Part shown: one piece after another, positions 1-41,600 of the stretch
How the letters are laid out: each line of letters starts with the position of its first letter
How positions within the stretch are numbered: the stretch's first letter is position 1
Assembly: GCA_007119965.1 (NCBI GenBank)
Contig: SKOR01000063.1
Span: 1-41,600 of the forward strand
Direction of reading: 5' to 3'
Length of the DNA stretch: 41,600 nt
Source of the DNA: Syntrophomonadaceae bacterium
GTDB taxonomy: Bacteria > Bacillota > Dethiobacteria > DTU022
The notes under the pieces: model-generated
Database searches by the model: none
Seen by the model: only the letters and a program-made list of their open reading frames with translations
What the model was told of the DNA's origin: nothing
Position numbers and translations under genes: made by a program

Positions 1-26
1 GGCGGGCCGCCTCACGAGGGTTCCGG

Positions 27-314
27 ATGAACCCATCGAGAGGGAATCCCGAGCGAAAGGCTGCTGATGAAGCGTTCTACTTCAGCGCGCAGCGATCAGA
101 GAGCAAGCCGTTACCAGGAGCGCTTGAAGCGCTGCCGTTCTACTTCAGCGCGCAGCGATCAGAGAGTAAGCCGCTACCAGGAGCGCTTGAAGCGCTGCCG
201 TTCTACTTCAGCGCGCAGCGATCAGAGAGCAAGCCGCTACCAGCAGCGCATAAGGACGAAGGCTGCGTTTGCCAGGAGAACAAAGGCGCCGAAGAGTTAA
301 TAAATGTCAAATGA
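27..314 (+). CDS. doubtful repeat-encoded ORF, 95 codons
   Basis: This frame is open from the left edge of the window, so the ATG at 27 may be internal. It encodes about three copies of a 21-residue unit containing FYFSAQRSESKPLPGALEAL and ends at TGA 312-314, just inside the terminator-like hairpin. No ribosome binding site stands out before 27, and a second forward frame is equally open because of the repeat, so the open frame is weak evidence for coding. No function can be assigned. Low confidence that it is translated. Confidence 0.2.
   Translation: MNPSRGNPERKAADEAFYFSAQRSESKPLPGALEALPFYFSAQRSESKPLPGALEALPFYFSAQRSESKPLPAAHKDEGCVCQENKGAEELINVK
74..250. repeat. 63-bp tandem repeat, about 2.8 copies
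   Basis: Three direct copies begin at 74, 137 and 200, exactly 63 bp apart. The first two differ by only a few bases; the third keeps about 50 bp and then diverges. Each full unit carries a 7-bp inverted repeat around a single central base (agcgcttgaagcgct) where one unit ends and the next begins. Because 63 is a multiple of three, the repeat stays open in two forward frames. One of these (open from the left window edge, first ATG at 27, stop at 312-314) would give a 21-residue peptide repeat. I recognise no protein family. It could be a repeat-bearing C-terminus of a gene lying to the left, or an intergenic repeat family. Confidence 0.85.
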
Positions 315-357
315 GAGGAATTTACTACATAATTCCCTCTTGTTTTTATATTTTTTT
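313..357 (+). terminator. rho-independent terminator before the dcw operon
   Basis: gagaggaatt and aattccctct form a stem with one bulged C around an 8-base loop, followed by ttgtttttatattttttt. The U-rich tail fits an intrinsic terminator that ends transcription from the left, insulating the mraZ promoter. The stem is only moderately strong. Confidence 0.6.
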
Positions 358-388
358 AAAAATTTTAGCAGGAATGTGGGAAAAGGGG

Positions 389-417
389 TTGAATTATAGA
401 GGAAAGTGGTGTAAAGT
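389..417 (+). promoter_or_regulatory. candidate mraZ promoter
   Basis: TTGAAT (389-394) and TAAAGT (412-417) are separated by 17 bases and could be the -35 and -10 of a housekeeping promoter for the dcw operon. The -10 would overlap the first two MraZ boxes, which would make repression by MraZ direct. The -10 match is imperfect, so this is tentative. Confidence 0.4.
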
Positions 418-430
418 GGTGAAAAGTGGT
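403..430 (+). promoter_or_regulatory. MraZ operator, three AAAGTGGT boxes
   Basis: AAAGTGGT occurs at 403-410, 413-420 and 423-430, one helical turn (10 bp) apart, 29 bp upstream of the mraZ start. This matches the described MraZ box, AAAGTG followed by T or G and a 3-bp spacer, repeated in front of mraZ. MraZ is expected to bind the array and autoregulate the dcw operon. Confidence 0.85.
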
Positions 431-458
431 TGTGATTGTCCCATATGGAGGCGAACAC

Positions 459-890
459 ATGTTTACAGGCGAATACCAGCATACTTTGGATGGAAAAGGA
501 CGGGTGATTATTCCTTCACGCCTGCGCGACGGATTGGGTGATCGTTTTATGGTGACCCGCGGTTTTGAAAAATGCCTGTTCGTCTATCCAAACTCTGAAT
601 GGGTCCGTCTGGAGCAGAAATTAAAGCACCTGCCCTTTACTAAGAGTGATTCCCGTAAATTTAAGCGCCTGTTTTTTTCAGGAGCGATGGAAGTCGAAGC
701 CGACAAGCAGGGCCGTGTGCTGATTCCCCAGAACCTGCGGGAATATGCCAGTATAGAAAAAGAAGTTATGTTTATCGGGGTTTCAAATTACGTTGAAGTT
801 TGGAATGAAACTGCCTGGAAAGAATACTTCGGTGAAGCTAACGATAATTATGAAGAGATCGCTGAGGAACTGGTTGATTTTGATCTCTAA
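459..890 (+). CDS. mraZ: transcriptional regulator MraZ
   Basis: This is the DNA-binding autoregulator at the head of the division and cell-wall cluster, 143 residues, the usual family size. Two SpoVT/AbrB-like halves are visible, each with the signature around DGKGR (residues 11-15) and ADKQGR (81-86). The frame is open from 426, but ATG 459 is chosen because the protein then begins MFTGEYQHTLDGKGR as in the family, and a ggag motif lies at 447-450. The three-box operator just upstream supports autoregulation. The stop is 2 bp before rsmH. Confidence 0.95.
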   Translation: MFTGEYQHTLDGKGRVIIPSRLRDGLGDRFMVTRGFEKCLFVYPNSEWVRLEQKLKHLPFTKSDSRKFKRLFFSGAMEVEADKQGRVLIPQNLREYASIEKEVMFIGVSNYVEVWNETAWKEYFGEANDNYEEIAEELVDFDL

Positions 891-892
891 AA

Positions 893-1867
893 GTGGTGTT
901 CTACGTGGTTGAGCTGCACCTGCCGGTTATGGAAAAAGAAGTGCTTTACTACCTGAACTGCCGACCCGACGGGGTTTATGTTGACGCCACGCTTGGCGAC
1001 GGCGGCCACGCCGAAGTTATATTGAAAAAACTATCTCCAAAGGGCCGTTTAATCGGGATAGACTGGGATGTCGCTGCCCTGGAGCGGGCGGAGGCGAGGC
1101 TGGCAGATTACGCAGACCGGTTGATCCTGGCCCACGCGGATTATACAAAAATGGAAGAAGTGCTTGCTGAAAAAGGGTATCCCCTGGTAGAAGGAATTCT
1201 GATCGACCTGGGAGCTTCAACCCTCCAGCTAATGGATGCAGAACGCGGTTTTTCGTTCCACCATGAAGGCGACCTTGATATGCGCATGGATCGCCGCCGC
1301 TCTTTGACAGCAAAAGATATTGTGAACCAGTATTCCGCCGGACAGCTGACCGAAATATTTTTCCAGTTTGGTGAAGAACGCTGGTCAAAGCGTATAGCAG
1401 CAAATATCGTGCGGAAAAGGGAGCAGGAAGGGCCGATCGGGAGCAGCAGGGAGCTGGCCGAAACAGTCAAGGCTGCAGTGCCTGCCCGCTACCGGCGCCA
1501 GGGAGGCCACCCGGCCCGCAAAGTATTTCAGGCCTTGCGCCTGGCTACTAACCGTGAACTTGATAACATCTCGGCTGTGCTTCCGCAGGCAGTCAACAGC
1601 CTTGCCGCCGGGGGCAGGCTTTCCGTAATTGCTTACCATTCCCTGGAAGACCGGCTGATCAAGCATTATTTCAGGGAGAAATCAGGGCACTGCAGCTGTC
1701 CCCGTAATATGCCCTGCATCTGCCGTCAGGAAGCTGAACTTAAGGTGCTCACAAATAAAGCAGTAAAGCCTTCCGAGGAAGAAATATACAGCAATCACCG
1801 GGCGCGCAGTGCCCGGCTGAGGGCTGCTGAAAGAATAAAAAAAGCAGAACAGAAAGAGGGTGAGTAA
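893..1867 (+). CDS. rsmH: 16S rRNA (cytosine-1402-N4)-methyltransferase RsmH
   Basis: RsmH (MraW) methylates N4 of C1402 in the 30S P-site using S-adenosylmethionine. The SAM-binding motif is YVDATLGDGGHA (residues 29-40), followed by IDLGAST near 104-110 and the family C-terminus HRARSARLRAAE. At 324 residues it is of normal length. The start is uncertain: GTG codons at 893, 896 and 905 are all possible and none has a good ribosome binding site. The family N-terminus (MxFxHxPVL-like) would best fit 905. It follows mraZ by 2 bp and is probably translationally coupled to it. Confidence 0.95.
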   Translation: MVFYVVELHLPVMEKEVLYYLNCRPDGVYVDATLGDGGHAEVILKKLSPKGRLIGIDWDVAALERAEARLADYADRLILAHADYTKMEEVLAEKGYPLVEGILIDLGASTLQLMDAERGFSFHHEGDLDMRMDRRRSLTAKDIVNQYSAGQLTEIFFQFGEERWSKRIAANIVRKREQEGPIGSSRELAETVKAAVPARYRRQGGHPARKVFQALRLATNRELDNISAVLPQAVNSLAAGGRLSVIAYHSLEDRLIKHYFREKSGHCSCPRNMPCICRQEAELKVLTNKAVKPSEEEIYSNHRARSARLRAAERIKKAEQKEGE

Positions 1868-1868
1868 A

Positions 1869-2246
1869 ATGCACCAGGCCAGACAACTTAAACAGGCCAA
1901 CCGTCCCGCTCCGCGACCTCAACCGGACAGAAGGCCGGGAGTCAGCCCGCAGCCCGCTACCAGGCTGAAAAAAGTAAAATTAATGCTAATCCTGTTTACT
2001 TGCTTCGCACTCAGCCTTGCCGTTGTTGGCCAGTACTCATCATTGGTCATCCTTAATTACCGCCTGAGCAGTTCCCGTGCCGAACTGGCAGCCGTGACGG
2101 AGGTATCCCGCGATCTCGAGCTTGAAGCTGCAAAGCTCAGTTCTATCGGTCGCATAGAGCAGATTGCCCGTGATGAACTGGGCATGACTGAACCCGGCTT
2201 AGGTCAGCTGAGAGTGATTACTGCCGGTAGGAATACTGCAAACTAA
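1869..2246 (+). CDS. ftsL: cell division protein FtsL
   Basis: A small bitopic protein of 125 residues with a basic, proline-rich cytoplasmic tail (1-36), one membrane helix (about 37-55), and a heptad-like extracytoplasmic segment (60-92) ending in RIEQIARDELGM, typical of the FtsL/DivIC group. FtsL pairs with DivIC and FtsQ to activate the FtsW-FtsI synthase. ATG 1869 is preferred to GTG 1860 because gagggtg sits 6-8 bases before it. Sequence in this family is poorly conserved, so the call rests mainly on topology and position between rsmH and ftsI. Confidence 0.85.
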   Translation: MHQARQLKQANRPAPRPQPDRRPGVSPQPATRLKKVKLMLILFTCFALSLAVVGQYSSLVILNYRLSSSRAELAAVTEVSRDLELEAAKLSSIGRIEQIARDELGMTEPGLGQLRVITAGRNTAN

Positions 2247-2263
2247 TTGGGAGAGTGAGCTTG

Positions 2264-3994
2264 ATGGCCGAATTTCCGGTAACCAGGGCTATTGTCAGAA
2301 AAAGGCTGATTATAGTTTTCGCTCTGACCGTGCTGGCAACACTGCTTTTAATCAGCCGGTTAGCCTGGATACAGATCGTCCGGGCCGAAGAACTCTATGA
2401 GCAGGCCTGGGAGCAGTGGAATCATAACATGCCGGTCAACACGGCCCGCGGTTCAATTTACGACAGCCAGGGAAGGCTGCTGGTCGGGAACATTTCGGTT
2501 TATACTGTGGCTGCTATTCCACCGCAGATCGTTGATGCCGGGGAGGTTTCAAGCGCTTTGGCCCCGGTCTTGGATATGGACGCCCATAAAATTAACGAAC
2601 TAATCACGCTGGACCGCAGCGCGGTCTACATAAAGCGCAAAGTTGAACCCGGGGTTTCCGATACAGTGCGCGAAATGAATTTACCCGGAATAATATTCTT
2701 TAATGAAGATAAACGCTACTACCCCGGGGGCAGCCTCGCTTCACAGCTGCTTGGTTTTGTCGGTATGGACCAGGGGTGGGCCGGGCTGGAAACATACTAT
2801 GAGCACTATCTGGCCGGCAGTGAAGGAAGGATGTTTTATCCTGCCGATAGCAGGGGCAATCAGCTGCCCCATACATTTAGCCGTTTTACTGCCCAGCAGC
2901 AGGGTTACGACCTGCACCTGGCGATAGATGAGACCATTCAGCATATTGTCGAAAAGGAGTTAAACCGCGTGATGGAAGAAGCTGCTCCCAGGCAGGCCTT
3001 AGCTTTAGTGGTAGACCCGCAGACCGGGGCAGTGCTGGCTGCAGCATCCAAACCTGATTATTATCCTGAAATATACGATGCTTACGATCCGGAAAGCTGG
3101 GCCCTCGGCCCTTTCAACTCATCATTTGAGCCCGGTTCAACATTTAAGATGGTTACCGCGGCTGCGGCGGTTGAAGAAGGGATCTTTGATCCCGATGAGC
3201 GTCACTATTGTTCCGGCCATACAGTTGTCAACGGGGTACAGTTAAACTGCTGGACTGTCGAACGCGGCGGGCATGGCGATATTACTTTTTTTGAATCAGT
3301 AGGAGGTTCCTGTAATACTGCCTTTATTGAGTTGGGGCATAAACTGGGCCGTGAAAAACTATACCGGTATATTGAAGCTTTTGGGTTTGGCCGGCCGACC
3401 GGCATTGATTACCCGGGAGAGAGCAGCGGTTTGATTTTCGAAACTGAAGCTGTGGGTCCCCTGGAGCTGGCAACAACTACCTTCGGTCAGGGTATTTCGG
3501 TAACGCCTATCCAGCAGGTAATGGCTTATACGGCTATGATCAACGGAGGCTATCTTTACAGGCCGTACCTGGTTAAAGAAATACGCGACCAGAACGGGGA
3601 GGTTGTCTACACCGGGCAGCCGGAAGCAGTGCGGCAGGTAATTTCGGAAGAAACATCTGAAAAGCTGATTGAAATGATGGAAAGCGTTATCCTCGATGGA
3701 ACCGGTTATGCGGCGGCTTTAGACGGTTACAGGGCAGCCGGAAAAACAGGGACAGCTCAGCAGATTGACCCCGATGGCAGCTACAGCAGCAGCGATTATA
3801 TTTACTCCCTGGCCGGTTTTGCCCCTGTTGAAGAGCCCCGCCTGGTCCTTTACGTGGCGGTTGACGGGGTAACCAGGGGGCCTCGCCTGGGCGTTCATAC
3901 CAGCGCCCCGCTCTTTAAAAATATTATGGAAGACACCTTGAATTACATGCGGGTCAGCCCCTCGAACCCTGTGCAGGTGGACAATACAGATTAA
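2264..3994 (+). CDS. ftsI: septal transpeptidase (class B PBP, FtsI/SpoVD type)
   Basis: A class B penicillin-binding protein of 576 residues that cross-links septal peptidoglycan, anchored by an N-terminal membrane helix (about 15-35). A dimerisation domain is followed by the transpeptidase domain, with the active-site S292-T-F-K, S349-C-N and K494-T-G. ATG 2264 is chosen over GTG 2255 because ggagag ends 8 bases before it. The protein ends soon after the transpeptidase domain: no PASTA repeats follow, unlike B. subtilis SpoVD and PbpB. Partner of FtsW, encoded downstream. Confidence 0.95.
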   Translation: MAEFPVTRAIVRKRLIIVFALTVLATLLLISRLAWIQIVRAEELYEQAWEQWNHNMPVNTARGSIYDSQGRLLVGNISVYTVAAIPPQIVDAGEVSSALAPVLDMDAHKINELITLDRSAVYIKRKVEPGVSDTVREMNLPGIIFFNEDKRYYPGGSLASQLLGFVGMDQGWAGLETYYEHYLAGSEGRMFYPADSRGNQLPHTFSRFTAQQQGYDLHLAIDETIQHIVEKELNRVMEEAAPRQALALVVDPQTGAVLAAASKPDYYPEIYDAYDPESWALGPFNSSFEPGSTFKMVTAAAAVEEGIFDPDERHYCSGHTVVNGVQLNCWTVERGGHGDITFFESVGGSCNTAFIELGHKLGREKLYRYIEAFGFGRPTGIDYPGESSGLIFETEAVGPLELATTTFGQGISVTPIQQVMAYTAMINGGYLYRPYLVKEIRDQNGEVVYTGQPEAVRQVISEETSEKLIEMMESVILDGTGYAAALDGYRAAGKTGTAQQIDPDGSYSSSDYIYSLAGFAPVEEPRLVLYVAVDGVTRGPRLGVHTSAPLFKNIMEDTLNYMRVSPSNPVQVDNTD

Positions 3995-4040
3995 CCAGGG
4001 GTGTTTGGCAGCAGGATATCAATAAAGGGGAGGTTGCGTG

Positions 4041-5432
4041 GTGAAATACAGGGGAAGCGAAATCATAGAAGCCAGTGAAGGCAAACTGCTGCAGGGTAAC
4101 CCTGCACAGCAGGTATCGGGCTTCGCTATTGATTCCAGGCAGGTTAAGCCTGGCGATTTCTTCATTCCCTTTGAAGGCGAACGCACCGACGGGCACCTCT
4201 TTATTGCCCGTGCCGCTAAAGCCGGCGCAGCCGGTGCCTTTCACCACCTTGCCAGGACACCAGACCCCGAAATTCCCCCCGGCTTTCTTTTAATCGGGGT
4301 CAACGATTCTCTTAAAGCCCTGCAGCAGCTGGCGGCAGACTACCGGAACAGGTTTAAACTGCCGGTTGTCGCTATAACCGGCAGCAGCGGCAAAACAACA
4401 ACCAAGGATTTTACAGCAGGTGTTCTTTCGGCAAAATACAACGTTTTGAAAACAACCGGCAACCTGAACAATGAAATCGGTCTGCCGCTGACCATATTAA
4501 AGCTTGAAGACAAGCACCAGGCTGCCGTGCTCGAGATGGGCATGACCGCAGCAGGTGAAATTAAAACCCTGTGCGAAATAGCCAGGCCTTCGCTCGGCGT
4601 TATCACAAACATCGGCGAAGCGCATCTAGAGCAGCTCGGTTCAATTGAGGCTATTGCAGCGGCGAAAGGAGAACTACTTGATTACCTCGGCTCAGGCGGG
4701 GTAGCCGTTCTAAACGGCGATGATCCCCGCCTCCTTGAAATCAGAAAACGCTACCCGGGGAAAGCATACTATTATGGCTTTAACCAGGGCGATATAAAAG
4801 GCTTAAAGTTGTCTCTAAGGGGAGAAAAAAGCTTTTTCCGGGTGCGTTTTCCTGATAAATTGGAGGGGTGGTTTGAATCACCTCTACCCGGACGGGAGTT
4901 AGCCGGCAACGCCCTGGCGGCTCTTACCGTCGGATATATCCTCGGGTTGACCCTGCCGGAGATGGAAAAAGGACTTCGCCTGAGCGAAGCCACGGCAGGG
5001 CGGCTCCAGGTATTAAATAACCATAAAGGAACCACCATTATTGATGACACATACAACGCTAACCCCGATTCAGTGCGGTCATCACTGAAAGTGCTCGCAG
5101 AGTTGGGAGGGGCCAGGACAATTGCAGTTTTAGGGGATATGCTGGAGCTCGGCCCGGGTTCCCGGGAGGCGCATGCAGCTGTAGGCCGTTTTGCTGCCGG
5201 GAGCGGGATAGGCTCACTGGTCACTGTTGGAGAGATGGCCCGTGTCAGTGCAGATGAAGCAAAAATTGCCGGGTTGACTGTTTACCCCTGCACTGATCAT
5301 GACGAAGCCCTTGTTGTGCTTAAGAACCAGCCCCTCGATGAACACTGGTATGTGCTGGTAAAGGGGTCGCGGGGCATGCAGATGGAAAAAATAGTTCATT
5401 CCCTGATCAAGGAGGAAGGAGCGGGAGGATAA
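4041..5432 (+). CDS. murF: UDP-MurNAc-tripeptide--D-Ala-D-Ala ligase MurF
   Basis: MurF adds D-Ala-D-Ala to the UDP-MurNAc tripeptide, the last cytoplasmic amino-acid addition. The ATP loop is ITGSSGKTTT (around residues 112-121) and the central-domain signature DDTYNANPDS lies near 335-344, a motif that separates MurF from MurE. Length of about 463 residues is normal. GTG 4041 fits the ggggagg site better than GTG 4038. Only 43 bp separate it from ftsI, where murE usually lies. Its stop overlaps the mraY ATG by one base. Confidence 0.95.
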   Translation: MKYRGSEIIEASEGKLLQGNPAQQVSGFAIDSRQVKPGDFFIPFEGERTDGHLFIARAAKAGAAGAFHHLARTPDPEIPPGFLLIGVNDSLKALQQLAADYRNRFKLPVVAITGSSGKTTTKDFTAGVLSAKYNVLKTTGNLNNEIGLPLTILKLEDKHQAAVLEMGMTAAGEIKTLCEIARPSLGVITNIGEAHLEQLGSIEAIAAAKGELLDYLGSGGVAVLNGDDPRLLEIRKRYPGKAYYYGFNQGDIKGLKLSLRGEKSFFRVRFPDKLEGWFESPLPGRELAGNALAALTVGYILGLTLPEMEKGLRLSEATAGRLQVLNNHKGTTIIDDTYNANPDSVRSSLKVLAELGGARTIAVLGDMLELGPGSREAHAAVGRFAAGSGIGSLVTVGEMARVSADEAKIAGLTVYPCTDHDEALVVLKNQPLDEHWYVLVKGSRGMQMEKIVHSLIKEEGAGG

Positions 5433-6403
5433 TGGCTGCTGTCATAGCTGTTGCAATAGCTTTAACTTTTCTGCTTACTGTTATCGCCTGCCCTGTTTTT
5501 ATCAAACGCATGAAGCAGTTACATTACGGCCAGCAAATCAGGGATGATGGCCCGAGCAGTCATTCGCTCAAAGCAGGCACCCCGACTATGGGCGGGGTGG
5601 TTTTTGTATTGGCGGCAGCGCTGGTCGGCATAATTATGGCCGGTTCATCAGCGATGCTTTATGCCGCTTTACTGGTAACATTAGGCTGCGGCCTGGTCGG
5701 TTTTCTGGATGATTACCTGAAGGTTGCGCACAACCGCTCGCTCGGCCTCAAAGCCCGTTCCAAGCTGGCTGCCGAAGCAGCTATTGCCCTGTTCTTTATT
5801 ATCTTCCTCCGGCAGCTCGGCCTTTATTCAACAGAGGTTGTTCTGCCTTTTATTAACCTGGAATTTGATCTTGGCTTTTTTTACCCGCTGTTAATCTTCC
5901 TGATTATTGCAGCGGCCAGTAACAGCGTCAATCTAACAGACGGGGTTGACGGCCTGGCGGCGGGCACAGCGGTTATTGCAATGGCTGCCTATATTTATAT
6001 TGCCTGGCTTGCGGGACAAGGCGAAATTGCCATATTTGCTGCAGCATTAACAGGCGGCTCCCTGGGATTTTTAATCTACAACCGCAACCCGGCCCGCCTT
6101 TTCATGGGTGATGCCGGCTCCCTGGCCCTGGGAGGGGCTTTTGCCGCCCTGGCGGTGCTGACAAAAACCGAGCTGCTGTTGCTGGTAATCGGCGGGGTAT
6201 TTGTAATTGAGGCCCTGTCAGTTATTGCCCAGGTAATCAGTTTTAAGTTATTTGGCAGGCGCATTTTAAGGATGAGCCCGCTCCACCACCATTTTGAATT
6301 GAAGGGCTGGTCTGAATGGCGGGTTGTGCACGCTTTCTGGGGCGCAGCCCTGGTCTTTGCCGTTATCGGAATTCTATCCGTAAGCCGTCAATTCAGCGGG
6401 TAG
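5432..6403 (+). CDS. mraY: phospho-MurNAc-pentapeptide translocase MraY
   Basis: An integral membrane enzyme that joins phospho-MurNAc-pentapeptide to undecaprenyl phosphate, giving lipid I. Its 323 residues hold about ten hydrophobic segments. Family motifs are visible: the aspartate pair in GFLDDYLKV (D93, D94), NLTDGVDGLAAG (167-178), MGDAGS (225-230) and the triple histidine in MSPLHHHFELKGW (285-287). The ATG overlaps the murF stop by 1 bp and ggagg lies just before it, so the two are probably coupled. Confidence 0.97.
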   Translation: MAAVIAVAIALTFLLTVIACPVFIKRMKQLHYGQQIRDDGPSSHSLKAGTPTMGGVVFVLAAALVGIIMAGSSAMLYAALLVTLGCGLVGFLDDYLKVAHNRSLGLKARSKLAAEAAIALFFIIFLRQLGLYSTEVVLPFINLEFDLGFFYPLLIFLIIAAASNSVNLTDGVDGLAAGTAVIAMAAYIYIAWLAGQGEIAIFAAALTGGSLGFLIYNRNPARLFMGDAGSLALGGAFAALAVLTKTELLLLVIGGVFVIEALSVIAQVISFKLFGRRILRMSPLHHHFELKGWSEWRVVHAFWGAALVFAVIGILSVSRQFSG

Positions 6404-6419
6404 TTTAGGGGGCAGAAAA

Positions 6420-7826
6420 GTGATCGATTTAATTAAGGGAAAAGAGGTTTTGGTTGTCGGCATGGCCCGCAGCGGGATGGCTGCCGTAGACCTGCTGAGT
6501 AAAAGCGGAGCGGCCGGGATCACGGTCACTGATCAAAAACATCCTGCCCTGCTCGATGCGGAGCTGGCCCGGCTGGAAAGATACCCTGCCGTAACGGTGG
6601 TCAGCGGTGGAAACCCGCCCGAACTGGTCACTCCCGGACTATCCCTGGTCATCAAGAGCCCGGGCGTGCCTCCGGACCTGGAGTTGTTTAAAAGAGCTGA
6701 AGAACTGGCCGTTCCTGTAATCTCGGAAGTAGAACTGGCCTATACTTTCATCAAAGCACCCCTGGTCGGTGTCACTGGTACAAACGGTAAAACCACCGTT
6801 ACGGCCCTGGTTACCGCAATGCTTAAAGAAGCTCGCCTCGGGCCGGTGGTATCGGCCGGGAATATCGGAAATCCCTTAAGTGGGGTAATCAGTGAAGTCA
6901 GCGCCCAGGGGACCATAGTCGCTGAACTGAGCAGCTTCCAGCTCGAAAACATTCGCCACCTGCGCCCTTCAGTGGCAGTATTTCTCAATTTTGCCGAAGA
7001 CCACATTGATTACCACGGCAGCATTGAAAAGTATTTCCAGGCAAAGGTGCGGATCTTTGAAAACCAGGGTGAGGGTGACTACGCGGTCTTGAACGCAGCC
7101 GATCAAAAGGTTGCCTCCCTGAAAGACACGCTAAAAGGAAGCGTGCTCTGGTTTAACAGGGGCCCGGTAGTAACAGGGGTAGGCCTTGAAAAGGGCCTGG
7201 TCACCCTTTATAACGGGAACGAAAGCCCGCTTGAAATTTGCCCGCTTTCTGAAATTGCCCTCCCGGGCGGCCACAACATTGAAAACGCTCTTGCTGCTGC
7301 AGCGGCGGCCTGGGCTGCAGGGGCAGACCTGCAGTCTATCGGTAGCGTGCTGCGCACTTTTAAAGCTATTGAACACCGCCTGGAACATGTCGCCAGCATC
7401 GATGGCGTTGATTATATCAACGATTCCAAGGGAACTAACCCGGGGGCGACCATAAAGGCGCTGCAGGCTTTTCCGGGCCGTAAAAAAATCCTGATTGCCG
7501 GGGGCAAAGAAAAAGGCAGTGATTTTTCTGAACTGGCAGCGTTGCTGCCCCGGGAAATCCGCCTGCTTATCCTGCTAGGCGAGACGAAAGACCGGCTTGC
7601 CGAAGCAGCCAAAAAAGCCGGTTTTAGCAGCTATATAAAGGTAGACAGCCTGGAGGAAGCTGTTTCGGCCGCCCGTGTGGAAGCGAAGGACGGAGAACTG
7701 GTGCTGCTTTCACCGGCCTGCGCCAGCTGGGACATGTTTACTGATTACGAAGCAAGGGGCAGCCTTTTTAAGCAGCTGGTCCGCACCCCACGGGGTGCAA
7801 AAAGCGGCAGGGGAGGGAGTACCTGA
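6420..7826 (+). CDS. murD: UDP-MurNAc-L-alanine--D-glutamate ligase MurD
   Basis: MurD adds D-glutamate to UDP-MurNAc-L-Ala. Its 468 residues show the N-terminal UDP-binding fold (VVGMARSGMA near 12-21), the ATP loop GVTGTNGKTT (117-126) and the C-terminal LSPACASWDMF segment typical of MurD. The start is GTG 6420 behind a taggggg site at 6405-6411. The stop shares one base with the ftsW start. Confidence 0.96.
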   Translation: MIDLIKGKEVLVVGMARSGMAAVDLLSKSGAAGITVTDQKHPALLDAELARLERYPAVTVVSGGNPPELVTPGLSLVIKSPGVPPDLELFKRAEELAVPVISEVELAYTFIKAPLVGVTGTNGKTTVTALVTAMLKEARLGPVVSAGNIGNPLSGVISEVSAQGTIVAELSSFQLENIRHLRPSVAVFLNFAEDHIDYHGSIEKYFQAKVRIFENQGEGDYAVLNAADQKVASLKDTLKGSVLWFNRGPVVTGVGLEKGLVTLYNGNESPLEICPLSEIALPGGHNIENALAAAAAAWAAGADLQSIGSVLRTFKAIEHRLEHVASIDGVDYINDSKGTNPGATIKALQAFPGRKKILIAGGKEKGSDFSELAALLPREIRLLILLGETKDRLAEAAKKAGFSSYIKVDSLEEAVSAARVEAKDGELVLLSPACASWDMFTDYEARGSLFKQLVRTPRGAKSGRGGST

Positions 7827-8956
7827 TGGCGGCAAACAGTCCGGCCCGCAATTACGATCACGTTTTACTTCTGGTCACCCTGCTGCTGCTGGCACTCGGT
7901 TTGATCATGGTTTTTAGCGCCAGCTTTGTCGTCGCCGTGGAAAGCACGGGGGACCCTTATCACTACCTCAGGCGCCAGGCGATGTGGGTCGGCCTCGGGC
8001 TGCTGGCCATGTTTGCGCTTTCACGTATTCATTATAAAATCTATAAGCGTTTTTCCATAATTATTCTTATCCTGAATTTTGCCCTGCTGGGTCTTGTTTT
8101 CAGCAGTTTCGGATCTGAATTGGGTACAGAAGCCAGGCGCTGGCTGGTTTTCGGCCCGGTTATTCTTCAGCCTTCCGAATTCAGCAAACTGGCTTTTGTC
8201 ATATTTACAGCGGCATATATGAGCAGCCGCAGGCTGAATTTAAGGAGTTTTTGGACCGGCAGTTTCGTGCCCCTGTTCTTTGTAGCAATTGCCTTTTTCC
8301 TGATCCAGTTTCAGCCCGACCTGGGCACGGCAATTGTTGTCCTGGCTGCAAGTGCCCTGGTCATTATCTTTGCCGGGATGCCCGTAGCCCAGATGTTCGG
8401 GCTTACATTGGTGTCACTTCCGCCGCTGGCTTACTTTACCATCAAAGATGACTACAGGGTTCAGCGGCTCTTTACATTTGTCGATCCCTGGGCAGATCCC
8501 AGCGTATCCGGATACCAGATTATCCAGTCATTTTACGCCCTTGGCCCGGGTCATATTTTCGGGGCGGGACTGGGCCGCAGCAGGCAAAAATTATTTTACC
8601 TGCCCGAACCGCAAAATGACTTTATCTTCGCCATTATCGGCGAAGAGCTGGGCTTCATTGGCGGAGTCCTGGTGCTGCTGCTCTACCTGGTTTTAATCTG
8701 GCGCGGTTTCCAGGTGGCCCAGAGGGCTCCTGATTTATTCGGCAGCCTGTTGGCCGGGGGTATTACCTTCATTATCGCCGCCCAGGTCCTGATCAATGTT
8801 GGGGTAGTCACCGGTTCTGTGCCGGTTACGGGGATAAACCTGCCCCTGATCAGCGCAGGCGGCAGTTCGGTGTTTTTTACCCTGCTCAGCATCGGTATTC
8901 TAATGAATATATCTAAACACGGCCGGGCTGCAAGCCGGGCTCAGGGGAGAGCTTAA
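7826..8956 (+). CDS. ftsW: SEDS peptidoglycan glycosyltransferase FtsW/SpoVE
   Basis: A polytopic SEDS-family enzyme of 376 residues that polymerises lipid II at the septum with a class B PBP partner. Visible motifs are QPSEFSK (115-121), QPDLGTA (163-169), DPWADP then GYQIIQS (220-235), and PEPQNDFIFAIIGEELG (260-276), which holds the aspartate regarded as catalytic in the family (D265). Position between murD and murG is that of ftsW or spoVE; the sequence alone does not say whether it serves vegetative division, sporulation or both. Confidence 0.95.
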   Translation: MAANSPARNYDHVLLLVTLLLLALGLIMVFSASFVVAVESTGDPYHYLRRQAMWVGLGLLAMFALSRIHYKIYKRFSIIILILNFALLGLVFSSFGSELGTEARRWLVFGPVILQPSEFSKLAFVIFTAAYMSSRRLNLRSFWTGSFVPLFFVAIAFFLIQFQPDLGTAIVVLAASALVIIFAGMPVAQMFGLTLVSLPPLAYFTIKDDYRVQRLFTFVDPWADPSVSGYQIIQSFYALGPGHIFGAGLGRSRQKLFYLPEPQNDFIFAIIGEELGFIGGVLVLLLYLVLIWRGFQVAQRAPDLFGSLLAGGITFIIAAQVLINVGVVTGSVPVTGINLPLISAGGSSVFFTLLSIGILMNISKHGRAASRAQGRA

Positions 8957-8959
8957 GCG

Positions 8960-10048
8960 ATGAAACTATTAATCGGTGGTGGAGGAACAGGCGGCCATAT
9001 CTATCCGGCCCTGGCTTTAGCCCGTTATGCGCAGGCTGAAGACAGCACTATCGAAATTCTCTTTGTCGGAACGGAAAAAGGCCTGGAAAGTAAAATAGTC
9101 CCCTCAGCGGGCTTTACCCTTAAAACTGTCCCGGTTCGCGGTTTCCAGCGCAATTTGAAACAGCTCGGGCCGGTAGCGGTTGATTTATTCCGCGGGTTAA
9201 AGCAGGTTTCCAGGGTCATTAATGAATACAGGCCCGATGTAATTCTCGGAACAGGCGGTTACGTTGCAGCGCCCCTGGTTATTGCGGGCCTTCTGAAGGG
9301 CTACCCTGTCGTCCTGCACGAACAAAATGCCCTGCCCGGACTGGTTAATCGCAGGTTGGCCCCATTTGTGAAAAGGGTCTGTATCTCTTTTGCTGAAACC
9401 GAAAAAAGAATATCGCGTTTTAGCAGGGTTTTCTATACCGGCAATCCTCGTGCTTCCGAAGTTGCAACGATGAGCAGGCAGGAAGGATGCCGCCATTTTA
9501 ACCTGGACCCCGACGGGATAAATATTTTAATATACGGCGGGAGCAGGGGAGCTTTAAAACTAAACCAGGTAGTAACTGAATACCTGAAAAAAGGTCTGCT
9601 GCCCGGGGCAGTAAACCTGATTTACGTCACGGGCGATATTTACTACGCAGAGGTATCAGCAGAACCGGGCACCCAAAGTCAGCGGGTCAGGCTTTACCCT
9701 TACCTGGACAGGATGCCGGAAGCCCTGGCGGCAGCGGACCTGGCTGTAACCAGGAGCGGGGCAACTACCCTGGCTGAAATTACAGCGCTCGGAATTCCCG
9801 CCCTGCTGGTTCCCTCGCCGAACGTGGTCAACAACCACCAGTATTACAATGCCAGGCTGCTGGCTGATGCGGGAGCGGCAGTTTTGGTTGAAGAAAAAGA
9901 TTTTGATTACAGGCGTCTCCAGCAGGAGCTGGACCGCTTGCTAAATGATCCCTCCCTGCTGGAAGAAATGAAAAAAAAGAGCAGGCAGATGGGTGTTACC
10001 GATGCTGCTGTACGGCTGTACCGTTGTTTACAGGAGGTAGCTTCATGA
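8960..10048 (+). CDS. murG: lipid II synthase MurG
   Basis: MurG transfers GlcNAc from UDP-GlcNAc to lipid I on the inner face of the membrane, forming lipid II. It is a GT-B glycosyltransferase of 362 residues. The glycine-rich loop GGGGTGGHIYPALA (6-19) and a second one, YGGSRGALKLN, in the C-terminal half mark the two Rossmann domains; LHEQNALPG is also typical. It starts 3 bp after the ftsW stop and its end overlaps the murB ATG by 4 bp. murC, often found between murG and murB, is absent. Confidence 0.97.
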   Translation: MKLLIGGGGTGGHIYPALALARYAQAEDSTIEILFVGTEKGLESKIVPSAGFTLKTVPVRGFQRNLKQLGPVAVDLFRGLKQVSRVINEYRPDVILGTGGYVAAPLVIAGLLKGYPVVLHEQNALPGLVNRRLAPFVKRVCISFAETEKRISRFSRVFYTGNPRASEVATMSRQEGCRHFNLDPDGINILIYGGSRGALKLNQVVTEYLKKGLLPGAVNLIYVTGDIYYAEVSAEPGTQSQRVRLYPYLDRMPEALAAADLAVTRSGATTLAEITALGIPALLVPSPNVVNNHQYYNARLLADAGAAVLVEEKDFDYRRLQQELDRLLNDPSLLEEMKKKSRQMGVTDAAVRLYRCLQEVAS

Positions 10049-10944
10049 ATATTGAGAGGGAACTGGGGCAAAAGTTAAAAAACGGCGTTAAAAAAAATGA
10101 ACCGATGGCCAAACACACTTCATGGCAGGTGGGCGGCCCGGCAGATTATTTTCTCTGTCCCGCGGACCTTAAAGAACTGGTCGAGATTGTCCGTTACAGC
10201 GATAAATACGGGCTGCCGCTCTACGTTCTCGGGAACGGCACAAACCTGCTGGTTCTTGACGGGGGCATCAGGGGCCTGGTCGTCAATATTGGCCCTGCCT
10301 TCTGTTATGTTAACCGCGAAGGCAGCGTAATTAAAGCAGGTGCGGGAACCCCGATGACTTACCTGGCCCGGTCTGCGGCAGAGCAGGGCCTGGTCGGACT
10401 GGAATTTGCCGCCGGTATTCCCGGTTCACTGGGCGGGGCCGTGATCATGAATGCCGGGGCATTCGGCGGACATCTGGGAGATAAAGTCCTGTCCGTAAAA
10501 CTGGTTTCCCCTGCGGCAGAAGTGATCACGGTAGAAAGAGACAACCTTTTATTCGGCTACCGGACCAGCAACCTGCCAGGTAAAGGCGTTCTGGTAGAAG
10601 CAGCTTTAGAACTAAAACAGGGTGATGAAGCAGAATCACTTAAACTGGTGGAATATTTTCTAAGCGAACGCCGCCGCCGGCATCCCGATCTGCCCAGTGC
10701 CGGTTCGGTCTTCAGAAATATGCCCGACCAGCCGGCGGGGAGAATTATTGAAGAAATCGGCTGCAAGGGAATGCGTATCGGCGGGGCTGAAGTATCCTGT
10801 AAACACGCTAACTTTATTGTCAATACCGGAAATGCGACCGCTGCCGATATTCGCTCTTTGATTGAAGCGGTCAGGCAAAAGGTCAGGGAAGTATACAATC
10901 TTGAACTCCAGCCTGAAGTTAAAATTATCGGCGAGGAGAGCTAA
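10045..10944 (+). CDS. murB: UDP-N-acetylenolpyruvoylglucosamine reductase MurB
   Basis: A FAD- and NADPH-dependent reductase that converts UDP-GlcNAc-enolpyruvate to UDP-MurNAc. ATG 10045 is chosen because aggagg lies at 10032-10037 and the start overlaps the murG stop (ATGA). In the 299-residue product, the FAD-binding parts LGNGTNLLV (62-70) and GIPGSLGGAVIMNAGA (124-139), GYRTS with an active-site arginine (R173), and SAGSVFRN with the proton-donor serine (about S221) are visible. The short form lacking the extra loop of E. coli MurB fits type II enzymes. Confidence 0.96.
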   Translation: MNIERELGQKLKNGVKKNEPMAKHTSWQVGGPADYFLCPADLKELVEIVRYSDKYGLPLYVLGNGTNLLVLDGGIRGLVVNIGPAFCYVNREGSVIKAGAGTPMTYLARSAAEQGLVGLEFAAGIPGSLGGAVIMNAGAFGGHLGDKVLSVKLVSPAAEVITVERDNLLFGYRTSNLPGKGVLVEAALELKQGDEAESLKLVEYFLSERRRRHPDLPSAGSVFRNMPDQPAGRIIEEIGCKGMRIGGAEVSCKHANFIVNTGNATAADIRSLIEAVRQKVREVYNLELQPEVKIIGEES

Positions 10945-10947
10945 AAG

Positions 10948-11739
10948 GTGAATGTTAAAAACAGCCACTTAAAACTGGTTAATAACCGCAGGGGGCAACC
11001 CGGCTGGAAGAAAGCATTTAACTTCCTGCTCAGGCTGGCCGTGTTTGCGGTGCTCCTGTTGCTGTTAAAGCACGGAGAAACATATTTCCGCGTAAACGAG
11101 GTTGAGGTGCAGGGGACCGGTGAACTGACCGCAGAAGAAGTAATCTCGGCTGCTCAGATAACCAGGGGGATGAGCATCATACTGCTGAAAGAAGACGATA
11201 TCGCCTCAAATATTGAACAGGAGTACCCCATGGTCCGGAATGTCGAGGTAAGCCGCATCCTGCCAGATAGAATAATGATTAACATTGATGAAAGACGGCC
11301 CGTTGCCCATATTATGACTGCCGATGGCTTCTGGCTGATGGATTCCCAGGCTGTCCCGTTTGCGTACCGGGCGGAACCGGAAGACGATTTCCCTGTAATC
11401 AAGGGGGTTGAAGGAGAGCTTGTGATACCCGGAATACCCGTAGACTGCAAGGCAAGGCGGGAAGCGCTGCGCAGCTTTTTCGCCGCCTGGAACGGGGATA
11501 GCGGCTTTGAAATAGAGCAGATCAACATGGCCGATAACTATAACCTGGTAGTTTTGACGGTAGAAGGGCTGGAGATCTGGTTTGGCGACGGAAAGGATAT
11601 GGCAGACAAAATGAACCTTGTGAGTATGAGCATGCCCTACATAAACCCGGATCCGGAAGCACGGCTTGATGTCCGCTCCGGGAACCGCCTGGTTGTCTCC
11701 AGCAGCGCAATATTAAAAGAAGAGGGGGTGGATCCGTAA
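10948..11739 (+). CDS. ftsQ: cell division protein FtsQ/DivIB
   Basis: A bitopic divisome protein of 263 residues with a basic cytoplasmic N-terminus, one membrane helix (about 25-41), a POTRA domain starting near VNEVEVQGTGELT (49-61), and a beta domain. It holds FtsL and DivIC in a complex that controls septal synthesis. GTG 10948 follows a gaggagag site, 3 bp after the murB stop. The 85 bp that follow contain the ftsA promoter, so the first part of the operon may end in part here. Confidence 0.92.
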   Translation: MNVKNSHLKLVNNRRGQPGWKKAFNFLLRLAVFAVLLLLLKHGETYFRVNEVEVQGTGELTAEEVISAAQITRGMSIILLKEDDIASNIEQEYPMVRNVEVSRILPDRIMINIDERRPVAHIMTADGFWLMDSQAVPFAYRAEPEDDFPVIKGVEGELVIPGIPVDCKARREALRSFFAAWNGDSGFEIEQINMADNYNLVVLTVEGLEIWFGDGKDMADKMNLVSMSMPYINPDPEARLDVRSGNRLVVSSSAILKEEGVDP

Positions 11740-11749
11740 AAAACAAAAA

Positions 11750-11778
11750 AAAGGAAATAGTTGAGATGTGTTGAATAA
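11750..11778 (+). promoter_or_regulatory. sigma-H type promoter for ftsAZ
   Basis: AAAGGAAAT (11750-11758) and GTTGAATAA (11770-11778) are 11 bp apart. Both match every position of the B. subtilis sigma-H consensus (RnAGGAwWW, then RnnGAATww at 11-12 bp). In B. subtilis a sigma-H promoter raises ftsAZ expression at the start of sporulation. Its position, about 46 bp before the ftsA GTG, fits that role. Seen as sequence match only. Confidence 0.65.
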
Positions 11779-11824
11779 TTTAGTAGTAATTGCAGCATGC
11801 TGGGAAGGGTAAGGGGGACGTGAA

Positions 11825-13057
11825 GTGAATAAAAGAAACTACATTGTCGGTATTGATGTTGGCACAGCTGAGGTAAGGGTTGGTCTGGGTGAACCCCGTC
11901 CCGATGGAACTGTTAACATCATCGGTTTAGGTCTGAGCCCTTCCGACGGGGTGCGAAAAGGCGTGATTGTTGATCTGGATAAAACCGTTGAGTCGATTGT
12001 TAACGCGGTCGAGGAAGCTGAAAGGATGGCCGGCTTTAAAATCGAATCGGCATACATCGGTTTAAAGGGTCTGAATATGGAGTTGATTAACAATCGGGGC
12101 GTTGTTGCCGTAACCGCAGACGATCGTGAAATACGCGAAGATGATGTCGAAAGGGTGATGCAGGCAGCGAAGGTTGTTGCCCTGCCCATGGATCGCGAGA
12201 TAGTCGATATCATCCCACGTGAGTATATCGTGGACGGTTTTGAAGGAATCAGGGATCCGGTCGGCATGCTGGGGGTCAGGCTCGAAGTAGATGCCCTCGT
12301 CGTCAGCAGCCTGATTACTTCCCTGCACAACCTTCTGCGTTGTGTTAATCGGGCCGGGGTTACAATTAACGGCCTGATTTTACAGACGATGGCCAATTCT
12401 GAAGTTTACCTATCACCAGATGAAAGAGATCTGGGCGTATTCCTGATCGACATAGGCAGCGGGACAACAGAGATCGCACTTTTCCAGCATGGGAAGCTGC
12501 AAAAAATGGCGGTAGCTCCGGTCGGGGGAGATCATATTACCACCGACCTGGCGGCAGGCTTAAGGATAAACCATTTTAAGGCCGAAGAGCTGAAAAAAGA
12601 ATACGGATCGGCTCTCCTTTCACTTGCTGAAAGTGAACCGAAAATCGAAATTAAAACTGTAGGCAGCAATGAGCTCAGGCTGGTGTCGGAAAGAGAGCTC
12701 GCATCATTTATCGAGCCGAGGGTACAGGAAATTTTTCAAATCATTAAAGAAGAAATGATCAAAATGGGTCTGCCCTATTTGCCGCCGGCAGGAGCTGTCC
12801 TGCATGGTGGAGTTTCTTCAATGAACGGGATTGTTGAAGTTTCCCGCCAGTTTTTTGAAAGCGATCAAATCAGGCTTGCCGAATTTGATATGGTTGGCAT
12901 TCAAAACCAGACATATTCAACAGTGGTCGGGTTGCTTTACTACGTGCAGCGTTATCAGCCGAGGATGTTTGTCCAGGAACGCGGCAAGCCGACTAAAAAA
13001 CGCGGGCCGGGTTTCTGGCAGAGAATCAAAGACTGGATGACCGATATAGTTGATTAA
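11825..13057 (+). CDS. ftsA: cell division protein FtsA
   Basis: An actin-like ATPase of 410 residues that tethers FtsZ to the membrane. The phosphate 1 loop is GIDVGTAEVRVG (9-20), phosphate 2 is LIDIGSGTTEIALF (207-220), and the last 15 residues (GFWQRIKDWMTDIVD) form the amphipathic membrane-targeting helix. GTG 11825 follows a aagggggac site. It lies 31 bp before ftsZ with no terminator between, so the two are co-transcribed, helped by the candidate sigma-H promoter upstream. Confidence 0.96.
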   Translation: MNKRNYIVGIDVGTAEVRVGLGEPRPDGTVNIIGLGLSPSDGVRKGVIVDLDKTVESIVNAVEEAERMAGFKIESAYIGLKGLNMELINNRGVVAVTADDREIREDDVERVMQAAKVVALPMDREIVDIIPREYIVDGFEGIRDPVGMLGVRLEVDALVVSSLITSLHNLLRCVNRAGVTINGLILQTMANSEVYLSPDERDLGVFLIDIGSGTTEIALFQHGKLQKMAVAPVGGDHITTDLAAGLRINHFKAEELKKEYGSALLSLAESEPKIEIKTVGSNELRLVSERELASFIEPRVQEIFQIIKEEMIKMGLPYLPPAGAVLHGGVSSMNGIVEVSRQFFESDQIRLAEFDMVGIQNQTYSTVVGLLYYVQRYQPRMFVQERGKPTKKRGPGFWQRIKDWMTDIVD

Positions 13058-13088
13058 AAGAGCATACCAATAACAGGAGGTGCTTTTA

Positions 13089-14162
13089 ATGATTGAGTTT
13101 GACATTGAAATGGAACAATATGCTTCCATAAAAGTTGTAGGTATAGGCGGAGGCGGCAGCAATGCCGTAAACAGGATGATTGCCGCCGGACTGCAGGGAG
13201 TCGATTTTTGTGCTGTTAACACTGATGCGCAGGCCCTCTACCTGGCCAATGCTGGAACTAAACTGCAGATCGGCGAACAGTTGACCAAGGGCCTCGGTGC
13301 AGGTGCCAACCCCGAAATCGGGCGCAAAGCTGCTGAAGAAAGCAGCGACGAGATTGAAAAAATGTTAAAAGGCGCCGACATGGTTTTTGTTACAGCCGGA
13401 ATGGGCGGCGGCACAGGAACAGGAGCCGCTCCCGTTATAGCCGAGATAGCCCAAAAGGTAGGGGCCCTGACTGTTGGCGTGGTTACCAAGCCATTTTCCT
13501 TTGAAGGAAGAAAACGTAAACAGCAGGCTGAAGAAGGGGCTGCCGGCCTGAAAGAAAAGGTTGACACGCTGATTACCATCCCCAATGATCGGCTGCTCCA
13601 CGTGGTCGAGAAGAAGACCCCGATCCTGGAAGCTTTCAGGGTTGCCGATGACGTTCTCAGGCAGGGTGTGCAGGGCATTTCCGACCTGATCGCCGTCCCC
13701 GGCCTGATCAACCTCGATTTTGCTGATGTGCGCACGATCATGTCTGAAACAGGCCCCGCCCTGATGGGTGTCGGGCAGGGCAGCGGAGAAAACCGCACTG
13801 TCGAGGCAGCCAAGGCCGCAACCAGCAGTCCCCTGTTGGAAACCTCGATTGAGGGAGCCAGGGGCGTCCTGATCAATGTAACCGGCGGCACCGATATCAG
13901 TCTCCATGAAGTTCACGAAGCAGCCGAGATCGTCGCAGGGTTTGCCGATCCTGACGCCAATATAATCTTCGGAGCAGTAATTGATGAAAACTGCCAGGAT
14001 CAGGTGCGCGTTACCGTAATCGCTACCGGCTTCAGGGCCGCCCGGGAAGGCTTCAAGCCGAAACTGGCGGCAGTAGGCGGCAGCGCTTACTCACGCGGAG
14101 AAAATATCGATGCCCCGGCCTGGTCACGCTGGCAGCAGAATGAGAAAATTGTAAACGAATAG
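13089..14162 (+). CDS. ftsZ: cell division GTPase FtsZ
   Basis: The tubulin-like GTPase that forms the Z ring. GTP is bound by [12 protein letters not shown] (104-115), and the T7 loop carries the catalytic aspartates in GLINLDFAD (205-213). ATG 13089 is chosen for the strong aggagg at 13075-13080; GTG 13080 would lie inside that site. The product is 357 residues with a short linker after the core. Its tail, [11 protein letters not shown] followed by about eight residues, departs from the common IPAFLRR-type peptide that binds FtsA and SepF, keeping only the D-x-P-x-aromatic-x-R pattern. Confidence 0.96.
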
Positions 14163-14196
14163 CAGCAGTTCAGCGCTTCTAATTAATGCAGTTAAT

Positions 14197-14227
14197 CCCG
14201 GCACTCAGAGCAGATCTGAGTGCCGGG
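14197..14227 (+). terminator. hairpin after ftsZ, likely transcription end
   Basis: A perfect 13-bp stem (cccggcactcaga with tctgagtgccggg) closes a 5-base loop 35 bp after the ftsZ stop. No T-run follows, so it is not a classic intrinsic terminator, but its strength and position at the end of the division operon suggest termination or 3'-end protection. Confidence 0.5.
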
Positions 14228-14269
14228 CCGCTTTAAGCATCAAATCTTGCCCTAAACAAAAAAAAGGGC

Positions 14270-14298
14270 TTTACACACAATATATTGTGTTCTATAAT
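14270..14298 (+). promoter_or_regulatory. nrdR promoter
   Basis: TTTACA (14270-14275) and TATAAT (14293-14298) lie 17 bp apart, a near-consensus housekeeping promoter for nrdR and probably nrdD-nrdG. The spacer is almost filled by NrdR box 1. Confidence 0.85.
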
Positions 14299-14322
14299 AA
14301 CTAAAATGCAATATATTGATGG
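14275..14322 (+). promoter_or_regulatory. tandem NrdR boxes
   Basis: Box 1 is a perfect 16-bp palindrome, ACACAATATATTGTGT (14275-14290). Box 2 (about 14306-14321) shares the core caatatattg (14309-14318) with weaker flanks. Their cores are 31 bp apart, three helical turns, the spacing known for NrdR sites. Box 1 lies between the -35 and -10 and box 2 near the transcription start, so bound NrdR should block RNA polymerase and regulate its own gene and the reductase. Confidence 0.88.
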
Positions 14323-14334
14323 GAGAGCCTAACC

Positions 14335-14850
14335 ATGAAATGTCCATACTGCGGCGAATTAGATACCAGGGTCCTTGATTCTCGCTCGACCCAGGACTCT
14401 TCTGCAATCAGGCGCAGGCGCCAGTGTATTACCTGTGCCAATCGTTTCACCACCATGGAAAAGCTTGAAGAAGAACCAATTGTTGTCGTCAAGCGCGACG
14501 GGCGCCGGGAATTATTCGATCCCAATAAAATTTTAAAAGGGCTGGTCCTGGCCGGCCAAAAAAGAAACATCCCGCTCTCACGCTGGGAAGAAGTAGTTGA
14601 AAACCTGGAGCAGGAACTTCGCAGCAGTTACCCCAAGGAAGTAGCCGCAGATAAAATCGGCGATATTGTCCTCAACAAACTGCGCACAATCGATGAAGTG
14701 GCCTATGTCCGCTTTGCTTCCGTGTTCCGGCAGTTTCCCGATGTAGAAACGTTTAAAGTTGAGCTGGAAGAAATGCTTGCGGAGAAAAAAGGCCGGGCTA
14801 CGGGAGCAGGGCCGGAAGGCGGCAGCCAGAAGCCGGGGAACCAAAATTAA
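14335..14850 (+). CDS. nrdR: ribonucleotide reductase repressor NrdR
   Basis: NrdR represses ribonucleotide reductase genes when its ATP-cone domain is loaded with dATP. The N-terminal zinc ribbon has cysteines C3, C6, C31 and C34, and the ATP-cone begins at VVKRDGRRELFDPNKI (51-66). The 171 residues are about 15-20 longer than usual because of a glycine- and lysine-rich tail after residue about 150. The double NrdR box in its own promoter and the class III reductase downstream fit its role. Confidence 0.97.
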   Translation: MKCPYCGELDTRVLDSRSTQDSSAIRRRRQCITCANRFTTMEKLEEEPIVVVKRDGRRELFDPNKILKGLVLAGQKRNIPLSRWEEVVENLEQELRSSYPKEVAADKIGDIVLNKLRTIDEVAYVRFASVFRQFPDVETFKVELEEMLAEKKGRATGAGPEGGSQKPGNQN

Positions 14851-15025
14851 AAACCGGTTCTGAACTCAGCATACAGTAAAAATCAAGCCTGATTGCCGGA
14901 CATAACCCGGTAGAATTTGCTCGGGAGTAAGCGGTTAGACCATGTCGGAAAGTTATTAAAGGGCAGGCCTTATTCCTGTATCTGACTTCTGACACCTGAC
15001 TTCTAATACTAAGGAGGTATTTCTT
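14851..15025. other. nrdR-nrdD intergenic region with a heptad repeat
   Basis: These 175 bp carry no gene. Near the end, TGACTTC, TGACACC and TGACTTC follow each other with a 7-bp period (14983-15003), just before the aaggagg ribosome binding site of nrdD (15011-15017). I see no terminator, no further NrdR box and no clear promoter. Confidence 0.6.
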
Positions 15026-17122
15026 TTGAACGACGGCGCAGCAACGGTTAAAAAGGAAAACAGGACGCCCATACCAAGTAAGTTTCCTGAAATTCGCAAA
15101 CGCGACGGCCGCGTGGTATCATTCGATCCCGATAAAATTACCGACGCAATATTTAAAGCGGCCAGGGCAGTTGGCGGCAGCGACCGCGATATAGCCGAAA
15201 ACCTGACCAGGCAGGTTGTGAAAAGCCTGGAGGAAAAAGGCCAGAACGGGGTTATCCCTTCGGTGGAAGAAGTGCAGGATGAGGTGGAAGTAACCCTGAT
15301 CGAAAACGGCCACGCCCGCACAGCCAAGGCGTATATTCTTTACCGTGATCGCCGTACGCGTATTCGGGACGGTAAATCCGAACTTATGGATGTGGTTAAA
15401 GATATCCTGATCGAAACCAGCAGGGAAAATGCCAACGTCAGCAATTCTCCATCGGCCAAGATGCTGCAGATTGCCACCGCCGCCAGCAAGCAGTATTACT
15501 TGAGCAACCTGCTTCCCGAAGAATATGCCCGGGCCCACGATGAGGGGAGCATGCATATACACGATCTCGATTATTACAGCAAAACCCTGAACTGCCTGCA
15601 AATCGACCTTTCAAGGATGTTAAAAGAAGGGTTTAATACCGGTTACGGTTATATCCGACCGCCCAAGCGGATCGCTTCGGCGGCGGCCCAGGCGGCCATT
15701 ATTCTGCAGAGCAACCAGAACGACATGTTTGGCGGCCAGAGTTTCCCTCATTTTGACCGCAGTATGGGAGAAGTGATCAGGGATCTGAAAAAACTGCCTG
15801 ATTACGAGGAGATCTACCAGGCCATGGAAGGCCTGATCTATAATCTCAATACTATGCACAGCCGGGCAGGGGCGCAGGTGCCGTTCAGTTCGATTAACTT
15901 TGGCACAGATACCACTGCGGAGGGGCGGATGGTCACACAGGCGGTCCTCGAAGCCTTCATGCGGGGCCTGGGCCGGGGAGAAAGCCCTATTTTCCCCAAC
16001 CTGGTCTTCAGGGTTAAAAAAGGGATCAATTTTGACGAAAATGACCCGAACTACGATCTCTTCAAACTGGCGATTGAAGTTGCCTCGCGCAGGATGAACC
16101 CCACTTTCAGCTTCATGGACAGCACCTTTAACCGCGAATACGGTGATGAAGTATCCTACATGGGCTGCCGCACCCGCGTTATTGCCAACCGGCACGGCCC
16201 CGAAGTTTCAGCAGGGAGGGGTAATATTGCCCCTGTTACTTTAAACCTGCCCCGCCTGGCCCTTGAATGCCGCGGCCAGCAGGATCAGTTCTTTATCCAG
16301 CTCGATCGCCTGATGCGTACCGCTGCGCGACAGCTCCTTCACCGTTTTGAGGTCTTATCCAGGCTGCGGGTCCGGGATCTGCCTTTCCTGATGGGCCAGA
16401 AACTATACATGGATTCCGATCAGCTGGCTCCGGAAGAATCGATTCGTGAAGTAATTAAACACGGCACGCTGGCAATAGGTTTTATCGGGCTTGCTGAAAC
16501 CCTGCATGCCCTGATCGGAAAACACCACGGAGAAGATGCCGAAGCCCTTGAACTGGGCCTGAAAATAGTTGAGCATATGCGCAGAAGGTCAGACAGTTAC
16601 GCTGAAGAGTACGATCTCAACTTTGCCATTGTCGCGACCCCTGCCGAAGGCCTGGCCGGCCGTTTTGTGGCCATGGACAAGGAGCGATATGGAACCAGGC
16701 CCGGGGTCACCGACAAAGATTATTACAGCAATTCTTTTCACATTCCGGTATATTACACGATGTCCATGTTTGACAAAATAAATTCTGAAGGACGCTTTCA
16801 CCGCTTTTGCAACGCGGGTCACATCAGCTACACGGAACTGGAAGCGCCGCCCGTGCACAACCCGGAAGCCGTAGAACGGATTATCCGCAGCATGGCAGCT
16901 GCAGATGTCGGTTACGGCGGGATCAATTATCCGCTTGATGAGTGCCGCAGCTGTTCTCACAGCGGGGTTTTTAACCAAAGCTGTCCTGAATGTGAAAGTC
17001 CCGATATCAGGAGAATCCGCCGTATTACAGGCTACCTGTCGACCGATGAACGCTTTAACGAGGCCAAGTACAGCGAGCTTACCGATCGGCGGGTTCATTT
17101 AGCAACAGGGGGTAAGCGGTAA
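15026..17122 (+). CDS. nrdD: anaerobic ribonucleoside-triphosphate reductase (class III)
   Basis: An oxygen-sensitive glycyl-radical enzyme that reduces ribonucleoside triphosphates to deoxy forms. Its 698 residues have an N-terminal ATP-cone (RKRDGRVVSFDPDKI near 24-38), a conserved MGCRTRV segment with a candidate active-site cysteine (C381), a C-terminal zinc site (C640, C643, C653, C656) and the radical loop in RRITGYLS with G669, 30 residues from the end, as in E. coli NrdD. The start is TTG 15026, eight bases after aaggagg. The activase gene follows after 1 bp. Confidence 0.97.
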   Translation: MNDGAATVKKENRTPIPSKFPEIRKRDGRVVSFDPDKITDAIFKAARAVGGSDRDIAENLTRQVVKSLEEKGQNGVIPSVEEVQDEVEVTLIENGHARTAKAYILYRDRRTRIRDGKSELMDVVKDILIETSRENANVSNSPSAKMLQIATAASKQYYLSNLLPEEYARAHDEGSMHIHDLDYYSKTLNCLQIDLSRMLKEGFNTGYGYIRPPKRIASAAAQAAIILQSNQNDMFGGQSFPHFDRSMGEVIRDLKKLPDYEEIYQAMEGLIYNLNTMHSRAGAQVPFSSINFGTDTTAEGRMVTQAVLEAFMRGLGRGESPIFPNLVFRVKKGINFDENDPNYDLFKLAIEVASRRMNPTFSFMDSTFNREYGDEVSYMGCRTRVIANRHGPEVSAGRGNIAPVTLNLPRLALECRGQQDQFFIQLDRLMRTAARQLLHRFEVLSRLRVRDLPFLMGQKLYMDSDQLAPEESIREVIKHGTLAIGFIGLAETLHALIGKHHGEDAEALELGLKIVEHMRRRSDSYAEEYDLNFAIVATPAEGLAGRFVAMDKERYGTRPGVTDKDYYSNSFHIPVYYTMSMFDKINSEGRFHRFCNAGHISYTELEAPPVHNPEAVERIIRSMAAADVGYGGINYPLDECRSCSHSGVFNQSCPECESPDIRRIRRITGYLSTDERFNEAKYSELTDRRVHLATGGKR

Positions 17123-17123
17123 A

Positions 17124-17642
17124 ATGAAGATTGCCGGCCTTCAAACCGACAGCATCGTGGACGGCCCGGGGGTCCGCCTCTCTATCTATTTCCAGGGTTG
17201 CCCGCATAGCTGTCCCGGTTGTCATAACCCTGAAACGCACGACTACAGGGGCGGCCGCGAGATGAGCGTTAAAGAACTCCTGGAGCTGGTTGACGGCGCC
17301 GGACCGATAGACGGGGTGACAATCTCCGGCGGAGAGCCTTTCGAACAGGCTGGACCTGCCGCAGGGCTTGCTGCCGCTCTTACCGGCCGGGGTCTTGACC
17401 TGGTCCTGTACAGCGGTTACACCTTTGAAAACCTGCTGGAAAAAAGCAGGGTTGATTCCGGCACCCGCACTCTGCTCCGTTCAGGATCCCTGCTGGTGGA
17501 CGGGCCTTTCATCCTCTCCGAGCAGGATTACAGCCTTGCCTACAGAGGTTCCCGTAATCAGCGCCTGATCGATCTGCCCCGTTCCCTGGCAGGAGGCAGG
17601 GCCGTGACATGGTCAAGCCGGCAGGGCAGAGCCTGCATTTAA
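17124..17642 (+). CDS. nrdG: anaerobic reductase-activating protein NrdG
   Basis: A radical SAM protein that generates the glycyl radical on NrdD. The [4Fe-4S] motif CPHSCPGC provides C26, C30 and C33, preceded by DGPGVRLSIYFQG as in activases; SGGEPFEQ is the SAM-contact motif. Length (172 residues) is normal. ATG 17124 lies 1 bp after the nrdD stop behind a gggggtaag stretch, so expression is coupled to nrdD. Confidence 0.97.
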   Translation: MKIAGLQTDSIVDGPGVRLSIYFQGCPHSCPGCHNPETHDYRGGREMSVKELLELVDGAGPIDGVTISGGEPFEQAGPAAGLAAALTGRGLDLVLYSGYTFENLLEKSRVDSGTRTLLRSGSLLVDGPFILSEQDYSLAYRGSRNQRLIDLPRSLAGGRAVTWSSRQGRACI

Positions 17643-17760
17643 AGCTTTGCCGCACAGATGGCCCGGGCTGAAGAGGGATAATAAATCCAGGGCCTGATAA
17701 TAATCAACTGTACAGCCGGTTTTATCGATTACCAGGGTTTATATTGCAAGTGAAGGAGAG

Positions 17761-18597
17761 ATTTGCTTCAAACTATACCGTGAAGGTGAAACAGCATACC
17801 TGCAGGAGCCCCTGCTTAGTGAAAGCGGGCTGGTTGATCATGCTTTTTCAACCCGTCTCGGCGGCTGCAGCGAAGGCGCGCTTGCTTCACTGAACGCTGC
17901 CTACCACACGGGTGACAGTGCAGAAAATGTAATCGAGAACAGGCAGCGTTTTTTTAATCTTTTTAATTACAATTTCCGGGATTTAGTTTCAAGCGTGCAG
18001 GTTCACGGAACCGACCTGATTGTGGTCGGTGAAGAGAACCGCGGCGAAGGAGCCCTGCCCGGCACTGCCCGCGTGGAAGGTGATGCCCTGATCACGACAG
18101 AAATAAGGCTGCCGCTTGCCGCATATTCTGCCGACTGCATGCTTATTTACTTTGCATCAAAAGAAAAACCCCTTGCTGCCCTGGCCCATGCCGGTTGGCG
18201 GGGAACCCTGGGCGGCATCGGCGCTAAAGTGGCACGCTATCTGCAGGTACATTATGGCGCAGATCCCGGGCAGCTGGTAGCCGCTTTAAGCCCTGCCGTG
18301 TGCAGGGAATGTTACGAAATAGATGGTAAAACGGCAGAGCTGTTTCGTGCCGGAGGCTGGGATAACCCTGCTTACCTGGAGCCCTCCGCCGCTGGCAGTT
18401 TCAAGCTTGACCTGGGAGCAGTTAACAGGGAGCAGCTGACCGGCGCCGGAATAAGAAAAGAAAACATCCGCTGGAGCGGTTTATGCACATCCTGCCGGGA
18501 AGATTTGTTCTACTCCTACCGCAGGGACCGGGGTGTTACAGGCCGGATGATCGGTTTTATTGCGATCAGAGAACAGCAGGGAGGACGCACATCTTGA
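17761..18597 (+). CDS. pgeF: purine nucleoside phosphorylase PgeF (YfiH/YlmD), start uncertain
   Basis: A laccase-domain (DUF152) zinc protein; relatives act as purine nucleoside phosphorylases or in peptidoglycan editing. The three zinc ligands are in VQVHGTD, SADCMLIY and AHAGWRG (H82, C126, H143, counted from 17761). The first ordinary start codon in frame is GTG 17995, which would remove about 78 residues including the conserved AFSTRLGG segment. The frame is open back to TAA 17701 and the encoded sequence matches the family from about 17800, so the true start must be unusual: ATT 17761, CTG 17800, or a mutated or misread codon. Length from 17761, 278 residues, suits the family. Confidence 0.85.
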   Translation: MCFKLYREGETAYLQEPLLSESGLVDHAFSTRLGGCSEGALASLNAAYHTGDSAENVIENRQRFFNLFNYNFRDLVSSVQVHGTDLIVVGEENRGEGALPGTARVEGDALITTEIRLPLAAYSADCMLIYFASKEKPLAALAHAGWRGTLGGIGAKVARYLQVHYGADPGQLVAALSPAVCRECYEIDGKTAELFRAGGWDNPAYLEPSAAGSFKLDLGAVNREQLTGAGIRKENIRWSGLCTSCREDLFYSYRRDRGVTGRMIGFIAIREQQGGRTS

Positions 18598-19829
18598 AAA
18601 AGAAAAATCTGAAAAGCAATAAACATGGCCTGAAAGTTTTGCCGGGCCAGGGCAAGCGCTTTAGCTTTCAAAGTATCAGGCAGGCCATGGTATTCTATCT
18701 CCTGCTGTTGATAGCCCTGGTTGTTGTTGTCCAGGTAGGCTACCACTGGCTGGGCGATCAGTTCCTGGCCTGGCGACTGCAGGTTGTAGAAGCGGAACCG
18801 GGCGTTTTGGAGCAGGAAACCAGTGCGCGTGGCTACATAACCCGCGTGGAAGAGGTTATGACAGCCCCCTCCGACGGGATGATCCTCAGCCTCGCCAGGG
18901 CCGGCGAGAGGGTTCCCGCAGGAAATGAACTGGCCACGCTTGGTGTCCTCTCTGCAGGTGATCTGCAAGCCCTGCTCGGCTCGGAAGAAGAGGAACCCGA
19001 CGAAGAACTCCGCAAAAAACTTCTGGCTAACTGGCAGGACCTTGTACCGGCGGAGCAGGAAGCCGGCACAGGCCCGGAAACAGCAGAAGAAGAAGCAGGG
19101 CCTGACGGATATGAAGCAGAAAACAGCGATCAGGATGAAGAAAGCAGCGCAGCGGTGGAAGAGAATATCGCGCTTCCTTCCGGTTCGCTATTTGAAGAAT
19201 TGATCGTTATCCAAAACGAACAGGCCGGGTTTATCTCCCACTATTTTGACGGCTGGGAAGATTACCAGGGGCCGTTGTTTACTAAGGGAGAAGAAACTGA
19301 AGAAAACGGTCCCAAAGGTTTCTTTATCGTTGAAGGCGACGTGGTGAAAGAAGGCGAGCCAATCTTAAAAATTGTTGATAACTGGCACTGGTATTTCAGT
19401 GTAACTCTTCCCCTGCACCCCGGCAGGATAGTTGCTGGCCTGGAAACTGTTGAAATTGAATTTGATTTCGCACCGCAGCAGACCGTATCAGCCAGGCGCG
19501 ATCAATACGAGATCGACGAAGAGGAGCGGGAAGTCCGCATCTTTTACATTATTGAAAAACAGCTGCCCGGTTTTGACCAGGCACGTCAAACCGAAGCATC
19601 TTTACTCTATCGGCGCCGGCAGGGTATAATAGTTCCTGCAGAAGCTCTTTTAGAAAAAGATCAGCATATTGGAAGCGGCGTATACCTGAACCAGGGCGGA
19701 AGGGTTGTCTTCCAGCCGGTTACCGTTATTGAACGACAGGGCGAAAAAGTAATGGTTGAGGGTCTGGCCCCGTACAGCATGGTTATTTCCCGACCCGATC
19801 TGGTTGAAGAAGGGCAGCGCCTTAACTGA
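18594..19829 (+). CDS. HlyD-like membrane protein of the ylm region
   Basis: A 411-residue protein with a basic cytoplasmic N-terminus, one membrane helix (about 32-49) and a large external part. Residues about 80-118 (RGYITRVEEVMTAPSDG and following) look like the barrel-sandwich segment of HlyD-type adaptors, and a second such half appears near 270-300. Between them lies a very acidic insert (130-192). No transporter partner is nearby; it sits between pgeF and yggS. TTG 18594 follows ggagg at 18580-18584 and overlaps the pgeF stop. Function unknown; an envelope or division role is a guess from context. Confidence 0.75.
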   Translation: MKKKNLKSNKHGLKVLPGQGKRFSFQSIRQAMVFYLLLLIALVVVVQVGYHWLGDQFLAWRLQVVEAEPGVLEQETSARGYITRVEEVMTAPSDGMILSLARAGERVPAGNELATLGVLSAGDLQALLGSEEEEPDEELRKKLLANWQDLVPAEQEAGTGPETAEEEAGPDGYEAENSDQDEESSAAVEENIALPSGSLFEELIVIQNEQAGFISHYFDGWEDYQGPLFTKGEETEENGPKGFFIVEGDVVKEGEPILKIVDNWHWYFSVTLPLHPGRIVAGLETVEIEFDFAPQQTVSARRDQYEIDEEEREVRIFYIIEKQLPGFDQARQTEASLLYRRRQGIIVPAEALLEKDQHIGSGVYLNQGGRVVFQPVTVIERQGEKVMVEGLAPYSMVISRPDLVEEGQRLN

Positions 19830-19831
19830 GC

Positions 19832-19871
19832 GCCAACCGGCGTCACCCGGAAGGAAGACCCGGCGGTTGGC
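19832..19871. repeat. inverted repeat between the HlyD-like gene and yggS
   Basis: gccaaccg (19832-19839) and cggttggc (19864-19871) can pair as an 8-bp stem around 24 bases, directly after the stop at 19827-19829. No T-run follows, so it is more likely a processing or attenuation hairpin than an intrinsic terminator. Confidence 0.45.
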
Positions 19872-19898
19872 AGGTTACGGACAGAAAGGAAGATAAAA

Positions 19899-20561
19899 TT
19901 GCCGGCTGAAAACTACAGGTTATTGCAAAAAAGCATCTCAGAGGCTGCTCTCCGCGCCGGCCGAAACCCTGACTCGGTAACCCTGATTGCTGTCACCAAA
20001 ACAGTCGGTATAGCAGAGGTTAAAAAAGCGGTTGCGGCAGGGATAACCGACTTTGGTGAAAACAGGGTCCAGGAAGCGGCAGTCAAAGTTGAACAGATGC
20101 CCGATCTGCGGTGGCACTTTATCGGCCACCTGCAATCAAACAAAGTAAAAGATGTTCTGCCCCATTACACCATGATTCATTCCCTGGACCGCCCATCACT
20201 GGCCAGGGCGCTGCAGAAGTGTGCCGAAAGGTTCGATCAAACAGCAGAAGTACTGGTCCAGGTTAATACATCAGGCGATGACAGCAAGTTTGGCCTGGCG
20301 CCCGAAGAGCTGCCCCGCTTTCTGGACAGGGTCAGCGGTTTCGATCGCATAAACATCAGGGGCTTAATGACCATGGCGCCTTACGTTGAGGATGCGGAGG
20401 AAACACGCCCCTGGTTCAGGCTGCTGCGGCAGCTGCGCGACGAAAACTGCAGGTCAGCCCTGGAACTTCCTGAGCTTTCAATGGGCATGACCAATGACTT
20501 CACCGTGGCCATAGAAGAAGGGGCTACCATGATCAGAGTCGGAAGCGCCCTGTTTAAGTAA
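19899..20561 (+). CDS. yggS: pyridoxal phosphate homeostasis protein YggS (YlmE)
   Basis: A PLP-binding TIM-barrel protein of 220 residues that helps control pyridoxal 5'-phosphate pools; it has no settled catalytic activity. The PLP lysine is K34 in TLIAVTKTVG, and FGENRVQE, WHFIGHLQSNK and SMGMTNDFTVAIEEG are family motifs. The start is TTG 19899 behind agaaaggaag. In Firmicutes it lies in the ylm block before sepF; here sepF is missing and yggT follows after 15 bp. Confidence 0.95.
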   Translation: MPAENYRLLQKSISEAALRAGRNPDSVTLIAVTKTVGIAEVKKAVAAGITDFGENRVQEAAVKVEQMPDLRWHFIGHLQSNKVKDVLPHYTMIHSLDRPSLARALQKCAERFDQTAEVLVQVNTSGDDSKFGLAPEELPRFLDRVSGFDRINIRGLMTMAPYVEDAEETRPWFRLLRQLRDENCRSALELPELSMGMTNDFTVAIEEGATMIRVGSALFK

Positions 20562-20576
20562 AAAATATTAAGGCAG

Positions 20577-20873
20577 GTGATAACAATTAATATTTTAGGA
20601 GACGGACTACTCCTGTTTTTACAGATTTACTACTTCATAATTTTCGGAAGAATAATTATGTCCTGGTTTATGGTGGGCGGAGGCAGCGCCAACCCGGCCC
20701 TGACTGCAATATACCAGTTTGTTTACGGTGTAACCGAGCCCCTGTTGGCACCGATTCGCTCGGTTGTTCCATCGATCAGAATGGGTATGGGCTATCTTGA
20801 TCTTTCCCCGATCATTTTACTGATCCTGGTCAGGATTTTGCGGGAAATAGTCTTCCGCAACCTATACTTATAG
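20577..20873 (+). CDS. yggT: YggT family membrane protein (YlmG)
   Basis: A 98-residue membrane protein with two hydrophobic segments (about 8-28 and 72-92). The family signature FGRIIMSWF follows the first, and VTEPLLAPIRSVVP precedes the second. Relatives in the ylm cluster have been linked to cell shape and division, but the molecular role is not known. GTG 20577 is the only reasonable start; the ribosome binding site is weak. Confidence 0.92.
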   Translation: MITINILGDGLLLFLQIYYFIIFGRIIMSWFMVGGGSANPALTAIYQFVYGVTEPLLAPIRSVVPSIRMGMGYLDLSPIILLILVRILREIVFRNLYL

Positions 20874-20886
20874 AGGAGCGTGAAAT

Positions 20887-21654
20887 GTGGTAAACCGATC
20901 CCCCCTTTCAGAGGGAGAAAAGCAGTGGCTGCAGCACTTTGAACGCAAGTTAGATGAAATGTACGGGGGAGATACGATTAGCACGCCCTTTCTTGATCCC
21001 CGCCAGCTTGAACTTGCCGAGGCGGTCTTACAGAACAGGGCCGGCCTTTCTTACACCGTTTTCGGCGGTTATCCTGAAGCGGAAAGAAATGCCCTCTACA
21101 TCTTTCCTGCCCAGCAGCAGGCCGCCCTGCCTGAAATAAACGCTGTTCGGGTTGCATGGTCCGGCAGTGAGGACGATCTTACCCACCGCGATCTGCTCGG
21201 CGCGGTTTTAGCCCTGGGCCTCAGGCGGGACCAGGTTGGTGATATAGTTATGCTGGAAGAAGGCGGCGCTGTGATCATGGTCGGTGGTGACAGGGCGGAG
21301 TATATATGCGCGAACCTGCAGCAGGCAGGCCATTTAGCCGTTAGCTGTTCCCCGGTTAAACCGGATCAGCTGCCCATGGCCAGGGATGACGGCAGGGAAA
21401 TCAAGGGGACCGTAGCGAGCCTGCGCGCCGACGCTGTTTTGTCGCTCGGTTTCGGCATATCCAGGGCAAGGGTCGTTTTACTGGTCAAAGGAGGGGTGGT
21501 CAGGGTGAACTGGAGGCCGATCAATTCTCCCTCGGTCCAGTTGAAAGAAGGAGACCAGGTTTCGTTAAAAGGCAGGGGACGGCTTCTGGTCAGTTCTGTG
21601 GAAGGCGAAACCCGTAAAGGTAGAATACGCCTAAAATTGAAAAAATACAGTTAA
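20887..21654 (+). CDS. ylmH: YlmH family S4-domain RNA-binding protein
   Basis: A 255-residue protein ending in an S4 RNA-binding domain (about 170-250, including SRADAVLSLGFGISRARVVLL-like sequence split around residue 185). B. subtilis YlmH lies in the same place before divIVA and has recently been linked to ribosome rescue. GTG 20887 has gaggag nine bases upstream; the overlapping ATG at 20885 meets a stop at once. Confidence 0.92.
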   Translation: MVNRSPLSEGEKQWLQHFERKLDEMYGGDTISTPFLDPRQLELAEAVLQNRAGLSYTVFGGYPEAERNALYIFPAQQQAALPEINAVRVAWSGSEDDLTHRDLLGAVLALGLRRDQVGDIVMLEEGGAVIMVGGDRAEYICANLQQAGHLAVSCSPVKPDQLPMARDDGREIKGTVASLRADAVLSLGFGISRARVVLLVKGGVVRVNWRPINSPSVQLKEGDQVSLKGRGRLLVSSVEGETRKGRIRLKLKKYS

Positions 21655-21734
21655 TCCGGCAGGAAAAGCAGGGGCACTGTCGAAGATTTCCAATAGAAGT
21701 AATATTTATTTTATGCTGACAGGGAGGGCTAAAA

Positions 21735-22406
21735 GTGAGCATTACGCCGATGGATATACAGAATAAAGAATTCGAACGTGCTTTTCGCGGCTATGACATC
21801 GAGGATGTAGATGACTTTCTTGATCAGGTCGCCAAAGATCTTGAAGATTTAATTCGTGAAAACGCGGAAATGAAAGAACAGGTCAGCCAACTTCAGGATA
21901 AAAATAAAAATTATCATAAGCTCGAAGAAACTATGCATAACGCGATAGTTGTCGCCCAGGAAACCGCCGAAGAAGTTAAACAGAACGCCAAACGGGAAGC
22001 CGATTTAATCAGGCGTGAAGCCGAAAGGGAAGCGAAGCAAATAGTTGAGGACGCCCGCTACCGCTCCGGCAGGATCCTGTCCGAGCAGGAAGAGCTCTTT
22101 AAGCAGTCCCAGTTATTTAAAATGCGCTTCCGCTCGTTCATAGAAGCGCAGCTTGCCAACCTGGAAAGCGAAGACTGGATGGATGATCAGCGAATAGAGC
22201 CGTCAACAAAAGAAACAAAGCGTGAATTTGAACCGGAAATGAACTACGATTTAAGGAAAGAGCCGGCGGAAAAAGCCGAAGTATTCTATAATGAACAATA
22301 TAAAGCCGGAGTTGAACCTGAACCTGAGCCGGAGTTTGATCCGGAACCGGAACCAGAATTCAAACTCGGCCCCGAAGACGATTACGATTCTGATCCTGAA
22401 TTTTAA
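21735..22406 (+). CDS. divIVA: cell-pole and division-site protein DivIVA
   Basis: A coiled-coil protein that binds negatively curved membrane and marks poles and septa. The N-terminal membrane-binding module starts SITPMDIQNKEFERAFRGYD, followed by a coiled coil (about 28-64), then a second helical part (70-145). After about residue 150 the sequence becomes disordered and acidic, ending in proline-glutamate repeats (about 190-223). GTG 21735 follows agggaggg. The total of 223 residues is longer than B. subtilis DivIVA (164) because of this tail. Confidence 0.95.
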   Translation: MSITPMDIQNKEFERAFRGYDIEDVDDFLDQVAKDLEDLIRENAEMKEQVSQLQDKNKNYHKLEETMHNAIVVAQETAEEVKQNAKREADLIRREAEREAKQIVEDARYRSGRILSEQEELFKQSQLFKMRFRSFIEAQLANLESEDWMDDQRIEPSTKETKREFEPEMNYDLRKEPAEKAEVFYNEQYKAGVEPEPEPEFDPEPEPEFKLGPEDDYDSDPEF

Positions 22407-22427
22407 ATAACCCGCGGACTGCAAATA

Positions 22428-22456
22428 TTGATTTTATCAGTTCTACATGCTACAAT
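22428..22456 (+). promoter_or_regulatory. promoter of the ileS leader
   Basis: TTGATT (22428-22433) and TACAAT (22451-22456) are separated by 17 bp, in the gap after divIVA and immediately before the T-box leader. This separates ileS transcription from the division operon. Confidence 0.75.
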
Positions 22457-22461
22457 TTACG

Positions 22462-22714
22462 GCAGACGCGATGAACGGGACATAAAAGCGGTTGTTCTGC
22501 TTACTCAGAGAGCCGGTTTAAGGTGAGAGTCCGGTTAGGCTGATCCGCTGTAAATCACCCGGGAGTTCCTGCGCCAAATCCCCTCCGGGGGAGAGTAGAC
22601 GCAGGCGGCAACCGCCGTTAACGGTATTCGTCAAAGTGGCCCTCAGTCCAGCTGTGCGGCCAGGAGGGTGGTACCACGGGTGATAAACTCGTCCCTTAGG
22701 GGACGGGTTTTTTT
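22462..22714 (+). ncRNA. T-box riboswitch controlling ileS
   Basis: The T-box core AGGGTGGTACCACG is at 22665-22678, followed by the competing terminator at 22690-22714 (cgtccc, ttag loop, gggacg and seven T). Stem I lies upstream; ATC at 22554-22556 is a plausible isoleucine specifier in the segment gtaaatcac. The bulge TGGT predicts pairing with an ACCA tRNA end, right for tRNA-Ile. Uncharged tRNA-Ile should stabilise the antiterminator and allow ileS transcription. The specifier position was assigned by eye, without folding. Confidence 0.92.
22690..22714 (+). terminator. T-box regulated terminator
   Basis: A 6-bp G/C-rich stem (cgtccc with gggacg), a 4-base loop and a seven-T run. It is the regulated attenuator of the T-box leader; it competes with the antiterminator that contains the T-box core. 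Confidence 0.9.
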
Positions 22715-22725
22715 CATTCAAAAAC

Positions 22726-22794
22726 GTGCATCGGGGACGGTTCTCAAAACACCTTTTTGGGTGCATCGGGGACGGTTCTCAAAACACCTTTTTG
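22726..22794. repeat. 35-bp direct repeat pair in the ileS leader
   Basis: Two nearly identical copies start at 22726 and 22761, each beginning gtgcatcggggacggttctc and ending in a cacctttttg stretch. They lie just after the T-box terminator and about 190 bp before ileS. The ggggacggttctc core resembles intergenic repeats that I recall from other anaerobe genomes, sometimes near small IS200-like transposases; that link is from memory and untested. The bases from 22795 to 22985 hold no feature I can support. Confidence 0.8.
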
Positions 22795-22985
22795 CAGCCC
22801 TTATTCAGGTTCAGGATAACCAGTCCGGCCTGATAAAACTGTTCCGCGCCGGGAGTATGAACTGCTCGTTTAGATTGAACTGCAGCACGCCCGGTTTCAG
22901 CTACCTGAAACAAGTATCGTTTGCGCTTCAGAATTATGTGCCAGCCTGGGGCGAGAAATTAAACAAATGACAGAGGAGAATGAAT

Positions 22986-25748
22986 ATGGACTATCGAGAC
23001 ACACTTAATTTACCAAAAACCGATTTTCCGATGCGGGCTAACCTGCCGAATCGCGAGCCCGAGATGCTGGAAAAATGGGAAGCGATCGATATCAATGGTT
23101 TATCCCGGAAAAACCGCGAAGGAGCGCCTTCTTATATTCTGCACGACGGACCTCCTTATGCTAACGGTGACATTCACATGGGCACTGCCCTGAATAAAGT
23201 GATCAAAGATATTATCAACAAATATAAAACAATGTGCGGTTTTGACTGCCCATATGTCCCGGGCTGGGATACTCACGGCCTGCCTATTGAGCACCAGATT
23301 ATCAAAACCCAAAAGGTAAAACGGAAAGAAATTACAGATGTTGACTTTCGAAGAATGTGCCGCGAGTATGCCCTGAAATATGTGGATATCCAGAGAGAGC
23401 AGTTTAAAAGGCTTGGAGTGCGCGGCGATTGGGATAACCCCTATCTGACCCTGACCCCCGGTTTTGAGGGACGCCAGATTAAAGTTTTCGGGGCTATGGC
23501 GAAAAAAGGTTATATTTACAAGGGCATGCGCCCCGTTTACTGGTGCGCAAGCTGTGAAACCGCCCTGGCAGAGGCTGAAATTGAATACGGCAACAAGGTT
23601 TCAGAATCGATTTACGTTAAGTTCCCCCTTATCGATGACCTTGGCCTGCTTGGCGGAACCGAAAACCGCTACTGCCTGATCTGGACCACTACGGCCTGGA
23701 CTATCCCTGCCAACCTGGCTATTGCCGTCCACCCGAAGCTGGACTACGTTTTAGCCGATGCAGGCTCCGAGCAGTACCTGCTGGCGGAAGGCCTGCTTGA
23801 AGATGTTTCCCGCCTGGCGGGGGCTGAAAAACCCTGGAAGGTGCTGAAACGTTTTAAAGGCAGTGAACTGGCCGGCATGCGCTGCCGCCACCCGCTTTAC
23901 GATCGCGAATCTATACTGCTTACTGGTGAACATGTTACCCTGGAGCAGGGCACCGGCCTGGTACACATCGCCCCCGGCCACGGCCATGAAGACTTTATGA
24001 TCGGCCAGGCAAATGATCTGCCCGTTTTAAGCCCTCTGAATGACAGCGGCTTTTTTACAGATGAAGCCGGCAAGTATTCAGGAATGCGTTACGACAGGGG
24101 CGGGCAAGCGGTTACCGAAGACTTAAAAGAGAGTGGGGCTTTAATTAACAAGTCAGATTTTGAGCACCAGTACCCCAACTGCTGGCGCTGTAAGAAGCCT
24201 GTTTTATACAGGGCCACGGAACAGTGGTTTGCCTCTGTGGAAGGTTTCCGCAAGGAAGCCTTAAAAGCAGTAAACGAGGTTAACTGGACCCCTGCCTGGG
24301 GTGAAGAGCGAATCTACAACATGATTGCCGAAAGGCAGGATTGGTGTATCTCGCGCCAGAGAGTATGGGGCGTGCCGATTCCTATTTTCTACTGTACTGA
24401 CTGCAACAAGCCGCTGATCAATGAGCAGACAGTTGAAGCAGTCAGCGAACTATTCACCCGTGAAGGCTCTGACGCCTGGTTTACCAGGGATGCTTCCGAA
24501 ATACTGCCTGCCGGTACAAGTTGTCCCGGGTGTGGTCACGGCGAATTTCGCAAGGAGAAAGACACCATGGATGTCTGGTTCGATTCAGGGTCAAGCCATG
24601 CCGCTGTTCTCGAGACCCGGCCTGAATTGCGCTGGCCGGCTGATCTATACCTGGAAGGCAGCGATCAGTACCGCGGGTGGTTCCACTCGTCACTGCTAAC
24701 CGCGGTTGCCACCAGGGGAGAACCGCCTTACAAGGCTGTGCTCAGCCACGGCTGGGTAGTCGATGGTGAAGGTAAGAAAATGTCGAAATCGCTCGGTAAC
24801 GTGATCGCCCCCGAGCAGATTATTAAGCAGTACGGCGCCGATATCCTGCGCCTATGGGTCTCATCAGCCGATTTCACCAGCGATATTCACCTTTCTGAGA
24901 ATATCCTCAAGCAGCTGATCGAAGTCTACCGTAAAATCCGCAATACCACCCGCTTTCTGTTGGGCAGCTGTTCCGACTTCGACCCTGCCTCGCACAGCGT
25001 AGACTACGATGCAATGGAAGAAATTGACCGTTGGGCCCTGCACCGCCTGAACATCCTGGTTGAAAAAGTGACCAAAGCTTATGACAGTTATGAATACCAC
25101 CAGTTTTTCCATGCGATCCACAACTTCTGTGTTGTCGATATGAGTAACTTCTATCTCGATATAATCAAGGATCGGCTTTACTGCTCGGGAACCGATGAAC
25201 AGGGCCGCCGTTCAGCCCAGACTGCATTAATGCAGATCCTTGAACACCTGGTTAAACTGATGGCTCCCATTTTGACTTTTACCTCGGAAGAGATCTGGCA
25301 GCACCTGCCCGGCATGCATAAAGAAAGCGTTCAGCTGGCCGACTGGCCGAAACCGAACCCGGCCTGGGCCGACGATCAGTTGGCCCGCCGCTGGCAGACC
25401 CTGCTGGAGGTCCGTGAAGAAGTAACCTGGACCCTGGAACAGGCCCGCAAAGATAAGATTATCGGCGGCTCGCTGGCAGCATCAGTTACCCTCTGGGCTG
25501 ACGAAGCTGTTTACGGACAGCTCAAGGAATACGAGCAGTACCTGCCGGTTCTTTTCATCGTATCCACCGCCAGCCTGCACAAGGGGCCGGAAGAAGCCCC
25601 GGAGAACGCAATCAAAGGGCAGCGGCTTCCTGTCAGTATCCTGGTCGAAAGCGCACCGGGCCATAAGTGCCCCCGCTGCTGGATCTTCACCGAATCAGAA
25701 GAAGACCTCTGCCCGCGCTGCAGCCAGGTGGTAGCCAGGTTGTCCTAA
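22986..25748 (+). CDS. ileS: isoleucyl-tRNA synthetase
   Basis: IleRS charges tRNA-Ile and edits valine. Its 920 residues have the class I HIGH-type motif as HMGT (64-67, in PYANGDIHMGTALNK), the editing domain (TTTAWTIPAN is a typical segment), KMSKS (598-602), an anticodon-binding domain and a C-terminal zinc site with CPRCWIF and CPRC. ATG 22986 is preferred to ATG 22980 because gaggag lies at 22973-22978, too close to the latter. Expression is controlled by the T-box upstream. Confidence 0.98.
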   Translation: MDYRDTLNLPKTDFPMRANLPNREPEMLEKWEAIDINGLSRKNREGAPSYILHDGPPYANGDIHMGTALNKVIKDIINKYKTMCGFDCPYVPGWDTHGLPIEHQIIKTQKVKRKEITDVDFRRMCREYALKYVDIQREQFKRLGVRGDWDNPYLTLTPGFEGRQIKVFGAMAKKGYIYKGMRPVYWCASCETALAEAEIEYGNKVSESIYVKFPLIDDLGLLGGTENRYCLIWTTTAWTIPANLAIAVHPKLDYVLADAGSEQYLLAEGLLEDVSRLAGAEKPWKVLKRFKGSELAGMRCRHPLYDRESILLTGEHVTLEQGTGLVHIAPGHGHEDFMIGQANDLPVLSPLNDSGFFTDEAGKYSGMRYDRGGQAVTEDLKESGALINKSDFEHQYPNCWRCKKPVLYRATEQWFASVEGFRKEALKAVNEVNWTPAWGEERIYNMIAERQDWCISRQRVWGVPIPIFYCTDCNKPLINEQTVEAVSELFTREGSDAWFTRDASEILPAGTSCPGCGHGEFRKEKDTMDVWFDSGSSHAAVLETRPELRWPADLYLEGSDQYRGWFHSSLLTAVATRGEPPYKAVLSHGWVVDGEGKKMSKSLGNVIAPEQIIKQYGADILRLWVSSADFTSDIHLSENILKQLIEVYRKIRNTTRFLLGSCSDFDPASHSVDYDAMEEIDRWALHRLNILVEKVTKAYDSYEYHQFFHAIHNFCVVDMSNFYLDIIKDRLYCSGTDEQGRRSAQTALMQILEHLVKLMAPILTFTSEEIWQHLPGMHKESVQLADWPKPNPAWADDQLARRWQTLLEVREEVTWTLEQARKDKIIGGSLAASVTLWADEAVYGQLKEYEQYLPVLFIVSTASLHKGPEEAPENAIKGQRLPVSILVESAPGHKCPRCWIFTESEEDLCPRCSQVVARLS

Positions 25749-25754
25749 AGAAAA

Positions 25755-25799
25755 AGGGCATGGTTTATTAAGGGCTGATCGTATAATCTGCCATGCCCT
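25755..25799. other. inverted repeat after ileS
   Basis: agggcatgg (25755-25763) and ccatgccct (25791-25799) form a 9-bp stem with a 27-base loop a few bases after the ileS stop. On the plus strand no T-run follows. On the minus strand the stem is followed by a T-rich stretch, but no minus-strand gene reads into it. The rest of the gap to lspA (to 25965) has a TATAAT at 25901-25906 without a good -35. Confidence 0.5.
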
Positions 25800-25965
25800 A
25801 ACCTGTAACGGAACCGGTAAACTTGTACAGGGTAATGAAAAAACTGCGGCTGCCGGGCACCGATCAGCCAGATAAGCATTACTTTACTTTGAAAAATAAT
25901 TATAATTAAGCTTTGCCCTGAAATGAATAAATATACTGCTCATTATTGCGTTCGGAGGGAACCTG

Positions 25966-26421
25966 TTGCGCTTATTAATTATTGCCGCCATTGTCATGGC
26001 TGTCGATCAACTGACCAAGCAGATTGTTATCCGCACCATGGTAATTGGCCATTCAATACCTGTAATCAGAGACTTTTTGTATATCACCTATGTCCGGAAC
26101 CCGGGAGCTGCTTTTGGCATGCTGCCTTACCAGACGGCATTTTTCGTCATTATAACCGTAATAGTGGGAGCCTTGATCATCTATTATTACCGCACCCTCT
26201 CTGATGATCATAAGTGGCTGCGTTTCGGCCTCTCCCTACAGCTGGGCGGGGCCCTGGGCAATCTCATTGACCGTGTAAGCAGCGGTTATGTTGTTGATTT
26301 CATTAATTTCACAATCTGGCCGCCTGTATTTAATATAGCCGATTCGGCTATTGTGATCGGCATCGGGATCTTCCTGGTCGCTTTTTGGCGCGATCCCGAA
26401 CTACGTGGATCAAGGAGCTGA
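25966..26421 (+). CDS. lspA: lipoprotein signal peptidase LspA
   Basis: A membrane aspartyl protease that removes the signal peptide from diacylated prolipoproteins. The 151 residues contain four hydrophobic segments and the family motifs NPGAAFG (45-51), GNLIDRV and VVDFI (catalytic D111), and FNIADSAI (catalytic D126). TTG 25966 lies five bases after ggaggga. It ends 4 bp before lgt, the enzyme for the previous step, so the two reactions are encoded together. Confidence 0.96.
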   Translation: MRLLIIAAIVMAVDQLTKQIVIRTMVIGHSIPVIRDFLYITYVRNPGAAFGMLPYQTAFFVIITVIVGALIIYYYRTLSDDHKWLRFGLSLQLGGALGNLIDRVSSGYVVDFINFTIWPPVFNIADSAIVIGIGIFLVAFWRDPELRGSRS

Positions 26422-26425
26422 TTAT

Positions 26426-27289
26426 ATGTATCCGGAAATATTTAGCATTGGCAGCATAACTGTTCATTCATACGGGTTGATGATTGCCCTGGGGATTCTG
26501 GTCATAGCGGCTGCGCTCTACAGGGAAGCACCGCGGGAAAGCATTGACCCCGATCATATTCTCGAAGCAATTATTATAGCTGCCTTCTCGGGCCTGATCG
26601 GGGCACGGATCCTGTATATGCTGATCAACTGGAGTTACTACAGCACTCAGCCAGCATCAGCCTTTTTTACCCGGTTTGAAGGGCTCTCCTTTTTCGGAGG
26701 CCTTTTTTGCGCTACAATTCTCGTCTACCTCTGGAGCAGGTGGCACGGTATCGGTTTCCTTAAACTGGCAGACCTGCTCGCCCCGTACCTGGCCCTTGGT
26801 TACGCTTTCGGGCGGGTCGGCTGCTTCCTTAACGGCTGCTGTTACGGCCTGGTTACCGACCTCCCCTGGGCTCTCCCTGCAGGGTTGGCCGATGACCTGC
26901 CGCGTCACCCGGTACAGCTCTATGCTGCTTTCGGAGCCATTTTAATGTTCATTGTCCTTAAAAAACTGCGTCACCTGCGGCCTTTTGTCGGGTTTGTCAC
27001 CGTTTCCCTATTTGGCCTTTACGGTTTGCTGCGCTTTACGACCGAATTCTTTCGCCAGGAAGAAGCTGCCTGGTTGGGACTTACGGCTGCCCAGCTGTTC
27101 AGCCTGGGTCTGATCCTGGCTTCGTTAATCTTCATAGCAGTTGTTTTCTCCATTCTCCCTGAAAAAAGCAACCTGCGCAGCAGGGCCCGGGATACCGATC
27201 CTGATCCCGAAGACGAAGACAGCGGCGCAGAAAGTGAAAAAACCAGAAGAAGCAAAAAGAGGGCCGGGAAGAAGAGGGTTAAGAAATGA
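26426..27289 (+). CDS. lgt: prolipoprotein diacylglyceryl transferase Lgt
   Basis: A polytopic membrane enzyme that moves diacylglycerol from phosphatidylglycerol to the lipobox cysteine. Visible motifs are HSYGLMIALG (14-23), GLSFFGG (86-92), GRVGCFLNGCCYG (129-141, replacing the more common NFINGE version) and HPVQLY (161-166). ATG 26426 has aaggag at 26412-26417. The last roughly 40 residues form a charged, lysine-rich cytoplasmic tail (SKKRAGKKRVKK) beyond the usual core. It overlaps rluD by 4 bp. Confidence 0.95.
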   Translation: MYPEIFSIGSITVHSYGLMIALGILVIAAALYREAPRESIDPDHILEAIIIAAFSGLIGARILYMLINWSYYSTQPASAFFTRFEGLSFFGGLFCATILVYLWSRWHGIGFLKLADLLAPYLALGYAFGRVGCFLNGCCYGLVTDLPWALPAGLADDLPRHPVQLYAAFGAILMFIVLKKLRHLRPFVGFVTVSLFGLYGLLRFTTEFFRQEEAAWLGLTAAQLFSLGLILASLIFIAVVFSILPEKSNLRSRARDTDPDPEDEDSGAESEKTRRSKKRAGKKRVKK

Positions 27290-28239
27290 CAGGCGAAAAC
27301 GATAGCCGCGCTTCCCTTCATGAGGAGCTAACGGTTAAAGCGGAACATTCTGGCTGCCGCCTTGACTCTTACCTTGCCCTGCATGCCGCCGGCCTGTCCC
27401 GCAACCGGGCCCAGATGCTGATTGAAGAAGGACGGGTTTTGGTTAGCGGGGCTCCCTGTGCAGATAAGAATTACCGCCTCCAGCCAGGTGATCGGGTCAG
27501 CTTAACGATCCCCCCGCCTGAAGAGGCTTCCGTTGCGGCCGAAGATATTCAGCTGGATATTGTTTACGAGGACGGGGACCTGCTGGTGATCAACAAACCG
27601 CGCGGCATGGTCGTTCATCCTGCCCCGGGTCACAGCGGGGGGACCCTTGTTAATGCTCTGCTTGGCCATTGCAGTGACCTTTCGGGAATTGGCGGGGTTA
27701 TGCGTCCGGGTATTGTCCACCGCCTTGATAAAGATACATCGGGGTTGCTGATTGTTGCAAAAAACGATCTCGCCCACCGCGCCCTGTCCGGCCAGCTAAA
27801 GGCAAGAAAACTGCGCCGTGAATATATTGCCCTTGTCCACGGGCAGGTCAGCCCTAAAATCGGCCGGATTGAAGCCCCGATTGGCCGACACCCCAGGCAT
27901 CGCAAAAAGATGGCCGTGGTCGGGGGGGGGCGGGATGCGGTGACCCGGTACAGGGTCGTTAAATATTATAATCGTTACAGCCTCCTGAGGCTCAACCTCG
28001 AGACAGGACGCACTCACCAGATTCGCGTCCACCTCTCCCACCTCGGTTACCCTGTCGTCGGCGACTCAGCTTATGCAAAAGGCGGTAAGGGCGACTTGCC
28101 AGCGGAACTTATGCAGCCCCATGCCCTGCACGCCCGCCACCTCGCCTTTACCCATCCACGCAGCGGAGAAGAACTGAATTTCTCCACCCCCCTGCCTGCA
28201 GCATTCAAAAATACCCTGCAGTGGCTAAAAGACCATTAA
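27286..28239 (+). CDS. rluD: RluD-family 23S rRNA pseudouridine synthase
   Basis: The 317-residue protein has an N-terminal S4 domain (about 22-78) and an RsuA/RluD catalytic domain with HRLDKDTSGLL (145-155), D148 being the catalytic aspartate. It corresponds in position to B. subtilis ylyB after lspA. The exact target uridines cannot be read from sequence. A run of nine G (27922-27930) encodes GGG in VVGGGRD and keeps the frame intact, but is prone to slippage or sequencing error. ATGA overlap with lgt. Confidence 0.94.
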   Translation: MTGENDSRASLHEELTVKAEHSGCRLDSYLALHAAGLSRNRAQMLIEEGRVLVSGAPCADKNYRLQPGDRVSLTIPPPEEASVAAEDIQLDIVYEDGDLLVINKPRGMVVHPAPGHSGGTLVNALLGHCSDLSGIGGVMRPGIVHRLDKDTSGLLIVAKNDLAHRALSGQLKARKLRREYIALVHGQVSPKIGRIEAPIGRHPRHRKKMAVVGGGRDAVTRYRVVKYYNRYSLLRLNLETGRTHQIRVHLSHLGYPVVGDSAYAKGGKGDLPAELMQPHALHARHLAFTHPRSGEELNFSTPLPAAFKNTLQWLKDH

Positions 28240-28245
28240 ACCAAT

Positions 28246-28407
28246 TTGGACAATGCGAGGCATCTTGGCAACAACCGGGTGACTATTGAAAAAGCTGAGA
28301 AAGCCGGGGCTAAACCTTATTTTGCGGGGATTGTTTTTAAAGATGGCTCTAAGCAGGATATTGCCCGCAATTATATTAGCATGTCTTCAAGCAATGCTTT
28401 TATATGA
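28246..28407 (+). pseudogene. possible gene remnant, unknown
   Basis: Between the convergent genes rluD and rqcH the frame that follows the rluD stop stays open for 56 codons to TGA 28405-28407. It encodes a protein-like sequence (for example EKAGAKPYFAGIVFKDGSK) with AT-richer codons than its neighbours. TTG 28246 and GTG 28279 are possible starts, but neither has a ribosome binding site. It looks like the end of a lost or transferred gene. A small hairpin, ccggtt-ttg-aaccgg (28411-28425), follows it. No family is recognised. Confidence 0.35.
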
Positions 28408-28442
28408 TTGCCGGTTTTGAACCGGTTAACGGCTGCGCTTTT

Positions 28443-30170
28443 TCAGGCGAGGCTGAAAAATTCTTTTAAGCGTTTATCCTGCGGGTTAACGGTGATGGTT
28501 TTGTAATTTTCGTAGAATACAAAGCCGGGCTTGCCGCCCGGGCGGCGGCGGACATGGCGCACTTCAGTGTAGTCTACATCAACAGCGCCGCTTTCCCGGC
28601 CCTTGCTGTAATAAGCAGCCAAAAAGGCCGCTTCTTCAACATCTTCCGGCGGCGGCGGGTAAGGGGCTTCCTTTAAAACTACGTGGCTGCCCGGGATGTT
28701 CTTGACATGGAACCAGGAATCGCGGCGCACGGCTGCTTTGAAGGTAATGTAGTCGTTCTGCCGGTTATTCCTGCCGACCAGGATTGTTCGCTCCGACGAA
28801 GTTTTGAAGCTGAGCGGCTGGGGCGCAGAATGTTTTATCTTCTTTCCTTTTTTCTTTTCCCGCAGAAAGCCTGCTTCGATCATTTCCTGCCGGATTTCTT
28901 CCAGGGATCCTGCGGAGTTATTCTCTATGGTATAGAGTAGTTCGCGGCAGTAGTCAATTTCGGCCCTGGTCTTATTGAGCTGCTTTTTAATTTTTTGTTG
29001 TCCGCCTTTGGCCTTGCGGTAGCGGTTGAAATGGTGCTGCGCGTTTGCTGCGGCCGACTTCGACGGGTTAAGCGGCACGGTTACCTCCTGGTCAGGGTTG
29101 TAGAGGTCGGGCAGTACGACTTTTTCGGCCCCTTTTGGCACCCGGTCGCCGTAAGCCAGCAGCAATTCCCCATACAGGCGGTGTTGGGGCGCTTTAGCCG
29201 AGGCCTGCAGCTCTGTTTTTTGCTGGTTCCACTTATTTTCGAGGGAGGTCAGCCGTTTTTCGACTACGCTGCTTAACTGTCCCCTGAGCGCTTTTTCCCG
29301 GCTGCTGCGAATTAATGTGCCGTAGAAATGATCGAGCATCCTGTTGGCGCTGTCGTATTTGACCTGCTTTTCTTCAGGCAGGTGGGCCAGCGGCATGGCC
29401 GCGTAAATGTTTCGATCAGGCAGCAACACGGGCTGCAGCCTGCCTGCCCGGCTGTCTTGAAACAACTTCCGGGTCTCCTTAAATAGCCGTCGCGCCTGTG
29501 GCTGCTGCTGCTCGGCATCATTCCAGCCGGCCCTGTAGAGCAGTTCCCTGGCCGTTAGCGGGCTTATCCCGCCTGCAGTGCTGAACAGGGCTTTCTCAGG
29601 CTCCAGGCCTTCAGCGAGAAAAGTTGTTAGGGTTTCCGTAAACTGCTTTTCGTCCATGTCAGCGGGATCCAGCTTGTTCTGCGCAGGAGGCGGCTGGTAC
29701 AGCTCGCCGGGCATAATTACCCGTTTCGGGTTCTTTTCCCACGATGCCAGCCTGGCCGCGCCGAGGATCATTCCGTGATCATTAACCAGGACCAGGTTGC
29801 TGCGGCGGCTCATAATCTCAGCGATTAACTTAACAGGCGGCAGCCCCTCGGGAGGATCAAATTCAATTTCCAATATTCTTTCCAGCGGAGGGTTGCTGAA
29901 AGAAGCGGCCCGCCCCCCGATCAGGTATTTGCGCAGCAGCATACAGAACGGGGAGGGCAGCTCGTTTTTCCGGTAGCGGTTCCCGGTCAGGTGCACGCGG
30001 GCGTAAGAGGAATCAGTCGAGAAAAGCAGGCCCGGCTGACTGCCGTGGCTGTAAAGGTGAATAACAATCTCACCCCGTTCAGGTTCATAAACCCGCTGCA
30101 CAGGTGCACCGGTCAGCAGACCCTGCAGTTCATCGGTAACCCTTTTCATGATCAATGTGTCAAAAGACAT
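28443..30170 (-). CDS. rqcH: Rqc2 homolog RqcH (NFACT family)
   Basis: RqcH binds stalled 50S subunits carrying peptidyl-tRNA and recruits tRNA-Ala to add alanine tails for degradation; older names are FbpA or YloA. The 575 residues have NFACT-N (beginning SFDTLIMKRV), a helical and coiled-coil middle, and the C-terminal NFACT-R domain (KNIPGSHVVLKE). The usual DR pair near residue 97 appears as E97-R98. ATG at 30170 fits the family N-terminus and has gggag upstream. Convergent with rluD, divergent from yicC, as in B. subtilis order. Confidence 0.94.
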   Translation of the reverse strand: MSFDTLIMKRVTDELQGLLTGAPVQRVYEPERGEIVIHLYSHGSQPGLLFSTDSSYARVHLTGNRYRKNELPSPFCMLLRKYLIGGRAASFSNPPLERILEIEFDPPEGLPPVKLIAEIMSRRSNLVLVNDHGMILGAARLASWEKNPKRVIMPGELYQPPPAQNKLDPADMDEKQFTETLTTFLAEGLEPEKALFSTAGGISPLTARELLYRAGWNDAEQQQPQARRLFKETRKLFQDSRAGRLQPVLLPDRNIYAAMPLAHLPEEKQVKYDSANRMLDHFYGTLIRSSREKALRGQLSSVVEKRLTSLENKWNQQKTELQASAKAPQHRLYGELLLAYGDRVPKGAEKVVLPDLYNPDQEVTVPLNPSKSAAANAQHHFNRYRKAKGGQQKIKKQLNKTRAEIDYCRELLYTIENNSAGSLEEIRQEMIEAGFLREKKKGKKIKHSAPQPLSFKTSSERTILVGRNNRQNDYITFKAAVRRDSWFHVKNIPGSHVVLKEAPYPPPPEDVEEAAFLAAYYSKGRESGAVDVDYTEVRHVRRRPGGKPGFVFYENYKTITVNPQDKRLKEFFSLA

Positions 30171-30193
30171 AGCTGTTTCAACTCCCGCGGTAC

Positions 30194-30222
30194 AGTATAA
30201 ATCTTCTTGGCAGACATGGCAA
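30194..30222 (-). promoter_or_regulatory. rqcH promoter
   Basis: On the minus strand, TTGCCA (30217-30222) and TATACT (30194-30199) are 17 bp apart, placing transcription start around 30187, just ahead of the rqcH ATG at 30170. A good housekeeping-type match. Confidence 0.7.
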
Positions 30223-30243
30223 ATCAACTATTATAATTCTTTC

Positions 30244-30272
30244 TTGAGCTTGCCCTGTTTTGATGATATATT
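30244..30272 (+). promoter_or_regulatory. yicC promoter
   Basis: TTGAGC (30244-30249) and TATATT (30267-30272) with a 17-bp spacer, about 40 bp before the yicC ATG. It diverges from the rqcH promoter and probably drives yicC-remA-gmk-rpoZ-coaBC. Confidence 0.65.
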
Positions 30273-30312
30273 TAACCCAGCAATAAACGACATAAACTAA
30301 AGGACGGTACCT

Positions 30313-31188
30313 ATGATCAGCAGTATGACCGGCTATGGCCGCGGCAGCAGTTCGCAGGACGGATTTACATTCATTGCCGAGCTGCGCTCGGTAAATCACC
30401 GCTATGCCGATTTTGCCCTGCGCCTTCCGCGCGAACTTTATTCCCTGGAGGATCGGATTCGCCGCCAGCTGCAGAAAGCAATTAAAAGGGGACGGGTCGA
30501 GGTTAGCCTTGCCCTGGACGAAATGCCTGCGGGCCTGCGTCAGGTTAAAGTCAATTATGACTTGGCGGAAGATTACTACCGGACCCTCGAGCAGCTTTCT
30601 AGCCGCCTGGAGCTTTCTGAAAAAGTGCAGTTGAAACACCTCCTGCAGATGCCCGAGCTCTTTAAACCGGGTGGAATCACCTTATCCGAGGAGCAGGTCT
30701 GGCCAATAGTCAGCGCCGCCCTGCAGGAAGCTCTCGATCAGCTCCTCAACCAGCGGCGCCTGGAAGGTGAAAATCTCTGCCGGGATTTACTGGAAAGGTG
30801 CGCCCACATGGAGGAAATGGTGGACACGGCCTCGAACTGTGCTGAAGAAGCGAAAGAGGACTGCCGCAAGCGCACAGCACAGAAATTTGAAGAGCTTCTC
30901 GCCGGCAAGTTTGAAGAAACAAGGCTGCTAATGGAATGCGCCATGCTGGTTGAGCGGATGGGCGTTGATGAAGAACTGGTCCGCCTTAAAAGCCACATTG
31001 AAGCTTTTCGTGCCAACCTGACCGGTTCAGAACCCGCCGGTCGCAAGCTTGATTTCATCGCCCAGGAGATGTTCCGCGAGGTGAATACGATCGGTTCAAA
31101 AGCGGGAGACTACCGGTTGACCAATATCGTGGTTGAATTAAAAGCGGAACTGGAAAAGATCCGCGAACAAATCCAGAATCTGGAATAG
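30313..31188 (+). CDS. yicC: YicC-family endoribonuclease (YloC)
   Basis: A 291-residue member of the YicC/YloC family, shown in E. coli and B. subtilis to act as an endoribonuclease. It begins with the family sequence [11 protein letters not shown], followed by [18 protein letters not shown], and ends in the conserved C-terminal part, [22 protein letters not shown] 30313 follows an aaggacgg site. It heads the yloC-remA-gmk-rpoZ-coaBC operon, the same order as B. subtilis. Confidence 0.94.
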
Positions 31189-31210
31189 AAGCAGGGTAAA
31201 AGGGGGTTTT

Positions 31211-31486
31211 ATGATGACTTTAAAACTAATCAACATTGGCTTCGGCAATATTGTTTCCGCTTCACGGATTATATCTATTGTCAGTCCCGACTCAGCGCCG
31301 ATCAAAAGGGTTGTCACTGAAGCCCGGGAGCGGGGTCTTCTGATTGATGCTACCTACGGGAGGAGGACAAGGGCGGTTATCGTGGCCGACAGCGGCCATA
31401 TCATTCTTTCGGCAGTGCAGCCCGAAACAGTCAAACACCGTCTCCAGGCCCGTGAACCAAACATCGAAAATGCAGAAATAGAATAA
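31211..31486 (+). CDS. remA: RemA-family DNA-binding regulator
   Basis: A small protein (91 residues; 90 if ATG 31214 is used, which suits the ggggg at 31202-31206 better) of the RemA/YlzA (DUF370) family. It carries the signature [20 protein letters not shown] and the loop PIKRVV. In B. subtilis RemA activates biofilm matrix and osmoprotectant genes, but the family is widespread in species without those genes, so the targets here are unknown. Always found next to yicC and gmk, as here. Confidence 0.95.
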
Positions 31487-31503
31487 TTTTTCCGGAGGTT
31501 TTC

Positions 31504-32112
31504 ATGTCAGAAGGAATTCTTTTAATTATATCGGGCCCCTCGGGAGTTGGTAAAGGCACTGTCTGCCGCTACCTGATATCGATGAGGGAAGATTTAAAAC
31601 TATCCGTTTCTACTACCACCCGGGCGCCGCGTCCCACTGAGAGGGAAGGGATGGAGTATTATTTTACTACTCTGCCAGGCTTTAAAGAAATGATCGAACA
31701 GGGTTCTTTCCTGGAATGGGCGGTTGTTCACGGCGATTATTACGGAACAGGCCTGAAAGAAGCGCAGAACTCCCTGGCGAGCGGTGAAGACCTGATCCTG
31801 GAGATAGATGTCCAGGGCGCCGTTCAGGTTATGGAGAAACTCCCTGAAGCGATATCGATATTTTTGGCTCCCCCGTCCCTGGAAGCCCTGGAAGAAAGAA
31901 TTCTCGGGCGCGGGACAGAAAGCACCGAAAACATAAACGGCCGGCTGGCAACGGCACGGCAGGAAATGGACTCATATTATTTGTATGATTATATCGTGGT
32001 TAACGACCAGGTAGATAATGCGGCCGAGTTGATCAGCGCAATCATTGACGCTGAAAAATGCAGAGTGAGCCGTGGAGCCCGTCCACCGGGCTGGGGAGGT
32101 GAAAGCAAATGA
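31504..32112 (+). CDS. gmk: guanylate kinase
   Basis: Gmk phosphorylates GMP to GDP using ATP. The P-loop is GPSGVGKGT (11-19), followed by the GMP-binding STTTRAPRPTEREGMEYYF-type segment (37-55) and LILEIDVQGA. The 202 residues are of normal length. ATG 31504 has ggagg six bases upstream, and the stop overlaps rpoZ (ATGA). Confidence 0.97.
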   Translation: MSEGILLIISGPSGVGKGTVCRYLISMREDLKLSVSTTTRAPRPTEREGMEYYFTTLPGFKEMIEQGSFLEWAVVHGDYYGTGLKEAQNSLASGEDLILEIDVQGAVQVMEKLPEAISIFLAPPSLEALEERILGRGTESTENINGRLATARQEMDSYYLYDYIVVNDQVDNAAELISAIIDAEKCRVSRGARPPGWGGESK

Positions 32113-32315
32113 TTTATCCATCAATCGACGATCTTCTGTCAAAGGTCGACAGCAAATATACCCTGGTAATACAGGCGGCGAAGAGAGGGCGTCAGCTGCG
32201 CAACGGCAGCAAGCGGACCATTGAAACCGACTACCGCAAAGATGTCACCAACGCCCTGCACGAAATAGAAGAAGGTAACATCGAGTATGAACGAATTCGT
32301 GACGGCATTAAGTAG
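32109..32315 (+). CDS. rpoZ: RNA polymerase omega subunit
   Basis: A 68-residue subunit that helps fold beta-prime. It begins MIYPSIDDLLSKVDSKYTLV and has AAKRGRQL, the conserved omega motif near 24-31. It starts within the gmk stop and has ggagg at about 32095-32099. Normal length for Firmicutes. Confidence 0.95.
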   Translation: MIYPSIDDLLSKVDSKYTLVIQAAKRGRQLRNGSKRTIETDYRKDVTNALHEIEEGNIEYERIRDGIK

Positions 32316-32326
32316 GGGTGTTTCCT

Positions 32327-33508
32327 GTGAAAAAAGTAATCCTGGGTGTAACCGGCGGCATAGCCGCCTATAAAGCAGCAGAATTGGCCAGGATATTTGT
32401 GCGTAACGGCGCCGAAGTCCAGGTCGTGATGACTCCGGCGGCAGCAGAATTCGTTGCCCCGCTGACTTTTCAAACCCTGACCGAGCGTCCGGCTTATATC
32501 GAAATGTATACCGAACGATCAAGCGAAAAAATCCGCCATATAGATTTACTGAACGATGCAGACGTGCTGGTCGTCGCCCCGGCTTCGGCAAACACGATCG
32601 GCAAAATGGCCGGCGGCCTTGCCGATAACCTCCTGACAACACTATACCTGGCAGCCGACTGCCCGGTTGTTGTCGTTCCCTCTATGAATGTTAATATGCT
32701 TAACCATCCCGCCGTGAGGGAAAATATCGAACAGCTAACCCGTCACGGCTGCCTGGTTATGGATCCCGACCAGGGTGAACTGGCCTGCGGGGTTTACGGC
32801 AGTGGGCGGATGCCCGAACCCTCTGATATCTACCTGTTTACCCGGGCGGCGCTTACGCCGAAAGATTATAAAGGTCTCAACGTGATTGTCACAGCGGGCC
32901 CGACACGTGAACCGCTCGACCCGGTGCGATATCTCAGCAACCCTTCTACCGGATTAATGGGTTATTCGCTGGCCCGGGCGTTGAGCGAACGCGGTGCGGA
33001 AGTAACCCTGATCAGCGGCCCTACCCACTTAAGGCCTCCCGCAGGGGTGAAGACCGTAGAGGTAAACACAGCCGAAGAAATGTATGCGGCAGTTCTGAAC
33101 AACTATGACAGCTGCCGCCTGGTATTCAAGGCAGCGGCTGTATCGGATTTCAGGCCCCTGGAAGTCCAGGGGGAAAAGGTTAAAAAGGGCAGCGCCGCAA
33201 ATACTCTCGGTCTTGCTTTAAACCGCGATATTCTCCTGGAGCTCGGCAGGCAAAAAGGCAGTCGCCTGTTAATCGGTTTTGCCGCCGAAACCGAAGAAGA
33301 GATAAAAAATGCCCATGATAAGTTACTGGGTAAAAACCTCGACCTGATCATCGTCAATAATTTAAAAGAACCGGGAGCCGGTTTTGCCGTCTCAACCAAC
33401 CGGGTCTCGATCATCGATCGCAGCGGGGAAGTAGAAAAGCTGCCCCTGATGGAAAAAGAGCAGCTTGCTCATTATATCCTCGATCGAACCGCCAAATTAT
33501 TACCCTAA
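32327..33508 (+). CDS. coaBC: bifunctional phosphopantothenoylcysteine decarboxylase/synthetase CoaBC
   Basis: Two steps of coenzyme A synthesis in one chain of 393 residues. The N-terminal FMN-dependent CoaC part has GVTGGIAAYKA (7-17), the active-site histidine in IRHIDL (H71), PSMNVNM (118-124) and the cysteine in ELACGVYGSGRM (C154). The CoaB part starts near 180 with VIVTAGPTREPLDPVRYLSN and contains FKAAAVSDFRP. GTG 32327 has taggggtg at the right distance; GTG 32318 lies inside it. Its 3' end overlaps the opposing SpoIIM-like gene by 9 bp. Confidence 0.96.
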   Translation: MKKVILGVTGGIAAYKAAELARIFVRNGAEVQVVMTPAAAEFVAPLTFQTLTERPAYIEMYTERSSEKIRHIDLLNDADVLVVAPASANTIGKMAGGLADNLLTTLYLAADCPVVVVPSMNVNMLNHPAVRENIEQLTRHGCLVMDPDQGELACGVYGSGRMPEPSDIYLFTRAALTPKDYKGLNVIVTAGPTREPLDPVRYLSNPSTGLMGYSLARALSERGAEVTLISGPTHLRPPAGVKTVEVNTAEEMYAAVLNNYDSCRLVFKAAAVSDFRPLEVQGEKVKKGSAANTLGLALNRDILLELGRQKGSRLLIGFAAETEEEIKNAHDKLLGKNLDLIIVNNLKEPGAGFAVSTNRVSIIDRSGEVEKLPLMEKEQLAHYILDRTAKLLP

Positions 33509-34120
33509 TACCATTTCCAGCAGGCGGGCGGAAACGAAAATTTCAATAAAAGCTGCGGCAAACAAGAGCAGGACGATCAGGGGCAGGGCAGAGATTGCTT
33601 CTTTCCAGATATAGCGAAAACTCTGCATCCTTGACATTTCCGGCAGGGGCGAAGCGATACAGTGATACCCGAACTTTAAGCCCAGTGCCCCGCAGAGGAA
33701 AAAAGCAAACAGCTCAAAAACCCCGTGCGGCAGGATGCCAAAAAGAATCATTGGCAGCAGGGGAATCCCCTGGTCGGCTGTCATGGATAAGATTACCCCG
33801 ACAAGGGCCCCGTTAACACCCAGTGTGATCAGCGGAGAGATCCCCGCGGCAACGCCAAGCAGCAGCATCTGGGCCATAGATAAAAAATTATTCATAAAAA
33901 CAAGCAGAGCGCTGATCACAGGATGTGCGTCCATGATAAAGTCGAACAAGCCCCACAGCTGATCAAGCTGGTTGTCGGCAGACTGTTCCGCTGCAGGCGC
34001 TGCAGCGGATGCGGTAAAAGAAAATATTACGGCACAGATCAGGAAAATCGACATGGCGATGGTCAGCCAGCTGCGGTTGTTGCTGATTACTTCTTTTACC
34101 GGAAAAAACAAGGTGAACAT
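33500..34120 (-). CDS. SpoIIM-like (DUF95) membrane protein
   Basis: A 206-residue membrane protein with about five hydrophobic segments. The family signature PHGVFELFAFFLCGALGLKFG lies in the second half (split: PHGVFELFA, then a hydrophobic stretch ending ALGLKFG), as in stage II sporulation protein M, which works with SpoIID and SpoIIP in engulfment. Residue 1 is taken as ATG at 34120, with gagggcc seven bases upstream. It is the only gene inserted between coaBC and priA, in the opposite direction. Whether it is the true sporulation SpoIIM or a paralog is not clear. Confidence 0.8.
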   Translation of the reverse strand: MFTLFFPVKEVISNNRSWLTIAMSIFLICAVIFSFTASAAAPAAEQSADNQLDQLWGLFDFIMDAHPVISALLVFMNNFLSMAQMLLLGVAAGISPLITLGVNGALVGVILSMTADQGIPLLPMILFGILPHGVFELFAFFLCGALGLKFGYHCIASPLPEMSRMQSFRYIWKEAISALPLIVLLLFAAAFIEIFVSARLLEMVLG

Positions 34121-34199
34121 AATTTGGCCCTCTGTTTTCAACGCTATGAATCCGAATAAGTAACTCAATCTTATCAAAATAAACCATTGGGGTAAATAG

Positions 34200-36407
34200 A
34201 TGCATAAATGTGAGTACGCTGAAGTTATAATTGATCTCGTCAGCAATGCTGTTGATCGCCCCTTCCACTACAGTATCCCGCCGCGGTTACAGGATGAACT
34301 GAAAGCTGGAATGCAGGTAACTGTGCCCCTGGGCAGCCGCCGCTGCCAGGGTTATGTGCTGCGCCTGCTTAAAAAGACAGATGTTGAGGCCCTCCGCGAT
34401 ATCATCTCCATTACCGATCCCAAACCGCTCTTAACCGCGGAGCAGCTGGCCCTTGCCCACTGGATAGCACTGCACTATTACTGCCGGTTGATCGATGCCC
34501 TTCACGCCATGGTCCCCGCCCTGTTCCGCAAAGAAAAGCGCCCTAAAAAAGCGCAGGTCATCGAGGCCTCGGAAACAGCCGCGGAAGCCGACCTGAAGCG
34601 GGCCCCTGCCCAGCAAAAGGCGGTCGACATCCTGTTAAAAGACGGCCCGCTGCCGCTAAACAGCCTTGCCCTGCGGGGGGTTAAGTCTGCGACTATCCGC
34701 GTTCTGAAAAATAAAGGCCTGGTCAGGGCCGTAGATGCCCGTCAGGGCAGAATTCAAGCAGAAAAGCCGATTCCGGCAACGAAGCCGCACCTGCTGCGCG
34801 AGGAGCAGGCCGGGTGCTTTACACAAATCAGCGCCGCCCTGGAGAGCTCAAAAGCGCAGCGGATGCTGTTGCACGGGGTAACGGCCAGCGGTAAAACCGA
34901 AATCTACATGCAGAGCATTACCCGCTGCCTGGAAAAAGAACGTACCGCCCTGGTCATGGTCCCTGAAATATCGCTGACCCCGCAGATGATCGAACATTTT
35001 GAAGGCCGCTTTCCGGGCCTGGTAGCTGTTCTTCACAGCCGCCTGACCCCTGCCGAAAAAAGCCGCCAGTGGCAGGCTGTTTTAGACGGGGAGGCCCGGG
35101 TTGTCCTCGGGGCCCGTTCGGCAGTATTTGCCCCCCTGGTTTCAATAGGACTGATCATTATCGATGAAGAACATGAAACTACCTATAAGCAGGAAGATGC
35201 CCCGCGCTACCACGCCCGCGATGTGGCCTGGTGGCGGGCCCGCTACAACCGCGCGGTGCTCCTGCTGGGCAGCGCTACCCCATCCCTGGAAAGCTTTTTC
35301 CGCGCCGCGGAAGGCGATACCATCTTGCTCAGCATGAAAGAAAGGGTCACCCCGACCCAGCTGCCCCCGGTAGCGGTAGTTGATATGCGCAGGGAACTGA
35401 AAGAGGGCCACCGCCACATTTTCAGCCGCCCGCTGTTGGAAGAGCTCGACGGTGTCCTGGAGCGAGATGAACAGGCCCTGCTCTTTATCAACAGGCGCGG
35501 TTTTGCCGGTTTTGTCCTCTGCCGGGAATGCGGCTATGTCGTGCGCTGCCCTTCCTGCGACGTTTCGATGACCATGCATAAAGATCGGCACCTGATGTGC
35601 TGCCATTACTGTGCCTACGAAGAACCTGTCCCCGAGGCCTGCCCGGGCTGCAGCGGTATTAAAATCCGCTACTTCAGCGCCGGTACCCAACGGGTCGAAG
35701 ACGAAGTCAGAAAGCTTTACCCTTCAGTGTCGCTGATCCGGATGGACCGGGACACCACAACCAGCAGGAAAGCGCACAATTACTATTACCACCGTTTTAA
35801 AGACCGCAAAGCGAGCATTTTAATCGGCACCCAGATGATTGCCAAGGGTTTTGATTTCCCGGGAGTGACCCTTGTCGGGGTCGTCGCTGCTGATACAACC
35901 CTGAACCTGCCTGATTTCAGGGCGCCCGAGCGTACCTTTCAGCTGCTGACCCAGGTGTCAGGGCGCACCGCCCGCGGTTCTGCAGGCGGCAAAGTCATTG
36001 TCCAGACCTACCATCCTACCCATTACAGCGTCCTTGCCGCCGCCGGGCACAACTACAGCGCATTTTATAAGCAGGAGCTTGAAAACCGCCGCCAGCTTGC
36101 GTACCCGCCCTTTTCCGATCTGCTGCGTTTTCTATTCAGCGCCGGGGATGAAAACGCTGTTTTTGAAGCAGCAAAGTGGTTTACCGAACTGCTTGAGCCT
36201 TTCGGGGGCGCTGCCGAGATATTGGGCCCCGCCCCTGCATCGTTATACAGAATCAAGGAACAATACAGGGTACAGACCATCCTGAAGGGCAAAGCCTTAA
36301 CCGGCCTTTCACCGGCGATCAAAAAAGTGATCCGTCAGTACCATGACCGCAAACCGCCTTTTCCGGTCCGCCTGACAGTAGATTTTAATCCGCTGGTAGT
36401 GTTATAA
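34200..36407 (+). CDS. priA: primosomal replication restart helicase PriA
   Basis: PriA recognises abandoned replication forks and reloads the replisome with its 3'-to-5' helicase. The 735 residues show a 3'-DNA-binding domain, a winged helix, Walker A GVTASGKT (226-233), Walker B DEEH (322-325), and a zinc insertion with eight cysteines (about 441-485, from CRECGYVVRCPSC to CPGCSG), followed by the C-terminal helicase lobe. ATG 34200 has a ttgggg site. The 79-bp gap to the divergent SpoIIM-like gene must hold its promoter, though I see no clear one. Confidence 0.96.
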   Translation: MHKCEYAEVIIDLVSNAVDRPFHYSIPPRLQDELKAGMQVTVPLGSRRCQGYVLRLLKKTDVEALRDIISITDPKPLLTAEQLALAHWIALHYYCRLIDALHAMVPALFRKEKRPKKAQVIEASETAAEADLKRAPAQQKAVDILLKDGPLPLNSLALRGVKSATIRVLKNKGLVRAVDARQGRIQAEKPIPATKPHLLREEQAGCFTQISAALESSKAQRMLLHGVTASGKTEIYMQSITRCLEKERTALVMVPEISLTPQMIEHFEGRFPGLVAVLHSRLTPAEKSRQWQAVLDGEARVVLGARSAVFAPLVSIGLIIIDEEHETTYKQEDAPRYHARDVAWWRARYNRAVLLLGSATPSLESFFRAAEGDTILLSMKERVTPTQLPPVAVVDMRRELKEGHRHIFSRPLLEELDGVLERDEQALLFINRRGFAGFVLCRECGYVVRCPSCDVSMTMHKDRHLMCCHYCAYEEPVPEACPGCSGIKIRYFSAGTQRVEDEVRKLYPSVSLIRMDRDTTTSRKAHNYYYHRFKDRKASILIGTQMIAKGFDFPGVTLVGVVAADTTLNLPDFRAPERTFQLLTQVSGRTARGSAGGKVIVQTYHPTHYSVLAAAGHNYSAFYKQELENRRQLAYPPFSDLLRFLFSAGDENAVFEAAKWFTELLEPFGGAAEILGPAPASLYRIKEQYRVQTILKGKALTGLSPAIKKVIRQYHDRKPPFPVRLTVDFNPLVVL

Positions 36408-36427
36408 TTCTTAATGAGGTGTTTAAC

Positions 36428-36934
36428 ATGGCATTAAGGCAAATATTAAGCGATAACCACCCGGTCCTGCGCAGCTCGGCCCGGGAGGTAAATAAAATAA
36501 ACCGCGGAGTCCTGCGCCTGCTCGATGATATGATCGAAACCATGCACGAAGCTAACGGGGTCGGCCTTGCTGCTAACCAGGTCGGCGTGCCAAAACGAAT
36601 CCTGATCGCGATCAACGGTGAAGACAGTGTGATCGAACTGATCAACCCTTGCGTTGACCGTACTGAAGGTGAAGAAGTCGGTGTGGAAGGGTGCCTCAGC
36701 GTGCCCGGTCAATATGGAGAGGTTCCGCGGGCGGAAAGGCTTACCGTGAGCGGGTTGAACCGCCAGGGATGCGAAGTGCGCCTGAAGGCGGAAGGCTTGC
36801 TGGCCCGAATATTGCAGCATGAAATGGACCACCTTGACGGTGTCCTGTTTACGGATAAAGCCCTGCGCATGGTTGATCCGGAAGAACTGCAGGATGAAGA
36901 AAAGAGCGAAGAAAATAGCGGTGGAAAAAGTTGA
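36428..36934 (+). CDS. def: peptide deformylase
   Basis: Def removes the formyl group from nascent proteins. The 168 residues carry the three family motifs: GVGLAANQ (44-51), EGCLS with metal ligand C89, and HEMDH with H131, E132 and H135. ATG 36428 is chosen because gaggtg lies six bases before it; GTG 36419 is part of that site. It overlaps fmt by 4 bp, pairing removal with addition of the formyl group. Confidence 0.97.
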   Translation: MALRQILSDNHPVLRSSAREVNKINRGVLRLLDDMIETMHEANGVGLAANQVGVPKRILIAINGEDSVIELINPCVDRTEGEEVGVEGCLSVPGQYGEVPRAERLTVSGLNRQGCEVRLKAEGLLARILQHEMDHLDGVLFTDKALRMVDPEELQDEEKSEENSGGKS

Positions 36935-37896
36935 AAGAGCTGAAAATAGTATTCATGGGCACACCGGCTTTTGCCCTGCCCTCCCTTGACCTGCTTTTCG
37001 CTTCCAACCACCGTATCGCTGCCCTGGTTGTTCCTCCGGACCGGCCCAGCGGCCGCGGGGGTAAAGTGCGTCCCGTCCCGGCAAAGGAATGGGCCCTTGA
37101 AAAGCGGGTAGAAGTAAAACAACCTGAAAAAATTACTGACCGGGGCTTTGTCTCCTGGCTGGAAGCAGAAAAACCCGACCTGATAGTAACGGTTGCCTTT
37201 GGCCGGATCCTGCCTCCGGCCCTGCTGGCCCTGCCGCGCCTGGGCTGTATCAACCTCCATGCGTCGTACCTGCCTTATTACCGGGGCGCCGCCCCGATCC
37301 ACAGGGCCGTGATTGAAGGTGCCGAATACAGCGGTGTATCGATTATTAAAATGTCTCCCGAACTCGATGCAGGGGATATAATTATGCAGGAAAAAGAAAA
37401 CATTTCCCCCTTCGACACCGCCGGGATGCTCCACGATCGACTCGCCCTGCGAGGGGCTTCCCTGCTCCTGAAAGCGGCCGATGCCCTCGCGGAGGGCACA
37501 GCAGCAGCCCTGCCCCAGGATCATGACCTGGCTACATATGCCCCGCCCCTGGAGCGGCAGGATGAGCGGTTGGACTGGAACTGCAGCGCTGTTGAGATAT
37601 ATAACCGCATCCGCGGCCTGAACCCCTGGCCCGGGGCCTTCACGATGCTGGAAGGCATGAGGCTGAAAGTGTGGCGGGCAGCCAGGCCTGTCCCGGGAGG
37701 AGCAAGCTCCAGCCGGGCAGCCCCCGGAACTATTCTTTCCGTCGGCGAAGATTCCCTAATCGTTGCTACTGCTGATCTCCCCCTGGCCCTGCTCGAACTT
37801 CAGCCCGCAGGCAGGAAAATGATGGATGCCGGCTCGTTTTGCTGCGGTTACCGTATCGAACCGGGCTGCTTTTTTGGTGAAGAGGTTCGCTCTTGA
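36931..37896 (+). CDS. fmt: methionyl-tRNA formyltransferase
   Basis: Fmt formylates initiator Met-tRNA with 10-formyltetrahydrofolate. The 321 residues contain the catalytic asparagine and histidine in INLHASYLPYYRGAAPI (N108, H110) and the catalytic aspartate in MSPELDAGDI (D147). TTG 36931 is the start, inside the def stop; its ribosome binding site is weak, so translation may depend on coupling to def. Confidence 0.96.
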   Translation: MKELKIVFMGTPAFALPSLDLLFASNHRIAALVVPPDRPSGRGGKVRPVPAKEWALEKRVEVKQPEKITDRGFVSWLEAEKPDLIVTVAFGRILPPALLALPRLGCINLHASYLPYYRGAAPIHRAVIEGAEYSGVSIIKMSPELDAGDIIMQEKENISPFDTAGMLHDRLALRGASLLLKAADALAEGTAAALPQDHDLATYAPPLERQDERLDWNCSAVEIYNRIRGLNPWPGAFTMLEGMRLKVWRAARPVPGGASSSRAAPGTILSVGEDSLIVATADLPLALLELQPAGRKMMDAGSFCCGYRIEPGCFFGEEVRS

Positions 37897-39260
37897 GCGG
37901 GAAGAATACAAAACCGAAAAGCGCCCGTGAAGCAGCCCTGCGCGCCCTGGTCAGGGTTGAGCAGGACGGGGCCTATCTGAACCTGGCCCTGCCGGCTTAC
38001 TTAAGCGGGCTTGCCCCCGATGAGAGGGCTCTCGCTGTGCAGCTGGCTGCGGGAACAATCCAGCGCTTAAACACTATCGACTGGTCACTCAATCTCTATT
38101 CCCGCCGCCCTGTCGGTACCTTCACCCCCTGGGTGCGCAATCTTTTACGCCTCAGCGCCTATCAGTTTCTCTACCTTGATCGCATACCCGATTACGCCGT
38201 TGTTGATCAGGCTGTCCGCCTGGCCCGCCGTTTTGGACACCGCGGGGTTGGCGGCCTGACCAATGCTTTGTTGAGGCGGCTTGCACGTGAAACCCGGGAA
38301 CTGCCCTGGCCTGATCAAAATAGCGAACCTCTAAAATACCTGTCCCTTAAACACAGCCAGCCCCAGTGGCTCGTTTCACGAATGGTTCAACGCTTTGGAT
38401 TTGAGGAAGCGGAACAGTGGTGCCTGGCCTGCAATCTAAAGCCGGTTGCTACAATCCGTCCCAACCTGCAGCGGGTTAATCCCGGGGAACTGGTTGAAAT
38501 CCTGAAGGCTGAGGGAGCGGAGACGGCCCCTGCCCCTGTCGTGCCCGGGATGCTCAGCTTTACGGGACCGGCCGGCGTTTCACCGGCCGCTACCGTTGCT
38601 TTCCGGGAAGGCCTCTTCACCATCCAGGGGGAAAGTTCGGCCCTGGTGGCCCCCCTGCTGTCTCCTGAAAAGGGCGATACCATAATTGATCTCTGCAGCG
38701 CGCCGGGCGGCAAAACTACCCACCTGGCTGAACTGATCGAAGACGAGGGGAAGGTTTACGCAGTTGAACTGCAGCAAAACCGCCTGCAGCTGGTCGAAAA
38801 AGCAGCCCGCCGCCTGGGCCTGCAGGCTGTAAAGCCGTTGCTTGCCGACGGCAGGGCTATCGGAAATGAAGACCTGCCCACCCCTTCAGGCATCCTGGTC
38901 GACGCCCCCTGCACCGGCCTCGGGGTGATCCGGCGCCTGCCTGAGATTAAGTGGCGCCGCTGTGAAAAAGATCTTCTGGCCATGCAGGCCCTCCAACTTG
39001 AACTGCTCAGGGCCGCCGCCCGTATCCTGCCCACCGGGGGCAAACTGCTTTATTCCGTCTGCACCACGGAACCGGAAGAGACCGATCAGGTGGCCGAAGC
39101 CTTCGGCAGGGAGCATCCCGGCTTTACCGCTGAAAAAGTGCCGCCGCTATTGCCCGAAGGGCTGCAGAACGGGCAGGACAAGGGGCTGACGGCTGCTCTC
39201 TGGCCTCACCGCCACAACCTGGACGGCTTCTTTATCGCCCTGTGGCGGAAAAACAGCTAA
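37893..39260 (+). CDS. rsmB: 16S rRNA (cytosine-967-C5)-methyltransferase RsmB
   Basis: RsmB methylates C5 of C967 in 16S rRNA. Its 455 residues join an N-terminal NusB-like RNA-binding domain (about 8-140) to a SAM methyltransferase domain with DLCSAPGGKTT (266-276). The two cysteines of the RNA m5C enzymes are in DAPCTGLG (C340) and YSVCTTEPEE (C390). TTG 37893 overlaps the fmt stop by 4 bp and has aagagg seven bases upstream. B. subtilis has rlmN next; here prpC follows directly. Confidence 0.96.
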   Translation: MSGKNTKPKSAREAALRALVRVEQDGAYLNLALPAYLSGLAPDERALAVQLAAGTIQRLNTIDWSLNLYSRRPVGTFTPWVRNLLRLSAYQFLYLDRIPDYAVVDQAVRLARRFGHRGVGGLTNALLRRLARETRELPWPDQNSEPLKYLSLKHSQPQWLVSRMVQRFGFEEAEQWCLACNLKPVATIRPNLQRVNPGELVEILKAEGAETAPAPVVPGMLSFTGPAGVSPAATVAFREGLFTIQGESSALVAPLLSPEKGDTIIDLCSAPGGKTTHLAELIEDEGKVYAVELQQNRLQLVEKAARRLGLQAVKPLLADGRAIGNEDLPTPSGILVDAPCTGLGVIRRLPEIKWRRCEKDLLAMQALQLELLRAAARILPTGGKLLYSVCTTEPEETDQVAEAFGREHPGFTAEKVPPLLPEGLQNGQDKGLTAALWPHRHNLDGFFIALWRKNS

Positions 39261-39263
39261 TTG

Positions 39264-39292
39264 TTGCCTACAGAGTATCTATTTGCTATACT
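39264..39292 (+). promoter_or_regulatory. prpC-prkC promoter with extended -10
   Basis: TTGCCT (39264-39269) and TATACT (39287-39292) are 17 bp apart, and TGC just before the -10 gives the extended -10 element. It lies directly after the rsmB stop, so the signalling pair can be transcribed apart from priA-rsmB. Confidence 0.75.
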
Positions 39293-39337
39293 GAACGTGG
39301 AAATTATTCAAAAAAAAGAATGCGGGGTTAACTACTT

Positions 39338-40087
39338 GTGCATGTAGCAGGCCTGACAAATAAGGGTTTGGAGCGTCCTCGAAATGAAGACAGCTGTTTT
39401 GTAAAAACTGATTCTGATAACGCCCTGCTGGCTGTTGCCGATGGAATGGGCGGGCACCGCGCCGGAAATGTGGCCAGTGATCTGGCCATAGCAATAGCTG
39501 AGCACTTTTGGGCTGGTTTTGATCGTTCTTCTCCCCTTTCTGCAGAGAAGGCCCGCAGTATGGTCAGGAGCCTGGTTCTCGAAGCCAATGAACAGGTCAT
39601 GGCAGAAGCCGACAATATCAGTGAACGGCGGGGGATGGGTACTACCTTTACCGTCGGGCTGGTCTGCGGGAACCGTCTGACCATCGGCCACATTGGCGAC
39701 AGCAGGGCCTACCTGATTAATGACGGCCAAATTAAACTATTAACCAGGGATCATTCCCTGGTTGAACAACTGATCGATTCGGGGCAGGTTAAGCCCGAAG
39801 AAGCAAAAAGCCATCCTCAACGCCATATTCTCACCCGGGCCCTGGGCATAGGCCCGGATCCGCAGGTAGATATAGAGGACCTGGAAATTGAGCCTGGCTC
39901 AGCGCTGTTATTCTGTACCGATGGCCTGACTAACATGGTCGGTGATGAAGAAATACTGGCAGCAGCATCGAAGCAGTCCGACCCGCAATTGTTAGCCGAA
40001 GCGCTGATCGAACTGGCCAATTCGAGGGGCGGTTTTGACAACATAACAGTGGTGGTAGCAATAGGGATTGGGGGTCAGGAATCCTGA
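39338..40087 (+). CDS. prpC: PP2C-type Ser/Thr phosphatase PrpC (Stp)
   Basis: A metal-dependent phosphatase of 249 residues that reverses phosphorylation by its partner kinase PrkC. PP2C motifs in order: RPRNEDS (13-19), ADGMGGHRAG (34-43), GMGTTFTV, IGHIGDSRAYLI, LTRDHSLV, LFCTDGLTNMV and GGFDNITVVV. The start is GTG 39338 with a weak ggggtt site. The stop overlaps the prkC ATG by one base. Confidence 0.96.
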   Translation: MHVAGLTNKGLERPRNEDSCFVKTDSDNALLAVADGMGGHRAGNVASDLAIAIAEHFWAGFDRSSPLSAEKARSMVRSLVLEANEQVMAEADNISERRGMGTTFTVGLVCGNRLTIGHIGDSRAYLINDGQIKLLTRDHSLVEQLIDSGQVKPEEAKSHPQRHILTRALGIGPDPQVDIEDLEIEPGSALLFCTDGLTNMVGDEEILAAASKQSDPQLLAEALIELANSRGGFDNITVVVAIGIGGQES

Positions 40088-41600
40088 TGGTGGGTAAAAT
40101 ATTAGCAGAACGCTATGAACTAATTGAAAAAATCGCCGAAGGAGGAATGGCCCGGGTTTATCGCGCCAGGGATCTTCTGCTCAAACGAACCGTGGCTGTA
40201 AAAGTGCTCAAAGACCAGATGACGGGAGATGCAGCTTTTATCCGCCGCTTTGAGCGCGAGGCTCAATCTGTCGCGGCCCTCTCGCATCCCCACATTGTCA
40301 ACATTCACGATGTCGGCGAACAGGATGGCACTTACTACATGGTCATGGAGTACGTCGACGGGAAAAACCTCAAAGAATATATCCGGGACAAAGGGCGCCT
40401 GCCGGCTCACGAAGCAGTCCAAATCACGCGCCAGATCGCCGAAGCACTGGAGCAGGCTCATAAAGCCGGCGTGGTCCACCGCGACATAAAACCGCAGAAC
40501 ATCCTTTTTTCGCGCGAAGGAAAAGTTAAAGTAACCGATTTTGGGATTGCCATAGCCGGTGACGGGGTAACAGTAACCGTAGGCGACGAGATTATCGGGT
40601 CGGTTCAGTATATCGCGCCCGAACAGGCCAGGGGTGAACTGGCCGGCAAACAGTCGGATCTCTACTCGCTGGGCATAGTCCTCTATGAAATGGTAACCGG
40701 TAAGGTGCCTTTTATGGGAGAAAGCCCTGTCGCTGTAGCGATGAAGCATATCCAGGAACAGATTGTCCCCCCCAAACGCCTGGTTCCTGACCTGCCCGAA
40801 TCGCTGGATCAGATCATCTTGAAAGCGGTGCAGAAAGACGCTGCCGAGCGCTACAACAGCGCTGATGAACTCCTCGAAGATCTTTTTTATGCCGAGGAAA
40901 AAGGGGTCCCCAGGATTATCCCGAACCGTGGTGCGCTCAAAAATAAAAACAATGATGAAGAAGACGATATCATTTCAAGGCCTACTTCTGCTGCTGCGGC
41001 AGACAGAAGAAGGAAAATGTCACCCAGGGCCAGGCGGGCGTTGATCGCTGCAGTGCTGTTGATCGCCTTCATTTCGGCAGCTGTCTACGGCGGAATATAT
41101 GTTTGGGAGACCTACATCATTGTTCCCGAAGTAGCCGTGCCCGAAGTCCGCGATTTAAGCCAGAGTGAGGCGGCGGGGGTCTTGAGGGATGCAGGGTTGG
41201 AGCCCTCTTCCGAAGTTTTCTATGTCGACGACGATGAGATACAGGTTGGCAATGTAGTCAGGACCGATCCGCCCGAAGGAAGGATCGTTCGTCAAGACAG
41301 GGTTATCAGCCTCTATATCAGCAGGGGGCCCGAGTTCATCGTCACTCCCGACCTGTACGGCAGGACCGAAATGGAAGCGCGGGTGATCCTGCGTGAAATG
41401 GATCTGTCTATCAGTGTGGAAAGGGACTATAATGAAGATGTAGAGGAAGGCCTGGTCTACCGACAGGTGCCAGGGGAGTCTTTTCGCATATCCCGCGGCG
41501 ATGAAGTGGTGATTTATGTCAGCCAGGGCCGCGGTCCTTTTGAAATAGCCGATCTGATCGGGTATTCCGAGCAGGGCGCGATGGATTACCTTGAGGAAAA
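40087..41600 (+). CDS. prkC: PASTA-domain Ser/Thr kinase PrkC, cut by the window edge
   Basis: A membrane-spanning kinase that senses cell-wall fragments in relatives. From ATG 40087 (one base overlap with prpC) the kinase domain shows an EGGMARVYRA nucleotide loop (18-27), catalytic K39, HRDIKPQN (131-138) and DFG (151-153), followed by a threonine-containing activation loop. A membrane helix at about 318-338 precedes external PASTA repeats, the first from VPEVRDLSQ, with at least two complete and a third begun. The window ends inside the PASTA region; no stop is present. Confidence 0.96.
   Translation, partial: MVGKILAERYELIEKIAEGGMARVYRARDLLLKRTVAVKVLKDQMTGDAAFIRRFEREAQSVAALSHPHIVNIHDVGEQDGTYYMVMEYVDGKNLKEYIRDKGRLPAHEAVQITRQIAEALEQAHKAGVVHRDIKPQNILFSREGKVKVTDFGIAIAGDGVTVTVGDEIIGSVQYIAPEQARGELAGKQSDLYSLGIVLYEMVTGKVPFMGESPVAVAMKHIQEQIVPPKRLVPDLPESLDQIILKAVQKDAAERYNSADELLEDLFYAEEKGVPRIIPNRGALKNKNNDEEDDIISRPTSAAAADRRRKMSPRARRALIAAVLLIAFISAAVYGGIYVWETYIIVPEVAVPEVRDLSQSEAAGVLRDAGLEPSSEVFYVDDDEIQVGNVVRTDPPEGRIVRQDRVISLYISRGPEFIVTPDLYGRTEMEARVILREMDLSISVERDYNEDVEEGLVYRQVPGESFRISRGDEVVIYVSQGRGPFEIADLIGYSEQGAMDYLEE

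Follow-up and report, generated by a model that had tools for sequence, protein, structure and literature searches.

A probable sigma-H-type promoter before ftsAZ that apparently outlived sporulation in a lineage of Syntrophomonadaceae

We consider it probable that ftsA and ftsZ of this Syntrophomonadaceae bacterium are served by a sigma-H-dependent promoter that is old in the phylum, has been kept under purifying selection after the loss of spore formation, and acts at growth arrest. The usual explanation of sigma-H control of ftsAZ is the asymmetric spore septum. Here, the site lies in a lineage that appears to have lost its endospore programme. The window (the whole stretch of DNA analysed) comprises 41,600 nucleotides.

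Results

The element in the ftsQ-ftsA gap

The sigma-H consensus consists of a -35 box RNAGGAWWW and a -10 box RNNGAAT spaced by 11-12 bp. In the window, an 85-bp gap separates the end of ftsQ at 11739 from the GTG start codon of ftsA at 11825, and the stretch 11750-11776 within it reads AAAGGAAAT-AGTTGAGATGT-GTTGAAT. All 13 specified positions of RNAGGAWWW-N11-RNNGAAT are matched, as can be read directly from the letters, which upholds the claim of the sequence-only reading that both boxes agree fully with the consensus across an 11-bp spacer. The element is directly upstream of ftsA, with 48 bases between GTTGAAT and the start codon. The AGGA and GAAT cores of the SigH motifs given in PMC12456013 agree with the consensus used. 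The assignments of FtsQ, FtsA and FtsZ rest on NCBIfam matches, that of FtsQ being weak. The features are as follows.

10948-11739, upstream of the element: ftsQ (NCBIfam, 40.5 bits, below the cut-off of 353)
11750..11758, + strand: -35 element AAAGGAAAT, 8/8 specified positions of RNAGGAWWW, kept in relatives
11759..11769, + strand: 11-bp spacer AGTTGAGATGT with a clade-specific GTTGA repeat; spacing peak at 11 in the 51- and 76-region sets
11770..11776, + strand: -10 element GTTGAAT, 5/5 specified positions of RNNGAAT
11777..11824, + strand: putative 5' leader with the conserved GGGAAGGGTAAGGGGG and a Shine-Dalgarno sequence (alignment of 20 genomes)
11825..13057, + strand: ftsA (TIGR01174, 365 bits, over cut-off)
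13080..14162, + strand: ftsZ (TIGR00065, 451 bits, over cut-off)
14197..14227, + strand: perfect 13-bp hairpin after ftsZ, a possible transcript end without a T run, read from the sequence
14335..14850, + strand: nrdR, directly after ftsZ (TIGR00244)

The element is the only exact match to RNAGGAWWW-N11/12-RNNGAAT on either strand of the window. The chance level is a mean of 0.09 per window over 200 dinucleotide shuffles, and since 18 of the 200 contained at least one match, the lone match is by itself just modestly unusual; with one mismatch allowed at a spacer of 11, the window holds four matches against 1.4 expected. What makes the motif convincing is its conservation in relatives.

Scanning the gap for promoters gave no sigma-A-like site, and a sigma-A reading of AATAAT at 11774-11779 was rejected for want of a hexamer resembling TTGACA 17 bp further upstream. 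The gap also yielded no terminator, and the genes upstream are closely packed, so read-through from the mur and ftsQ genes is likely. The hairpin at 14197-14227 is absent from the terminator list of the scan, and no Rfam match was found in window positions 9000-15100 at E 0.1. An upstream ATG considered as the start of a leader ORF was rejected, as the alignment shows it not to be conserved in relatives. Just ahead of the ftsA start codon, the clade defined below has conserved the block GGGAAGGGTAAGGGGG (11801-11818), which exceeds the usual Shine-Dalgarno length. Further downstream, a sigma-A-like promoter (11/12) at 14270-14298, before nrdR, overlaps the perfect palindrome ACACAATATATTGTGT, which we take to resemble an NrdR box.

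Conservation upstream of ftsA

Two sets of genomes were compared. The order set comprises 60 genomes from the genus, family and order, 53 of them with an ftsA match; its 51 upstream regions are those of the window and 50 relatives, G035 and G056 being left out for want of a gene start. The phylum sample comprises 139 genomes with 79 ftsA matches, of which 76 regions were read, the remaining three (G000, G015, G039) already belonging to the order set; its start codons were placed by BLAST alignment, and some may lie a few codons away from the true start. The best site was taken as the top score in each region, a choice that for G009 initially picked a site lying within ftsQ. A position-restricted rescoring was confined to spacer 11 and lists sites scoring at least 11.

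The motif proposed from the window is also found before ftsA in relatives. At least 12 of the 13 positions agree in 45/51 regions of the order set (1.6 expected from letter shuffles) and in 50/76 of the phylum sample (2.3 expected), and all 13 agree in 32/51 (0.07 expected) and 14/76 (0.1 expected), respectively. In the phylum sample 26/76 regions score below 12, and 37/76 reach 12/13 under position restriction at spacer 11. When spacers from 4 to 23 were scanned, both sets peaked at 11 bp (44/51 and 42/76); a spacer of 12 came second in the phylum set (13/76), with every other spacing at 9 or fewer. Of 12 named relatives whose FtsA identities are 65-92%, eight have the strict core AGGAAAT-N11-GTTGAAT; a thirteenth match, to a Verrucomicrobia record, was left out. 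Outside the window's family the letters of the spacer vary while the two boxes stay. This conservation, the spacing peak and the persistence of the boxes across variable spacers indicate that the element is most probably a sigma-H-type promoter, old in the phylum.

Spore markers and SigH

Spore genes were sought through Spo0A, with a cut-off of 200 bits, and SpoIVA, searched at E 1e-20. According to PMC3533761, spore-forming and asporogenous Firmicutes can be told apart by Spo0A, with exceptions recorded. The order set has Spo0A over cut-off in 29/60 genomes and SpoIVA in 26/60. The bacterium's own genome, 96.6% complete, yielded no Spo0A over cut-off, the best match reaching 76.4 bits, and no SpoIVA. 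The same holds for 22 relatives of the same family, giving 0/23 for either marker in what we call the clade (G000-G006, G008-G014, G018, G020, G023, G025, G026, G028, G030, G032, G034), a working group that is not tree-based and in which 14/23 genomes are at least 90% complete. FtsA identity to the window is 79-100% in clade members with a match and 52-68% in the remaining family members with one. Other members of the same family do carry Spo0A and SpoIVA.

Gene order behind ftsZ adds to this picture. In a sporulating relative (L022), ftsZ is followed by spoIIGA, sigE and sigG (12601-15313) and then by nrdR; at this junction in the window, spoIIGA-sigE-sigG is absent and nrdR stands there instead. 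Among 11 named clade relatives, nrdR follows ftsZ in eight and nrdD in one (L017); in another (L021) the place is taken by other genes, which run on the opposite strand, and the contig of the last (L012) ends there. In a further locus, L020, nrdD matches within 13079-16690 fall in two pieces 1.5 kb apart, which suggests an intein, an intron or another insertion. To judge from gene content, the lineage appears to be asporogenous, its endospore programme gone.

The sequence-only reading had pointed to sigH and spo0A as genes to look for in the genome, and their outcomes diverge. Spo0A is lacking at the 200-bit cut-off, as given above; one full-length SigH is encoded at C101:17590-18177, scoring 372 bits (cut-off 294.8). 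SigH exceeds its cut-off in 44/60 genomes of the order set, and it is present in 134/139 genomes of the phylum sample at E 1e-30, 125 of these over cut-off. Within the non-sporulating clade, 12/23 genomes have it; of the 14 genomes with a completeness of 90% or more, 11 do. No profile match over cut-off was found in six genus-mates (G001-G006), five of which carry a perfect site; the sixth, G002, gave no ftsA match. This absence looks like missing contigs or assembly gaps: the matching contig of G003 breaks off at the very start of sigH, that of G001 ends shortly before it, and in G023, from another genus, the contig breaks before sigH, so that loss of sigH in the genus-mates is not supported. 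The rlmB neighbourhood was not found in G002, G004, G005 and G006; two of these show a match of about 74 bases to the neighbourhood, and the same match recurs in other genomes.

Retention of the site after apparent spore loss

Compared with the window over the 13 specified bases, eight of the 11 clade relatives are identical, and the other three keep 12/13, 11/13 and 8/13. At fourfold-degenerate sites of ftsA, these 11 relatives are 36-61% identical to the window, and FtsQ next door is 37-58% identical in clade relatives. Under position restriction, clade sites reach at least 12/13 in 18/20 cases and are perfect in 13/20, counts that are not corrected for relatedness; two members, G018 and G028, have degraded sites. 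Sporulating members of the same family reach 12/13 or better in 5/9 cases and are perfect in 0/9 by the same scoring. Five further order members with neither spore marker (G042, G043, G048, G050, G059) all have 13/13. The phylum sample contains six genomes with an ftsA upstream region and without SpoIVA; 12/13 is kept in G138, G162 and G178, and the site falls below 12/13 in G082, G094 and G134, so that retention without SpoIVA is not universal. Because the spore genes searched for are absent and the promoter is fixed while synonymous sites of ftsA have strongly diverged, sigma-H control of ftsAZ has apparently outlived sporulation in this lineage.

Other sigma-H-like sites and the spacer repeat

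The pattern AGGAWWT-N11/12-RNNGAAT occurs 40 times in the genome against 2 for a reversed-pattern control, whose count is probably too low, as stop codons occur within the reversed pattern. Given this control, and the same excess in all 60 genomes of the order set, including those without a SigH match, the genome-wide excess is not proof of a regulon. Of these sites, 29/40, that of ftsA included, are not within long frames and precede, by 22-140 bp, an open frame that has a Shine-Dalgarno-like sequence. By a similar rule, a gene-start location was found at the own-genome loci examined for 30/42 full sites, some counted twice in overlapping loci that were chosen for holding sites, versus 5/94 AGGAWWT half-sites. 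One sigma-H-like site precedes hpf in the bacterium's own genome and in G009, G032 and G034, all four without Spo0A and SpoIVA; genes downstream of further sites encode desulfoferrodoxin, a Mur ligase, AMP-binding enzymes, RNase PH, PurN and a B12-dependent ribonucleotide reductase.

The promoter itself contains a direct repeat of GTTGA with a period of 10 bp (window 11760-11775), strong in the non-sporulating clade only. In clade spacers, a GTTGA (or GTGGA) precedes the GTTGA (or GTAGA) of the -10 box by exactly 10 bp. Across the 19 clade sites listed, the two copies share on average 5.16 of 6 letters, where shuffled spacers give 2.03; the corresponding values are 2.78 and 1.66 in sporulating family members and 1.57 and 1.61 in other families of the order. 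The 16-bp repeat GTTGAWATGTGTTGAA was found in 18/227 loci examined, all 18 of which hold an ftsA upstream region, several being duplicates. The repeat could serve as an operator, or it could be a feature peculiar to this promoter.

Discussion

The sequence-only reading had proposed that sporulation control of ftsAZ is conserved far from Bacillus. The conserved part is the sigma-H-type site upstream of ftsA, kept in relatives and across the phylum sample. The sporulation part fares differently: the genome and its 22 relatives are without Spo0A over cut-off and SpoIVA, spoIIGA-sigE-sigG is not found behind ftsZ, and since the lineage looks asporogenous, the link to the asymmetric spore septum does not hold here.

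How does the arrangement compare with known systems? B. subtilis has a sigma-H promoter just upstream of ftsA for ftsAZ (Gonzy-Treboul et al. 1992, as cited in PMC12421865), as predicted here. Unlike the host of the present element, which lacks Spo0A over cut-off and SpoIVA, B. subtilis is a spore former; it has sbp between ftsQ and ftsA and a mapped sigma-A promoter as well (PMC3762067). In Clostridioides difficile, ftsZ (CD2646) has a SigH promoter with boxes AAAGGAAAA and GTGGAAT, and its transcript stands at 0.34 in a sigH mutant (PMC7438776); the boxes are alike, but the promoter is assigned to ftsZ rather than ftsA, and the organism forms spores. Lactobacillus sakei likewise retains SigH as a non-sporulator, with a regulon concerned mainly with competence; the text of PMC3364868 contains neither ftsA, ftsZ nor 'cell division'. 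A literature search, mostly below full-text level, recognised no report of sigma-H control of ftsAZ in non-sporulators.

What could the promoter do without a spore septum? We propose that the 27-bp element is a sigma-H-dependent promoter which would start an ftsA-ftsZ transcript in the ftsQ-ftsA gap, an arrangement that would be old, occurring in most sampled ftsA upstream regions of the phylum. With the endospore programme presumably lost in the lineage, SigH and the promoter would remain under purifying selection. As nutrients run out, SigH would rise and lift FtsA and FtsZ, and the higher levels would let cells finish division while growth stops, in parallel to ribosome hibernation through hpf. 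That SigH uses the ftsA site, and the timing and effect of this use, we infer from sequence; most likely sigma-H raises FtsA and FtsZ at growth arrest. The mechanism is modelled on B. subtilis. There, hpf is switched on by sigma-H when nutrients become limiting, and PftsAZ needs (p)ppGpp for its activity once exponential growth has ended; cells without (p)ppGpp are longer, and the authors judged Spo0A unimportant for the sigH rise in early transition (PMC12421865).

Other explanations have to be weighed against this one. Transcription of ftsAZ might simply come mainly or constitutively from this promoter, with SigH active in growth and no role at growth arrest, a reading that we hold to be rather unlikely yet worth serious consideration. 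It would suit the lack of a detected sigma-A-like site in the gap, the sites nearer to consensus in the clade (13/20 perfect) than in sporulating family members (0/9), and the SigH motifs that precede 322 transcript starts in Sporomusa, core metabolism included (PMC12456013). The likely read-through from mur and ftsQ, with genes packed upstream and no terminator found in the gap, argues against it, and the presence of hpf and the desulfoferrodoxin gene among the sites fits arrest and stress. We regard it as quite improbable that the lineage still sporulates through a diverged or incompletely assembled programme, the promoter serving the asymmetric septum as in B. subtilis. The drafts are fragmented, SigH is kept and other members of the family have both markers, but Spo0A over cut-off and SpoIVA are missing from 23/23 clade genomes, 14 of them at least 90% complete, and nrdR follows ftsZ in the window and 8/11 relatives where L022 has spoIIGA-sigE-sigG.

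A single loss of sporulation could explain the whole clade, and were it recent, the site might be a relic that has not yet decayed. The conservation of all 13 bases in 8/11 relatives despite 36-61% identity at fourfold sites of ftsA, with FtsQ alongside at only 37-58%, makes this highly improbable. A chance match or the site of another factor is barely credible: a full match is expected 0.09 times per window, but the same place, spacing and sequence recur in dozens of genomes. More speculative, and in our view doubtful, is a broader joint reading of the growth-arrest promoter, according to which the sigma-H/ftsAZ module (with hpf) would be the older one and spore septation would have been built on it; the clade would then have re-tuned the module through a GTTGA-repeat operator, some regulator taking the place of Spo0A-linked control. 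The repeat, clade-specific and lying within the promoter at a spacing of one helical turn, would be the candidate operator in that doubtful scenario.

Promoters of this kind are known from B. subtilis and C. difficile; new are the retention without sporulation and the clade-specific 10-bp direct repeat in the spacer. The growth-arrest reading suggests that the use of the ftsAZ switch extends beyond the making of spores to division at nutrient exhaustion. If selection keeps the promoter without a spore programme, the wiring would be useful in its own right, in the simplest case for dividing at growth arrest, and a lineage that has naturally lost sporulation but retained the switch would make it testable which of the two roles came first.
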